Positions 1 to 64,000 of a DNA stretch of 64,000 nucleotides are shown here, one piece after another (the stretch's first letter is position 1; every line of letters begins with the position of its first letter). The stretch lies in contig CATKAZ010000114.1 in the NCBI GenBank assembly GCA_949745795.1, forward strand, positions 31,694-95,693. Reading direction: 5' to 3'. Below the pieces are notes generated by a model. It ran no database searches, had not been told where the DNA came from, and saw nothing but the letters and a program-made list of their open reading frames with translations. A program made the position numbers and the translations under genes. This DNA is from an uncultured Oscillospiraceae bacterium (GTDB lineage: Bacteria; Bacillota; Clostridia; Oscillospirales; Ruminococcaceae).

Positions 1-733
1 ATATTAGATAAATTCCGGCGCCTATAGGGCTTGTATATCCTAAAACAGGAAGAATAGTATCAAAAATCGAAATGCCGTAAAGATCGGCAAAAAACATTGT
101 TGCTATAACTGCAATAAGTCCCGGTATCAGTATATTTATAATAAGAATATTTATTATACTTTCAAATAATGTTCCGCAGCAGTTTAAAACAAATATAGTT
201 AAAGTATATAAAAGGGTCATAATAAGAAGTCCGGCAAATTCACCCTGAATAATCAAAGCTATAAAAGAACCGTCTTCAAGTAATCCGGACATTTTTTCTA
301 CACATACTCCGGAAGCCAGTAAAATTGCAATTGATAAAATGCCGGCAACAATATACGGAACCAAGTATACTGCAAGTCCCGAAAGATAATCACTTAAAAA
401 TTTATATTTACGCTTAATAGGAAGTGAATAAATCATATCCACCTGTGATTTTTTATAAAGATAGCTGAAATTATTAACAGCAATAATGATACCGCAAATT
501 ATAGATACACCTATACAAAATAAAGAGATCAGCGTAAAAAATCCCAAACTCATCATACTTATACTTCCGGTATTGTCTGAATCATATATTGAAGCAGCAG
601 TCAATGTAACTGACAGCATAGGCAATCCCAACAGCTGTAAAATACTGATTATAATCAATATTTTTTTATTTTGTTTAAGGCTGAGCATAAAATTTTTCCA
701 AAACATACTATCTGTTCTCTGTTTCAATGGCAT
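1..733 (-). CDS. ABC-2 type transporter permease (partial, runs off the window start)
   Basis: Manual minus-strand translation from ATG at 733: MPLKQRTDSMFWKNFMLSLKQNKKILIII..., multiple hydrophobic TM segments; overlaps the 3' end of the adjacent ABC ATPase gene. Confidence 0.75.
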   Translation of the reverse strand, partial: MPLKQRTDSMFWKNFMLSLKQNKKILIIISILQLLGLPMLSVTLTAASIYDSDNTGSISMMSLGFFTLISLFCIGVSIICGIIIAVNNFSYLYKKSQVDMIYSLPIKRKYKFLSDYLSGLAVYLVPYIVAGILSIAILLASGVCVEKMSGLLEDGSFIALIIQGEFAGLLIMTLLYTLTIFVLNCCGTLFESIINILIINILIPGLIAVIATMFFADLYGISIFDTILPVLGYTSPIGAGIYLI

Positions 734-1643
734 TATAGTCATAACCCAGCACCTCCATTTCGTAAATAAATATTTCTTCCAGGGACAGCGGAATTATATC
801 AAGAACTATAGGGTTTTTAGGTTCAAGCTTCTTTTTTATTTCCTCTACCTCTCCCCTGGCTATCAAATAATAAACGCTTTGATTTTTCTCGTAATGCAGA
901 ATTTCGACTCCTGTTCCGGCAAGCTCTTCCTTTGAATAATACTGCGGCATATCCGGATCAGCAGATCTAAATACTGCCTGAATTTTATGTATATTCCCCT
1001 TAACACTGTCAAGATCCCTGGAAAAAATAATTTTTCCCTGATGCAGCAATGCCACACTTTCACAGACCTCATTTATTTCTTTCAGATTATGGGAGGAAAT
1101 AATTGTAGTCAAATTTCTGTCGATCATAGCGTCCACAAGCATTCTCTTTACAATAATTCTCATAGTTGGATCAAGACCGTCAAAAGCTTCATCAAGCAGC
1201 AGATAGTCAGTCTGACATGCCAAAGCTGTAATTACAACTGCCTGACGTTTCATTCCCTTTGAAAAAGCGTTAAGCTTTTTCTTAAACGGAAGATTTATAG
1301 TACTTCTAAGTTTTTCAAAAAGCTCCTCCGAAAATTTTGGATAAAAGCTTTTGTAATAATTTTTCAGTTCCTCCAATGTAAAGGATGTAAACTGAATAGT
1401 TTCGTCATTTATAAAAAATATTCTCTTTTTGACCTCAGGATTATCAAATACAGCTTCTCCGTCAATCCAGACTTCTCCTGCTTCCTGTTTGTAAATACCG
1501 GCAAGTAATCTCAGTATAGTAGATTTGCCCGCACCGTTAGATCCCAGCAAACCAAACGCCGTTCCTTGAGGAATAGTAAGGTCAATACCGTCAAGAACCT
1601 GAAAATCATCAAATTTCTTGACAACGCCTTTTAATTCTATCAT
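708..1643 (-). CDS. ABC transporter ATP-binding protein (YtrB-like)
   Basis: Walker A GSNGAGKST, signature-like FSKGMKRQ, Walker B DYLLLDEAFDGLDP; ATGA overlap with the GntR gene. Confidence 0.93.
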   Translation of the reverse strand: MIELKGVVKKFDDFQVLDGIDLTIPQGTAFGLLGSNGAGKSTILRLLAGIYKQEAGEVWIDGEAVFDNPEVKKRIFFINDETIQFTSFTLEELKNYYKSFYPKFSEELFEKLRSTINLPFKKKLNAFSKGMKRQAVVITALACQTDYLLLDEAFDGLDPTMRIIVKRMLVDAMIDRNLTTIISSHNLKEINEVCESVALLHQGKIIFSRDLDSVKGNIHKIQAVFRSADPDMPQYYSKEELAGTGVEILHYEKNQSVYYLIARGEVEEIKKKLEPKNPIVLDIIPLSLEEIFIYEMEVLGYDYNAIETENR

Positions 1644-1993
1644 ATTTCCACCCCATCTATTCTATTTTTAAGTTCATCTTTTGTAATACCGATTTTAACA
1701 GCCTCATTGACCGAATTGTCAAAATCTTCTAAAATATAGTCCTTAACGGAAGAATCGCAAATCTTTGCTATAAAGCTGCCTCTTCCCGAAACAGAATATA
1801 TAATCTTATTTCTTTCAAGTTCTTGATATGCTTTAGCAACTGTATTAGGATTTACACCGATTTCCTTTGCCAAACTTCTTACGCTTGGCAGCTGTTCATT
1901 TTCTTTTAATACTCCTTTAATTATCAGCTCAATGGTTTTTTTGTAAAGCTGTTCATAAATCGGCATTCTACTTTGCAGGTCAAGATCAAACAT
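1640..1993 (-). CDS. GntR family transcriptional regulator (YtrA/YhcF type)
   Basis: Short GntR wHTH: RMPIYEQLYKKTIELI...LPSVRSLAKEIGVNPNTVAKAYQELE; start set at MFDLDLQ within ORF 1640..2023. Confidence 0.9.
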   Translation of the reverse strand: MFDLDLQSRMPIYEQLYKKTIELIIKGVLKENEQLPSVRSLAKEIGVNPNTVAKAYQELERNKIIYSVSGRGSFIAKICDSSVKDYILEDFDNSVNEAVKIGITKDELKNRIDGVEI

Positions 1994-2101
1994 ATATATG
2001 ACCATTCCTTTCACTACGTTCACTGTTTCAGTAACGTTTTTAATTATTTCATATGAAAAAAATAAAACAGAGAATTCTCAGATTATGCCCTGTTCCAACT
2101 T

Positions 2102-2902
2102 TTACTTTACTTCTGCTTTATAATATTTATAGTTTATATTTACCGCTACAGCATCTGTCACGCTAATGCCGGATATTTCATAAATATCTTTATAAAACCA
2201 AGAATCTCGTTTCTGACTATTTTCACCAAACCAATCAATACTATTTAATTCATCCGTAGATAGTGACTTTTTCGTGTCTGAATCAAAAGTGATTTGTTCT
2301 GCAATAACAGTAAGATAGTTTCCCAGTTCACTATCCGATACGGTTTCCGAAGTAACTTGATAAATGACACCATCACAAATTAATTGAGTTGCATTATCAG
2401 GATTTATTTTAAATTGATTGCTTAGTGAATCTTGTTTTAATGATGTAAAATCAAATATTGTATCTTGAGTTGTGATTTTTTCAGTAGGAATGGCTTTATG
2501 ATGATCGTTATTAACATCTACTATCAGGTAATCAGAATCATCTGAAGCAGTGTACACGTTTAAAAAACTAATAACGATGGCATTATCGTCTATACCTTCC
2601 CTGAAATCAAAAATTGATTTATCCATATCATTTTGCTCCAGTATTTTTCCGTCTTCATTTACTGCTGCAACTTTACGGATATAACCAACCCACTCTCCTA
2701 TACTTTCGTTATAATAAGTATCTTCTAATATTGTATAGCTGTCGGACATAAAAGTAAATTGCGTTACATTATCTGTATTTAGTACACATTCCTCTTTATC
2801 ACTAAAGTTTTCTTCAATTTTATCTTGAATTATTCCACAACCTGTTAACGTAATACAGAACATCATTAAAAAAAATATTGTAAAATATTTTTTAAAGTTC
2901 AT
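2102..2902 (-). CDS. Putative lipoprotein of unknown function
   Basis: N-terminal signal peptide with lipobox LTGC (FFLMMFCITLTGCG). Confidence 0.7.
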   Translation of the reverse strand: MNFKKYFTIFFLMMFCITLTGCGIIQDKIEENFSDKEECVLNTDNVTQFTFMSDSYTILEDTYYNESIGEWVGYIRKVAAVNEDGKILEQNDMDKSIFDFREGIDDNAIVISFLNVYTASDDSDYLIVDVNNDHHKAIPTEKITTQDTIFDFTSLKQDSLSNQFKINPDNATQLICDGVIYQVTSETVSDSELGNYLTVIAEQITFDSDTKKSLSTDELNSIDWFGENSQKRDSWFYKDIYEISGISVTDAVAVNINYKYYKAEVK

Positions 2903-2977
2903 AATTATTTCCTCCTGTTTTTGAGCGGTGTACCGTTCAAACTAATACAGTTAGTATACACTAAATTTTATATTTTG

Positions 2978-4426
2978 TCAAGTATTTTTCAATTCAAAAT
3001 TACCAAAAGTCCATGATTTTTCAAGACATTCAACACCTTCAAGTATTTCCTTTTCATCAAGTCCGGAATATCCCGCAACAATACTGCTCTTCGGAATCTT
3101 TTCATTACCAAACGAATAATATTCTGAAAGTCCGTAAACCTTAACATTTTCCTCAGCCGCAGAATTAACAAGCTGCTTTTCATTCATACCATTTTTGACT
3201 TCCATAAGTACATGCAGTCCCGAATCAAGTCCTTTAAGGCATACACACTCCTTCAACCGACATGAATTTATAGCATTTGTCAGTGTATCTCTTCTTTGAC
3301 GGTAAAGCTTTTTCATTCGTCTTATATGTCTTTCAAAATGTCCCCTGCCCATAAATTTAGATAGAGTAAGCTGTTCAAATACAGGTACTGTACATGCATA
3401 AAATCCCAGTTCCTTCATAAATTTTTCAAGAAGCTTTGGAGGAAGAATCATATAGCTGATTCTCATTGACGGAGCAAGGCTTTTAGTAAAAGTATTGATA
3501 TAAATTACTCTGTCGCAGCTGTCAAGGCTTTTCATTGCCGGTAAAGGTTTTCCTGAAAATCTAAATTCACTGTCATAATCATCTTCTATAATATATCTGT
3601 TAGGAGAAGAATTTGCCCAATTTAAAATTTCCGTTCTTCTGTTTACAGGCATAGCCATTCCCAAAGGAAAATGATGAGACGGTGTAATGTGTAAAGCGTC
3701 AGCCTGTGAATTTTTTATATAATTACACTCTGCACCAAATTCGTCCATAGGAATAGGAAGAATTTTTAAGCAATTAGCATTAAATATTTTATAAATTTTT
3801 GTATATCCCGGATTTTCAATACCGTAAACCAAATTTCTTCCTAAAAGCTGGATAATAAGCCCTGTTAAGTATTCAGAACCTGCTCCGATTACAACCTGAT
3901 CAGGATGCGCACAAATTCCACGAAAACTTTTAAGATAATTTACAATCTCCAAACGGAGTTCATAAATACCTCTTGAATCACATGTACTAAGCAGTTCCGG
4001 ACTCTGCTCGCTTAAAGTTTCCCGTGAAAGCTTTGCCCAAGTGGAAAATGGAAACAAAGCGGTATCAACCATATTTGTTTTAAAATTATATTTATATTTC
4101 TTATGCTGGCATTTTTCAGGCATATAAATACTTTTATTTTCCGCCCGTGTATGGTACTGAACCGCTTCGGCATAATATCCGCTTCCCGGCTTTGAGGTTA
4201 TATAACCCTCTGCCATAAGCTGTGAATAAGCAGTCTCAACAGTTACAATACTCACCTTAAGATGAGAAGCCAGTTCACGCTTAGAAGGCAGCTTTTCTCC
4301 AAACTTTATTCTGCCCGTTTCAAGCTCGTTTCTTATATGACAGTAAAGCTGTTCGTAAAGAGGAACTTTATCATTAGAATACAGATTAAATGTTAACATA
4401 ATAACCGACCTTATTAAAAATTCCAA
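2978..4426 (-). CDS. pdxR: MocR/PdxR-type GntR regulator with aminotransferase domain
   Basis: N-terminal GntR wHTH (VPLYEQLYCHIRNELETGRIKFGEKLPSKRELASHL) plus fold-type I aminotransferase domain; divergent from pdxST. Real start may be the internal Met before LTFNLYSND. Confidence 0.85.
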   Translation of the reverse strand: MEFLIRSVIMLTFNLYSNDKVPLYEQLYCHIRNELETGRIKFGEKLPSKRELASHLKVSIVTVETAYSQLMAEGYITSKPGSGYYAEAVQYHTRAENKSIYMPEKCQHKKYKYNFKTNMVDTALFPFSTWAKLSRETLSEQSPELLSTCDSRGIYELRLEIVNYLKSFRGICAHPDQVVIGAGSEYLTGLIIQLLGRNLVYGIENPGYTKIYKIFNANCLKILPIPMDEFGAECNYIKNSQADALHITPSHHFPLGMAMPVNRRTEILNWANSSPNRYIIEDDYDSEFRFSGKPLPAMKSLDSCDRVIYINTFTKSLAPSMRISYMILPPKLLEKFMKELGFYACTVPVFEQLTLSKFMGRGHFERHIRRMKKLYRQRRDTLTNAINSCRLKECVCLKGLDSGLHVLMEVKNGMNEKQLVNSAAEENVKVYGLSEYYSFGNEKIPKSSIVAGYSGLDEKEILEGVECLEKSWTFGNFELKNT

Positions 4427-4527
4427 AACTGACTATTGAAGTAATGTCAATTCAGTAGTATTATTATAGCGTACTAAAAAAAAACAGTCAAGTAAAAATT
4501 TACTGCTGGCAGAAAGGTTTGAAACTC

Positions 4528-5403
4528 ATGGCAAACGAACGTTATAAACTGAATAAAGAATTAGCGCAGATGCTCAAAGGCGGAGTAATTATGGACGTAA
4601 CTACTCCTGAACAAGCAAAAATTGCTGAAGCGGCAGGTGCATGCGCAGTAATGGCACTGGAAAGAATTCCGGCTGATATCCGTGCGGCTGGCGGTGTTTC
4701 AAGAATGAGCGACCCGAAAATGATAAAAGGTATTCAAGAGGCTGTATCAATTCCTGTTATGGCTAAATGCAGAATCGGTCATTTTGCAGAAGCACAGATA
4801 CTTCAGGCTATAGAAATCGACTATATTGATGAAAGTGAAGTTTTATCCCCGGCCGATGATAAGTATCATATTGATAAGACAAAGTTTGAAGTACCGTTTG
4901 TATGCGGCGCTAAAGATTTAGGAGAAGCCCTCAGAAGAATAAGCGAAGGCGCTTCAATGATAAGAACAAAGGGCGAACCCGGCACAGGTGACGTTGTTCA
5001 GGCAGTAAGACACATGAGAATGATGCAAGGTGAAATCCGCAGACTCACTTCAATGTCAAAAGACGAGCTTTATCAGGCAGCCAAGGACTTACAGGTAAAC
5101 TATACTTTAGTAGAATACGTTGCCGAAAACGGTAAGCTGCCAGTTGTAAACTTTGCCGCAGGCGGTGTTGCAACTCCGGCAGATGCAGCTCTTATGATGC
5201 AGCTTGGCGCAGAGGGAGTATTTGTCGGCTCGGGAATTTTCAAATCCGGAAATCCTGAAAAACGTGCCTCATCAATTGTAAAAGCAGTTACAAATTACAA
5301 TGATTATAAAATGCTGGCTGAACTTTCAGAAGATTTAGGTGAAGCAATGGTAGGTATTAATGAACAGGAAATCCAGTTGCTTATGGCTGAAAGAGGCAAA
5401 TAA
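4528..5403 (+). CDS. pdxS: Pyridoxal 5'-phosphate synthase subunit PdxS
   Basis: Characteristic [50 protein letters not shown] track starts at an upstream TTG (4519), ATG at 4528. Confidence 0.97.
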
Positions 5404-5969
5404 TGAGAGTAGGTGTTCTTGCTCTTCAAGGCGCATTTATCGAACATGAAAGAATGCTGAAAAGTCTTGGCACTGAAACCTTTGAAATTAGACAAAAAAA
5501 AGACATTGAAACTAATATGGATGCTATCGTTCTTCCGGGCGGTGAAAGCACCGTTATGGGCAAGCTTTTAAATGACCTTGAACTTATGAATCCTATTCGT
5601 GAAATGATTAAAAACGGACTTCCTGCATTCGGAACATGTGCCGGACTGATTCTTCTTGCTGAAAAAATTTACGAGGATAAATTAAGTCATATCGGAACAA
5701 TGAATATAACCGCAAGAAGAAATGCATACGGCAGACAGCTTGGCAGTTTTGAAACCAGCGATGAATTTAAAGGCATAGGTAAAATACCAATGACCTTTAT
5801 AAGAGCGCCTTATATTGAATCCGTTGGTGAAAAAGCAGAGATACTGTCAACGGTAAACGGTAAAATAGTTGCCGCAAAACAAAATAAACAACTGGTTACT
5901 GCTTTTCATCCGGAACTTACAAATAGTAATGCAGTACATAAATATTTTATCGAAAATATGGTTAAATAG
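5403..5969 (+). CDS. pdxT: Pyridoxal 5'-phosphate synthase glutaminase subunit PdxT
   Basis: [40 protein letters not shown]; overlaps the pdxS stop. Confidence 0.96.
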   Translation: MRVGVLALQGAFIEHERMLKSLGTETFEIRQKKDIETNMDAIVLPGGESTVMGKLLNDLELMNPIREMIKNGLPAFGTCAGLILLAEKIYEDKLSHIGTMNITARRNAYGRQLGSFETSDEFKGIGKIPMTFIRAPYIESVGEKAEILSTVNGKIVAAKQNKQLVTAFHPELTNSNAVHKYFIENMVK

Positions 5970-5976
5970 AATAAAG

Positions 5977-6004
5977 CCGTCGGGAATAAATCCTCGACGG
6001 TTTT
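5977..6004 (+). terminator. Rho-independent terminator after pdxT
   Basis: CCGTCG...CGACGG stem followed by TTTTAT. Confidence 0.75.
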
Positions 6005-6044
6005 ATGTATTGTTACTATATAGTAATAAAATATTTTTTTGCCC

Positions 6045-6073
6045 TTGACTTTTCGACTTTAAAGTGATATACT
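6045..6073 (+). promoter_or_regulatory. Sigma-A type promoter upstream of DAHP synthase
   Basis: TTGACT-N17-TATACT. Confidence 0.65.
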
Positions 6074-6106
6074 ATTTAAAGCGAATAAGTAAAGGAGTTA
6101 TTAAAA

Positions 6107-7114
6107 ATGATTATAGTATGCAAAAATTCTAATGAAACAGAAATAAAAAATTTAACAGATAAATTTGAAGACCTTGGATTCAGAACACATCTCAGCACAG
6201 GTACTGAAACAACTATTATCGGACTTATAGGTGATACTTCAAAAATTGATGTTGAAGACGTTGCCGCCCTTAATATCGTTGAAAAGGTACAAAGAGTTTC
6301 AGAACCTTACAAACTGGTAAATAGAAAGTTTCATAATGAAGATACAATTATAGACGTAAACGGCGTTAAAATCGGCGGAAGTCATTTTGCGGTAATGGCA
6401 GGTCCATGTTCTATTGAAAGCGAAGAACAGATTGTAAGCTGTGCAAAAGCAGTAAAGGCATCAGGAGCAAACTTTTTAAGAGGCGGAGCTTTTAAACCCC
6501 GTACTTCACCTTATGCATTCAGAGGTCTTAAAGCAAAAGGACTGGAGCTTCTTCTGACAGCAAAAAAAGAAACAGGACTTCCCATTGTAACAGAACTTAT
6601 GAGCCTTGAACATCTGGATTTATTCAATGATGTTGATATTATTCAAATCGGCGCAAGAAACATGCAAAACTTTGAAATGCTTGCAGAAATCGGAAAATGC
6701 CGCAAGCCCATACTTCTCAAAAGAGGTCTTGCAAATACTATTGAAGAATGGCTGATGAGCGCCGAATACATTATGTCCGAAGGTAATGAGAATGTAATTC
6801 TCTGCGAAAGAGGAATCCGTACATTTGAAACTGCTACAAGAAATACTTTTGATGTTTCGGCGATTCCGGTACTTCATAATCTTACTCATCTGCCTGTTAT
6901 TGCAGATCCAAGCCACGCTTCCGGAAAATCTTCGCTTATAAAGCCACTTGCAAAATCAGCAGTTGCAGCCGGTGCAGACGGTCTTATGATCGAAGTTCAT
7001 CCCGAACCGTCAAAAGCGCTGTGCGACGGCGCACAGTCCCTTACTCCGGAAGCATTTGATAATGTAATGACAGATGTAAAAAAGCTGTGTGAATTTGAAA
7101 ATAAAACTTTATAA
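6107..7114 (+). CDS. aroF: 3-deoxy-7-phosphoheptulonate synthase (DAHP synthase)
   Basis: [42 protein letters not shown] motifs; N-terminal ferredoxin-like domain. Confidence 0.95.
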
Positions 7115-7126
7115 GGAATGGTAGAA

Positions 7127-7981
7127 ATGAAAATACTTATTGTAGGTTTGGGTCTTATCGGCGGTTCTTACTGCAAAGCAATTACAAGCTATACAAATCA
7201 TGAAGTATACGGTCTTAACAGAAATCAAAAAGTAATAGAAGACGCAGTAAATTGCGGCTGTATTATAAGGGGCGCAGACGTATCCGAGCTTGACTTATTT
7301 GATATGGTAATTGTATGTCTGCATCCGCAGCCTACCGAACAGTTTATGAAAGATAATATGAGTAAATTTAAAAAAGGCTGTATACTTACAGACGTCTGCG
7401 GTATAAAAGGTCAGATGACTATCAATATGACCAAGCTTGCTGCTGAACACGGTATAAATTATGTCGGCACTCACCCTATGGCAGGTAAAGAACGTTTCGG
7501 TTTTGACTTTTCAGACGGTTCTCTGTTTATCGGCGCTAATTTTATTGTTACGCCGCTGCCTGAAACCGACAAAAACTCCGTCCTTACTGTTGAAACCCTG
7601 GCAAGGGATATGGGATTCGGCAAAATCGTGGAAACATCTCCCTTTGACCATGACAGCATAATCGCTTATACTTCCCAGCTTGCCCATGTAGTTTCAAGCG
7701 CATATGTTAAAAGTCCGACAATGCAGAAGGAACTTGGTTTCAGTGCAGGAAGCTTTAAGGATATGACAAGAGTGGCAACTTTAAACGAAACAATGTGGAC
7801 AACGCTTTTTATGTCAAACCGTGACTGCCTTGTATTTGAAATCGACGAGCTTATAAAGCATCTGACAGAATACCGTGACGCTATTGCGGATAACGACAGC
7901 GATACTCTTGAGCAGCTTCTAAAGGACGGCCGTATTCTCAAAGAAGAAAATTTAAAATTGCGTACAAAGGAAAGCGAATAA
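7127..7981 (+). CDS. tyrA: Prephenate dehydrogenase
   Basis: MKILIVGLGLIGGSY Rossmann motif, THPMAGKERFG; follows DAHP synthase. Confidence 0.92.
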   Translation: MKILIVGLGLIGGSYCKAITSYTNHEVYGLNRNQKVIEDAVNCGCIIRGADVSELDLFDMVIVCLHPQPTEQFMKDNMSKFKKGCILTDVCGIKGQMTINMTKLAAEHGINYVGTHPMAGKERFGFDFSDGSLFIGANFIVTPLPETDKNSVLTVETLARDMGFGKIVETSPFDHDSIIAYTSQLAHVVSSAYVKSPTMQKELGFSAGSFKDMTRVATLNETMWTTLFMSNRDCLVFEIDELIKHLTEYRDAIADNDSDTLEQLLKDGRILKEENLKLRTKESE

Positions 7982-8042
7982 GCTTGTTAAATCATAAAAT
8001 TAATGGTATAATAAGGTTATAAAACCAAAGGAGTAATAAATT

Positions 8043-8348
8043 ATGATAAAACATATTGTCATGTTCAAGCTCTCAGAAAATGCAGACGGCAAAACTAAAA
8101 AAGAAAACCTAGATATCGCAATGAATATGCTTAAAAATTTCAAAGAGCTGATTCCGGTAATAAAGGATTTTAAAGCGGTTGCAAATTCAACCGATGCTCC
8201 CGACAGCAATTATGATATTGCCTTAATATGCGACTTTGAAAGTATTGACGATTTAAATGAATATCAAAACCATCCCGAACATTTAAAATTCGGAAAGTTT
8301 ATAACTCAAGTCAGAGAATCCAGAGCATGTATTGATTATGAATACTAA
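8043..8348 (+). CDS. Dabb (stress-responsive A/B barrel) family protein
   Basis: MIKHIVMFKLSENADG...; typical ~100 aa Dabb fold pattern. Confidence 0.85.
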   Translation: MIKHIVMFKLSENADGKTKKENLDIAMNMLKNFKELIPVIKDFKAVANSTDAPDSNYDIALICDFESIDDLNEYQNHPEHLKFGKFITQVRESRACIDYEY

Positions 8349-8349
8349 A

Positions 8350-8378
8350 AAATCCCTGCATAAGCAGGGATTTTTTTT
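8350..8378 (+). terminator. Terminator between convergent genes
   Basis: AATCCCTGC ATAA GCAGGGATTTTTTTT. Confidence 0.8.
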
Positions 8379-11247
8379 ATGGTAAAAGTCTGTTAATATC
8401 TCTCGGGAACATACTGCATGTTCTGATATTTTGAGCGTTAATAATTTTCATTACCAGTCTTTCCAGACCGATCCCCAAACCGCCGTGAGGAGGCAGACCG
8501 TATTTATGAGCCTCAAGATAATATTTGAAGTCCTCGGGATTAAGTCCCTGAGCTTTCATTTTAGCTATCTGTTCATCATAATCATGAATTCTTTGTCCGC
8601 CGCTTGTTATTTCAAGACCTCTGAAAAGAAGGTCAAATTTATATGCAAGTCTTGGATCTTCCTTTGAATCCATAGCATAAAACGGTGGCTTTGAGGACGG
8701 AAAATGCGTAACAAAAATAAAGTCACTGTCAAATGTTTCCTTAGCGTATTCACAAATTGAAACTTCGTCTTCAGGTTCAAGGTCAAGCTTATTTCCCGAA
8801 CCCTTACTGCCGAGAATTTCTTTAGCCTCAAGAAGTGTAACACACGGTATTTCATTAATTACCGGTACTTCCGCTCCCAAAATCTCAATTTCATTAGCAT
8901 AATTTTCTCTGATATAATCCATAACGTATTTCAGCATAGCAGTTTCCATCGCCATAACATCATACATACTGTCAATATAACCCATTTCAAAGTCAAGACC
9001 GATATACTCATTAATATGTCTTGAGGTTGCATGTTTCTCCGCACGGTAAACTGGTCCGATTTCAAAAACTCTGTCAAAGAACGCAACAGCAGTCTGTTTA
9101 TAAAACTGCGGCGACTGATTTAAGAAAGCAGGCTTGTCAAAGTATTCCAAATGGAATATATTTGAACCGCCTTCTGCACCCTGTGCAACAATTTTCGGAG
9201 TATGAATTTCAGTAAAGTTTTCTTTCAGCATAAACTCTCTGAATCCATTGCATACGCCCTCCTGAAGCTTGAAAATTGCTCTTTCATAAGCATTTCTCAA
9301 AGCTACGGACCGATTGTTGAGATTTATGTCAAGAGTACAGCCCAGACGCTTGTTAGGAACGTGCAGAGGATATTCCTCGGCAGGACTTGAAATAAGACTG
9401 ATATTTTTCAGAACAAGTTCAATTCCGTTGTAACCCTTTTCATTTTCAGTTACAGTGCCTGTGATATTTACAAAGTATCCCTCTTTAAGACCGTCAATAC
9501 TGTCCTTACAGTTTTCAGGAGAATAAATAGTCTGAATCAGATATCTTCCCGTACGTACAACTATGAAGGAAAATTCACTCATATTTCTGATTTTATAAAC
9601 ACAGCAGCTAAGAGTAATATCCTTTCCGACATTGTCAACAGCGTCTAATAACTCAAATTCTTTTTTGAGCGTATCAGTACCTATCTGCATAATATTTTTC
9701 TTAGTACCCGGCTTATATTTATTATCATTTTCATAAGCCGTCATGTTAAGCTGAACTTCAGCATTAACAGCTTCGTCAGATTTACCGTCCGCACTGATGT
9801 CAGCCGCATCTGTACCCTCAGAAAGCTTCTTTTCAAGTTCTTCCTTAATTACCTTAGGTGTACAAGCGCCCTTAAGCTGTTTTGAGCATTGACCCATAAG
9901 GAATCCGAAAACCTTCATTTCACCGTTTCGATACTGCTGAGCTGCTGTTTCATTTGCCTTTAATACGGATTCGATTACTTCTGCAACCTTCGCCATATCA
10001 TTAACGATAAGCATTCCTTTTTCCTTAGCAATTTCCTCAGGAGACTTGCCGCTTGATATCATTTCACGAAGAATTTTTTTAGCGTCATTTTTAGAAACCT
10101 TATCTGTATCAGCCATTTCAACCAATTTTGCAAATGCGTCTGCATCAAAAGGCAGACTATCCATTGAAACCTCTCCCAAATTCACACGGCGGAGCAGTTC
10201 AACAATAATAAAGTTAGCAACACTCTTAGGATTATTATATATTTTAAGAGCCTGATCAAAGAAATCCGAAACCAGCTTTTGATTTACAAGAATTTTGGCG
10301 TCAACCTCTGAAAGACCGTAATCACCTGTATATCTTGCCAAACGCTTATGAGGCATTTCCGGAAGCTTAGCTTTTATTTCATCAAGCATTTCATCGGTAA
10401 AGTTGACCTGTAAAATATCGGGTTCGGGGAAATAACGGTAATCATGAGCGTCCTCCTTGGTTCTCATGGAAGTAGTTTCGCCTCTGTTATCGTTGAAACG
10501 TCTTGTTTCCTGAATAACTCTTTTACCCATGTCTAAAAGTCTTGACTGACGCTTAATCTCAAAATCTATAGCACGTCCGATGGACTTTAATGAGTTTAAG
10601 TTTTTGCACTCTGTTCTGGTACCGAATTCCTTATCTTCCGGTCTCATAATAGAAACGTTAACGTCTGCTCTGAGAGAACCCTGCTCCATTTTACAGTCAC
10701 ACACTCCTGCGTACTGTAAAAGCAGACTTACTTTTTCTACGAAAGCCTTAGCTTCTTCAGCGGAAGAAATATCGGGTTCTGTAACTATTTCTATAAGCGG
10801 TACACCGCATCTGTTGTAATCGGCGAGAGAAACGGCATTGAAGTCGTCATGAACCAGCTTACCTGCGTCCTCTTCAAGATGGATACGATTTACACGGATA
10901 TCCTTTTTCTTTCCGTCTACCTCAATAGTAACAACACCGTTTATACAAAGTGGGAGATTCAGCTGCGAGATCTGATAAGCCTTCGGAAGGTCGGGATAGA
11001 AATAGTTTTTACGGTCAAATACTGAAAATTTATTGATATCACAGCCAAGAGCAAAGCCTGCTTTAACTGCATATTCAACAGCCGTCTGGTTAATAACCGG
11101 CAAAGTTCCGGGCATACCTGTGCAGACAGGACAGCAGCGTGAATTGGGATCACCGCCGAATTCTGCGTTACAGGTACAAAAAACCTTTGATTTAGTTAAA
11201 AGCTCGGCATGAACTTCAAGACCGATAACCGGAATATATGATGACAT
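8377..11247 (-). CDS. gatB: Fusion protein: Asp-tRNA(Asn)/Glu-tRNA(Gln) amidotransferase subunit B (GatB) + archaeal-type aspartyl-tRNA synthetase
   Basis: One 956 aa ORF: N-terminal VIGLEVHAELLTKSKVFC...(GatB) through the GatB/YqeY tail, ~40 aa linker, then OB-fold and class II core (SPQFYKQ, RAEKHATSRHINEYIGLDFEMGYID, GGLGIGLERLVM). Confidence 0.95.
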   Translation of the reverse strand: MSSYIPVIGLEVHAELLTKSKVFCTCNAEFGGDPNSRCCPVCTGMPGTLPVINQTAVEYAVKAGFALGCDINKFSVFDRKNYFYPDLPKAYQISQLNLPLCINGVVTIEVDGKKKDIRVNRIHLEEDAGKLVHDDFNAVSLADYNRCGVPLIEIVTEPDISSAEEAKAFVEKVSLLLQYAGVCDCKMEQGSLRADVNVSIMRPEDKEFGTRTECKNLNSLKSIGRAIDFEIKRQSRLLDMGKRVIQETRRFNDNRGETTSMRTKEDAHDYRYFPEPDILQVNFTDEMLDEIKAKLPEMPHKRLARYTGDYGLSEVDAKILVNQKLVSDFFDQALKIYNNPKSVANFIIVELLRRVNLGEVSMDSLPFDADAFAKLVEMADTDKVSKNDAKKILREMISSGKSPEEIAKEKGMLIVNDMAKVAEVIESVLKANETAAQQYRNGEMKVFGFLMGQCSKQLKGACTPKVIKEELEKKLSEGTDAADISADGKSDEAVNAEVQLNMTAYENDNKYKPGTKKNIMQIGTDTLKKEFELLDAVDNVGKDITLSCCVYKIRNMSEFSFIVVRTGRYLIQTIYSPENCKDSIDGLKEGYFVNITGTVTENEKGYNGIELVLKNISLISSPAEEYPLHVPNKRLGCTLDINLNNRSVALRNAYERAIFKLQEGVCNGFREFMLKENFTEIHTPKIVAQGAEGGSNIFHLEYFDKPAFLNQSPQFYKQTAVAFFDRVFEIGPVYRAEKHATSRHINEYIGLDFEMGYIDSMYDVMAMETAMLKYVMDYIRENYANEIEILGAEVPVINEIPCVTLLEAKEILGSKGSGNKLDLEPEDEVSICEYAKETFDSDFIFVTHFPSSKPPFYAMDSKEDPRLAYKFDLLFRGLEITSGGQRIHDYDEQIAKMKAQGLNPEDFKYYLEAHKYGLPPHGGLGIGLERLVMKIINAQNIRTCSMFPRDINRLLP

Positions 11248-11262
11248 TTTTCTTCTCCTCCT

Positions 11263-12717
11263 TTAAACCATTTCCGGCGCTTTATAGGCGAAAGACTTTT
11301 CAAAAGCGTCCGCAGCGCCGATAATAGAAGCCTCGTCGAACTTCTTTCCGATAATTGACATACCAACAGGCATATCGTCCTTGTTATATCCGCATGTTGT
11401 AGATATAGCCGGAAGAGAGGCAATGTTTACTGTTACGGTACAGATATCAGCCTTATACATTTTTACTGGATCCGACACATTTTCATCTGCATTGTAAGCA
11501 ACGGAAGGTGTTGTAGGAGTCAGAATCATATCGCACTTTTCAAAAATGCTGTCATATTCTGCCGATATTTTCTGTCTAAGCGCAAGAGCCTTACCGTAAT
11601 ATGCGTCATAGTAGCCGCTTGAAAGAGCATAATTTCCGAGAAGTATTCTTCTTTTAACTTCACTGCCGAATCCTTCTGCTCTTGAATTACAGATAAGCTC
11701 GTTAAAGTTTTCTCCTATCTCACTGCGGTGACCGTACTTAATACCGTCATATCTTGAAAGATTTGAAGAAGCTTCGGCAGAAGAAATCAAATAGTATGCA
11801 GGAACGGCATATTTAAGACTGGGCATACTGCATTCTATAAGCTCTGCACCCATTTGCTTATATGCTTCAGCTGCTTTCAGTACGGCGTCCGCTACCTCTT
11901 TATCAATACCTTCTCCGTAAAATTCCTTCGGAACGGCAATTTTAACGCCCTTCATATCCATACCGATTTTAGCGGTAAAATCCTCCGCAGGATTCTTTGA
12001 GGAAGTACCGTCATGTCTGTCATATCCTGCAACAGCGTTTAAAATCAATGCACAGTCATGAGCGTCCTTTGCAATAGGACCGATCTGATCAAGAGATGAA
12101 GCGAAAGCCACAAGACCGTAACGTGAAACTCTGCCGTAAGTGGGTTTCAGACCTGTAACGCCGCAGAATGCCGCAGGCTGTCTGATAGAACCGCCAGTAT
12201 CGGAACCCAGTGCCCCTGCACAAAGGGATGCAGAAACGCTTGCCGCCGAACCGCCTGAAGAACCTCCGGGAACTCTGTTCAAATCGTAAGGATTTTTTGT
12301 CTTTGCAAAAGCGGAGGTCTGAGTTGAACCGCCCATAGCAAACTCGTCCATGCTTACTTTTCCCAGCATAACGATGTTCTGTTCATTAAGCTTTTCCATA
12401 ACCGTAGCGTTATAAGGCGGAACAAAATTTTCAAGCATTTTTGAAGCGCAGGTTGTTTTGATTCCGTCTGTACAGATATTGTCCTTTATCGCCATAGGAA
12501 TACCGCAAAGCGGGGAAGCATTTCCGGCTTTGATTTTTTTCTGAGCTGCTTCAGCGCTCTCGAGTGCATGTTCTTCCGTAACGGTAATATAGCTTTTTAC
12601 ACTACCGTCATATTTTTTTATTCTGTCAATATAACTGTGAGTAAGCTCGGAAACAGAAATTTCTCCGCTGTCCAAAAGCGTTCTCATGTCTCTGATTTTA
12701 AGTTTTGTAATATCCAT
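11263..12717 (-). CDS. gatA: Amidotransferase subunit A
   Basis: Amidase signature GGSSGGSAASVSASLCAGALGSDTGGSIRQPAAFCG. Confidence 0.97.
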   Translation of the reverse strand: MDITKLKIRDMRTLLDSGEISVSELTHSYIDRIKKYDGSVKSYITVTEEHALESAEAAQKKIKAGNASPLCGIPMAIKDNICTDGIKTTCASKMLENFVPPYNATVMEKLNEQNIVMLGKVSMDEFAMGGSTQTSAFAKTKNPYDLNRVPGGSSGGSAASVSASLCAGALGSDTGGSIRQPAAFCGVTGLKPTYGRVSRYGLVAFASSLDQIGPIAKDAHDCALILNAVAGYDRHDGTSSKNPAEDFTAKIGMDMKGVKIAVPKEFYGEGIDKEVADAVLKAAEAYKQMGAELIECSMPSLKYAVPAYYLISSAEASSNLSRYDGIKYGHRSEIGENFNELICNSRAEGFGSEVKRRILLGNYALSSGYYDAYYGKALALRQKISAEYDSIFEKCDMILTPTTPSVAYNADENVSDPVKMYKADICTVTVNIASLPAISTTCGYNKDDMPVGMSIIGKKFDEASIIGAADAFEKSFAYKAPEMV

Positions 12718-12737
12718 ATCTTAACCTCTTATCCGAA

Positions 12738-13016
12738 TTATTCAACAACCTTAGGAACAACAAAGCAATTTTTGCTGTTAACTGCATTTTGCAGTATTTT
12801 TTCCGTTGGCATACTGGCTTCCGATGCGTCCTCGCGCAGATTGTTAAGATACACATTTTTATTATCCGCAAACGCATTATATTCAACGTCAATTTCCTTG
12901 ATTGTATCCATAATTTCAATGATACTGGTCATTTCTTCGGCTGTTTTTTTAAGTTCCTCATCAGTAAATGAAAGCTTTCCGAGTCTGGAAAGATACGACA
13001 CCATTTCAAGATCCAA
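12738..13016 (-). CDS. gatC: Amidotransferase subunit C
   Basis: ~92 aa, YLSRLGKLSFTDEELKKTAEEMTSIIEIMDTIKEIDV pattern; upstream of gatA. Confidence 0.92.
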   Translation of the reverse strand: MDLEMVSYLSRLGKLSFTDEELKKTAEEMTSIIEIMDTIKEIDVEYNAFADNKNVYLNNLREDASEASMPTEKILQNAVNSKNCFVVPKVVE

Positions 13017-13236
13017 ATCAAATCCCTCGTTTCTGCATTATTTCAATAAAATAAACTTATTAAATTATACTACATTTTAGCAATCATTGCAAGATTTTTT
13101 TTATTATTACTTGTAAAATTAATAATTTTATATCGTCTGATTTCTATAATATTGCATTTTTTCAAAAAGCTTGTTGATTTTTTACGGAAAATAATATATA
13201 CTTATATTGTTAATTTAAATCAAAGGGGCGATAAAA

Positions 13237-14085
13237 ATGAAATTTACAAAAATGCACGGTATCGGCAACGATTACATATATGTAAACTGCTTTGAAGAAA
13301 AAATCGACAGTCCCGAAAGGGTTGCCGTATACGTAAGCGACCGCCGTAAGGGTATAGGCTCTGACGGACTTGTAATGATAATGCCGTCCGACAAGGCTGA
13401 TTTCAGAATGAGAATTTTCAATGCAGACGGTTCTGAAGCAATGATGTGCGGAAACGCTACACGCTGTATCGGAAAATACGTTTACGATAAAGGTTTGACG
13501 GATAAAACCGAAATAACACTTGAAACCAATTCAGGTATAAAATACCTCACACTGTTTCCGGAAAACGGCAAAGTGGAATTTGTAGAAGTAGATATGGGCA
13601 AAGCCATCCTAATTCCAAAGGAAATACCCGTAATTTCAGAAAAAGAAAGATTTATTTCCGAACCTGTAGAGGTTGACGGAAAAGAATATAAAATCACATG
13701 CGTATCAATGGGTAATCCTCACGCTATAGTTTATATGAACGATATTAAAAGTCTTGAACTTGAAAAAATCGGTCCTTCCTTTGAAAATCACAAGCTCTTT
13801 CCAGACAGAATCAATACCGAATTCATAGAAGTTATAGATTCTAGAACTCTTAATATGAGAGTTTGGGAAAGAGGAAGCGGTGAAACATTTGCCTGCGGAA
13901 CCGGGGCATGCGCATCGGTGGTAGCGTCAGTACTAAACGGATACTGCAAGCATGACGAAGAAGTCACCGTTCATCTCAGAGGAGGCGACCTTAAAATAAC
14001 ATGGAACTCTGACGGTACCGTTATTATGAAAGGACCTGCCGCACTAATCTGTGACGGTGACATTGATGTAAGTCATATAAAATAA
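13237..14085 (+). CDS. dapF: Diaminopimelate epimerase
   Basis: MKFTKMHGIGNDYIYVN, MCGNATRCIGKY, ERGSGETFACGTGACA. Confidence 0.98.
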   Translation: MKFTKMHGIGNDYIYVNCFEEKIDSPERVAVYVSDRRKGIGSDGLVMIMPSDKADFRMRIFNADGSEAMMCGNATRCIGKYVYDKGLTDKTEITLETNSGIKYLTLFPENGKVEFVEVDMGKAILIPKEIPVISEKERFISEPVEVDGKEYKITCVSMGNPHAIVYMNDIKSLELEKIGPSFENHKLFPDRINTEFIEVIDSRTLNMRVWERGSGETFACGTGACASVVASVLNGYCKHDEEVTVHLRGGDLKITWNSDGTVIMKGPAALICDGDIDVSHIK

Positions 14086-14104
14086 ATTTTTAAGGAGTAT
14101 TATA

Positions 14105-15292
14105 ATGACAAAAGTAAACAAGAATTTTGAAAACCTTGTTCCAAATTATCTTTTTGCAGATATAGCCAAAAAGACAAACGAATTTATAAAAGCAAATCCC
14201 GATAAAAAGCTTATCAGACTGGGTATAGGCGACGTTACTCTTCCTCTTGCGCCTGTAGTTGTGGAAGCAATGAAAAAGGGCTGTGAAGAACTGGGCGTAA
14301 AGGAAACCTTTAAAGGTTATCCTGATTACGAAGGATATGAATTTTTAAGAACCGCCATATCAGATTACTATAAAAGCTTCGGCGTTAACGTATCAGCCGA
14401 TGAAATTCTCGTAAACGACGGAGCTAAAAGCGATGCGGGCAATATCGGCGACATTTTCTCTGAAGACAATGTAATTTTGGTAACAGACCCGGTATATCCG
14501 GTATATGTGGATTCAAACATTATGGCCGGCAGAAAAATTCTCTATGCTGACGGTACGGAAGAAAATAATTTCTGCGCAATGCCCAATCCTGACGTAAAAG
14601 CCGATATAATTTATCTCTGCTCCCCTAACAACCCTACAGGAGCATGCTTAAACAAAGAACAGCTTAAAGCTTGGGTTGATTATGCAAATGAAAATAATGC
14701 TCTTATTATATATGACGCTGCATATGAAGCATTCATTTCCGAAGATGATATTCCGAGAAGTATTATGGAAATCGAAGGTGCCAGAACATGCGCAATTGAA
14801 ATGTGCTCACTTTCAAAGACAGCCGGATTTACCGGTACAAGATGCGGTTATACCGTAATTCCTAAAGAACTTGAGCTTGACGGTACTAATATCTACAAGC
14901 TCTGGTACAGAAGACTTTCCACAAAATTCAACGGTGTATCATATCCTGTACAATGTGCGGCAGCGGCAGTATTTTCTGAGGAAGGACAGAAGCAAACCCG
15001 AGAAAATATCGCATATTACAAGGAAAATGCAAAAATCATCGCAGAAACAATGGACGAATTGGGCATTAAGTACACAGGCGGCATAAACTCTCCTTATATT
15101 TGGCTGAAGTGTCCGAATAATATGGGCAGCTGGGAATTCTTCGACTATCTTCTTAACAATATTTATGTAGTAGGAACTCCGGGAGAGGGATTCGGTAAAA
15201 ACGGTGCAGGCTGGTTCAGACTAACTTCATTCGGAGACAGAGAAAACACTATTGAAGCAATGAACAGACTTAAAGGTCTTATGAAAAAATAA
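14105..15292 (+). CDS. dapL: LL-diaminopimelate aminotransferase
   Basis: NKNFENLVPNYLFADIAKK, RLGIGDVTLPL, CSPNNPTGA, SLSKTAGFTGTRCGYTV. Confidence 0.97.
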   Translation: MTKVNKNFENLVPNYLFADIAKKTNEFIKANPDKKLIRLGIGDVTLPLAPVVVEAMKKGCEELGVKETFKGYPDYEGYEFLRTAISDYYKSFGVNVSADEILVNDGAKSDAGNIGDIFSEDNVILVTDPVYPVYVDSNIMAGRKILYADGTEENNFCAMPNPDVKADIIYLCSPNNPTGACLNKEQLKAWVDYANENNALIIYDAAYEAFISEDDIPRSIMEIEGARTCAIEMCSLSKTAGFTGTRCGYTVIPKELELDGTNIYKLWYRRLSTKFNGVSYPVQCAAAAVFSEEGQKQTRENIAYYKENAKIIAETMDELGIKYTGGINSPYIWLKCPNNMGSWEFFDYLLNNIYVVGTPGEGFGKNGAGWFRLTSFGDRENTIEAMNRLKGLMKK

Positions 15293-15461
15293 TAATAAAA
15301 AGCATACGCGGCATTGCATAAGAAATTCTGCTCTGCCGCAGTTCCTTTTACTGTGGATTTTTTTAAATTAATTTTCATTTTAATGAATATAAAAAATTCT
15401 TTTTCTAACAATAATTAAGACAGATTCTTAGTAATCTGAACAAATTAGGAGGAAAAATAAA

Positions 15462-15653
15462 ATGAAAAATTCAAGACCGGATACTCCTGTTCAGCCTTCA
15501 TATGAAGACATTATGTTCAATGAAGCCGGCTCGGCAAATGAATGTACCGGACTTATTCCGTCCGCTGTTATAACAGAATCGGAATATGATTCATATGAAA
15601 GCTTATACGATTTTAATATTCCTAAAAGTGTAAAGGAAGAAATTCAAAAATAA
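15462..15653 (+). CDS. Small acidic protein of unknown function (63 aa)
   Basis: Strong SD (AGGAGG) spaced from ATG, followed by its own terminator. Confidence 0.7.
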   Translation: MKNSRPDTPVQPSYEDIMFNEAGSANECTGLIPSAVITESEYDSYESLYDFNIPKSVKEEIQK

Positions 15654-15667
15654 TCGGATATTGTATT

Positions 15668-15697
15668 AAAGGACGCATTAAAGCGTCCTTATTTTTT
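15668..15697 (+). terminator. Terminator after the 63 aa ORF
   Basis: GGACGC ATTAAA GCGTCC then T-rich. Confidence 0.75.
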
Positions 15698-15906
15698 ATA
15701 GCTTTAAATTACATTTATAAATATTGTGATCACTTAATATATTACAATTTTAATTTTTATTATATAGAATTTATTAACATATTATTAATAATAAGAAAAT
15801 AAAATATTAAACTTTAAATAAATATATTGCAAAAAATTCCAAAAAATGTATAATAGTAATATAATCATGATTATATTATATTTATATGAAAAGAGGTTAA
15901 AAAATC

Positions 15907-16827
15907 ATGAAAAAGATTTTTAAAAAAGTGTTTTCTTGTTTATTAATATGCATATTATGCTGCTGTCCGCTGACAAATGTCTATGCAAATGAAATTAATA
16001 TTAATGCAAAAATAGTATCGGAAAATGCACTTTCGATATCTGCCAATAATACTTATTATATTAGAAATTACAGCAGTAATTTATATCTGGACGTTGCAGC
16101 TCCGGGTTATAAGGAGTTAATACAGCATGCCTTTATGGGCGGCAATAATCAACGCTTTGTTTACCAAAATAATACATTAAAGTCCGTTCACACAAACAGC
16201 TATGTTACAACAGGTGCAAATTACGCAACTGATTTTCCAAGAGCTGTAGTCGGTTCATCACTAAAAATTTCATTATCAGTAAATCCAGATGGAACTTACT
16301 GCATTTTAAAACAGGACGGTAATACATGGAGAGCTCTTGACGTATATAAATCCACATCTGTTGTAGGCTGGGCTGAATATACCGGTGTGAGCAGTCAAAA
16401 ATGGGTACTGGAAGACGGAAATCAAGCTGAAATCGCAAGAGGTACATATTATATAATAAATGCGAACAGCGGAAAATATCTTCAGTTAAATGAAACTACA
16501 GGCGGTCTGGTACAAAACACTTTAAACAGCGGTAATAATCAGAAGTGGGAAATCGTTAAAACTTCAAGCGGAAATTATCAGATCAAAACAAAATCCACAA
16601 AGTATCCCGGCTATATCAATATCGGTACTGATAATTACGGTGTGGTCAAAAGTTCAAGTATGAACATAGATATTTATGAAAACGATAACGGTACATATAA
16701 ACTTCATATGCCGAATTTAGCATATTGCCTGGTTGTTCAAAATGGTTCTACGGTAAATCTGGCAAAAATCATTTGGTACCCTTATAATAATACATATAAT
16801 GAACAGTGGATGTTCGTAAAGGCATAA
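15907..16827 (+). CDS. Secreted protein with ricin-type beta-trefoil (RICIN-like) repeats
   Basis: Signal peptide; YYIRNYSSNLYLDVA...NQRFVYQ and YYIINANSGKYLQLNE...NNQKWEIVK repeats. Confidence 0.85.
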   Translation: MKKIFKKVFSCLLICILCCCPLTNVYANEININAKIVSENALSISANNTYYIRNYSSNLYLDVAAPGYKELIQHAFMGGNNQRFVYQNNTLKSVHTNSYVTTGANYATDFPRAVVGSSLKISLSVNPDGTYCILKQDGNTWRALDVYKSTSVVGWAEYTGVSSQKWVLEDGNQAEIARGTYYIINANSGKYLQLNETTGGLVQNTLNSGNNQKWEIVKTSSGNYQIKTKSTKYPGYINIGTDNYGVVKSSSMNIDIYENDNGTYKLHMPNLAYCLVVQNGSTVNLAKIIWYPYNNTYNEQWMFVKA

Positions 16828-16832
16828 TAATT

Positions 16833-16867
16833 AAAATCTTCCTATAAATCATAGGAGGATTTTTTTT
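16833..16867 (+). terminator. Terminator after the RICIN-domain gene
   Basis: ATCTTCCTAT AAATC ATAGGAGGATTTTTTTT. Confidence 0.75.
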
Positions 16868-16970
16868 GCCTCAAATTCTACATATAATTGACTAAATAAG
16901 AAAAATAAGTTATAATATAAATATAATCAAATAAATATTTTATCAATTATAAGAAAGGAAAACATCCAAT

Positions 16971-19900
16971 ATGAAAAAAATATTTTCCCTGCTGACATCT
17001 GCAATGATGATAATATCAATGCTTGTCACATCAAATTCACATGTCATTGCATCTATCTATGAGGAGGATTACAATGATATTTTATTTAATTGTATAATCA
17101 AGCTCCCCGGCGATCCTTTGGCAAAATATCCTATGGCACAGTCTATCGGTGTAGATAAGTTTATTTTTACAGATGAAGGACAGGCTGTATATGAAACACT
17201 CATAGAAGAACATAAGCTTGCAAAAAAACATCTTGCAAAACTGCTTGGAAAAAACTCACTGGTTTCAAAATATGAATACACAGCAGCATACAATGGATTT
17301 TCGGCCGAGCTTTCACATAATGAATATAAAAAGATTAAAAAAAATATCGGTTCGACGGTCATTTCAGATATTTATGAAGTTTCCATGATAGGAAGCGAAT
17401 CAGAACAAAACACACGAAACGCTCAAGAAACTGCTGAAGCTGAAAGTAATGATTCTTTCTATTCCTACTCTGAACTGACAAATAAAGTACTTGAAACTGT
17501 GGGAGCGTCCGCAGTCGATTATAAAGGTGATGGAGTGGTAATTGCAATAATTGATAATTCCTTTGACCGATATCATGAATTTCTGTCGCTTCCTGACGGT
17601 GCCGCAGAAAAACTAACCAAAAAAGACATTATAAATATTTCTCCTTATCTATCGGCTACACAGAAAAACGGAGCTGATTATTACGTAAATAATAAAATAC
17701 CGTATGCATTCAATTACGGTTCACAAACACCCGATACTTTGCAGGATTATCACGAACATGGCACTCATGTTGCAGGCATTGCAGCGGGTAACGGAGAAGC
17801 CGAAACGAATCCGCAGTTTGATCCGAAGGGCGTTGCTCCTAATGCACAGCTTGTTTTAATGTCTGATATCACTCTTAACAGTGTAAATCTTATGGCAGCT
17901 TTCGATGATTGTCTTTATCTTGGTGCAGATATTATAAATACAAGCTTTGGGGTAAGCGGTTCGTCAGCCATCGAAGAAAGATTATATATACCTGACTGCG
18001 AATCTATTAATAATATAATCAATAACGGGATAATGCTATGCGCCTCTGCCGGAAACGAAGGAAAGCTTGAAGTTATTGAAAATAATTACCTTGATTACAG
18101 TACAGGAGGATATCTGAATAACATAAGCGGTGTAATGTCTGTCGGTTCAGCTGAAAATTATTTTAAAGAAACTTCAGCTGTGACTGTTAATGAAAATCAG
18201 TATGAAATTATCAATTCAGAATACAGCATATCAACAGCTTTTAATGGAAAAACACTGCAATATGTACCGATTAAAGGATACGGAGAAACCAACGATTATA
18301 AAGGGATTAATGTCAGAGGTAAAATAGCACTTGTTTCCAGGGGAAAAATTTCTTTTTCCGATAAAGCTTATAATGCTGCGGAACACGGAGCAGTCGGTCT
18401 TATAGTATACGATAATGACGAAAACGGCGAACTATCCGGTATGGAATGCGAAGGAATTCCAAGCGGCTTTATATCATACAATTCCGGAATGCAGATGATT
18501 GAAGAAAAAAATAAAACAATAAGCTTCAGTGAAGAGTTATATTTGGTTCTTAAATATGATAAAGAAGTAATGAGCAGCTTTTCTTCATGGGACTTTACAG
18601 AATCCTTGCTTTTAAAGCCCGATATTACAGGCTTTGGGGGCAATATTATATCTTCCGTTCCCGATGTAAATCAAAAGGTACATAACCTATATGCACCAAT
18701 GAGCGGAACTTCAATGTCATCACCTCAGGTTGCCGGATTAAATGTTATTCTTAAACAATATTTAAAGGAAAACGCCGATAAATACGGTATTGCCGGCAAT
18801 TCAGAATATAGAGAACTTATGGCAAAGCTTCTTATGTCAACAGCAAAACCTATAAGCACCAATGACGGTTTGGAGGTTGCGTCTCCAAGAGTACAGGGAA
18901 ACGGACTTGCCAATGTTGCCGATGCAATAAATACGCCATGCTACCTTTCTTCAAACAGTGCAGTTGATAATTACCGTCCTAAGATTTCATTAGGTGAAAA
19001 TCCTTCAGGGGAATATATACTGCAATTTAATATACATAATGTAAGCGATTCGGCTCAAACATATCAGCTTAGCGCCGATATTTTCAGTGATACCCTTAAT
19101 GCCGACTCAACATTAAGCTGGAATACTCAAAGACTTTTAAACGATACTGATTATATACTTACATTTGAAGATTCCGACACAGGACATACGATAGATGAAA
19201 TAACCGTTGAACCTACAAGTATCAAACCAATAACAGCAAAAATTACACTTTCACAGGAAGCTTACAATAAAATTTTCCAAACCTTTAAAAACGGTACGTT
19301 TATTGACGGTTTTATAAATCTAAGAAGTGAAACATCACCTGCGCTTACACTGTCATTTATGGCATTCTGCGGAAATTGGAATGAAAATAATCAGTCTGAT
19401 TTGATAGAACAGTTTATCTATAAGGACAGTACTAATGAATACGGTTCTTATTTGTCAGACGGTTTAAATATTGCAGGCATAAATCTTATTGAAACTTATG
19501 ATTATATTCTAAATAATTTTGGGCCTGAGGCTTCCATACCTGATGATCTTAATTTAACAATCTCACAGCCGTACTTCTCGCCGAATATTGATAACGATCC
19601 TAATGATAAAGCATTTAATAATTTGTTCCTGGAAGCCTACTTTAAACGCAGATGCTATGATGTCAAGGTTACAATTTATAATTCTGCCGATCAGGAAATT
19701 TACAGTGAAATTGTTGGTGCCGGAAATATAAAAACAAATCCTTATACAAATGAGAGAGCATCTGATTCATTTGAAATCGGATGGGATTTTCGTGATATTG
19801 ACGGAAAAATTCACAACAACGAAAGCTATACTATACAAGTATGCGCCAAAGCACCTCTTTCAGAAAGCTACAGCAGTCAAGTTATAACTCAAAGCTTTAC

Positions 19901-20573
19901 CGTTGATACGGAAAAACCAATTATAAATAAATGTACAAAACTGACTCTCGGCGATACTGAATACCTTATGATAGAAGCAAAAGATAACGGCACATTACAG
20001 GGAGCTGTAAGCTATGATGCTTATGACGAACTTTTTCCCGAAGATTTTTCACCGGCAAAGGCTTCAAATAAAAACAGCATGCTTGTAAGACTTCCCGAAA
20101 ATGCATCTGAAAGCTATGTGGAAATTTATGACATGGCGGGAAATTACGAAACAATTTATGTAAATGAAGTTACTGATAATTTATACCTGAATATCAATGA
20201 TAGACTTGAATTTGCATCAGATGAAACTACTTTTAAAAATAAAATAAATTTTGTTGATGACAATGGAATTGAAAAAAATATTTCGTATAATTTTTCCTCA
20301 ACACCGTCAGAAGTTTACGAAAACCAAGAGGAAGAAGTCATTCTTATTATAAACGGAATCGAAACTGTTTATATTCCTGTTCAGGTTGGTCTTCGTGGAG
20401 ATGCAAATAATGATAAAAAACTTACCGCCAACGATGCTGCATACATTGCAAAAATGCTTGCACATCAGAAAAAAGACGAGCTGCCGGCATGGTCAGATTA
20501 TAGCAATGACGGTAAAATTACTGCCAATGACGCTGCGGCTATAGCACATTATCTTGCAAATAAGTATATTTGA
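16971..20573 (+). CDS. Secreted S8 subtilisin-like protease with PA-like insert and C-terminal type I dockerin
   Basis: Signal peptide; catalytic VVIAIIDNSFD, HEHGTHVAGIAAG, GTSMSSPQVAG; C-terminal paired DANNDKKLTANDAAYIAKML / DYSNDGKITANDAAAIAHYL dockerin loops. Confidence 0.94.
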   Translation: MKKIFSLLTSAMMIISMLVTSNSHVIASIYEEDYNDILFNCIIKLPGDPLAKYPMAQSIGVDKFIFTDEGQAVYETLIEEHKLAKKHLAKLLGKNSLVSKYEYTAAYNGFSAELSHNEYKKIKKNIGSTVISDIYEVSMIGSESEQNTRNAQETAEAESNDSFYSYSELTNKVLETVGASAVDYKGDGVVIAIIDNSFDRYHEFLSLPDGAAEKLTKKDIINISPYLSATQKNGADYYVNNKIPYAFNYGSQTPDTLQDYHEHGTHVAGIAAGNGEAETNPQFDPKGVAPNAQLVLMSDITLNSVNLMAAFDDCLYLGADIINTSFGVSGSSAIEERLYIPDCESINNIINNGIMLCASAGNEGKLEVIENNYLDYSTGGYLNNISGVMSVGSAENYFKETSAVTVNENQYEIINSEYSISTAFNGKTLQYVPIKGYGETNDYKGINVRGKIALVSRGKISFSDKAYNAAEHGAVGLIVYDNDENGELSGMECEGIPSGFISYNSGMQMIEEKNKTISFSEELYLVLKYDKEVMSSFSSWDFTESLLLKPDITGFGGNIISSVPDVNQKVHNLYAPMSGTSMSSPQVAGLNVILKQYLKENADKYGIAGNSEYRELMAKLLMSTAKPISTNDGLEVASPRVQGNGLANVADAINTPCYLSSNSAVDNYRPKISLGENPSGEYILQFNIHNVSDSAQTYQLSADIFSDTLNADSTLSWNTQRLLNDTDYILTFEDSDTGHTIDEITVEPTSIKPITAKITLSQEAYNKIFQTFKNGTFIDGFINLRSETSPALTLSFMAFCGNWNENNQSDLIEQFIYKDSTNEYGSYLSDGLNIAGINLIETYDYILNNFGPEASIPDDLNLTISQPYFSPNIDNDPNDKAFNNLFLEAYFKRRCYDVKVTIYNSADQEIYSEIVGAGNIKTNPYTNERASDSFEIGWDFRDIDGKIHNNESYTIQVCAKAPLSESYSSQVITQSFTVDTEKPIINKCTKLTLGDTEYLMIEAKDNGTLQGAVSYDAYDELFPEDFSPAKASNKNSMLVRLPENASESYVEIYDMAGNYETIYVNEVTDNLYLNINDRLEFASDETTFKNKINFVDDNGIEKNISYNFSSTPSEVYENQEEEVILIINGIETVYIPVQVGLRGDANNDKKLTANDAAYIAKMLAHQKKDELPAWSDYSNDGKITANDAAAIAHYLANKYI

Positions 20574-20580
20574 ATGATTT

Positions 20581-20609
20581 AAGGAGTTCGATTTTGAACT
20601 CCTTATTTG
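20581..20609 (+). terminator. Terminator after the subtilase gene
   Basis: AAGGAGTTC GATTTT GAACTCCTT then T-rich. Confidence 0.7.
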
Positions 20610-20898
20610 TTTCCATTTAATTCTAAGTAATTTATAGTTTAATCTAAAATAAAAAGTAAAATATATTGATATAAAGAATCTAATTGTGAGCCGAAATTCT
20701 TTACTAAAATCATAAACATTTTTTAATATTAATAAGATCCTATATATAATTTTGTCATAATATAATAACGTATAGACTTGCATTATCTCTTGACAAAACC
20801 ACAATTTTACTATATACTAAAATTTACAGCAAAAAATAATAAAATATTTTGTTTAAAACCCTTAATTAAAGAAAAAACGATATCAGGAGTATTAAATA

Positions 20899-21285
20899 AT
20901 GAAAAAAATTATTACTTACGGTACCTATGACCTGCTTCATTACGGTCATATCAATCTGCTTCAACGAGCTAAGGCGTTGGGAGATTATCTTATAGTAGCT
21001 TTATCCACAGACGAATTTAATTGGGATTCCAAACAAAAAAAATGCTATTTTACCTATGAACAGAGAAAACGTCTGCTAGAATCTGTCAGATATGTAGATC
21101 TTGTAATTCCCGAAGAAAACTGGGAACAGAAAATCAACGATGTAAAGGAATTTAAGATAGATACATTTGTAATGGGAGATGACTGGGCAGGCAAATTCGA
21201 TTTTCTTAAAGAATATTGTGACGTTGTATATCTTCCCAGAACACCGGAAATTTCTACTACTCAAATTAAAAACGATTTGAAATAA
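20899..21285 (+). CDS. tagD: Glycerol-3-phosphate cytidylyltransferase
   Basis: ITYGTYDLLHYGHINLLQRAKALGDYLIVALSTDEFN; TTQIKNDL end. Confidence 0.95.
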   Translation: MKKIITYGTYDLLHYGHINLLQRAKALGDYLIVALSTDEFNWDSKQKKCYFTYEQRKRLLESVRYVDLVIPEENWEQKINDVKEFKIDTFVMGDDWAGKFDFLKEYCDVVYLPRTPEISTTQIKNDLK

Positions 21286-21321
21286 TTCTTTTTTTATTTT
21301 TATTATAATGGAGGATGCCTG

Positions 21322-23721
21322 ATGGCTCTGATAAATACAAAAAAGCTTCTGAATAAATTAAAAACGAGAATATGGTTCAGCATGTATTACGGCAGATATC
21401 AGAAGTCAAAAATAAACGACAAAATGGTATTCATCGAATCAAGAAGCGGAAGTGACCTTGCCGGAAACATTCTTTATATTACAAAAGAGCTTTCCCAAAA
21501 TTCAGAATATAAACATTTAAAATTATACATGTCAGCTAAACCGTTTAAAACTAACGATGTAAAGGCAATGCTGAAACAGTATAATATAAACGGCATAAAG
21601 CTTTTGCGTGCTGAATCATTAAAATATTATAAATATCTTTCCAAGTCAAAGTATCTTGTAAATGACACTTCCTTTCCCAGACGTTTTATAAAAAAAGACG
21701 GACAGGTAATTTTAAATACTTGGCACGGAACACCTCTAAAAAATATGGGACGAGATGTTGAAAACGAAGTTTATAACATGGGAAATGTTATGAGAAACCT
21801 CATTTTCAGCGACTATTTGGTTTTCCCAAATGAATACATGAAGGAAAAAATGGTCAGCGCTTACATGCTCAAAAACCTAAGTAAGGCTACCATTTTAAAT
21901 GAAGGATACCCTAGAAATTCTGTATTTTTTAATAATGAAAGACGTTCTGAACTAAGAAAAGAATTTAATGTTGATGATAAAGATATAATCGTATATATGC
22001 CTACATGGAGAGGTCAAGTCAATAATTTTGATACTGAACGTGTTATATATGAAACAACCCGCTTTTTGGAGGATATGGACTGCCGACTTAAAGATAATCA
22101 GCTGATGTACGTAAAATATCATCCTCTTATGAAGCTGGAATTTGAAGATAACGCATACAAACATATCAAGGCTTTTCCGGCAGGGTACGAGTATTATGAG
22201 ATACTGAATATGGCAGATACTCTTATTACCGATTATTCAAGCGTATTTTATGATTTTGCAAATTCCCGTAAGAAAATAATTCTCTATACCTATGATAAAG
22301 AAGAATACTTCCGTGACAGAGGCGTTTACGTTTCATTAGATGAATTTCCTTTTCCTCAGGCCGCAACAATCGATGAGCTTATCGAAGCTATAAATAATCC
22401 TAAAGATTACGATGATTCGGAATTTATAAAAAAATACTGTACTTATGACAGTCCGGACGCAGTTAAAAGAATATGTCAGAGAGTCTTTCTCGGAAAACCG
22501 GTAACAAATGAAGAAAAACTTATTCCTAACGGTAAAAAGAACGTTCTCATTTATGCCGGTGATTTAAATAAGAACGGTATTACTACTGCTCTTTTATCTG
22601 TTCTGGATAATATTGACTTAGATAGATATAATTACTATATATCATTTCGTGAAAAAAATTTACGTGCAGATCCTTACAGAACTTCTGTTCTTCCGGAAAA
22701 TGTCGGTATAATTCCAATAAGCAGCGATATTTCCTTTGACTTCAAAACGGCTCATGCATATAATCGTTTTGCACAGCATGGCAAAGAGAAAGAAAAATAT
22801 AAAAGGATTCTTTCTCAGGCTTATGCAAGGGAAATCAGACGTCATTTTTACGGAATAAAGTTTGAACATGTCATTCAATTCAACGGATATGAAAACCATA
22901 TAATAGGTATGCTAACTCAATTTGACTCAAGAAAGACAATATTTGTCCATAATGATATGGTTCAGGAAATTAAAACCAGAAATAATCAAAATAAATATAT
23001 TTTAAGATGGGCTTATAACATTTGCGATAATGTCATTTCTGTCTCAGAAGACATAGTTGAACCTACCTGCCAAATAAGCGGCAGACGTGATAATATTAGA
23101 GTAATAAGTAATTTCCACAATCATGATTCGGTTGTCATAAAAGGAGACATGTCAGTTGAATTCCAAAAGGATACTGAAATATTCTGTCCTCATCCTGACG
23201 GTGTTAATCATATTTTAAACTCTCCCGGCATGAAATTCATTACTATCGGAAGATTCTCACCGGAAAAAGGTCACTTCAGGCTTATTGACGCTTTTGAAGC
23301 TTTCCATAAAAATTTTCCGGAAGCAAAGCTGATAATAATAGGCGGTCTTGGAAATCTTTATGGCAAAACAGTCCAGAAAGTAAAAATGACCGACTGCTGG
23401 GAACATATTGTCTTGATTAAATCTATGAAGAATCCTATGCCTATTCTTAAAAAATGCGATCTCTTCATACTTTCATCAATTTATGAAGGCTTGGGACTTG
23501 TTATGCTTGAAGCGGATTCATTAGGCATACCCGTATTTTCCACAGACGTTCATGGTCCAAGCAACTTTCTTAAACAGTATGGCGGATATCTTGTAGAAGA
23601 CAGTACAGAAGGAATTTTACAGGGCATGTATGATTTTGCCGACGGTAAAGTTAAACCGATGAATATTGATTATATAAAAAGAAACGCAGAAATAAGAAAA
23701 GAACTGGAAGAAATATTATAA
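21322..23721 (+). CDS. Bifunctional CDP-glycerol glycerophosphotransferase (TagF/TagB-like) + GT4-family glycosyltransferase
   Basis: N-terminal NTWHGTPLKNMGRD...YVKYHPL...LITDYSSVFYDFANS (Glyphos_transf); C-terminal FITIGRFSPEKGHFRLIDAF...ILSSIYEGLGLVMLEADSLGIPVFSTD (GT-B GT4). Confidence 0.92.
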   Translation: MALINTKKLLNKLKTRIWFSMYYGRYQKSKINDKMVFIESRSGSDLAGNILYITKELSQNSEYKHLKLYMSAKPFKTNDVKAMLKQYNINGIKLLRAESLKYYKYLSKSKYLVNDTSFPRRFIKKDGQVILNTWHGTPLKNMGRDVENEVYNMGNVMRNLIFSDYLVFPNEYMKEKMVSAYMLKNLSKATILNEGYPRNSVFFNNERRSELRKEFNVDDKDIIVYMPTWRGQVNNFDTERVIYETTRFLEDMDCRLKDNQLMYVKYHPLMKLEFEDNAYKHIKAFPAGYEYYEILNMADTLITDYSSVFYDFANSRKKIILYTYDKEEYFRDRGVYVSLDEFPFPQAATIDELIEAINNPKDYDDSEFIKKYCTYDSPDAVKRICQRVFLGKPVTNEEKLIPNGKKNVLIYAGDLNKNGITTALLSVLDNIDLDRYNYYISFREKNLRADPYRTSVLPENVGIIPISSDISFDFKTAHAYNRFAQHGKEKEKYKRILSQAYAREIRRHFYGIKFEHVIQFNGYENHIIGMLTQFDSRKTIFVHNDMVQEIKTRNNQNKYILRWAYNICDNVISVSEDIVEPTCQISGRRDNIRVISNFHNHDSVVIKGDMSVEFQKDTEIFCPHPDGVNHILNSPGMKFITIGRFSPEKGHFRLIDAFEAFHKNFPEAKLIIIGGLGNLYGKTVQKVKMTDCWEHIVLIKSMKNPMPILKKCDLFILSSIYEGLGLVMLEADSLGIPVFSTDVHGPSNFLKQYGGYLVEDSTEGILQGMYDFADGKVKPMNIDYIKRNAEIRKELEEIL

Positions 23722-23726
23722 AAATT

Positions 23727-23755
23727 AAAGCACAGCTAAGGCTGTGCTTTTTTTA
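23727..23755 (+). terminator. Terminator between convergent genes
   Basis: AAGCACAGC TAAG GCTGTGCTTTTTTT. Confidence 0.8.
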
Positions 23756-24280
23756 TCACTTTTTGGTAAGCGTTCCCGAATAAGTAACTCCTTCAATAAT
23801 CAAAGTTACTGATTTGTTTTCATTTTTGCTGACTGAACCTGACAAATATCCGTCATTGTATGTACCAAGCTTATTGGGAATACCCGAAACCTCCGATACG
23901 TCAATATGCGTACCCTTACCGTTTTTGCGTACACAATAATGACAATGACTGCCTGTACTGTTGCCTGTACTGCCCTCAATTCCTATAATATCAGTAATTT
24001 TGACCCTATCTCCAACCTTTACCTTAATGCTTGACATATGACCATAGTAATATCCATACCCACTGGCATCATCGATAATTTTTACATACTGTCCAAACCC
24101 CTGACTGTGTTTAGAACTGTTTTCCCATCCGGCAAATTCTACTACACCGTTTACCGTACTGTGTATTTCCTTTGATTCAATACCAACCAGATCAAGACCG
24201 TCATGGCCGTTTCCTTTATACTCCTGAGTAACCTTAAAATTACCCATATACGGACTATTCATATACAACTTTCCTTTCAT
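23756..24280 (-). CDS. M23-family peptidase, phage-type endolysin
   Basis: GHDGLDLVG...GYGYYYGHMSSIKVKVGDRV...GNSTGSHCHYCVR (LytM H..D / HxH motifs); no signal peptide; overlaps the upstream holin-like ORF. Confidence 0.88.
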   Translation of the reverse strand: MKGKLYMNSPYMGNFKVTQEYKGNGHDGLDLVGIESKEIHSTVNGVVEFAGWENSSKHSQGFGQYVKIIDDASGYGYYYGHMSSIKVKVGDRVKITDIIGIEGSTGNSTGSHCHYCVRKNGKGTHIDVSEVSGIPNKLGTYNDGYLSGSVSKNENKSVTLIIEGVTYSGTLTKK

Positions 24281-24459
24281 TATTCTGTTTTATTTTTTTC
24301 ATGCTGAGTACCGAAATAAAATGCTATAACCGTTGTGAAAATCATTATAAACTGTTCTTCATTGACTTTTCCAATCACGGTTAAAACTGCAAAATTTAAT
24401 GTAAGTATGATAGTTACGATACTTTTAACACTTACAAGCTTTGCAAAATATTTTTTCAT
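24280..24459 (-). CDS. Small holin-like membrane protein (59 aa), below the ORF-track length cut-off
   Basis: Manual translation MKKYFAKLVSVKSIVTIILTLNFAVLTVIGKVNEEQFIMIFTTVIAFYFGTQHEKNKTE*; two TM segments; TAATG overlaps with both neighbours. Confidence 0.75.
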   Translation of the reverse strand: MKKYFAKLVSVKSIVTIILTLNFAVLTVIGKVNEEQFIMIFTTVIAFYFGTQHEKNKTE

Positions 24460-24674
24460 TACACTCCCCTTTCCAAATCGTCAATTCTGTGATTTATAAC
24501 CTTAATTTGCTCATCTATAACCGGCATTCTTCTGGCAAAGTTATTATGTTCAGCCACTTTGTCTTCCAATTGCTGAAGTCGGTAATTTGTCATTTTTGAA
24601 GATACCAATACGCCTCCAAGGGATCCGCAGAGCGTACCGATTAACGCAATTAAGGCTACTATTATATCAGTCAT
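24459..24674 (-). CDS. Small membrane protein, XhlA/hemolysin-like phage lysis accessory protein
   Basis: N-terminal TM (IIVALIALIGTLCGSLGGVLV) then coiled coil (LQQLEDKVAEHNNFARRMPVIDEQIKVINHRIDDLERGV), typical of phage holin-associated proteins. Confidence 0.7.
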   Translation of the reverse strand: MTDIIVALIALIGTLCGSLGGVLVSSKMTNYRLQQLEDKVAEHNNFARRMPVIDEQIKVINHRIDDLERGV

Positions 24675-24699
24675 TTTACCCTCCTTTCATATCTGTTAG

Positions 24700-24860
24700 T
24701 CGCTTATACGCGATATTTTTAATATTATACACCTCCCACTGTAAAACAGCCATGTTTTAATTGCATATATGCGACATATTGTTGTTATATCATATCACAT
24801 TTCATATTACTTGTCAATAGTTTTTTTGCAAATATGCAAAAACTATTTGCATTAATGCAA
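24700..24860. promoter_or_regulatory. Divergent operator/promoter region with four 14-bp palindromes
   Basis: TCGCTTATACGCGA (24700-24713), TTGCATATATGCGA (24761-24774), TTGCAAATATGCAA (24826-24839), TTGCATTAATGCAA (24847-24860). Confidence 0.8.
24789..24817 (-). promoter_or_regulatory. Promoter of the lysis cassette
   Basis: Minus strand TTGACA-N17-TATGAT. Confidence 0.8.
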
Positions 24861-24875
24861 ATTATATGGTAAAAT
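24847..24875 (+). promoter_or_regulatory. Promoter of the repressor gene, -35 inside operator 4
   Basis: TTGCAT-N17-TAAAAT. Confidence 0.65.
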
Positions 24876-24904
24876 AATAAAAACAACAAAAGGAACGTGA
24901 TTAT

Positions 24905-25555
24905 ATGACTGTGGGAGAAAGAATAAAACAAAGGCGAAAAGAATTAAGATTAAGTGCAGACGAACTTGCAGAGAAGCTAAATAAAAACCGTGCCACTATA
25001 TACCGATACGAAAACAATGAAATAGCAAGAATACCGGCAAAAATATTAAAACCGCTGTCAGAGATACTGCAAGTTTCTCCTGAATATCTTATGGGCTGGA
25101 AGGAAGAAAACGAAAAAAAGGGTATTGAAAAACTTATAAAAGATATTGAAAAGGACAACAATATAAAAATCCAAGACGCTATTCCATGTAGGGATTCAAT
25201 ACCTTTACTTGATTGTACAGACAGTAACAAATTTATTTCAAAAGAATATTTATGTATTTCTGATTTTAGAGGAGATTTCTGCTTTAAGATTACTGATAAC
25301 AGTCTTAGTAATTCTCAAATAAGCATTGGTTCTATTGTCTTTATCCAAAAAACAGATAATATTCAAAACGGAGAAATTGCTGTAATTTCCCTTAATAAAA
25401 AAATAATTCTTAGAAAATATTTTTATTATCCACAAACAAAAAAATTAATTTTAAATCCCGATAACCCTGATTTTGAACCGATGATTTTTATCGGAGACGA
25501 AATAAATAAAATAAATATAATTGGAAAAGCAGTAGGCTGTTTTAATAATTTATAA
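24905..25555 (+). CDS. XRE-family HTH repressor with S24/LexA-like C-terminal domain
   Basis: N-terminal HTH (RIKQRRKELRLSADELAEKLNKNRATIYRYENNEI); C-terminal FCFKITDNSL...GSIVFIQ...NGEIAVISL...KLILNPDNPDFEPMIF resembling Firmicute phage CI/S24 repressors. Confidence 0.9.
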   Translation: MTVGERIKQRRKELRLSADELAEKLNKNRATIYRYENNEIARIPAKILKPLSEILQVSPEYLMGWKEENEKKGIEKLIKDIEKDNNIKIQDAIPCRDSIPLLDCTDSNKFISKEYLCISDFRGDFCFKITDNSLSNSQISIGSIVFIQKTDNIQNGEIAVISLNKKIILRKYFYYPQTKKLILNPDNPDFEPMIFIGDEINKINIIGKAVGCFNNL

Positions 25556-25566
25556 TAGTGTATATA

Positions 25567-25604
25567 AAAAAGTCCAGATTCAATAATAATCTGGACTTTA
25601 TTTT
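25567..25604. terminator. Bidirectional terminator between convergent genes
   Basis: AAAAAAGTCCAGATT...AATCTGGACTTTATTTTTTT. Confidence 0.75.
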
Positions 25605-25605
25605 T

Positions 25606-25782
25606 TTATTCACTTAATAAGCTTCTCACATACTGCTGCATTTCGCTTTTAGAATTTACACTATGAGTACCGTCTATAATAGCTCTTTGCTTTTCTTCGG
25701 AAAGCGCCGAAAACTTTTCCATAGCAGGAGGATTCATAGCAAGAGCCATACCAAATCCAACAGGAATTTCACCTTTTTCCAT
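25606..25782 (-). CDS. Small conserved-type hypothetical protein (58 aa), below the ORF-track cut-off
   Basis: Manual translation MEKGEIPVGFGMALAMNPPAMEKFSALSEEKQRAIIDGTHSVNSKSEMQQYVRSLLSE*; RBS upstream. Confidence 0.8.
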   Translation of the reverse strand: MEKGEIPVGFGMALAMNPPAMEKFSALSEEKQRAIIDGTHSVNSKSEMQQYVRSLLSE

Positions 25783-25828
25783 TTTATCACCTCATAATTA
25801 TATTCTGCGTAAAAGCGGTAAATATACA

Positions 25829-27184
25829 TTAAAGGTCTGCACCGTTTGTTTTAATAATTTCACTGTATCTGTATGCAGAATCTTTCAAAATTCTTTTTTG
25901 AGTTTTATAATCTACATAAACTAATCCAAAACGTTCAGCATATCCGTAAGCCCATTCAAAGTTATCCATCAGCGACCAATGAAAATATCCTGCAACGTCA
26001 GTACCTTCAAGAACAGATCTTTTCAATCCCTTCAGATAACCATTTATATAATCTAATCTTTCAGTATCATGAACATGACCGTCTGCTGCAATTTCATCAT
26101 GACATGATTTTCCGTTTTCCGTAATAAATATAGGTTTTTTATATCTGTCATAAAGGAACTTAGTCCCCCAATAAAGACAGTCAGGAGTAACCGGCCATTT
26201 ATATGGAGCATTTTTAAATCCACCCGGATCGCTGATTATTTTTTGAGTACCGTCACCGGCAGAAACCCTGTGTCCCCAGTAAACATTATGTCCGACAAAA
26301 TCCAGCGGCTGACTTATTAACTTCATATCCGAATCGGTAATTTCAGGCATGTATTTTTCACATATTTTAAATTCACGTTCCGGGTATTTACCAAAGAAAA
26401 TCGGATCATTATACCAAACAAGACTGCCTACAGCCATGTCAGGAGTGTCAAAGCTGAACATTGAATCATAAGCCGCTTTAATATCTTCCTCATTGTCTGA
26501 CGCAGGCATATTCATATTTCCGCATGGAGCATATCCGATTTTAATGGGCTGCTTCGCATAAGCTCTTAAAGTTACAACTGCTGCGCCATGTGCCTTAAGC
26601 AGATTATGTGCAGTGTCAAGCAGCTCAGATACAGTAAGCTTTAACCCGGGAGCAATTCTTCCCTGCTGATATCCAAGACCAAGTATTACCTGAGGTTCAT
26701 TTATCGTCATAAAATATTTTACTCTGTCTGAAAAATTTTCAGCAGCTACTTTTGCATAATAACTGAACCATCTCACAATTTCGGGATTTCTCCAGCCGCC
26801 CAGCTTGTCCAGCGCAAGAGGAAGATCCCAGTGATAAAGAGTAATATATGGCTCTATTCCGTTTTTCAACAGTTCATTTATTATATTATTATAAAATTCA
26901 ATTCCTTTGGGATTGACTTCTCCTATTCCCTTAGGAATGATTCTTGACCAGTTTAAAGAAAATCTGTAAGCTTTAAGTCCTATTTCCTTCATTATTGCAA
27001 TATCGTCTTTCCAACGGTGATAATGATCACAGGCTATATCACCGTTGTCATTATTATTAATTCTGCCAGGTATCTGACAGAAAGTATCAAAAATGCTAAG
27101 TCCTTTACCATCCTCGTAAGCTCCGCCTTCAATTTGGTAGGAAGCTGTTGCGGCGCCCCAAACAAAATTTTTTCCGAAATCCAT
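25829..27184 (-). CDS. GH1 beta-glucosidase / 6-phospho-beta-glucosidase
   Basis: FVWGAATASYQIEGG, TINEPQV, PIFITENG (GH1 signatures). Confidence 0.95.
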   Translation of the reverse strand: MDFGKNFVWGAATASYQIEGGAYEDGKGLSIFDTFCQIPGRINNNDNGDIACDHYHRWKDDIAIMKEIGLKAYRFSLNWSRIIPKGIGEVNPKGIEFYNNIINELLKNGIEPYITLYHWDLPLALDKLGGWRNPEIVRWFSYYAKVAAENFSDRVKYFMTINEPQVILGLGYQQGRIAPGLKLTVSELLDTAHNLLKAHGAAVVTLRAYAKQPIKIGYAPCGNMNMPASDNEEDIKAAYDSMFSFDTPDMAVGSLVWYNDPIFFGKYPEREFKICEKYMPEITDSDMKLISQPLDFVGHNVYWGHRVSAGDGTQKIISDPGGFKNAPYKWPVTPDCLYWGTKFLYDRYKKPIFITENGKSCHDEIAADGHVHDTERLDYINGYLKGLKRSVLEGTDVAGYFHWSLMDNFEWAYGYAERFGLVYVDYKTQKRILKDSAYRYSEIIKTNGADL

Positions 27185-27438
27185 AAGTTACTCCTTTTTA
27201 TAAAAATTTTACAAAAATTAATATGTTCATCTGACAAATACAGTATATCAGTCGGCATTTTCTTTTTCAAGAGCAAATTTTGACAACTGTATTATACAAT
27301 ATTGACTTTTTTACGTTTTTTAACATCGGTAAACATTACATATTAAATAACTGTAAAAAATCTTTGCTTTTTTAATGGAAAGATGCTATAATAATATACA
27401 AATGTAATTTCTATTGGATTTCAGAAAGGAATTCAGAT

Positions 27439-30366
27439 ATGGCTATTTATTCTCTCGGTATTGACGTTGGATCAACAACAGTAAAAACTGTTATTATTGA
27501 TGAAAAGAAAAATATAATTTACTCGGAATACCAGCGTCACTTTTCAAAAGTACGTGAAGCAGTAAAAATACAGCTTCAAGCTATACAGCAAAAATATCCA
27601 AATGATACTTTTAAAATATGTATGACCGGTTCTGCGGGACTGGGTCTTGCCACAGGTGCGGAAATTCCTTTTGTACAGGAAGTAAACTCTGCTTTTATAG
27701 CAGTAAAAGAAAGATTTCCCGACGCTGACGCCGTTATAGAGCTTGGCGGAGAGGACGCTAAAATTATTTTCCTGACCGGCGGTGTCGAACAGCGTATGAA
27801 CGGTTCATGCGCAGGCGGAACAGGCGCATTTATAGATCAGATGGCTACACTCCTTGGAGTAACGGTAAATGAGATGGACAGTATGTCGCTGTCCGCTCAA
27901 AAGGTTTATCCCATCGCTTCAAGATGCGGCGTTTTTGCAAAGTCTGATATTCAGCCCCTTTTAAATCAGGGCGCTAAAAGAGAAGATATATGCGCAAGCA
28001 TTTTTCAGGCTGTTGTGGATCAGACAGTATCCGGTTTGGCACAGGGCAGAATTATCGAAGGCAAGGTACTTTTCTTAGGCGGTCCTCTATCATTCCTTAA
28101 AGGACTGAGAAAAGCGTTTGTCGATACCTTAGGACTTAAAGAAGGAGAAACAGCGGTATTCCCAGAAGAAGCTCCCGTATTTGTTGCCTTAGGCTGCGCT
28201 TTGTTTGCATTTAACAGTCATGACGATTTTACAATTGAATCGGTTATAAAAAAGATTGAACACGCTAAAACCGGAAACGGAATCGTAACCGGTCAGCCTT
28301 TGTTTAATACTAAGGCAGAATATGAAGAATTTATTTCAAGACATAAAAAATGTGACCTTGAATATGCCGATCTGCATACATATAAAGGAAATGCTTACCT
28401 TGGTATCGATGCAGGTTCAACCACTACCAAGCTTATTCTTATTACCGAAGACTGCCGAATTTTATATCAGCATTATTCCTCGAATAAAGGTCAGCCGCTT
28501 GACAGAATAGCAGATAAGCTTAAAAAGATATACAGCGAAATGAATCCGGAAATAAAAATTGCCGGAAGCGCAGTAACAGGCTACGGCGAAGATCTTATAA
28601 AAGCGGGACTTTCGATAGATTTCGGTATTGTTGAAACAGTGGCTCATTTTAAAGCGGCGTCATATTTCTGTCCTGAAGTAGATTTTATTATAGATATCGG
28701 CGGACAGGATATAAAATGCTTTAAAATTAAAAATCACAGTATAGACAGTATTATGCTAAATGAAGCATGCTCCTCCGGCTGCGGTTCGTTTATCCAGACC
28801 TTTGCACTGGCTCTGGGATATGATATAGCGGACTTTGCGTCCTTAGGCTTGTTTGCTGAAAATCCCGTTGATTTGGGTTCACGCTGTACGGTATTTATGA
28901 ACAGCAGTGTCAAACAGGCTCAGAAAGACGGCGCAACTGTAGAGGATATCTCCGCCGGACTTTCCTCTTCAATTATTAAAAATGCCGTTTATAAAGTAAT
29001 CAGAGCAAAATCACCTGAAGAACTAGGTAAAAATATCGTAGTTCAGGGCGGAACTTTCTTAAATGACGCAGTACTCAGAGCATTTGAAACAGAAATGGGA
29101 AGAAACGTTATCCGTCCGGCAATTTCAGGACTAATGGGCGCATTCGGAGCGGCTCTATACGCAAAAGAAAAAACAAAAGGCCATTCTTCCACAATCACCA
29201 AAGAAATTCTTGACAATTTTTCATATACGTCTAAATCAGCTCAATGCGGAGGCTGTACAGCAAAATGCGGTCTTAATATTATCACCTTTGCCGACGGCAG
29301 AAAATTTATTTCCGGAAACAGATGTGAAAGAGGCGCCGGGAAATCAGTCAGCGGAGAAAACGAAAGTCTTTACGATTTTAAATATAAACTGCTTCTTTCC
29401 ATGTTTGAGCAGTCTTCAGAAGGTTCAAAAGCAAAGATAGGTCTTCCTCTTGCGCTTAATTTCTATGAATTGATTCCATTCTGGAAAACATTGTTTAACG
29501 AACTGGGCTTTGAAACGGTTATTTCCGACGAAAGCTCAAGAGATATCTATTATCTGGGACAGCATACTATTCCGTCAGATACTGTGTGCTATCCGGCAAA
29601 GCTTACTCACGGTCATATTGAAAGCCTGCTGGATAAAAATGTCGATTTTATTTTCTATCCGTGCATGAGCTATAATATTGACGAGGGTGAAAGCGATAAC
29701 CACTTTAACTGTCCGGTTGTTGCATACTATCCGGAACTTCTTATTGCCAACAATCCCAGACTTAACAGCAATAATTTTATTTATCCTTATGTAGATATAA
29801 ACAGAGAAAAGAATGTAATTTCCGTAATGTACGATCTACTTAAAAAATACGGTATTAAAAAACCACAGATTAAATCGGCAGTGAAAAAAGCATATGAAAA
29901 GCTTTCCGACTACAGAAATGAAATTTTTAACAGGGGAAATCAGATTATCAGTAAGGCACGTGAAAACGGGCAGAAAATAATCGTACTCTCCGGACGTCCT
30001 TACCATATCGACAATGAAATAAATCACGGAATCCAAAAGCTGATTACCGGTCTTGGCATGGCTGTGGTATCTGAGGACGCCGTTTTCCAATACGGTCATT
30101 ATCCGAATCCCGGAGTTTTAAATCAGTGGAGTTACCATGCTCGCCTTTACCGTGCAGCACAGTATGTAACCACACAGCCGGATATGCAGCTTGTACAGCT
30201 TGTTTCATTCGGCTGCGGAATCGACGCTATTACTACCGACGAAGTAAGAGAAATCCTCGAATCAAAAGGCAAGCTTTACACTCAGCTAAAAATCGATGAG
30301 ATAAACAATCTCGGCGCAGCTAAAATAAGACTGAGAAGTCTTGTAGCGGCAATGGAAGAGAGATAG
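27439..30366 (+). CDS. Acyl-CoA dehydratase activase-related protein (BadF/BadG/BcrA/BcrD ATPase family, duplicated domain, DUF2229-type C-terminus)
   Basis: Two ASKHA domains: SLGIDVGSTTVKTV...GSCAGGTGAFIDQ and YLGIDAGSTTTKLI...EACSSGCGSFIQT. Confidence 0.9.
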   Translation: MAIYSLGIDVGSTTVKTVIIDEKKNIIYSEYQRHFSKVREAVKIQLQAIQQKYPNDTFKICMTGSAGLGLATGAEIPFVQEVNSAFIAVKERFPDADAVIELGGEDAKIIFLTGGVEQRMNGSCAGGTGAFIDQMATLLGVTVNEMDSMSLSAQKVYPIASRCGVFAKSDIQPLLNQGAKREDICASIFQAVVDQTVSGLAQGRIIEGKVLFLGGPLSFLKGLRKAFVDTLGLKEGETAVFPEEAPVFVALGCALFAFNSHDDFTIESVIKKIEHAKTGNGIVTGQPLFNTKAEYEEFISRHKKCDLEYADLHTYKGNAYLGIDAGSTTTKLILITEDCRILYQHYSSNKGQPLDRIADKLKKIYSEMNPEIKIAGSAVTGYGEDLIKAGLSIDFGIVETVAHFKAASYFCPEVDFIIDIGGQDIKCFKIKNHSIDSIMLNEACSSGCGSFIQTFALALGYDIADFASLGLFAENPVDLGSRCTVFMNSSVKQAQKDGATVEDISAGLSSSIIKNAVYKVIRAKSPEELGKNIVVQGGTFLNDAVLRAFETEMGRNVIRPAISGLMGAFGAALYAKEKTKGHSSTITKEILDNFSYTSKSAQCGGCTAKCGLNIITFADGRKFISGNRCERGAGKSVSGENESLYDFKYKLLLSMFEQSSEGSKAKIGLPLALNFYELIPFWKTLFNELGFETVISDESSRDIYYLGQHTIPSDTVCYPAKLTHGHIESLLDKNVDFIFYPCMSYNIDEGESDNHFNCPVVAYYPELLIANNPRLNSNNFIYPYVDINREKNVISVMYDLLKKYGIKKPQIKSAVKKAYEKLSDYRNEIFNRGNQIISKARENGQKIIVLSGRPYHIDNEINHGIQKLITGLGMAVVSEDAVFQYGHYPNPGVLNQWSYHARLYRAAQYVTTQPDMQLVQLVSFGCGIDAITTDEVREILESKGKLYTQLKIDEINNLGAAKIRLRSLVAAMEER

Positions 30367-30382
30367 AATTGGAGAAAAATAT

Positions 30383-31603
30383 ATGCAATATCCTGTATTC
30401 AAGCCGGAAATGAAGGACAGCTATACTATTCTTGTGCCTGATATGCTGCCCGTGCATTTCAAGCTTATTATAAACATTCTGAAAAAATACGGCTATAATG
30501 TGGAACTGCTTCAAACCTCTACAAGAGAGGTTGTGGACGAAGGACTCAAAAATGTCCACAATGATACATGCTATCCTGCACTGCTGGTAATCGGACAGTT
30601 TATCAACGCCTTAAAAAGCGGCAAATACGACGTCAATAAAACCGCTTTGATGCTCACCCAAACCGGAGGCGGATGCCGTGCGTCAAATTACATTCATCTT
30701 CTAAGAAAGGCTCTGAAAAAAGAATTTCCTCAGGTGCCTGTTATTTCCCTGAATTTAAGCGGACTGGAAAAGGGCAACGGACTTAATCTTACATTACCGC
30801 TGCTTATTAAGGTTGTCTATGCAGTCTTTTACGGCGATTTGCTCATGTCCTTATATAACCAGTGCAAGCCTTATGAAATAAACAAAGGCGATACCGATAA
30901 AATGAGAGATTTGTGGCAGCAGAAGCTCATTCCGATTTTTGATAAAAGAGAGTTTCTTAAATGTAAAAAATACTGCCGTATGATGTGTGAGGACTTCGAC
31001 AAAATAAAGCGTACTAAGGAAAAGAAAATCCGTGTAGGAATAGTAGGAGAAATTTATGTAAAATATTCTCCCCTGGCAAACAATCATCTGGAAGAATTTC
31101 TGCTGTCCGAGGGCTGCGAACCTATAGTACCTGCGCTTATGGAATTTGTAATGTATTGTCTCGCCGGTTCGGTAGCAGACGGAAAACTGTATCAGTTTAA
31201 ATCGCAGAAAACCTTTGTCAGCAAAATCGGTTACGGCTTTATTCATAAGGTACAGAAAACCGTTATAAATACAATCAATGAACATGGCGTATTTGAAGCC
31301 CCTCATGATTTTGACCACATAAGAAAGCTTGCTGACAAGTACATCAGTCAAGGTGTAAATATGGGTGAAGGCTGGCTTATTCCTGCTGAAATGGCGGCTC
31401 TTGCGGAAACCGGTACCGAAAATATTATCTGTACTCAGCCTTTCGGCTGTCTGCCTAACCATATTGTAGCTAAAGGTATGTCAAGAGTTATAAAGCAGGC
31501 ATATCCTGACGCAAATATAGTGGCTATCGACTATGATCCGGGAGCTACCAAAGTTAATCAGGAAAACAGAATCAAGCTTATGCTTGCAAATGCAAAAAAA
31601 TGA
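30383..31603 (+). CDS. 2-hydroxyacyl-CoA dehydratase-like partner protein
   Basis: NDTCYPALLVIGQFINAL, LTQTGGGCRASNY, CTQPFGCLPNHIVAKGM; own RBS, 17 bp downstream of the activase. Confidence 0.85.
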   Translation: MQYPVFKPEMKDSYTILVPDMLPVHFKLIINILKKYGYNVELLQTSTREVVDEGLKNVHNDTCYPALLVIGQFINALKSGKYDVNKTALMLTQTGGGCRASNYIHLLRKALKKEFPQVPVISLNLSGLEKGNGLNLTLPLLIKVVYAVFYGDLLMSLYNQCKPYEINKGDTDKMRDLWQQKLIPIFDKREFLKCKKYCRMMCEDFDKIKRTKEKKIRVGIVGEIYVKYSPLANNHLEEFLLSEGCEPIVPALMEFVMYCLAGSVADGKLYQFKSQKTFVSKIGYGFIHKVQKTVINTINEHGVFEAPHDFDHIRKLADKYISQGVNMGEGWLIPAEMAALAETGTENIICTQPFGCLPNHIVAKGMSRVIKQAYPDANIVAIDYDPGATKVNQENRIKLMLANAKK

Positions 31604-31631
31604 AAAAAGGACGGTTTAACCGTCCTTTTTT
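31604..31631 (+). terminator. Terminator
   Basis: AAAAAGGACGGTTTAACCGTCCTTTTTT. Confidence 0.8.
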
Positions 31632-31746
31632 ATATTCGGCACTGTATTATTGTAAAAATGTTATGCAAAAATTAAAAACAAGTAGCATTTTAGCATTACA
31701 GATAGTAATATTTGTTTTCAACAGACTAAAATTATGATTTTACGAA

Positions 31747-31820
31747 GTTTTCCACTCTTTCCACATAGTTTTCAACAGCTTTTCCCGTAGTTTTCCACCC
31801 TTTCCACATAGTTTTCAACA
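31747..31820. repeat. Two direct 31-bp repeats (one mismatch), 43-bp period, intergenic
   Basis: GTTTTCCACTCTTTCCACATAGTTTTCAACA and GTTTTCCACCCTTTCCACATAGTTTTCAACA; additional GTTTTCAACA at 31714-31723. Confidence 0.9.
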
Positions 31821-31908
31821 ACTATTTTAACATTTGTCTATTACAGAATGTATATTTATCCGAAAAAACGGTAATAATTATACCTGAAATCAGCTTTCGG
31901 AGGTTACC

Positions 31909-32169
31909 ATGATAAAAGGAGTAAATAAAAAGGTTCTTGAGATCAATAATCCACAAAGTATATATTTTGAAAAGGCAGTACTGTATTTAAAGCCTAATAT
32001 GAGCAATGCACCTGAAAAGCTTATAAGCCGTGAGGCTAACGAGCTTATACGCAGTATGAGTCCTAAAGCGCCTAAATACGTCTTTTGGCTAAAATTACTG
32101 CTGATGATCACATCTTCTTTTCTTGCTTTGGGCGCCGGCATGTATTTTCTTTCTGCAGTATTTCATTGA
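31909..32169 (+). CDS. Hypothetical protein with one C-terminal TM segment
   Basis: RBS GGAGG upstream; FWLKLLLMITSSFLALGAGMYFLSAVF. Confidence 0.65.
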   Translation: MIKGVNKKVLEINNPQSIYFEKAVLYLKPNMSNAPEKLISREANELIRSMSPKAPKYVFWLKLLLMITSSFLALGAGMYFLSAVFH

Positions 32170-32309
32170 TTTCGTCTTTATATACCAAAATAATCTGTAA
32201 AATTCTCTTGTAATTTTTCTGTAATAATGCTATAATTAATTTTGAAAACGTTTTGTAAAAAAATAAAGATAATTTTGTTATAAATCTGAAGATATTGGAA
32301 GTAGATGAC

Positions 32310-33044
32310 ATGAATGAAAATAATTTGATATGCGGAAGAAACCCTGTTCTGGAAGCATTAAAATCAGAAACTAATATAGATACTGTATATATAAACGGAG
32401 AAGGCGGAATTTTAGGTAAAATTCGCTCTATGGCTAAGAAAAACGGAGCAGTAGTCAAAGATGTAAATTCGCAAAAACTGGATCAATTGTCAGAAGGCGC
32501 TGCACACCAAGGTGTAGTAGCAATAACTGCCTGTGCAGAATATGTTTCTGTTGAGGACATACTGGATATCTCTGCTAAAAAAGGTACTGAACCTTTCATA
32601 ATTATTTGTGACGAAATTGAAGATCCTCATAATTTGGGAGCTATTATCAGAACAGCTGAAGCTGCCGGTGCAGACGGCGTTATAATCCCCAAAAGAAGAA
32701 GTGCATCCTTAAACGCTACCGTTCATAAGACTTCTGCCGGAGCGGCAAGCTGGCTGCCTGTAGCCAGAGTTTCAAATCTTGCCGGAGCAATTGACAAGCT
32801 TAAGGATAACGGTGTTTGGATTTACGGTACTGACGCTTCCGGTGAAGATTATGACGGCATTGACCTGAAAGGCAGTATTGCACTTGTAATAGGCTCGGAA
32901 GGTTTCGGTATGGGAAGACTTATAAAAGAAAAATGTGACTTTTTACTTAAACTCCCTATGAACGGCAAAATAACATCTCTTAATGCCTCTGTTGCTGCGG
33001 GAATTTTTATGTATGAAGCTGTAAGACAAAGAACAAAGAAATAA
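32310..33044 (+). CDS. rlmB: 23S rRNA (guanosine-2'-O-)-methyltransferase RlmB family (SpoU)
   Basis: LICGRNPVLEALKS, DEIEDPHNLGAIIRTAEAAGADGVIIPKRRS, LVIGSEGFGMGRLIKEKCD, LNASVAAGIFMYE. Confidence 0.93.
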   Translation: MNENNLICGRNPVLEALKSETNIDTVYINGEGGILGKIRSMAKKNGAVVKDVNSQKLDQLSEGAAHQGVVAITACAEYVSVEDILDISAKKGTEPFIIICDEIEDPHNLGAIIRTAEAAGADGVIIPKRRSASLNATVHKTSAGAASWLPVARVSNLAGAIDKLKDNGVWIYGTDASGEDYDGIDLKGSIALVIGSEGFGMGRLIKEKCDFLLKLPMNGKITSLNASVAAGIFMYEAVRQRTKK

Positions 33045-33060
33045 TTGGAGATTGATATAA

Positions 33061-35586
33061 ATGCCTAAAGATTATAATCTTGATGATATTTTAAACGAAT
33101 ATTCCGGAGGTTCAGCTAAAACCTCCGTTAAAAATAGATCAGCAGAAACCCGAACAAAACCTAAAACAGATTTTGATAAGCCTTATCAAAATACCGGTTT
33201 CATAAAAGTTCCCGAATCTGTCAAAAATGCCGATATAACTGTTACATATAATATTGATGAATTACAGGACGCAGAAAAAACATTTGTTAAAAAACCGTCT
33301 CCCAGTCATCAATCCGGAAAATTTGCAGTTTCGGATATTAACAGACCTAATGTTTCTTACATAAATTCTGTAAAGGATATTCAAATAAACAAAGCCGACC
33401 TTCCTCCGAGACCTACAGATTCGATCGATGGTTATGACGGAGCTGTAGTAACTCAAAATATAAGCGACGATGTTTATACCCCAAAGGTCAGAAAAATGAG
33501 TAATTCCACCAGAGCAAAAGAAATGCGTGCAAAGCGCCGTAAAAAGAAAAAGAAACAGCCGGAATTTACTTATCCGGTCGAATCCCCTGATGGAATATTT
33601 ACCAAACCGGAAAAGAAAAAATCTAAATTTATCGTACAACGAGAAGAAGAAAACAAAAAGGAACCGGAACCTCAAAACGGTATGGTAGAACTGGTCGAAT
33701 CGGCAGCTCCCGAAGCGCTGGACGTTCAAATTCCCGACATTAATCAATCGCTTAATGATGAGATATTTGATAATGAAAAAACTAAAATAAAAAGAAAAAA
33801 AAATAACAGCAAAGCTTATAACAAAAAACAGTCAATTAAAGACTACGACAGCTTTGAAAACGCAAGGGAAATAAAAAATGATATTGCTGACCTGAAAGGA
33901 AGTATTTCATTCAGAATAATGGTACTGCTTTTTATGACACTTTTCAGCGTATACATAGCTGTAGGAGAGATGCTGAAGCTCCCGGTACCGGAAATGCTAA
34001 GCAGCAGTCATTCTCCTGAAATATATTCATGGGTTCAGGTTCTGTTGCTTTTTCTTTCTGTTATCGTTTCCTTCGGTACTATAAAAAACGGATTAATAAG
34101 TCTGATTAAATTCCGTGCAGATAGTGACAGTCTTACAACGCTCACCTGCATTGCATCAGCAGCTTCAGCAATACCGGTAATAATAGACCCGCAAATGCTG
34201 CAAAAAGAAAAATTATTTATTTACACTCCTATTGCTATACTGAGTCTTTTAATCAATGCGTTTGGCAAAAGGCTGATTATCAGCAGGGCATCACTTAATT
34301 TTGACTTTATTTCAAAGGATTTTAATCGACATGCAGTTGTATGTGTTGAAGACGTGGACAGAGCAGAAAGCCTGACAAGGGGAACAATCGGCGATTTTCC
34401 TATTCTTGCGGCAATGAAGCCTACTAATTTTATAAAGGATTTTGCAAGATATACATATTCTTCAGATACAGGAGATAAATACAGCCGCATAATCGCTCCA
34501 ATCGTTCTGATCGGTTCATTACTGTTTTCCGGAGCTTTAACATTTTGGAAAATCGGTACCTTAAGTTTAGAAGCTGTATCCTTTGGATTATTTGTTTTTT
34601 CAGCTTGCATTAGCTCGTGCTCTTGCATGGCTATACCGTTAATTGCTAATATCCCTCTTGAAAAGGCAGCAAAAAAATATGTCAGAAACCATGGAGTTAT
34701 GCTCGGATATCAAAGCGTTGAAGACTATTATGATATCAATTCCGTTATGATTGATGCCAGTACATTATTTCCCGAAGGCACAATAAATCTTTGCTCCATA
34801 AAGCTTTTTTCCGGTACTAAAATTGACGATGCTTTAATCGAAGCAGCCAGCCTTGCTTCTCATGGAAACAGTATTTTAAAAGACTTATTCAATGATGTCA
34901 TTGCCGGTAAAAAGAAAATGCTCAATCATGTTGAAAACTTTGTTTACGAAGATTCAATGGGTCTTTGCGGTTGGATCAACAACAGAAGAATTCTTCTCGG
35001 AAACCGTGAACTTATGAACAGCCATAAAATCGAAGGAATCCCAACTAAGACAAAAGAAAGCGAATTTACCGAAGGAAACAGAGATGCTCTTTATCTTTCG
35101 GTTTCCGGAAATTTGGCTGCAATGTTCATAATTGAAGTTACAGCAAGTACTGCTGTTAAAAAATGTATGAAACAACTGGAAAAAAATGATATTGCAGTTA
35201 TAATAAAAAGCGTAGATCCTTTTATTACAATCAGCCGTATATCTTCCCTCTTTAATTATTCAGATGAATTGCTGAAAATTATACCGCAAAGAATGGTAAG
35301 GGATTTTGATGAAGAAACTAAAAAGGTTAAAAAAATAAGCGCTTCTATGGCTTGTTCCGGAAAATTTACGTCTTTTGTACAGCTTATTATGGGCGCTAAA
35401 TCTATTAAAAAAACCGTAGCGGCAGGCGTTGCAATACAAGCAGCATCAGCTTTATTAGGTTTGGGCGTCGTAGCCATTAACTGTGTACTCAATGCGTTTT
35501 CGGATTTATCCCCCGCTATGATTTTAGTTTACCATTTGATATGTACTGCAATAACTGTTTTAGCAGTACGTATAAGAAAACTGTAA
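33061..35586 (+). CDS. Degenerate P-type (P1B-like) ATPase pseudoenzyme with ~270 aa charged N-terminal extension
   Basis: TM layout and sequence order follow P1B ATPases (CSCMAIPLIANIPLEKAAKKYVRNHGVML...; VMIDASTLFPEG at the DKTGT position; GLCGWINNRRILLGNRELM; DALYLSVSGNLAAMFIIEV) but catalytic motifs are lost. Confidence 0.75.
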   Translation: MPKDYNLDDILNEYSGGSAKTSVKNRSAETRTKPKTDFDKPYQNTGFIKVPESVKNADITVTYNIDELQDAEKTFVKKPSPSHQSGKFAVSDINRPNVSYINSVKDIQINKADLPPRPTDSIDGYDGAVVTQNISDDVYTPKVRKMSNSTRAKEMRAKRRKKKKKQPEFTYPVESPDGIFTKPEKKKSKFIVQREEENKKEPEPQNGMVELVESAAPEALDVQIPDINQSLNDEIFDNEKTKIKRKKNNSKAYNKKQSIKDYDSFENAREIKNDIADLKGSISFRIMVLLFMTLFSVYIAVGEMLKLPVPEMLSSSHSPEIYSWVQVLLLFLSVIVSFGTIKNGLISLIKFRADSDSLTTLTCIASAASAIPVIIDPQMLQKEKLFIYTPIAILSLLINAFGKRLIISRASLNFDFISKDFNRHAVVCVEDVDRAESLTRGTIGDFPILAAMKPTNFIKDFARYTYSSDTGDKYSRIIAPIVLIGSLLFSGALTFWKIGTLSLEAVSFGLFVFSACISSCSCMAIPLIANIPLEKAAKKYVRNHGVMLGYQSVEDYYDINSVMIDASTLFPEGTINLCSIKLFSGTKIDDALIEAASLASHGNSILKDLFNDVIAGKKKMLNHVENFVYEDSMGLCGWINNRRILLGNRELMNSHKIEGIPTKTKESEFTEGNRDALYLSVSGNLAAMFIIEVTASTAVKKCMKQLEKNDIAVIIKSVDPFITISRISSLFNYSDELLKIIPQRMVRDFDEETKKVKKISASMACSGKFTSFVQLIMGAKSIKKTVAAGVAIQAASALLGLGVVAINCVLNAFSDLSPAMILVYHLICTAITVLAVRIRKL

Positions 35587-35629
35587 AATAACAATCCGGA
35601 TCATTCAACTGATCCGGATTGTTATTTTT
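35587..35629 (+). terminator. Terminator
   Basis: AACAATCCGGATCA TTCAAC TGATCCGGATTGTTATTTTT. Confidence 0.85.
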
Positions 35630-35796
35630 AGAATTACATAATGGTCACTTAAATTCGCCTTGGTGTTTTTTCACAAAATTTACCTTAACTTTTAATAAAA
35701 TATGTAGAATATTTTGCAAATAGTTGAAATAATAAATAAAATACAGTATAATATTAAGTAAGTTATTGTACAATTTGATAAAAGGAGCAATCTACA

Positions 35797-37854
35797 ATGA
35801 AACGTATAAAAAATATAACTTTAGCAGGACATAACGGTTCAGGAAAAACTTCACTTGCCGAGGCATTGATTTTTAAATCCGGAGCGTCTGACCGACTCGG
35901 AAAAACAACTGACGGCACAACAATTATGGATTTTGATCCGGAAGAAGTAAAAAGAAAAATTTCAATAAGTACTTCTACGGCGTCATTTGAATATGAAAAT
36001 ATAAAGGTAAATTTACTTGACACTCCGGGACTTTTTGATTTTACCGGAGAAATGATTGAGGGGATATCTGCTGCTGATACGGTAATGATAACTGTTTCGG
36101 CAAAATCAGGTGTAAAAGTCGGTACAAAGAAAGCATATAAAGAAGCTGAAAAGCAACATAAGTCAAAAATATTTGTTATAACAAAAATTGATGATGAAAA
36201 CGCTAATTTTTATAATGTACTGACAGAGCTAAAAACTGTATTCGGTCCTACAGTTTGCCCGATTATAGTTCCTGTTATTGAAAATGAACAAATCGTTTCC
36301 TATGTTAATCTCATAGAAATGAAAGCATATAGGTACGATGATAAGGGCAATACAATTGAAGCAGCATTGCCTGAAACAGAAAAAATCGAAAAAATGACAT
36401 ATCGTATAGATGGTCTTAGAGAAGCTGTCAGTGAAGCTGTTGCTGAGACTGATGAAGCTTTAATGGAAAAGTTCTTTGAAGGCGAACCATTTACTCAAAA
36501 GGAACTTATTGACGGAATACACAATGGTATGAATAAGGGTATAATAACGCCTGTTGTATGTGCGTCCGCCAATGATCTTACAGGTATTGATATGCTTTTG
36601 AAAGAAATTGCACTTCTTATTCCGTCCGCAGATGAGGCTGAACCGATTGAAGCTGCTTTTGAAAATGATTTAATACCAATTAAATGTACTTCTGAAGAAC
36701 CTCTGTCTGCATTCGTTTTTAAAACTATAGTTGATCCTTTTATCGGAAAAATGTCATATATTAAAGTTATGTCAGGCATATTGAAAGCAGATTCATCAAT
36801 TTATAATTCATCAACTGAAGTAAATGAAAAAATCGGTAAGCTTTATTTTATGAAAGGCAAACAGCAAACCGAAATATCTGAAGCTTATGCAGGAGATATA
36901 GTTGCCGCAGTAAAAATTAATGCGTCTACATCAGACACACTCTGCGCTCCGGAACGAAAAGTTTTATTTGAAAAGATGACCTTTCCTGTTCCTTGCTATT
37001 CAATGGCAGTTTGTACCGCTCAAGGTGACGAAAGTAAAATTTCGTCAGGTATTCAGAAAATTCTTGACGAAGATAAAACTTTGAAGTATGAGCAAAATGA
37101 AAGCACAAAAGAACAAATTTTAAGCGGTCTGGGCGAACAGCACCTTGAGATTACACTTTCAAAGCTGAAAAATAAATTCGGAGTTGAAATGGATCTTACT
37201 GAACCCAAAATCGCATACAAGGAAACCATCCGCCGCAAAGTCAAATCAGAAGGAAAATACAAAAAGCAAACAGGCGGACACGGTCAGTATGGGCATGTAT
37301 GGATTGAGTTTGAACCATGTGTAAGTGATTCATTGATTTTTGAAGAAAAAGTATTTGGCGGTGCAGTACCTAAAAACTATTTCCCTGCTGTTGAAAAAGG
37401 ATTACAGGAAGCAGTAAAGAAAGGCGTACTTGCCGGATGCCCTGTAGTTGGTCTAAAGGCTATACTTGTAGACGGTTCATATCACCCTGTTGACTCATCT
37501 GAAATGGCATTTAAAACAGCAGCGTCCCTTGCATATAAAGAAGGGTTAAAACAGGCTGAACCTGTTATGCTGGAGCCTATTGGAAGTCTTAAGGCAGCAG
37601 TACCGGATGAAAATACCGGAGATGTTATGGGTGAGCTTAACAAGCGCAGAGGAAGAGTTTTAGGTATGGAGCCTTTTGAAGAAGGCATGACTGAAATATA
37701 TGCGGAAGTTCCTATGAGAGAAATGCATAGCTTTACAATGTATCTAAAACAGATAACAAAGGGCATGGGAAGCTTCACATTTGATTTTCTCAGATATGAA
37801 CAGCTGCCTGCAAACCTTATAGCAGAAGTTATTGCAGAAAATATTCGGGAATAA
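35797..37854 (+). CDS. EF-G-like translation factor GTPase (second-class FusA/TetM-like)
   Basis: GHNGSGKTSLAEAL P-loop, DTPGLFDF, GLGEQHLEITLSKL, TGGHGQYGHVWIEFEP, DVMGELNKRRGRVLGMEP. Confidence 0.92.
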   Translation: MKRIKNITLAGHNGSGKTSLAEALIFKSGASDRLGKTTDGTTIMDFDPEEVKRKISISTSTASFEYENIKVNLLDTPGLFDFTGEMIEGISAADTVMITVSAKSGVKVGTKKAYKEAEKQHKSKIFVITKIDDENANFYNVLTELKTVFGPTVCPIIVPVIENEQIVSYVNLIEMKAYRYDDKGNTIEAALPETEKIEKMTYRIDGLREAVSEAVAETDEALMEKFFEGEPFTQKELIDGIHNGMNKGIITPVVCASANDLTGIDMLLKEIALLIPSADEAEPIEAAFENDLIPIKCTSEEPLSAFVFKTIVDPFIGKMSYIKVMSGILKADSSIYNSSTEVNEKIGKLYFMKGKQQTEISEAYAGDIVAAVKINASTSDTLCAPERKVLFEKMTFPVPCYSMAVCTAQGDESKISSGIQKILDEDKTLKYEQNESTKEQILSGLGEQHLEITLSKLKNKFGVEMDLTEPKIAYKETIRRKVKSEGKYKKQTGGHGQYGHVWIEFEPCVSDSLIFEEKVFGGAVPKNYFPAVEKGLQEAVKKGVLAGCPVVGLKAILVDGSYHPVDSSEMAFKTAASLAYKEGLKQAEPVMLEPIGSLKAAVPDENTGDVMGELNKRRGRVLGMEPFEEGMTEIYAEVPMREMHSFTMYLKQITKGMGSFTFDFLRYEQLPANLIAEVIAENIRE

Positions 37855-37874
37855 ATTAAAATTATAAATATACA

Positions 37875-37908
37875 AACTGCAAAAATCTTACCGGTTTTTG
37901 CAGTTTTA
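37875..37908 (+). terminator. Terminator
   Basis: AACTGCAAAAATC TTACC GGTTTTTGCAGTTTT. Confidence 0.75.
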
Positions 37909-37958
37909 TTGTTGCCATATAAAAAACAAAGTGGTATAATATTATACGGTGATGAATT

Positions 37959-38627
37959 ATGTCAATAAAAATGTCGAAAACAGAGCTGTTTAAAAGATAT
38001 ATGCTTTTTATTATCAGTCTGTTTTGTACTGCTATGGGAGTCAGTTTGGCTGTAAAAGGAGGTCTTGGTACATCTCCTATTTCGTCTGTTGCTTATGCTC
38101 TTAGTTTAAATACTCCAATATCATTGGGATATCTTCTGTTTATTTGGAATATGATTCTTCTGGCTGCCCAAATTATCATTCTTAAAAAGAATTTTTCTAA
38201 AATACAGCTAATGCAAATTCCTCTGTCCCTTATCTTCGGATGGTTTACGGATTTTTCAAAGTATATCATATCAGCAAATTCAATCCCGAACCACTACACT
38301 TTAAGACTTATGTTAACAATAATCGGAATGATAGTAGTAGCATTGGGAGTTACTCTTTCAGTTATTGCAAATGTGGTACTTAATTCAGGCGAGGGATTTG
38401 TAAAAGCATTATCCGATAAACTGCATTTAAAGTTTGGTAATGTGAAAATCGCTTTTGACATATCATGTGTTATCATAGCAGCTGTTATTTCATTGCTGCT
38501 TTCACATACAGTTCAAGGAGTCCGTGAGGGAACATTTATAGCTGCAATTTTTACGGGACTAATCGTTAAACTCCTATTGAAAACCATAACACAACCCATA
38601 TGCAGTTTATTTAGTATTAAAAATTAA
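37959..38627 (+). CDS. YczE/YyaS/YitT-type membrane protein (DUF6198-like)
   Basis: ISLFCTAMGVSLAVKGGLGTSPISSVAYALS; multi-TM. Confidence 0.8.
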   Translation: MSIKMSKTELFKRYMLFIISLFCTAMGVSLAVKGGLGTSPISSVAYALSLNTPISLGYLLFIWNMILLAAQIIILKKNFSKIQLMQIPLSLIFGWFTDFSKYIISANSIPNHYTLRLMLTIIGMIVVALGVTLSVIANVVLNSGEGFVKALSDKLHLKFGNVKIAFDISCVIIAAVISLLLSHTVQGVREGTFIAAIFTGLIVKLLLKTITQPICSLFSIKN

Positions 38628-38665
38628 TAAAAATGCGCTCTTCAATTGAAAAGCGCATTTATTTT

Positions 38666-39964
38666 TTAATCATTATTGTTTTCAGTAGTAATCGGTTCTG
38701 CTTCTATGGAAACCTTTTGCAATCCTACTGCCCATACTTTATTGTAATTAGGGAAACTTATTGTGGCATCAGCCGTAAAATTACTGCTTTGAATAGTATA
38801 TTTCAAAAGATCAACAGAAACAAGAATATCCTTTTCTGTTATTTCGGCAATGTCCTCCTCAGGACCGATAATGTCGAACACAAGTCCATAAGAATTTACA
38901 GTACATTTATAATCGGTAGGAGCATTTAAAATGGAAATATCATTTACCGTTACTGTCTTTTTTGCAAGTCCTTCAGTGTTTAGCTTGACCGTTACTGTTG
39001 AAATATTTGAAAGATTCTTATAATTCTCTGGAACTTCCAAATCAAAGGATTTGTTAAAATCCCAGTCTATATCATATAGCGGTATAGAACCTATATTCCA
39101 TTTATCAATTTTTTCAAGCTCAGTATTCGGAGAAGCCAAACTTATTGAATTCATATTCATTTCCAAGCTTAATGAATCTGCGTCAAAGTTTGCAGGAGCA
39201 TATCTTAAATCATAGCAGAGTTTTAATTTTTGCTGCATATAAACAGGTATATCAATAGTAAAATCATTTGTGTTAAACGTAATATTTTTCGTATCTATCC
39301 TTGATTCATTTTTGTCATATAAAACAATTTCCGAACTATGGAAAGTATATGCTGTATCCAGCACTTGTTCATTATTTACAACAACCGACGCTCTATCAAC
39401 TTTATCCAATTGTGTTGACGGTCCTGAAACCTCTATTATATTTGGTGTGCATTTAAAATCACCGTTATCCATATAAAGTCCTTCAACGGCTTTTATTTTA
39501 GGAGCTTCAACAGACAGTTCAAATTCTCTTGTATCAATTTTATCAAACATTACCGCCATGGTTGACGGACTGACACTGGTAACGTCAAACTTTACATCTG
39601 ACTTTTTACTTTTAACATTAATCTTCAAATACTTTTCTCCGGCAGAAGTCACATTTTCCACAACAGCCGAAGCAACAAGATCATCTGCCGAAAGACTTCC
39701 TATACTTGAACGATTTCCCTGAATTGTTACAGTAACCTTTTTAGTTTCATAGCTTATAACGCTCAAGCCGTTTTCTTCAGCAGAGGTTCCTGTTATATCT
39801 ACTTCAACAGGAATATTATTTAAAGTTTTAGGTGTTGTAGGGTATACTGTTATAGAAATTATAAACCAAGCAATAACGGCAATAATAACCGAATAAATAA
39901 TCATTGCCGGATTAGTAGTGAGAGTACTTTGGAGATTCTTAACAATGTTCTTAAAATATCTCAT
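38666..39964 (-). CDS. cdaR: YbbR-domain protein, CdaA regulator
   Basis: N-terminal TM then repeated YbbR-like domains; stop/start overlap with cdaA. Confidence 0.88.
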   Translation of the reverse strand: MRYFKNIVKNLQSTLTTNPAMIIYSVIIAVIAWFIISITVYPTTPKTLNNIPVEVDITGTSAEENGLSVISYETKKVTVTIQGNRSSIGSLSADDLVASAVVENVTSAGEKYLKINVKSKKSDVKFDVTSVSPSTMAVMFDKIDTREFELSVEAPKIKAVEGLYMDNGDFKCTPNIIEVSGPSTQLDKVDRASVVVNNEQVLDTAYTFHSSEIVLYDKNESRIDTKNITFNTNDFTIDIPVYMQQKLKLCYDLRYAPANFDADSLSLEMNMNSISLASPNTELEKIDKWNIGSIPLYDIDWDFNKSFDLEVPENYKNLSNISTVTVKLNTEGLAKKTVTVNDISILNAPTDYKCTVNSYGLVFDIIGPEEDIAEITEKDILVSVDLLKYTIQSSNFTADATISFPNYNKVWAVGLQKVSIEAEPITTENNND

Positions 39965-40842
39965 TTTTTACCATCCCCTTTAAAACGAAATCCTTTTTTG
40001 ACCGGAAGTTTTTTCTTCATGTCAACAGGCTTTGGAAGAATTGCTTCGTGGAGATATTCATTTAATTTAAATCTTGTAAAATCACGAACAAGCACACCGT
40101 TTTCCGCAACAGATATCTGTCCCGTTTCCTCTGATACAACAATAATAACCGCATCTGAATTTTCACTCATTCCAATTGCCGCCCTATGCCTTGAACCAAG
40201 CTTTTTATTTATAAGCTCTTCCTTCTGAGGTTTAGGCAAAAAACATGCAGCGGCAAGAATAATTCCGTCTCTGATTACTACCGCACCGTCGTGAAGCGGC
40301 GTATTCGGGTAAAATATATTACCGAAAAGCTCTTTACTCGGTTTTGCATTTATAATTGTTCCGTTTGCAATCTGTTCACCCAACTTCGTCTGTCTTTCAA
40401 TTACTATCAGCGCTCCTGTTCTTGTAGAGGATAAATCCATACACGAATCGCATATTGCTTCTATTGCATGATTCCATTGAGAGGTTATTTCATCTGATGT
40501 CCCTGAAAAATTAAATAAATTTACACCCAGCTTAGTTCGGCCTGCCTTTTCAAGGGCACGTCTGATTTCAGGCTGAAACATAATGAGTATTGCTAAAAGA
40601 CCTATATCCAAAATACTTTTTATTATGTATGAGATAGATTTTAATCCGATAAAAGTACTGATAAGATATGCTGCGGCAATAAATAAAATTCCTTTAACCA
40701 GCTGTCCTGCACGGGTTTCTCTTATAAATTTTATTAATATGTATATCAGGTACGACATAAGCAGCATGTCTATTAAATCCATAAAAGTTATAGACTGCAA
40801 TACATTCCATGCCATATTTATACCATTTTTTATAATGTACAT
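39961..40842 (-). CDS. cdaA: Diadenylate cyclase CdaA
   Basis: TPLHDGAVVIRDGIILAAACFLP and GSRHRAAIGMSENSDAVIIVVSEETG (DAC domain DGA and RHR motifs). Confidence 0.97.
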   Translation of the reverse strand: MYIIKNGINMAWNVLQSITFMDLIDMLLMSYLIYILIKFIRETRAGQLVKGILFIAAAYLISTFIGLKSISYIIKSILDIGLLAILIMFQPEIRRALEKAGRTKLGVNLFNFSGTSDEITSQWNHAIEAICDSCMDLSSTRTGALIVIERQTKLGEQIANGTIINAKPSKELFGNIFYPNTPLHDGAVVIRDGIILAAACFLPKPQKEELINKKLGSRHRAAIGMSENSDAVIIVVSEETGQISVAENGVLVRDFTRFKLNEYLHEAILPKPVDMKKKLPVKKGFRFKGDGKK

Positions 40843-41007
40843 AATTCACTCCCCTTACTCATTTAAGTCGATACCCTGCAATCTGCCCAACAAGCTTTAT
40901 ACGGCTCTGGCTTAAATTTGTATCACTATGTACAGAGGGGACAATGCCCCCCTGTATTATCCTAATATTAATTTTACCATAAAAACAGATAATTTCAATA
41001 GTTTTTA

Positions 41008-42135
41008 TTATATTTTCTGTATTTTTTTTATAGTTTTCACAAGACTTTCAACCTGATTTTCATTATTAAAAACAGATGGTGCAAACCTTACTGTACCATC
41101 CGTCGTTCCCATAGAATAATGAGCAAGAGGAGAACAATGGAGACCGGCACGCAGACAGAATCCCTGTTGATCCAGCTTTTCCGCAACATCTTCCGGTTTC
41201 ATATCCGGAATATTAAATGAAACAATAGGGACATATTCAACTCCGGGACTTCGATAAATAATAGTACGGGTATCCGAAAGACCGTTTATAAACTGACGGC
41301 ATAGTTTATCTTCATGTTTGAAAATTTTAGCTGTTCCCATATCCCTAACAAATTCTATTCCGTTCTTTAAGGCAATTATTCCTATAACATTAAGTGTTCC
41401 GCTTTCCATACCATCCGGGAGTATATCCGGATGCTCAAGATTAAGAGACGAGCTGCCTGTTCCCCCCTGAATCAACGGTGTTATATGATATTTTCCATCA
41501 CTTATAAGAAGTCCTGTTCCGGTAGGACCATAAAGTCCCTTATGACCTGCCGTACAAAGTATATTTATTCCGTCGGACATTTTTATATCAAGAGTTCCGC
41601 ATGCCTGTGCACCGTCTGCAATAAAGCAGATATTCTTCTCCTGACATAACTTTCCGATTTCCTTGTACGGCATAATCTGTCCGGTAACATTACCGGCTAT
41701 CGTACAGACAATTGCTTTTGTATTATGATTTATAAGTGAACGGAAATTATTGACCGTCTCATCAGGATCGTCTGAAACTTCGGCTATACTGAAAGTACAC
41801 TTTTTTTTCTTAGCCAAGGCATAGACCGGACGGGCGGAAGAATTGTGTTCTATTCCGCTTATTATTATATGACCGCCGTTTGACATTATTCCTTGAATTG
41901 CAAAATTCAGCGCATGAGTACAGTTAACTGTAAAAATAACATTTTCTGTTTGAGCGCCGAAAAAGTCAGCGGCAGTCTGTCTTGTATCAAAAACCTTTTC
42001 GGATGTTAATAAAGTTAGCTTATGCCCTCCCCTTCCCGCATTTCCTCCATATTGCTTTACCGCTTTAAAAATCGCATTTGCAACAGAAACGGGCTTTGGA
42101 AAAGTCGTTGCTGCATTGTCAAAATTAATTGTCAT
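41008..42135 (-). CDS. Aminotransferase class V / cysteine desulfurase family protein
   Basis: INFDNAATTFPKP, ISGIEHNSSARPVYAL, ADGAQACGTLDI, TAGHKGLYGPTGTG, LRAGLHCSP. Confidence 0.92.
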   Translation of the reverse strand: MTINFDNAATTFPKPVSVANAIFKAVKQYGGNAGRGGHKLTLLTSEKVFDTRQTAADFFGAQTENVIFTVNCTHALNFAIQGIMSNGGHIIISGIEHNSSARPVYALAKKKKCTFSIAEVSDDPDETVNNFRSLINHNTKAIVCTIAGNVTGQIMPYKEIGKLCQEKNICFIADGAQACGTLDIKMSDGINILCTAGHKGLYGPTGTGLLISDGKYHITPLIQGGTGSSSLNLEHPDILPDGMESGTLNVIGIIALKNGIEFVRDMGTAKIFKHEDKLCRQFINGLSDTRTIIYRSPGVEYVPIVSFNIPDMKPEDVAEKLDQQGFCLRAGLHCSPLAHYSMGTTDGTVRFAPSVFNNENQVESLVKTIKKIQKI

Positions 42136-42359
42136 TGCGGCATCGCATCCCCTAAAAGCTTTCCGTATGCGATATTATACTTATCTAAAAACGCAATCAC
42201 TATTTCAGGAGCTCCGTTAACAACTATCATATGAGTACAACCGTTTTCCGAAACGTTTGCGGCTCTTTTGACTGTGCATTTAAAGCCCTGCTCATTTAAC
42301 ATACGCTTTGCTTTAATGGCAAGAGTAACAGAGGGCATAGAGACTGCTGTCATATTCAT
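42132..42359 (-). CDS. DUF3343-type small protein
   Basis: ~75 aa upstream of and overlapping the desulfurase gene; start set at the RBS-preceded ATG at 42359. Confidence 0.7.
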   Translation of the reverse strand: MNMTAVSMPSVTLAIKAKRMLNEQGFKCTVKRAANVSENGCTHMIVVNGAPEIVIAFLDKYNIAYGKLLGDAMPQ

Positions 42360-42377
42360 AGTATCACCCCTTCTTTG

Positions 42378-42422
42378 AGAATTTGTGTTCACAGGCATTC
42401 TAAGCCTGTAAACACAAATTCT
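42378..42422 (-). repeat. 19-bp inverted repeat (one mismatch), 7-nt loop, directly 5' of the DUF3343 RBS
   Basis: AGAATTTGTGTTCACAGGC ATTCTAA GCCTGTAAACACAAATTCT. Confidence 0.85.
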
Positions 42423-42504
42423 GAATGCAATCTTCTAAATGCAATTCTTCCTTATGATACTATTATATGCCGGTAAATTGAACTTGTGTAATCTAATATA
42501 TTTC

Positions 42505-42990
42505 TTAAATGCCGTGCTGATTTTCAACAAGAATCAGTACGCAGTGTGCTGCCATACCTGAACCGTCACCTGTAAAGCCCATTTTTTCTTCTGTAGTAGC
42601 TTTAACGCTAACCTGTGAAATTTCACATTTACAGGCTTTAGCTATATTTTCTCTCATTTTTTCAATATAAGGGGAAAGCTTTGGAGCCTGCGCTAAAATT
42701 ACAGCGTCAAGATTACCTAGCTTATATCCCCTTTCATTAATTAGTCTATATACATGCTCTAAGAGCTTTATACTATCCGCTCCCTTATATTTTGGATCGT
42801 TATCCGGAAAATGTTTACCAATATCTCCCAGAGCCAACGCTCCTAAAAAAGCGTCCATTACAGCATGTGTAAGAACGTCAGCGTCTGAATGTCCTAAAAG
42901 TCCTTTTTCGTAAGGAATCTCTACTCCTCCTAAAATAAGCTTTCTGTTTTCTGAAAGTCTGTGCACATCGTATCCGTGACCTATTCTCAT
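42505..42990 (-). CDS. ispF: 2-C-methyl-D-erythritol 2,4-cyclodiphosphate synthase
   Basis: [31 protein letters not shown]-like motif, [10 protein letters not shown]. Confidence 0.96.
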
Positions 42991-42994
42991 TATA

Positions 42995-43672
42995 TTAATC
43001 CTCCTGTAAAAGAAGTTCTGCAATTTTTATATCTTCGGGAGTTGTAATTTTAATATTTTTGTAATCACCAGTTGTCATACAGACCTTAACTCCTATTGCC
43101 TCCATAAGCTGACAGTCATCGGTAAAATCAAGCTCATGCTCAAGGGCAAAGTCTACGCCTTCAAAATAAAGTCTGCGTTTAAAGACCTGCGGCGTTTGCG
43201 TTATATAAAGCGAAGGACGGTGCGGAGTATCTTCAATAAGACCGTCATAAACGATTTTTATAGTATCCTTTATGGGAACACCCAGCACTGCTCCGCCGAA
43301 AACAGAAGCGTCCCTTATCGTCTTTTCAATATGTGCAGGATTTACAAGGGGTCTTGCACCGTCGTGAACGGCAATCATTTCGGTATCGGGACTGATTTTT
43401 CTCAGACCGTTTACAACGCTCTGCTGACGGGTACTGCCGCCCTGTGCAAAGCCGTGAAGCTTTGTAATACCAAGACTATCCGCCGTTTTGCGTATTTCTT
43501 CTTCGTCCTGACCACGGCAGACTACAATTATATCGGAAATGCTTTCACACTCTTGAAATGCGGCAAGAGTACAGCCGATAACGTTTGTTTTTCCAAGGGG
43601 CAGAAGTATTTTATTTACGCCCTGCATACGGCTTGAATTGCCGGCACAGACGATTATTACAGATGTATTCAT
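42995..43672 (-). CDS. ispD: 2-C-methyl-D-erythritol 4-phosphate cytidylyltransferase
   Basis: [43 protein letters not shown]. Confidence 0.94.
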
Positions 43673-43811
43673 TATATTCTCCGTTTTCAAGAATTTTTTG
43701 TTTTTAAATTTTGATATCAATTATAATTATAACATTTTACCGGCTTTATGTAAAGGAAAAGTTTTGGTTTAAGCTTTTGAAAAAGCTTGCGGTTTCTAAA
43801 GGCAGCGCTTG

Positions 43812-43856
43812 ACAAGAGGGGACGCTTTGCAGTTAAAGCGCCCCCTTGTTTTTTCA
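43812..43856 (+). terminator. Strong plus-oriented terminator-like hairpin
   Basis: ACAAGAGGGGACGCTTT GCAGTT AAAGCGCCCCCTTGTTTTTT. Confidence 0.5.
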
Positions 43857-43889
43857 TAATTAAGATTTTCTACTGTCCTTAAAGCGCAT

Positions 43890-44420
43890 TCAAACGCTCA
43901 TACCGATCTCTACAGCTTTGAGATTAATCCCCAAAAGATTGATCCTCTTAGGAGATATGCATTTTTCCAGTGCCTTTTTAATCGTATCAAATGAAAACAT
44001 ACCGCTTTCCTTAATCATTTTTCCAATTAAAATTATATTTGCAGTACCGTTTATATTATTATCCGTTGCCAGCTGAGTCGCCGGAATATAATGACATTCT
44101 ACTTCTTTTCTATCGCTTTTCAATGAAACGAGTGTACTGTCAATAAACGCCTTTCCCCCCGCCTTTACTTTATTAATAAATTTCTCAAACGACGGCTGAT
44201 TCATCGCCATCATCAAATCAGGCTCAGTTACAAGCGGTGAAGCAATAGGCTCGTCTGAAATACATACGGAACAGTTTGCCGTTCCTCCTCTCATTTCAGG
44301 ACCGTAAGACGGCAGCCAAGAAAGTTCTTTTTTATCCATAAGACCGCAATAAGCCAAAACCTTTCCCGCAAACAAAATACCCTGACCGCCGAAACCTGCA
44401 AGTAAAATTTCCTTATTCAT
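43890..44420 (-). CDS. 2-oxoacid:ferredoxin oxidoreductase gamma subunit
   Basis: LLAGFGGQGILFAGKVLAYCG; GPEMRGGTANC. Confidence 0.93.
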   Translation of the reverse strand: MNKEILLAGFGGQGILFAGKVLAYCGLMDKKELSWLPSYGPEMRGGTANCSVCISDEPIASPLVTEPDLMMAMNQPSFEKFINKVKAGGKAFIDSTLVSLKSDRKEVECHYIPATQLATDNNINGTANIILIGKMIKESGMFSFDTIKKALEKCISPKRINLLGINLKAVEIGMSV

Positions 44421-45172
44421 TTTTTCTCCTCCGTTTCCGTTATATCCTTATATACTCCAAGAGGAAAATAGGGAATGCATTCGGTTCTGAGCCTTTCCAT
44501 AGATTCAACAGGCGTAAGTCCCCAGTTAGTAGGACAAGTCGAAAGAATTTCGACAATAGAAAAGCCTCTGTTATTTTTCTGATTATCAAACGCTTTTCTG
44601 ATAGCGTTTTTCGTTTCCCTTATATGAGGTACGCTGTCTACGGAAGTTCTCTGCGCCAAGGCAACGCCGTCCAGGGCAGAAAGCATCTCACATATTTTCA
44701 CAGGAAATCCGGCGGTTTTAGTGTCACGGCCGTAAGGCGTGGTTTGTGTAATCTGTCCGGGTATGGTGGTTGGAGCCATCTGACCGCCTGTCATACCGTA
44801 AATAGTATTATTAACAAATATGACTACAATGTTTTCGCCTCGTGTTGCACTGTGTACAGTTTCGGCAGTTCCGATAGCCGCAAGGTCGCCGTCTCCCTGA
44901 TAGGTAAAAACATATTTATCAGGCAAAGCTCTCTTAACTCCCGTTGCAACAGCAGGAGCACGTCCGTGGGGAGCTTCTATCATATCGCAGGCAAAGTAAT
45001 CGTATGCCATTACCGAACAGCCTACAGGACACACACCAATCGTATCCCCTTCTATGCCCATTTCGTCGATTACTTCGCATATAAGCCTGTGAATTATTCC
45101 GTGAGTACAGCCCGGACAGTAATGCATTGCCGTATCAATAAGAGATTTAGGTTTTTCAAATACTACTGCCAT
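44417..45172 (-). CDS. 2-oxoacid:ferredoxin oxidoreductase beta (TPP-binding) subunit
   Basis: YCPGCTHGIIHRL, GDGDLAAIGTAET..NIVVIFVNNTIYGMTGGQMAPTT. Confidence 0.95.
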   Translation of the reverse strand: MAVVFEKPKSLIDTAMHYCPGCTHGIIHRLICEVIDEMGIEGDTIGVCPVGCSVMAYDYFACDMIEAPHGRAPAVATGVKRALPDKYVFTYQGDGDLAAIGTAETVHSATRGENIVVIFVNNTIYGMTGGQMAPTTIPGQITQTTPYGRDTKTAGFPVKICEMLSALDGVALAQRTSVDSVPHIRETKNAIRKAFDNQKNNRGFSIVEILSTCPTNWGLTPVESMERLRTECIPYFPLGVYKDITETEEKK

Positions 45173-46227
45173 TACTGAGCACCTCCCAGTTTTTTTATTT
45201 CATTAAGTACTTCGTCAGGAGTCGGAACAACACCGCCGGTTCTTCCGTAAAAATGTACGGGGATTTTGCATTCTACAGCAAGCTTTATATCGTCTACCAT
45301 TTGTCCCATACTCATTTCAGTAACAAGAATACTTTTTGCATTTTCTGTAGACTTTTTTATAATTTCGGAGGGGAACGGCCAAAGCGTGATCGGACGCACT
45401 AGTCCTGCCTTTATTCCCATCTCTCTTGCTCTGTGAACGGCAGATTTTGCAATCCTTGCTACAGCGCCGTATGCGGCAACTATAATATCTGCGTCCTCAG
45501 TCATATATGTTTCTGCCTCGGGGCATTCTTCTTTTACGATTTCATAACGTTTAAATCTTTCAAAATTCAGTTTTTCCAGTTGGTCCGCCTGTAAAAACAA
45601 TGAGTTTATAATATTATGGGGACGTTTATTTCCGTGTCCGTTTGTAGCCCACGGTTTGTAAGTCTGATTATTTTGTATTTCCGGAAAGGATACGGGTTCC
45701 ATCATCTGACCTAAAAGACCGTCTGCGAGAATCATTGCAGGCATACGGTATTTATCGGCATTATCAAACGCTTTAATAACCATGTCGACCATTTCCTGAA
45801 CAGACGACGGCGCATATACAAGAAGCTGAAAATCCCCGTGTCCCAAAGCCTTGGTAGCCTGCCAGTAGTCCGACTGTGAAGGCTGAATACCTCCCAGTCC
45901 CGGACCGCCTCTCTGAACATTTATAATAACGCACGGCAAATCACTTCCCGCAATATATGAAACTCCCTCCGATTTCAGGCTTATACCGGGTGAAGATGAA
46001 GAAGTCATAGCTCTTACTCCGGCTGACGCCGCTCCCAAAACCATATTTATAGCTGCAATTTCAGATTCTGCCTGCAAAAACACTCTTCCCTCTTTCGGCA
46101 TTCTCTTTGCCATATATGCGGCAATTTCCGTCTGAGGCGTTATAGGATAACCGAAGTAACAGCGGCAGCCCGCTCTGATAGCAGCTTCGGCAAGGGCTTC
46201 ATTGCCCTTCATTAAATTTCTTTCCAA
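45172..46227 (-). CDS. 2-oxoacid:ferredoxin oxidoreductase alpha subunit
   Basis: GNEALAEAAIRAGCRCYFGYPITPQTEIAAYMA, QRGGPGLGGIQPSQSDY. Confidence 0.95.
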   Translation of the reverse strand: MERNLMKGNEALAEAAIRAGCRCYFGYPITPQTEIAAYMAKRMPKEGRVFLQAESEIAAINMVLGAASAGVRAMTSSSSPGISLKSEGVSYIAGSDLPCVIINVQRGGPGLGGIQPSQSDYWQATKALGHGDFQLLVYAPSSVQEMVDMVIKAFDNADKYRMPAMILADGLLGQMMEPVSFPEIQNNQTYKPWATNGHGNKRPHNIINSLFLQADQLEKLNFERFKRYEIVKEECPEAETYMTEDADIIVAAYGAVARIAKSAVHRAREMGIKAGLVRPITLWPFPSEIIKKSTENAKSILVTEMSMGQMVDDIKLAVECKIPVHFYGRTGGVVPTPDEVLNEIKKLGGAQ

Positions 46228-46241
46228 TCAAAAAACTTCCT

Positions 46242-46457
46242 TTATTCTTTATATTTGCTGACTTTTATAGCACAGTCCGGACATATTAAAGCGCACATCG
46301 CACAGCTTACACATGCTTCCTGATCTATGCATGCCGCAGTAAAATAACCCTTACTGTTTCTTGCATCTTTCTGAATAACTACAATTTTTTTAGGACAGGC
46401 TGTGGTACACAGTCCGCATCCCTTGCATTTATCCGAAAGTACTTCCATTTTTTTCAT
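46242..46457 (-). CDS. 4Fe-4S ferredoxin subunit (delta)
   Basis: CKGCGLCTTACP and CVSCAMCALICPDCA. Confidence 0.94.
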   Translation of the reverse strand: MKKMEVLSDKCKGCGLCTTACPKKIVVIQKDARNSKGYFTAACIDQEACVSCAMCALICPDCAIKVSKYKE

Positions 46458-46475
46458 AAATAAAAATCTCCTTTC

Positions 46476-47129
46476 TTATATTTCCCACAAAGGCTTTACA
46501 AACAGTTCAACTTCTGTTTTAGGAGAAATATTTATATCAATTCCCTTTCTGTAAGCGGTAAATACAAGAGGAAGTCCCGTTTCCTCCGAAATTTTAACTG
46601 CAAATTCATGAGACTCTTCTATTTCTTCGGCAGAAGTTTCATAACCAAGTGATGAATTATTAATAATTCCCGTATGTTTTATCCTTGCCGCCTGTTCAAT
46701 TTCATACATAAGCTGTACTGCCTCTGCCGGAGTTTTGGTAAGATACCTATAACAGTTTATGACATACAGCATGTCCGTCTGTTCCTTCATTGATTCAATC
46801 AGCGGAGCATATCTGCCAAGGGCATAAGCTCCGGCGTCATCACCGCCGACGTCTATTACAGTATAGCTGCTGTCGGAAATTATTCTTTCCATATCAAAAT
46901 TAACCGCAGGAATATCAAGATTGCTTCCGGCGTACATAGGGGCAATCATTTCTATTTTGTTTTTTTTCAAAAGATTCGGAAAATCCGAAGTTCTGAAGTA
47001 TGGATTTACTATATCAAGATCCACAATGGATACTTTTTTATTGTTCTGTGCCAGTCTAAGAGCGGTATTAATTGCAATTGTAGTTTTTCCGCTGCCATAA
47101 TGACCGGTGATAATATTAATCTTATTCAT
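46476..47129 (-). CDS. P-loop ATP-binding protein (ParA/MinD-like), linked to the oxidoreductase operon
   Basis: IITGHYGSGKTTIAINTALRLAQNNKKVSIVDLDIVNPYFR. Confidence 0.8.
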   Translation of the reverse strand: MNKINIITGHYGSGKTTIAINTALRLAQNNKKVSIVDLDIVNPYFRTSDFPNLLKKNKIEMIAPMYAGSNLDIPAVNFDMERIISDSSYTVIDVGGDDAGAYALGRYAPLIESMKEQTDMLYVINCYRYLTKTPAEAVQLMYEIEQAARIKHTGIINNSSLGYETSAEEIEESHEFAVKISEETGLPLVFTAYRKGIDINISPKTEVELFVKPLWEI

Positions 47130-47320
47130 ATGCTTATTATAGCTCTCCTGTGAGCAGTTATTCTGTCGAAACAACAATAGTTCCTAATTTTCATTATAGC
47201 ACAAAAAACCTTTAAATCAATAGAAAAATTTAAATTTCACAGTTTTTTCACTATGTTTGATTAAATTTTAACTTTTATATTTAAATATTATTATGCAAAA
47301 ACACATAAATTGTGATTTTC

Positions 47321-47350
47321 TTGACAAACACCATGTATTTGATGTAAAAT
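47321..47350 (+). promoter_or_regulatory. Promoter upstream of aconitase
   Basis: TTGACA-N18-TAAAAT. Confidence 0.6.
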
Positions 47351-47363
47351 ATAATAGATAAAC

Positions 47364-49319
47364 TTGAAAGGACTGATTGCAATGGGTTTAACATTAACTG
47401 AAAAAATATTAAAGGCTCACCTTGTCGACGGTGAAATGGTAAAAGGAAAAGAAATAGGAATAAAAATCGACCAGACTCTAACTCAGGACGCTACTGGTAC
47501 AATGGCTTATCTTGAATTTGAAGCTATGGGAGTTCCGAGAGTAAAAACCGAAAGAAGCGTTGCGTACATAGACCACAATACTCTTCAAAACGGCTTTGAA
47601 AATGCCGATGACCACAGATTTATCGGCAGTGTTGCAAAGAAACACGGTATTTATTTTTCTCGTCCGGGCAACGGCATCTGCCATCAGGTTCATTTGGAAC
47701 GTTTTGGTATCCCGGGAAAAACTCTTATCGGTTCTGACAGCCATACGCCTACCGGCGGCGGTATAGGTATGATTGCAATCGGTGCAGGCGGTCTTGACGT
47801 TGCCGTTGCAATGGGCGGCGGAGCTTATTACATTACATGTCCTAAGGTAGTTAAAGTGGAGCTTAAAGGCAAGCTTTCCCCTTGGGTAGCTGCAAAGGAC
47901 GTTATTCTCGAAGTTTTAAGACGTCTTTCTGTTAAAGGCGGCGTAGGTAAGGTAATCGAATACTGCGGCGAAGGTGTTAAAACACTTTCAGTACCTGAAA
48001 GAGCTACAATTACAAACATGGGCGCTGAACTGGGAGCAACAACATCAATTTTCCCGTCCGATGAAATAACAAGAGAATTCTTAAAGGCTCAGCAGAGAGA
48101 AGACGTATGGACAGAGCTTTCAGCCGACGCTGACGCAGTTTATGACGAAGAGCTTACAATTAATTTAAGCGAACTCGAACCGCTTGCCGCTTGTCCTCAT
48201 TCTCCCGACAATGTAAAATCTGTAAATGAAATCGGAAAAATCAAAATCGATCAGGTTTGTATCGGTTCATGTACAAACTCGTCTCTTATGGACATGCTCA
48301 AGGTAGCCCACATCTTAAAGGGCAGAACTGTTCATCCCGACGTTTCTCTTTCAATTGCTCCGGGTTCTAAACAGGTTCTGAATATGCTTGCCGAAAACGG
48401 CGCTCTTTCTATTATGATTGACGCAGGTGCAAGAATTCTCGAAAGTGCATGCGGTCCTTGCATAGGTATGGGACAGTCTCCTAACTCAAAGGGTATTTCC
48501 TTAAGAACCTTTAACAGAAACTTTGAAGGACGTTCCGGTACAAAGGACGGTCAGATTTATCTGGTATCTCCTGAAGTTGCCGCAGCTTCCGCTGTTGCAG
48601 GCGTTTTCACAGATCCGAGAGAACTGGGCGACATGCCTGAATTCAAACTTCCGGAAGTATTCAAAATCAACGACAATATGGTAGTACCTCCAATCGCAGA
48701 AACAGAAATGGACAGCGTTGAAATCTTAAGAGGACCAAACATAAAGCCTTTCCCTGAAACATCTCCTCTTGACGCTTCAATTGACGCAGGCGTTTCACTT
48801 AAAGTCGGCGACAACATCACAACAGACCATATTATGCCTGCCGGCGCAAAGATTCTTCCTCTTCGTTCAAATATTCCCGCTATTTCACAGCACTGCTTTA
48901 CAATCTGCGACGAACAGTTCCCGTCAAGAGCCAAGGAAATGGGCAAGAGCATAATCGTAGGCGGTTCAAACTACGGTCAGGGTTCTTCAAGAGAACATGC
49001 CGCACTCGCTCCTCTTTATCTCGGCATCAAGGCAGTACTGGTTAAATCATTTGCAAGAATCCACAGAGCAAATCTTATAAATGCCGGAATTTTACCGCTT
49101 ACATTCGTAAACGAAGCTGATTATGACGCTATTTCACAGGGCGACGAACTGGTACTTGACAATGTAAGAGCAGAAATCGAAGCGGGCAAATCCGAGCTTA
49201 CTGTTATTAACAAGACAACAGGTAAGGAAATCCCCGTACTTTGCGAACTCAGCGGACGTACAAAGGATATTATCCTTGCTGGCGGTCTCCTTGACTATAC
49301 AAGAGAGTCTATGAAGTAA
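47364..49319 (+). CDS. Aconitate hydratase
   Basis: GSDSHTPTGGGIGMIAIGAGGLDVA, IGSCTNSSLMD, ESACGPCIGMGQSPNSKG, GGSNYGQGSSREHAALAPLYLG; likely starts at the internal MGLTLTEKIL. Confidence 0.97.
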   Translation: MKGLIAMGLTLTEKILKAHLVDGEMVKGKEIGIKIDQTLTQDATGTMAYLEFEAMGVPRVKTERSVAYIDHNTLQNGFENADDHRFIGSVAKKHGIYFSRPGNGICHQVHLERFGIPGKTLIGSDSHTPTGGGIGMIAIGAGGLDVAVAMGGGAYYITCPKVVKVELKGKLSPWVAAKDVILEVLRRLSVKGGVGKVIEYCGEGVKTLSVPERATITNMGAELGATTSIFPSDEITREFLKAQQREDVWTELSADADAVYDEELTINLSELEPLAACPHSPDNVKSVNEIGKIKIDQVCIGSCTNSSLMDMLKVAHILKGRTVHPDVSLSIAPGSKQVLNMLAENGALSIMIDAGARILESACGPCIGMGQSPNSKGISLRTFNRNFEGRSGTKDGQIYLVSPEVAAASAVAGVFTDPRELGDMPEFKLPEVFKINDNMVVPPIAETEMDSVEILRGPNIKPFPETSPLDASIDAGVSLKVGDNITTDHIMPAGAKILPLRSNIPAISQHCFTICDEQFPSRAKEMGKSIIVGGSNYGQGSSREHAALAPLYLGIKAVLVKSFARIHRANLINAGILPLTFVNEADYDAISQGDELVLDNVRAEIEAGKSELTVINKTTGKEIPVLCELSGRTKDIILAGGLLDYTRESMK

Positions 49320-49321
49320 TA

Positions 49322-50092
49322 ATGGCTATTGACATATCAAACAGACGGGACGGTCCTATAAGACGTGTGACCATAGCTTCTCAAAGAAAAAAAGGGCTGT
49401 CCTCAGACGCTTTAAAGCTTATTGCCGTAATTGCAATGGTTATCGACCATATTGCTTGGTTATTTATCCCCTTCGGCAGCATTGCCGGACAAATTATGCA
49501 TGTTATCGGGCGGCTTACCGCTCCGATAATGTGTTTTATGATTGCAGAGGGCTATTACAAAACCAGTAACGTAAAAAAATACGCTCAGAGACTTGGAATA
49601 TTCGCCCTGCTGTCGCATATTCCGTACACTTATTTTCATACGGGAAAGTTTGAAATTATCAGTACTACAAGCGTAATCTTTACCCTTTTTATGGGACTGA
49701 TCGCATTAATTATTCGAGACAGTACTAAATATGAAACATCTGTAAAAAATATAATAATTCTTCTGATATGCCTCGTATCTATGATCGGCGACTGGGGCGG
49801 AATTGCAGTTGTATGGATTTTAATTTTTGGCAGCAGACACTATTCCGTAAAAACTCAAATGCAGTATTTCTGTATTTCTACCGCAGTTATGATCGTTTTG
49901 AATATAATATTCAATGCAGTTAACGGCTGTTGGTACAATAATCTCTTTCAGCTTGGCATATTTCTCGCCGTACCGTTACTCATGCACTACAATGAAATCA
50001 GACGAAGCGGAAAATCCTATAAGTGGTTTTTCTATATTTTCTATCCGGCTCATCTTTTGCTGCTTACCGTAATCAGATACGTTACATTATAA
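49322..50092 (+). CDS. TraX family membrane protein
   Basis: SSDALKLIAVIAMVIDHIAWLF, MHVIGRLTAPIMCFMIAEGYYKT. Confidence 0.9.
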   Translation: MAIDISNRRDGPIRRVTIASQRKKGLSSDALKLIAVIAMVIDHIAWLFIPFGSIAGQIMHVIGRLTAPIMCFMIAEGYYKTSNVKKYAQRLGIFALLSHIPYTYFHTGKFEIISTTSVIFTLFMGLIALIIRDSTKYETSVKNIIILLICLVSMIGDWGGIAVVWILIFGSRHYSVKTQMQYFCISTAVMIVLNIIFNAVNGCWYNNLFQLGIFLAVPLLMHYNEIRRSGKSYKWFFYIFYPAHLLLLTVIRYVTL

Positions 50093-50104
50093 AAGGAGAA
50101 TTTT

Positions 50105-50593
50105 ATGGGACTTTTGGGAAGATTATTTAAAACCGACAAAAATGAAAATGAAAAAAAGGACCTTTCATACATTTGCAAAATTACGGAATTAATAACCGAT
50201 AATAATTCCGATATAATAAATGCATTAAGAGAAAATATTATGCAAAGTAATTCCGACAATGATTGCTGGCTGGGCATGGTTAATCTGCTGAACGAGAAAA
50301 ATTATGCGTTTGATATTGATTATAAATGTGAACTCGAAGACTTTTTATGGGCATTGGAACAGTTAAAGACTTACAGCCTTATAGACATTGACCTTTCTTC
50401 GCTAAATCTCAACGAAAATGAAAATATTGAAGCATGGGGCGAAGAAATCAATACGGCTTTAGGCGGCAGAGCATATATATGCATGATAGATATTGACAGC
50501 GACAGCTATAATATCATTATAGTCAACGCTGAAGCATGTGAAAAAATTTCCCGTATTGCTCATAACAACGGACATATGATCGAAGATTTTTAG
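50105..50593 (+). CDS. Hypothetical protein (possibly DUF6630-like)
   Basis: RBS and tight spacing after TraX; soluble acidic ~160 aa. Confidence 0.65.
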   Translation: MGLLGRLFKTDKNENEKKDLSYICKITELITDNNSDIINALRENIMQSNSDNDCWLGMVNLLNEKNYAFDIDYKCELEDFLWALEQLKTYSLIDIDLSSLNLNENENIEAWGEEINTALGGRAYICMIDIDSDSYNIIIVNAEACEKISRIAHNNGHMIEDF

Positions 50594-50638
50594 AACTGAT
50601 ATAAACATATACAGTTTCGTAAACAAGGAGGAAAAACA

Positions 50639-51850
50639 ATGGCAAAAATTCAAATGAAAACACCGCTGGTCGAAATGGACGGAGACGAGATGACACGAAT
50701 CCTTTGGAAGTGGATCAAAGATATCCTTCTCGAACCTTATATTGACTTGAACACCGAATACTATGACCTTGGTCTTGAGTACAGGGAAAAAACAAAGGAT
50801 AAAGTTACTTTCGACAGTGCAGAAGCTACAAAAAAATACGGAGTAGCCGTTAAATGCGCAACAATTACTCCGAATGCAGCAAGAATGCCCGAATATAATC
50901 TGACTGAAATGTGGAAGTCCCCTAACGGCACTATCAGAGCAATTCTGGACGGTACTGTATTCAGAACGCCTATTCTCGTTAAGGGAATCACGCCTTATAT
51001 CCCTACATGGACTAATCCTATTACTATTGCCCGTCATGCATACGGCGATGTTTACAAAAATACTGAAATGCAGGTTAAAGGCGGCGGTAAGGCTGAGCTC
51101 GTTTTCACAGATAAAAACGGAAACGAAACAAGACAGACTATCCATGAATTTGACGGAGACGGTATTATTCAGGGTCTTCACAACATTGATAAGAGTATCG
51201 AAGGCTTTGCAAAATCCTGCTTTAATTACGCTCTTGATACAAAGCAGGACGTTTGGTTTGCTACAAAGGACACAATTTCTAAAAAATATGACCACAGATT
51301 CAAGGATATCTTCCAGGAAATTTTTGACGCAGAATATAAAGAAAAGTTTGAAGCGGCAGGCATTGAGTATTTCTATACACTTATTGACGACGCAGTTGCT
51401 AGAGTTATCCGTTCAAACGGGGGCTACATCTGGGCATGTAAAAATTATGACGGTGATGTTATGTCAGATATGGTTTCAACCGCATTCGGAAGTCTGGCAA
51501 TGATGACCTCTGTTCTGGTTTCTCCTGACGGCGTATATGAATATGAAGCCGCTCACGGAACAGTTCAAAGACATTATTACAAGTACTTAAAGGGTGAAGA
51601 AACATCTACAAATTCTGTTGCAACTATTTTTGCATGGAGCGGCGCTCTTAGAAAAAGAGGCGAGCTTGACGGTAACAATGAGCTTATGACTTTTGCCGAC
51701 AAGCTTGAAAAGGCAACAATTCAAACAATTGAAGACGGCGTTATGACAGGTGACCTTTATCTTCTTTCCGATCTTGAAAACAAAAAGAAGGTTGATTCTA
51801 AAACATTCCTTGAAGAAATTAACAACAGACTTTCTGTTCTTATGAAATAA
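50639..51850 (+). CDS. icd: NADP-dependent isocitrate dehydrogenase
   Basis: [73 protein letters not shown]. Confidence 0.97.
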
Positions 51851-51966
51851 AATAAATAATAGAGATATAATTAAAAAATTTCGGCTGCCGCAGCCGTAAA
51901 AAGCGGAAACCGCAGTGTATTCCGAATACAATATTCGGAATACAGTTTGCGGCGGTGGAGATAGAT

Positions 51967-52608
51967 ATGTCAAAGTCCTTGGTTTCATCACCGGTAATAA
52001 AGCGTTTGCCCAGGTATTACAGGTTTTTGGGGGAACTTGATCGTCAGGGCATTATACGTATTTCCAGCAGGGAACTTTCAGAACGAATGGGAGTTACGGC
52101 ATCTCAAATACGTCAGGATCTAAACTGCTTCGGCGGTTTCGGTCAACAGGGCTACGGCTATAATGTCAAAGAACTACATGCGGCAATTGCAGAAATACTG
52201 GGAATCCATGCAGGTAACAAAACAATACTGATAGGCGCCGGAAATTTAGGCAGAGCTATAGCTTCTCATATTGATTTCAATAAAAGGGGATTTAGGCTTA
52301 TTGGTATTTTTGACAGTAATCCGGAAAAAAACGGACAAATTATTGCCGGAAATATAGTTATGAATATAATTGAACTTGAAAAATTCTGTAAAAAAAATAA
52401 TCCTGTCTGCGCAATTTTATGTATTCCTAAAAATGCTGCTGAAGAAATTGTAACCAAGCTTATTGACGCAGGTATAAAAGGTTTTTGGAATTTCAGTCAT
52501 TATGACCTTACTATAAATAAAAATATAATTGTAGAAAATGTTCATCTTACTGATAGTCTTATGACATTATCTTATGGACTTAATCATACAGATGAAGAAA
52601 AAAAATAA
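51967..52608 (+). CDS. rex: Redox-sensing transcriptional repressor Rex
   Basis: VIKRLPRYYRFLGELDRQGIIRISSRELSERMGVTASQIRQDLNCFGGFGQQGYGYNV; Rossmann IGAGNLGRAIA. Confidence 0.97.
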   Translation: MSKSLVSSPVIKRLPRYYRFLGELDRQGIIRISSRELSERMGVTASQIRQDLNCFGGFGQQGYGYNVKELHAAIAEILGIHAGNKTILIGAGNLGRAIASHIDFNKRGFRLIGIFDSNPEKNGQIIAGNIVMNIIELEKFCKKNNPVCAILCIPKNAAEEIVTKLIDAGIKGFWNFSHYDLTINKNIIVENVHLTDSLMTLSYGLNHTDEEKK

Positions 52609-52782
52609 AAATATACAGGAGGTTATTCCTCCTGTTTTTTTGTTCGGCGGCATAAAAAATATTCGCAACTATAAGTTGCGGAAATGCGCATTATAATTTA
52701 TTGCACTATTTCATACTTTCAGATATAATTTATTATACAGGTTTTAAAAATCCTGTTATTTTAATTGGAAAAGAATGAAATT

Positions 52783-53211
52783 ATGAATTTTTCGGACAAA
52801 GTACGCAAGCTGCGTATACAAAACAATCTATCACAAGAAGAACTCTCTGAAAAACTTGATGTCAGCCGTCAGACAATTTCAAAATGGGAGGCCGGAAATA
52901 CTTTTCCTGAAATTGAAAAACTCATTTCTATGAGTGATTTTTTTCAAGTATCTATAGACTATCTTCTGAGAGATAATATAATGAACGTAAATTTTTCGGA
53001 GGACCTGGACAGAATGGTAATTCAATTTTTAGGCTCATCTTATGAAATGGCGGATATTTCACGTCAGTTGGTAGATATCATGGAGGACGGCATTATAGAT
53101 GACAAAGAAAAAATTCAAATGGAGGATATCATATGCACATTGGATAAAATTTCCGAAAATATTGAAAAAATCAAAAAAGCTATAGATCTTTCATACAGTT
53201 TTAGTTCTTAA
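52783..53211 (+). CDS. XRE family transcriptional regulator
   Basis: KVRKLRIQNNLSQEELSEKLDVSRQTISKWEAGNTFPEIEKLISMSDFFQVSIDYLL. Confidence 0.92.
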   Translation: MNFSDKVRKLRIQNNLSQEELSEKLDVSRQTISKWEAGNTFPEIEKLISMSDFFQVSIDYLLRDNIMNVNFSEDLDRMVIQFLGSSYEMADISRQLVDIMEDGIIDDKEKIQMEDIICTLDKISENIEKIKKAIDLSYSFSS

Positions 53212-53307
53212 ATTAAATAATCAAAGATTTCTTTTTTTATTGCCTTAACATAAAAAATATGCTAAAATGATATAGTATATATTATAACTTAATTTAAGGA
53301 GATTAAA

Positions 53308-54690
53308 ATGAAATCAGATAAAAATATACGCAAAATTATACACGAAAAATGCTCCGACTATTATGATGAAATGGAACAGTTTCTCAAAGAACTTGTAGCA
53401 ATACCAAGCGTTATGAATAAAGCAGAAATCAATATGCCTTACGGAGAAAATTCAGCAAAAGTACTTGACGTTTTTTTAAAAAAAGCCGAAAATCTCGGTT
53501 TTAAAACCAGGAATATTGATAATTATGCCGGAACAATAGATATTGGAGAGGGTAAACCTGAACTCGGTATACTATGTCATTTAGACGTAGTTGATGCCGG
53601 TAAGGGATGGAATTACCCTCCTTTTGAACTTACTAAAGCTAATGGTAAGCTTTACGGAAGAGGTACTACAGATGACAAAGGTCCGGCTGTATCTGTGCTT
53701 TACGGATTAAAAGCGGCAGAAGAAACCGAACTGATAAAAAAACCGGTAAGATTTATTGTTGGCTGTAATGAAGAAAACGGTTCTGATGACCTGGAATATT
53801 ACTGTAAAATGGAAGATTTACCTGAAAAGCTTTACACTCCCGACGGTCAGTATCCTGTTATAAATATTGAAAAAGGTATGATAAGAGGGAAATTCAGAAA
53901 AAAGTTTTCTGATTTTCAATCGGAAAAATCCATTTTAAAAATTTACGGCGGAAATACTGTCAATGCCGTACCGTCAGAAGCATTTGCGGAAATATCAAAT
54001 CTTACTGAAGATGAAATAAATATTGAAAATGGGTTTTCATATGAAATTTTAAAAAGTTCCATAAAAATAATTTCCAAAGGCGTGTCAGCACATGCTTCTA
54101 CTCCTGATAACGGAAAAAACGCTCTTACAGCGCTTATTGAACTTTTAAGCCATATGAATTTTAACTGCGAAGCTTCAGATGCTTTAAAGTCGCTGTCCCA
54201 AATATTTCCGCATGGTGAAACAAACGGAGAACATGCGGGAGTTAAATGCAGCGACAGCAAATCCGGTTCTCTTACACTTGTTTTAAGCGTACTTGAACTA
54301 GACAATAATAATATTGAGGGAATATTTGATATACGTTTTCCTGTAAACTTCAAGTCTGAAGAAATAAACAATAAAATTCAAAAAACACTAGAAAGTCATG
54401 GCTTTGAATACCAATGCATACTAGCCTCCGAACCTCATTACGTTGACGAGAAAAGTGAATTTGTACAGACCTTATTAAAGGTCTACGAAAGCTTAACAGG
54501 TAAAAAGGGAAATTGTATTGCCATAGGCGGCGGTACTTATGTTCACAATACCGCAGGCGGCGTTGCATTTGGCGCAGAAATGCCCGGAAAGGAGTATAAT
54601 ATTCACTGCGCTGATGAATATACTGTTCCGGAAGAAATGATACTAAATGCCGAAATGACTGCAAACGCTGTTATAGAAATATGCGGATAA
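53308..54690 (+). CDS. M20 family dipeptidase (PepV-like)
   Basis: GILCHLDVVDAGKGWNYPPFE, YGRGTTDDKGPAVSVLYGLKA, CNEENGSDDLEYY. Confidence 0.94.
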   Translation: MKSDKNIRKIIHEKCSDYYDEMEQFLKELVAIPSVMNKAEINMPYGENSAKVLDVFLKKAENLGFKTRNIDNYAGTIDIGEGKPELGILCHLDVVDAGKGWNYPPFELTKANGKLYGRGTTDDKGPAVSVLYGLKAAEETELIKKPVRFIVGCNEENGSDDLEYYCKMEDLPEKLYTPDGQYPVINIEKGMIRGKFRKKFSDFQSEKSILKIYGGNTVNAVPSEAFAEISNLTEDEINIENGFSYEILKSSIKIISKGVSAHASTPDNGKNALTALIELLSHMNFNCEASDALKSLSQIFPHGETNGEHAGVKCSDSKSGSLTLVLSVLELDNNNIEGIFDIRFPVNFKSEEINNKIQKTLESHGFEYQCILASEPHYVDEKSEFVQTLLKVYESLTGKKGNCIAIGGGTYVHNTAGGVAFGAEMPGKEYNIHCADEYTVPEEMILNAEMTANAVIEICG

Positions 54691-54773
54691 ATATATGAAA
54701 TCGTTGACAAATTTTATAAATTGGAGTATACTTTAATTAGTGTTTTATAGTTTATTATTCGGAGGATTAGAAC

Positions 54774-55859
54774 GTGAAAAAAATTATTTTAACAGGTGAC
54801 AGACCAACCGGTAAGCTGCATGTTGGACATTATGTGGGTTCTTTAAGAAGAAGAGTCGAACTACAGAATTCCGGAAAATATGATGAGATTTACATTATGA
54901 TTGCTGATGCACAGGCTCTTACTGACAATGCAGATAATCCTGAAAAGGTACGTCAGAATATAATTGAGGTTGCTCTCGACTATATGTCATGCGGACTTGA
55001 TCCTGAAAAATCCACTCTGTTTATTCAGTCGCAGATACCGGAGCTTTGCGAACTTACCTGTTATTACATGAATCTTGTAACAGTTTCCAGACTACAGAGA
55101 AATCCTACAGTTAAAACAGAAATTAAAATGCGTAATTTTGAAACAAGCATTCCTGTGGGATTCTTTACATACCCCATAAGCCAAGCATCCGATATTACTG
55201 CCTTTAAGGCTACAACTGTTCCTGCCGGCGAAGACCAGATGCCTATGGTTGAACAGACAAAAGAAATCGTACATAAATTTAACAATGTTTACGGTGAAAC
55301 ACTTGTAGATCCTGATATTCTTCTGCCAACCAATCAGGCTTGTATGAGATTACCGGGAATTGACGGAAAAGCAAAAATGAGCAAATCATTAGGCAACTGC
55401 ATCTATCTTTCAGATGCACCGGACGTTATTAAGAAAAAGATAATGAGTATGTATACCGATCCCGAGCATGTTAAAGTAACTGATCCCGGTAAAATCGAAG
55501 GCAATACGGTTTTTACATATCTTGACGCTTTTTGCAAGCCTGAACAATTTGAAAGATATCTTCCGGAATATGCAAATCTTGATGAACTAAAAGCTCATTA
55601 TCAGCGAGGCGGTCTTGGTGATGTAAAAGTAAAGAAATTTTTAAATTGTGTTCTTGAAGAAGAACTTTCTCCTATAAGAGCTAAAAGAAAGGAACTTGAA
55701 AAAGATATTCCTTACATTTATGACGTACTGAAAAAAGGCAGCATAAAGGCAAGAGAAAAAGCTGCCGAAACCTTGAATGATGTTAAAAATGCTATGAAAA
55801 TCAATTATTTTGATGATATGGAACTTATTAAGGCTCAGTCGGAGAAATATAAAGTATAA
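54774..55859 (+). CDS. trpS: Tryptophanyl-tRNA synthetase
   Basis: ILTGDRPTGKLHVGHYVGSL (HIGH), KAKMSKSLGN (KMSKS); GTG start. Confidence 0.98.
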   Translation: MKKIILTGDRPTGKLHVGHYVGSLRRRVELQNSGKYDEIYIMIADAQALTDNADNPEKVRQNIIEVALDYMSCGLDPEKSTLFIQSQIPELCELTCYYMNLVTVSRLQRNPTVKTEIKMRNFETSIPVGFFTYPISQASDITAFKATTVPAGEDQMPMVEQTKEIVHKFNNVYGETLVDPDILLPTNQACMRLPGIDGKAKMSKSLGNCIYLSDAPDVIKKKIMSMYTDPEHVKVTDPGKIEGNTVFTYLDAFCKPEQFERYLPEYANLDELKAHYQRGGLGDVKVKKFLNCVLEEELSPIRAKRKELEKDIPYIYDVLKKGSIKAREKAAETLNDVKNAMKINYFDDMELIKAQSEKYKV

Positions 55860-55867
55860 TACAAAAA

Positions 55868-55895
55868 AGTCCCTCGATATAGGTTCGAGGGATTT
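55868..55895 (+). terminator. Terminator after trpS
   Basis: TCCCTCGA TATAGG TTCGAGGGA. Confidence 0.7.
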
Positions 55896-56037
55896 CTTAT
55901 ATCCGTTACATGCATAAAAAATTGCACAGTATTAAACTGTGCAATTCCTCACAACAAACTGAAATCATATTTATAAAAATCTCTTGAATTTGAGTAATAA
56001 AAAATTTTATACGAAAAACACAATTCCGTAATATATT

Positions 56038-56283
56038 TTATTCATCAAGGTAAGACTTAACCAACACCTGCAAAAGTTCATCTCTGTCGATATGGCGTAT
56101 GAGACTTCTTGCATTATTGTATGTGGTTATGTATGTCGGATCTTCCGAAAGAATATAACCAACAATTTGATTTATGGGGTTGTAGCCCTTTTGAATCAGA
56201 GCATCATAAATAATAGTAAGATTTTTCTTTAATTCCAGTTCCTTTTCATCATTTACAGAAAAGGTCATAGTTTTATCACACAT
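56038..56283 (-). CDS. IreB family regulatory phosphoprotein (UPF0297)
   Basis: [75 protein letters not shown]. Confidence 0.96.
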
Positions 56284-56484
56284 GGAAACTTCAGCCCCCT
56301 TTTTTCTTATATAAATATTATAACCGATATTTTAATAATAAACAAGGGATTTGAAAAAAAATTTCTGTTTTGTAACTCTTTAACATAATAATTTTATTCA
56401 TATTGCACAATTTTTTTAAATAGCAGGAGACATATAATTGTCCCCTGCTAGATTTCTATTTGCACATATACTAATATCCCATAC

Positions 56485-56950
56485 TTATCTTCTGCAATTT
56501 TTTCCACAGTTCTTATCAAATGCCGGATTGCATGCATAAAAATTCTTTGAATTTAAATTATCTTGTGTTATACGCAAGCCTTCTCCAAATCTCTGGAAAT
56601 GAACTATTTCTCTTTCACGTAAAAACTTAATTGGATCACGAACATCAGGATCATCTGCAAGTCGAAGTATATTATCATAGGTGGAACGTGCCTTTTGCTC
56701 TGCTGCCATATCTTCTACAAGATCAGTTATAGGATCTCCCTTAGACTGAAAATATGCTGCTGTAAAAGGTGTTCCGGAAGCAGCAATAGGATAAATTCCT
56801 GTAGCATGATCAACAAAATAAGTGTCAAATCCACTGGCTTTTATTTCATCAGGTGTTAGATTTCTTGTCAATTGATACAATATCGCTGAAACTATTTCCA
56901 TGTGCGCAAGCTCTTCTGTACCTACAGAAGCCTCAGAAATGTTCCGTTTA
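56485..56950 (-). pseudogene. 5'-truncated manganese catalase / CotJC-like gene
   Basis: In-frame reading upstream of the ORF-track start continues as ...TAKRNISEASVGTEELAHMEIVSAILYQLTRNLTPDEIK..., then abuts the upstream ABC transporter gene with the N-terminal helix missing. Confidence 0.7.
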
Positions 56951-56957
56951 GCAGTAT

Positions 56958-58850
56958 TTATTCCAATTCGAAAGCACCGGTGTAAAGCTGATAATACTGC
57001 CCCTTTTGTGCAATCAGATCGTTATGATCTCCACGTTCGATTATACAGCCATGATCAAGTACAATAATTACATCTGAATTCTTAACTGTTGACAAACGAT
57101 GGGCTATAACAAATACCGTTCTTCCTTCCATAAGCGCATCCATACCACGCTGAACAATAGCTTCTGTTCTGGTATCAATTGAAGAAGTCGCCTCATCGAG
57201 AATCATAACCGGCGGATCTGCAACGGCTGCACGGGCAATAGAAAGCAGTTGTCTTTGTCCCTGGGATAAATTAGCTCCATTTCCGGAAAGGTAAGTCTGA
57301 TAGCCGTCCGGCAGACGAGTAATAAAATCATCTGCACCTGCCAACCTTGCAGCAGCTATGCACTCTTCATCAGTTGCATCCAATTTACCGTAACGTATAT
57401 TTTCAATAACAGTACCTGTAAACAAATTGGTATCCTGTAATACTATGCCTAACGAACGGCGTAAATCACTCTTTTTAATTTTATTTATGTTAATACCGTC
57501 ATAACGGATCTTTCCGTCTGCAATATCATAAAAACGATTCAGCAGATTGGTAATAGTTGTTTTTCCGGCGCCTGTTGCCCCTACAAAAGCAACCTTTTGC
57601 CCGGGCTTTGCATATATACTGACATTTTGCAGTACGTTCTTTCCCTCAACATACGCAAAGTCAACATCAAATAAACGCACATCGCCTCTCAGCTTAGTAT
57701 AGGTAACGGTTCCCTCTGCCTGATGCGGATGCTTCCATGCCCACATTCCGGTTCTTTCTTCACATTCGGTCAGAACTCCGTCAACCTCCTTAGCATTCAC
57801 TAATGTAACATAACCTTCATCCTGTTCCGGCAGTTGATCCATAAGATTAAAAATACGTTCTGTACCTGCCATACCCATAACTACAGAATTAATCTGATTT
57901 GAAACCTGATTAATACTTCCAACAAAATGCTTTGTCATATTTAAAAACGGCACAATTATACTGAGTCTGATTGCCATACCTGAAATACTGACATTCGGCA
58001 CATCAAAAATCAACAATATTCCGCCTACTATGGCAATAATTACATACAAAACGTTACCAATATTGTTTAATATCGGCATTAAAATATTTGCATATTTATT
58101 AGCACGTTCTGCTTCAGAAAAAAGTTTTTCATTCAATCTGTCAAAATCAGCTTCGCTTTCCTTTTCATGACAAAACACCTTAACAACTTTTTGACCGTTC
58201 ATAATTTCTTCTACAAATCCTTCAACCTTGCCAAGTTCAGTTTGCTGACGAAAAAAGAATTTTGCAGAACCTCCGCCGATTTTTTTCGTGATAAAGTACA
58301 TTAGTACTACGCCTACCAACACCACTATAGTAAGCCATAAGCAAAAATAAAGCATAATACTTAAAATTGTCAAAGCTGAAATTGCAGAAATAAGCAGCTG
58401 CGGAAAACTTTGAGAAATCATCTGTCGAAGTGTATCAATATCATTTGTATAATGGCTCATAATATCGCCATGATTGTTTGCATCAAAATACTTGATTGGC
58501 AGACGCTGCATACCGTTAAACATTTTCTCACGCAGCTTTTTCAACGTTCCCTGGGTTATTATCGCCATCAGCTGATTATAAATCAATCCTGCAAGCAATG
58601 ATAAAATATAAAATGCCACCAAAATACTTACAAAGAAAAATATTTTAGAGCTAACTGCATTCCAATCACCATTTTGCCAGCTTTCTTCCACTACCGCAAT
58701 AATATTTTGCATAAAAATGGCAGGAGCAGAGCTGACTATAGCACTAAATACTATACAGACAATGGTAAATGGCATCATGACAGGATAAAATTCTCTTATA
58801 GTTTTCAACAGACGTCCGATAATTCCCTTTTTAGTACTTTTATTATTCAT
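56958..58850 (-). CDS. ABC exporter, fused permease/ATPase, second subunit of a heterodimeric pair
   Basis: Six-TM domain plus GATGAGKTT Walker A, LSQGQRQLLSIARA signature, MILDEATSSID; overlaps partner. Confidence 0.93.
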   Translation of the reverse strand: MNNKSTKKGIIGRLLKTIREFYPVMMPFTIVCIVFSAIVSSAPAIFMQNIIAVVEESWQNGDWNAVSSKIFFFVSILVAFYILSLLAGLIYNQLMAIITQGTLKKLREKMFNGMQRLPIKYFDANNHGDIMSHYTNDIDTLRQMISQSFPQLLISAISALTILSIMLYFCLWLTIVVLVGVVLMYFITKKIGGGSAKFFFRQQTELGKVEGFVEEIMNGQKVVKVFCHEKESEADFDRLNEKLFSEAERANKYANILMPILNNIGNVLYVIIAIVGGILLIFDVPNVSISGMAIRLSIIVPFLNMTKHFVGSINQVSNQINSVVMGMAGTERIFNLMDQLPEQDEGYVTLVNAKEVDGVLTECEERTGMWAWKHPHQAEGTVTYTKLRGDVRLFDVDFAYVEGKNVLQNVSIYAKPGQKVAFVGATGAGKTTITNLLNRFYDIADGKIRYDGININKIKKSDLRRSLGIVLQDTNLFTGTVIENIRYGKLDATDEECIAAARLAGADDFITRLPDGYQTYLSGNGANLSQGQRQLLSIARAAVADPPVMILDEATSSIDTRTEAIVQRGMDALMEGRTVFVIAHRLSTVKNSDVIIVLDHGCIIERGDHNDLIAQKGQYYQLYTGAFELE

Positions 58851-60585
58851 CACGTTCACCTGCCTTATTTTGAGAAGTATAAATTTCACGATAAATATCA
58901 TTATTCGCCAAAAGCTCTTCATGAGTTCCTATCCCATTGATCCTTCCGCTATCCATAACAATAATTTTATCTGCATCTTCCACAGAAGCGGTACGCTGGG
59001 CAATAATAATTTTAGTTGTTTCCGGAATATATTCCCGCAGCGCTTTACGAATACTTGCATCTGTCCTTGTGTCTACTGCACTTGTAGAATCATCAAAAAT
59101 CAAAACCTTCGGTTTTTTCAATAATGCTCTGGCAATACAAAGTCTTTGTTTCTGTCCGCCGGAAACGTTCGCACCGCCCTGTTCGATATATGTATCATAA
59201 CCGTCGGGAAACTGTGAGATAAACTCATCTGCACATGCCAGTTTACATGCCTGTATCAATTCTTCGTCATCTGCATTTTTATTTCCCCAACGCAGGTTTT
59301 CTTTAATAGTACCGGAAAACAAAATGTTCTTTTGTAAAACTACTGCAACCTGATTTCTCAGAGTTTCCAAGTCGTATTTCCTTACATCTATTCCACCAAC
59401 CTTAACAATGCCCTCTGTAGCATCATAAAGTCTTGAAATTAATTGTATCAGTGATGATTTAGACGATCCGGTACCTCCTATAATACCAACTGTTTCTCCT
59501 GATTTAATATTCAGATTTATATCGGCAAGCGCTCTGCGTTCTGCTTTCAATGAATATTTAAAGCTTACATTTTCAAAAGAAATTGAACCGTCTGCAACCT
59601 CATACAAAGGATCTTTAGGATTAATCAACGTACATTTTTCGGAAAGTACTTCCACAATTCTCTTTCCTGATTCTGCTGCCATTGTAATCATAACAAAAAT
59701 CATTGAAAGCATCATCAGACTGCTAAGCATCATAAAACCGTAAGTAAGAAGTGCAGACATCTGACCCACATCAAGATTTAAGCCTTGAGAAGTAATGATT
59801 GTATAAGATCCAAATGACAATATAAATACCATATCCACATACAAACAAAATTGCATCAAAGGATTATCGAGCGCTAAAATGCGTTCTGCTTTTGTAAAAT
59901 CAGCACAGACATCTTCAGCCGCAGCATCAAATTTCTTCTGTTCATAATTTTCACGAACAAAAGATTTGACAACACGCATTCCTTTAATATTTTCCTGTAC
60001 GGAGCTATTCAAATTATCATATTTTTTAAACACCTTACGAAAAAGCGGCATCGTTTTATAAATGATCAATCCCAATCCTGCGGTCAGAAAGGGTATGACA
60101 AACAGAAAAATCCATGCCATTTTTCCACCCATTACAAACGCCATTATCAGTGAAAAAATAATCATTAACGGAGCACGAATTGCACTCCTTATTATCATCA
60201 TGTAGGCTGTCTGAACATTGGTTACATCTGTTGTCAGACGAGTCACAAGTGAAGAAGTTAAGAATTTATCAATGTTTTCAAAAGAGTAATTTTGAATACT
60301 GTAAAACATGTCCTTACGGAGATTTTTTGCCAATCCACTGGATGCAGTAGCACATGTAGAACCTGCTGCTGCACCAAATATCAGCGATAACACAGCCATC
60401 ACAATCAGTATAAGTCCATATCTGATAATGACACTTAGCTCGCATCCGGACTTGATTTCATTTACAAGTCTTGCAATGAGATATGGAATAATACACTCCA
60501 TTACAACCTCTAACGATACAAGTATCGGAGTTGCAATTGCAGGCTTTTTATATTCCCGTATGCTTTTTGAAATTTCCTTTATCAT
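58843..60585 (-). CDS. ABC exporter, fused permease/ATPase, first subunit
   Basis: GGTGSSKSSL Walker A, VSGGQKQRLCIARALL signature, VLIFDDSTSAVD (degenerate site typical of heterodimeric exporters). Confidence 0.93.
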   Translation of the reverse strand: MIKEISKSIREYKKPAIATPILVSLEVVMECIIPYLIARLVNEIKSGCELSVIIRYGLILIVMAVLSLIFGAAAGSTCATASSGLAKNLRKDMFYSIQNYSFENIDKFLTSSLVTRLTTDVTNVQTAYMMIIRSAIRAPLMIIFSLIMAFVMGGKMAWIFLFVIPFLTAGLGLIIYKTMPLFRKVFKKYDNLNSSVQENIKGMRVVKSFVRENYEQKKFDAAAEDVCADFTKAERILALDNPLMQFCLYVDMVFILSFGSYTIITSQGLNLDVGQMSALLTYGFMMLSSLMMLSMIFVMITMAAESGKRIVEVLSEKCTLINPKDPLYEVADGSISFENVSFKYSLKAERRALADINLNIKSGETVGIIGGTGSSKSSLIQLISRLYDATEGIVKVGGIDVRKYDLETLRNQVAVVLQKNILFSGTIKENLRWGNKNADDEELIQACKLACADEFISQFPDGYDTYIEQGGANVSGGQKQRLCIARALLKKPKVLIFDDSTSAVDTRTDASIRKALREYIPETTKIIIAQRTASVEDADKIIVMDSGRINGIGTHEELLANNDIYREIYTSQNKAGERDE

Positions 60586-60665
60586 ATTTCTAAATCAATC
60601 CTTTCTGATATAAAGTGCTTTTCATCTTACCTCATTTTTCTTATATAACTTATCAATTTAGTGGG

Positions 60666-60694
60666 ATAATACCATATTTTTTAAAAAAAGTCAA
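60666..60694 (-). promoter_or_regulatory. Promoter of the ABC exporter pair
   Basis: Minus strand TTGACT-N17-TATTAT. Confidence 0.65.
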
Positions 60695-60825
60695 GACTCT
60701 TTTATAATTTTCTTATTTTTATACCAAGGTTTAGTTCAGTTATTAAACATTATTCTCTAAACGCACAACACCCCTTCCAGGTAGATTACTTGAAAGGGGG
60801 TATTTTTATAACTACAATAAACTCA

Positions 60826-61083
60826 TCATTTTTTCGTTGCTTTTTCGATAATCGAAACCAGTTCTCTTACGGTACGGGCAGAATGTATAAGATTCAAATA
60901 ATCATCTAGATTTATACCTAAATCTTCCTCTATGCCCAAAGTCAATTTTAATAAATTTATTGAATCGATACCTAAAGTCCTATCCAATTTGGTATCATAT
61001 GTAACAATATTATCTATATTTTCTTCATCAAAAATTTGCTTTACATTTTTTGCTACTATATCATATACACTATTACTCATCAT
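60826..61083 (-). CDS. Acyl/peptidyl carrier protein
   Basis: ~85 aa with phosphopantetheine site LGIDSINLLKLTLGIEEDLGI. Confidence 0.9.
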   Translation of the reverse strand: MMSNSVYDIVAKNVKQIFDEENIDNIVTYDTKLDRTLGIDSINLLKLTLGIEEDLGINLDDYLNLIHSARTVRELVSIIEKATKK

Positions 61084-62245
61084 TTTGCTCCCTTTTATAA
61101 GCATTTTTAATTTCAGCAGGCCAATCATTAATATCTATGCCAAATTGACTAATAAAAGCTATAACCCATCTTTCTAATCCAAATCCAATACAACCTGTAA
61201 CTGTATTTTCTGTATCTGCAATTTTGATATTAAAAGGTGACGTAAAAGCTGTTCCATGTAAATTAAATGAAGCCACAGAAATTTCATGTTCATTAGAACA
61301 ATTCAACCTAACTTCATATTTAAGTTCTTCTGACTTCTGAATCTTTTTAAATTTTTGCATTTTAGGTATTATAAACGGATCGGCTGCAACACATACTTTC
61401 GAACACATTTCCCATTGCTTCAACAAATTGACCACTTCATCTAAAATTCTTTTTCTTATGTTAGAAACAAAGTCAGCAGAACCGATCATAACAATTTCTC
61501 TTACATGATAACCCATTAATCTGCCAAACTCCGAATAATTAAATCTTCCTTCATTACGAAATACATTTTGATTAAAAGTAACTACTGAATTTGTATCTAA
61601 AACCATATTTTCATATTCTAAATATGTATGAAAACAAGCTGACGGTGATAACGCATGTGTAGGATTCTTTAACACTGATGACCAATTATAAGAGTCAATA
61701 TTTTTATCTAATTTTTCAAGCTTATTCATATCTTCAAACGTACTACAGCAAAATATCGCATATTGTGGAGAATGCTTTAAATATCCCGTTTTTTTATACG
61801 CTGCTATCGGAAGCAACGTTGGATAAACCTTACAATATGCATTATGTTTCATCGCAATACTCTCAAATCTTCTGTCAAAAAATCTATATAAAAACTCAGC
61901 AACCCCGCTAAATACAACATTACCGCAGCCAAAGTCATGAATACACTGAGTATATTTATTAAAGACGTCATGATAAATCCGAGTACTATCATCATAATTA
62001 TAAAATATTTTATCTTCTTCTGAAAATATAAACCTTTCAGCATATAATTTCAAATCATGCTCAATTTGATTTTCATCTGCATTATCTGAAATTTCTACAA
62101 TTAACTTATTATCTTTTATACTAAAATCTAATATTGCTTCAGAAACAAAACCTACATTTTTAATAAACTCTTTTTTATCTATATTTTTTTTCAATTCAAG
62201 CTTTATTATTTTCAAAGACATTCTCCTTTTTATACCTTCATCCAT
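61073..62245 (-). CDS. Class II aaRS-like amino acid--[acyl-carrier-protein] ligase (atypical SerRS homolog)
   Basis: SPSACFHTYLEYE, FGRLMGYHVREIVMIGSADFV, VCVAADPFI, GCIGFGLERWVIAFISQFGID (motif-3-like); no tRNA-binding coiled coil recognisable; overlaps carrier protein ORF. Start may be an internal Met/TTG. Confidence 0.85.
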   Translation of the reverse strand: MDEGIKRRMSLKIIKLELKKNIDKKEFIKNVGFVSEAILDFSIKDNKLIVEISDNADENQIEHDLKLYAERFIFSEEDKIFYNYDDSTRIYHDVFNKYTQCIHDFGCGNVVFSGVAEFLYRFFDRRFESIAMKHNAYCKVYPTLLPIAAYKKTGYLKHSPQYAIFCCSTFEDMNKLEKLDKNIDSYNWSSVLKNPTHALSPSACFHTYLEYENMVLDTNSVVTFNQNVFRNEGRFNYSEFGRLMGYHVREIVMIGSADFVSNIRKRILDEVVNLLKQWEMCSKVCVAADPFIIPKMQKFKKIQKSEELKYEVRLNCSNEHEISVASFNLHGTAFTSPFNIKIADTENTVTGCIGFGLERWVIAFISQFGIDINDWPAEIKNAYKREQNDE

Positions 62246-62271
62246 TACAATTTACATTAAAAACTGCTTAG

Positions 62272-63336
62272 CTATTCAAAACTCAAGTATTTCACCAATG
62301 CCGTATGCAGCTCATCTTCGGCAGCAATAACATTTTCAATAAACGGAATATGCTTTTTCCCCATATTAACTGCACCTTGTAAGTAATCCTTATATAAAAT
62401 CTTGTAAAGTAAATCCCACTGCTTTATCGATTCTTTTAATGATTTTATTAATTGTAATGCACTGTCATTATTTTTATCAACGATTTGCTCTAAATAATGT
62501 CTTTGTAAATTTCTTCGACCTTTTATATTCCATAACTTCCAATTGAAATATGTAATCATATCTCTGTCCTCTGATGGCGCTAGTTCATCAAAGTGCAATT
62601 TTTCCATTTCAAATATTTCAATCAATTTCAGCAAAGCATTTCGACCGAAATATTCAGTAAAGTCACCATAACTAACTTCATCCTTATAATAATTTTCCTT
62701 TGAGTTGATCAGCGCTTCTTGCGGATGCTTAGTATAAAAATCAATAACATCTTTATTAAACTTAAATGTTAGTACATCACAATAATCTTTAGTTGCCTCA
62801 TAAAAAAATTTCTTTGAAATAATACCGATACCTCGATTTTTTTCATAAGCCTCATATTGCTTATATGATATTACACTGGGATTATCAACATAAAAGAAAT
62901 TTTCCTCATCTTCTCCAACGATAATAAAAACATGTCCTGTTCGTCTTACATTTAATTTATAATTAACATCATAGAAAGCAGAAAAAGGAAGCCTTTCAAT
63001 AATCGTCGCAATAGCCGGAATGTCCCCGTTTTTCAAAATACCCGATACTATTTCTATTGTATTTTGATTTGTTTGTGAATTATAATTAATAGAAAAAATT
63101 TTCCTATCAAATATGTTTTCGATTGTTTCAAAAGAAATTAACTCATTATCTGAGTTTACAGTCAATTTTACTGTAGTTTCGTTTAAAAATGCTTTATAAT
63201 CATCCCGCCGCAATCCATATTTACTCTTTAAAACCAGATATGCAGCTTGCACTAAACAATCTCCAAGAGAATCTACAATATCATCCATTACTTCATCTGA
63301 ATTTAAATAATAATATTTTGTTAAAAAGTTCTCCAT
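62272..63336 (-). CDS. BtrH-like / papain-fold (C39-like) acyltransferase candidate
   Basis: Cys in SLGDCLVQAAY, His in RTGHVFIIVGEDEENFFYVDNPS; layout resembles BtrH_N-type proteins. Confidence 0.6.
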   Translation of the reverse strand: MENFLTKYYYLNSDEVMDDIVDSLGDCLVQAAYLVLKSKYGLRRDDYKAFLNETTVKLTVNSDNELISFETIENIFDRKIFSINYNSQTNQNTIEIVSGILKNGDIPAIATIIERLPFSAFYDVNYKLNVRRTGHVFIIVGEDEENFFYVDNPSVISYKQYEAYEKNRGIGIISKKFFYEATKDYCDVLTFKFNKDVIDFYTKHPQEALINSKENYYKDEVSYGDFTEYFGRNALLKLIEIFEMEKLHFDELAPSEDRDMITYFNWKLWNIKGRRNLQRHYLEQIVDKNNDSALQLIKSLKESIKQWDLLYKILYKDYLQGAVNMGKKHIPFIENVIAAEDELHTALVKYLSFE

Positions 63337-63447
63337 AATACACCTACCTAGTACAATTCCATAATTGTATTTATTTTTATTAAAGCATTTTATTTAAAAT
63401 TTCAAAACCTATTTATAACTACGCCTATAAATTACTTTAATATCTTT

Positions 63448-63476
63448 ATTATACAAAATTATTATATAAAAATCAA
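63448..63476 (-). promoter_or_regulatory. Promoter of the acyltransferase-ligase-carrier cassette
   Basis: Minus strand TTGATT-N17-TATAAT, ~110 nt upstream of the first gene. Confidence 0.65.
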
Positions 63477-63679
63477 TACATTTTCCATAAATACCCAAAA
63501 AGAGTTAAAACATTTTTTGCCGTATAATCATATGCAATATACACTATTCCCACTAACTTTTTCATAAAAAATGTTTATATGACAAATTATACCACAAACT
63601 TCGTTAAAAGTAAATACATAAGATAGCTAAAAAATGAAATAGGTATTTCTTCTATTAATATATATCATTAACAATAAAA

Positions 63680-63709
63680 CCCACAAAAGTAATCTAATAC
63701 TTCTGTGGG
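63680..63709. repeat. Terminator-like hairpin
   Basis: CCCACAAAAGTA ATCTAA TACTTCTGTGGG. Confidence 0.6.
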
Positions 63710-64000
63710 ATATTATAGTAAGCTTTATTATAATATACAGCTTTAACATATTCTTTATTTAAGCAAAAATAAATGTCCGTAAATTTTACACTTACGAACA
63801 TTTCATATGGCTCCGTGAGAATCAGTCAAAATTAAACGAAAAAGAACATTCCAATGGAATGTCTGTTCAATTGGAAAATATATAAATTCGCCATTGGCGA
63901 ATTCTCAAAGACCTGCAAATAAAAGTCAACCCCTAAATAAAAAAAATAGAAAAAAGTTTTTCAAAGCCAAAAAGTATACGACAAAAAGACTGCCGAAGCA

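Follow-up and report, generated by a model that had tools for sequence, protein, structure and literature searches.

Amino acid:[carrier protein] ligases (aa:CP ligases) of the Bradyrhizobium Bll0957 type (PDB 3mey, 4h2s), reportedly the subject of work by Mocibob in 2010 and 2013, include a class II aminoacyl-tRNA synthetase (aaRS) core with Zn-binding Cys/Glu/Cys residues, and their carrier protein is encoded in the same operon. Since 2010, structures of these enzymes have been solved and their activity has been proven in vitro. Their biological role was called unknown in a 2022 review (PMC9437257).

In Dlt D-alanylation (DltA-DltC-DltB-DltD), an amino acid is activated and loaded onto a carrier and is then received by an acyltransferase. 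DltB is in this case a membrane MBOAT protein, and DltA belongs to the adenylation enzymes of the NRPS type. The butirosin system includes a carrier protein, BtrI, together with a papain-like acyltransferase, BtrH, and its loading enzyme is not known to be aaRS-like. BtrH itself is an acyl carrier protein:aminoglycoside acyltransferase (PMC10318531). In a note in proof, Iyer and colleagues (2010) predicted a system composed of an StRS-like protein and an ACP by which surface sugars that carry an amine are ligated to an amino acid (PMC2922099): the ACP would be loaded by a SerRS-like enzyme and an uncharacterised protein, there of the Atu2574 type, would form the amide with the sugar amine.

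Here we describe a locus which shares features with each of these systems. It is located at 60826-63336 on the minus strand of a 64,000-nucleotide stretch from an uncultured Oscillospiraceae bacterium, referred to below as the window. It includes three co-directional genes encoding a BtrH-like protein (ORF1), an aaRS-type ligase and a carrier protein, and all three minus-strand open reading frames were found at the positions given in the original prediction, which had been made from the sequence alone. The cassette differs from the Dlt system in combining an aaRS-type ligase with a papain-like protein, from BtrI/BtrH in its aaRS-like loader and from the system of Iyer and colleagues in its BtrH-like third protein. 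No aminoglycoside genes were seen near it. Each part belongs to a known family; an aaRS-type ligase, a carrier and a BtrH-type protein as a conserved unit were not found in the literature searched, most subscription journals lying outside it. We estimate at roughly two in three the probability that the cassette is a horizontally acquired aminoacyl-transfer module, in which the ligase would load the carrier and the BtrH-like protein would transfer the load.

The ligase and its carrier protein

The ligase gene occupies 61073-62245 (minus strand) as a 390-aa open reading frame. Translation probably starts at TTG 62215 (380 aa) and not at ATG 62245, since an AGGAG is found 7 nt upstream of the TTG, the ligase of a relative (L030) begins at about the same alignment column and residues 1-7 have an AF2 confidence below 50. 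The best NCBIfam match is the amino acid--[ACP] ligase family NF005479 (E 2.4e-37), followed by the archaeal-type seryl-tRNA synthetase (SerRS) PRK00960 (E 5.9e-34); the score is below the curated cut-off of 357 bits for NF005479 and the protein is thus not the same equivalog. A phmmer search retrieved Bll0957 (3mey, E 4.5e-24), and a profile of 22 relatives compared with the PDB placed the same Gly:CP ligase (5.9e-43) ahead of the SerRS of M. kandleri (3w3s, 1.7e-36). With Foldseek, the AF2 model (pLDDT 90.8, pTM 0.89) matches the Bradyrhizobium Gly:CP ligase 4h2s (target TM-score 0.84, 2.8 A, about 25% identity) and also 3w3s (E 1.3e-24 over 415 columns). The HMM and structure searches therefore agree with the family originally proposed for this gene, and by homology far above chance its product is a predicted member of the aa:CP ligases. 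Residues C204, E250 and C352, which we take to be Zn ligands by analogy with the SerRS and Bll0957 literature, are invariant in clades A1 and A4, as are R230, E232 and R249 of motif 2 (R230xE232) and R359 of motif 3.

A scan of one genome per species with a 3-sequence ligase alignment yielded 80 loci, while a scan with the single ligase as query found none. In a tree, the window ligase groups (support 100/99) in clade A, formed by its ten nearest relatives (37-49% identity) from a Bacillota MAG, Eubacterium, Ruminococcus bromii and seven Paenibacillus. A second clade includes 70 loci, nearly all from Paenibacillus. The window ligase, although its closest PDB match is of the Bll0957 type, thus belongs to a separate, strongly supported Firmicutes clade and differs in an additional N-terminal alpha/beta domain of ~100 aa, which is unmatched in the Bradyrhizobium enzyme.

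The tRNA-binding domain of atypical SerRS measures about 165 aa. According to the original prediction the ligase has no evident domain of this kind, which is correct as far as the full domain is concerned: the N-terminal tRNA-binding domain of atypical (type-2) SerRS is not matched in the window ligase, and the full domain is absent, since no more than ~100 residues lie ahead of the core and similarity to SerRS begins only at chain residues 151-196, past most of the N-terminal part. It overlooked, however, the ~100-aa domain, which is too short to be the atypical SerRS domain. The homologs, too, are without the full N-terminal tRNA-binding domain. The presence of this shorter domain and the second-best similarity to atypical archaeal SerRS, both in PRK00960 and in 3w3s, would fit a true seryl-tRNA synthetase paralog which charges tRNA and whose gene adjoins that of a carrier for some other reason. 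We consider this highly improbable and have rejected a true tRNA synthetase as a candidate, given the preference of the PDB profile for the Gly:CP ligase, the late start of the SerRS matches and the existence of a canonical SerRS encoded separately in the same genome (contig C56), because of which the window ligase is not needed for translation. Its association with carriers argues in the same direction: a carrier gene adjoins the ligase gene in 8/10 clade-A loci and is found near it in all 70 loci of the second clade, and in one relative (L008) the carrier is fused to the ligase C-terminus.

The carrier gene (60826-61083, minus strand) encodes 85 aa. As had been noticed at the outset, its open reading frame overlaps that of the ligase, by 11 nt, so that the adjacent cognate carrier gene typical of the ligase family takes the form of an overlap, and this adjacency is conserved in relatives. 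The protein scores 26.4 bits against Pfam PF00550 (PP-binding; cut-off 20.8), and its predicted phosphopantetheine attachment residue, Ser41 in GIDS, aligns with the attachment Ser of the carriers encoded beside clade-A ligases, which bears out its initial description as a carrier protein. The ATG at 61083 lies behind a GGGAG; a start at 61128, resulting in a 100-aa open reading frame, is unlikely. The genome yielded a single phosphopantetheinyl transferase, on contig C129, which would be the enzyme that primes the carrier. Its strong homology to aa:CP ligases of proven biochemical activity suggests that the window ligase would adenylate one amino acid with ATP and would move the aminoacyl group onto the 4'-phosphopantetheine thiol of the adjoining holo-carrier.

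A divergent BtrH-like protein

ORF1 (62272-63336, minus strand) encodes a 354-aa protein which matches no Pfam or NCBIfam family at E<=1. It thus falls short of the curated cut-off of PF14399 (BtrH_N), and for this reason we refer to it as BtrH-like and not as a member of PF14399. A genome search revealed two relatives, a 50% paralog on contig C128 of the same genome and a 24% homolog in another genome (G549). A profile of these three sequences matched an alignment of BtrH proteins with a probability of 96.2% (E 2.5e-9), colinear over residues 90-351; this alignment was limited to Pfam-supported members (a few below cut-off), doubtful BtrH-like proteins being left out as circular. Each of the three alone also ranks first (1 of 125) when compared with 124 unrelated controls of about the same length, and single-sequence scores against BtrH were 35-40 for the ORF1-family members and at most 21 for the controls. 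By profile-profile comparison the homology extends over most of ORF1 and includes both the papain-like part and the helical C-terminal half. The original assignment to a BtrH-like family, as opposed to an unrelated non-catalytic one, can therefore be retained for a distant member which is below every Pfam threshold. A phmmer search of ORF1 against the PDB, a tblastn search of plasmids and a scan of viral contigs gave no matches.

The Cys/His/Asp(Asn) pattern first recognised in ORF1 is kept in the paralog and in the homolog, where Cys27 is part of SLG(D/N)C, His135 of (G/H)H(V/I)F and Asp151-Asn152 of (V/I/L)DN. Cys27 sits at the start of a predicted helix. The papain fold is only probable, because the N-terminal third, which carries this Cys, lies outside the profile-aligned part and because the AF2 model obtained with nine remote relatives is poor (pLDDT 49). 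We regard ORF1 as a putative aminoacyl-S-carrier acyltransferase: its remote homology, its context and the conserved Cys/His/Asp suggest that its Cys27 would accept the aminoacyl group from the thioester of the carrier and that ORF1 would pass this group to a nucleophile, most likely an amine carried by a sugar or a small molecule, to form an amide.

The C128 paralog is encoded in an operon with two glycosyltransferases, an Asparaginase_2 protein and a probable sugar ABC transporter, an environment which is no more than a weak hint of an acceptor that contains sugar. There is no ligase gene beside the paralog in this operon and the ORF1 family is therefore not tied solely to the window ligase. 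The G549 homolog adjoins a weak BtrH_N match and has an ABC transporter and an AMP-binding-like gene nearby.

Papain-fold proteins are mostly hydrolases. ORF1 might accordingly be a thioesterase/amidase or peptidase, and would then unload or edit the aminoacyl-carrier or process a peptide instead of acting as an acyltransferase; its N-terminal region has diverged too far for a function to be assigned, and the proximity of the paralog to an Asparaginase_2 protein would be in keeping with such an activity. That ORF1 is colinear with BtrH-type proteins, helical C-terminal half included, and that BtrH_N proteins complete the same trio in two relatives (L030 and L032) makes a hydrolase distinctly unlikely.

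Co-occurrence, boundaries and origin of the cassette

The three genes co-occur in other Firmicutes. In clade A, where the carrier gene is mostly adjacent, a BtrH-like gene is present within 9 kb of the ligase in 9/10 loci; for comparison, a BtrH_N gene of any kind occurs in 13/300 genomes of the phylum. The BtrH_N match is over the Pfam cut-off in four of these loci (L030, L031, L032 and L039) and below it, with E<0.002, in L034, L035 and L038; L037 hardly differs from L035, and the BtrH-like call in L033 was made with an in-house profile only. The order ligase-carrier-BtrH is gap-free in L030 and L032. A Priestia koreensis plasmid carries ligase-BtrH_N-carrier, and in a Bacillus wiedmannii plasmid two BtrH_N proteins are followed by carrier-ligase. 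The co-occurrence expected in the original prediction is thus real, and the relatives which share the trio point to a role for the aa:CP ligase family: since ligase and carrier are repeatedly found beside acyltransferases, this role would be a specific and testable one in which an acceptor receives the loaded amino acid. With only three genes, the cassette is small enough for in vitro reconstitution with candidate acceptors.

In relatives, the trio is part of larger clusters which add NTP_transf_5, ABC-2 exporter and AMP-binding plus PP-binding genes as well as further BtrH-like proteins. The window has no NTP_transf_5, ABC-2 exporter or AMP-binding gene and the cassette may therefore be incomplete. 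In addition, window position 64000 is also the end of the contig, only 664 bp upstream of ORF1, so that the sequence further upstream is unseen. The initial idea of a complete minimal pathway without an NRPS is in consequence doubtful. The larger clusters of the relatives and the contig end would also suit a cassette left over from a larger biosynthetic pathway or acting as a satellite to it, in which the aminoacyl-S-carrier would be supplied to enzymes encoded elsewhere and ORF1 would act on an intermediate of that pathway. The carrier/adenylation/RiPP cluster of contig C128 is an example of such a partner, C128 containing both the ORF1 paralog and a carrier and PaaK-like cluster. We nevertheless judge this rather unlikely, as the open reading frames are intact, hairpins bound the cassette on both sides and a search of the genome revealed no second aa:CP ligase.

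The first of these hairpins, with a 12-bp stem and a TTTTATTGTT tail, is located upstream of the cassette (63680-63709, minus strand). Terminator-like sites of this kind number 5 in the region against 0.9 expected, and the upstream one would shield the cassette from any genes that lie past the end of the contig. The second (60771-60799, minus strand) lies 3' of the carrier gene; it has a fold z-score of -2.83 and a weak U-tract and is a probable terminator, although a strict terminator scan did not pick it up. With hairpins at both sides the trio looks like a closed unit. The MsbA-like ABC pair downstream (56958-60585) was considered as a part of the system and rejected: a hairpin separates it from the cassette, and a genus mate (G928) keeps the 580-aa ABC gene intact (87% identical) without a cassette upstream, the second ABC gene being cut by the end of the G928 contig.

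The 'good promoter' originally assigned to 63448-63476 (minus strand) exists as a consensus match, TTGATT-17-TATAAT, and a further consensus match with an extended -10, TTTACT-17-TATAAT, is found at 63586-63614 (minus strand). Promoter-like sites are, however, no commoner in the region than in shuffled sequences (28 compared with 24.3 +/- 5.6).

The cassette has 29.0% GC as opposed to 36.8%, and none of the 2.5-kb stretches within the first 60 kb is as low. The ligase and ORF1 are absent from ten genus mates, several of them incomplete genomes, and samples of 149 genomes in the family and 397 in the order revealed no further genome with the ligase. At the syntenic place in G928, which has no cassette, similarity stops just upstream of the ABC gene. 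Low GC, absence from genus mates and this break in synteny make the cassette look acquired, and recent horizontal transfer is the simplest reading. The odd composition and the absence from relatives could also be expected of a decaying acquired cluster which has lost its function and has no present activity. This is very improbable in view of three intact and tightly coupled open reading frames, their ribosome-binding sites and the presence of every conserved ligase residue.

Other loci with aaRS-like ligases

The wider distribution of these enzymes leads us to suggest, tentatively and with somewhat less than even confidence, that aaRS-type ligases may form the first stage of an aminoacyl-transfer system which is widespread, has so far gone unrecognised and has an exchangeable back end: a papain-like acyltransferase, of the BtrH type in Firmicutes and DUF1839 in Proteobacteria, or a membrane DltB-like MBOAT plus an SGNH-like protein in Paenibacillus. 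The window would represent its smallest, acquired three-gene form.

In the second clade, the carrier, an SGNH-like protein and an FG-GAP protein are encoded near the ligase in 70/70 loci, and an MBOAT protein within 5 kb of it in about 66/70. The SGNH-like label was given by eye to a protein with no Pfam match. This MBOAT matches DltB (TIGR04091) with E 5.3e-52, below the curated cut-off. None of six such genomes has a DltA match over cut-off, while both control genomes (2/2) have one. These loci resemble a Dlt-type system in which the loader is aaRS-like.

The proteobacterial plasmid operons that were read include carrier and ligase genes followed by DUF1839, which differs from the Atu2574-type third protein of Iyer and colleagues, and also an acyl-CoA-dehydrogenase-like gene; the window is without both DUF1839 and the dehydrogenase-like gene. 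DUF1839 has been reported to be papain-like, with an unexplained genomic context (PMC10318531). Direct comparison of DUF1839 with ORF1 gave no similarity, and its similarity to the BtrH alignment is weak (probability 20%). One Paenibacillus BtrH-like protein has weak matches to both BtrH_N and DUF1839.

Amino acid:[carrier protein] ligase loci in other bacteria

In loci L040-L109, a second ligase clade from about 70 genomes, mostly of Paenibacillus, the aaRS-like amino acid:[carrier protein] ligase and its carrier are accompanied by a DltB-like MBOAT and by SGNH-like and FG-GAP proteins (for example, L053:6239-13524). No DltA, the NRPS-type adenylation enzyme of the D-alanylation system, scored over the cut-off in six genomes having such a locus. 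These MBOAT-type loci appear to encode a Dlt-type system for aminoacylating the envelope, in which an aaRS-type enzyme acts as the loader.

In proteobacterial ligase operons (L123:4480-7808; L124:4356-7928; L125:4326-7913) a DUF1839 gene comes last, after those for the carrier, an acyl-CoA-dehydrogenase-like protein and the ligase. It is annotated as such in two of these three operons and the remaining one carries a similar sequence in the same place. DUF1839 is among the papain-like families whose context is unexplained (PMC10318531); it may be the missing transferase.

A ligase-carrier fusion and a divergent aaRS-like protein

A ligase in genome G666 is fused at its C-terminus to a carrier domain (L008:1141-2631, equivalent to L118:8789-10279), and apparent purine biosynthesis genes lie nearby. 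At L120:7434-11182 on Clostridium felsineum plasmid p330, a very divergent aaRS-like protein, which may load a carrier of the citrate-lyase type, is flanked on one side by an aldolase/citrate-lyase-type gene and on the other by triphosphoribosyl-dephospho-CoA synthase/citrate lyase holo-ACP synthase genes.

Other loci in the source genome

Contig C128 of the source genome carries a paralog (50%) of ORF1, the BtrH-like protein of the window cassette (C128:18606-19691, equivalent to L114:1492-2577). It overlaps an Asparaginase_2 gene in an operon also including two glycosyltransferase genes, a MacB-like gene and genes for a probable sugar ABC transporter. An amino acid:[carrier protein] ligase was not found near it. 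The same contig includes a cluster (L116:10335-18892) with a CLI_3235-type Cys-rich precursor and a CcpM radical SAM maturase. Proteins related to TIGR04066 and ACP, a subtilase-like protein and an ABC transporter are also encoded there, as are a separate carrier and PaaK-like adenylation genes.

Within the window, a 138-aa ORF (56485-56901) matches only positions 101-197 of the 284 of manganese catalase and looks like a truncated gene.
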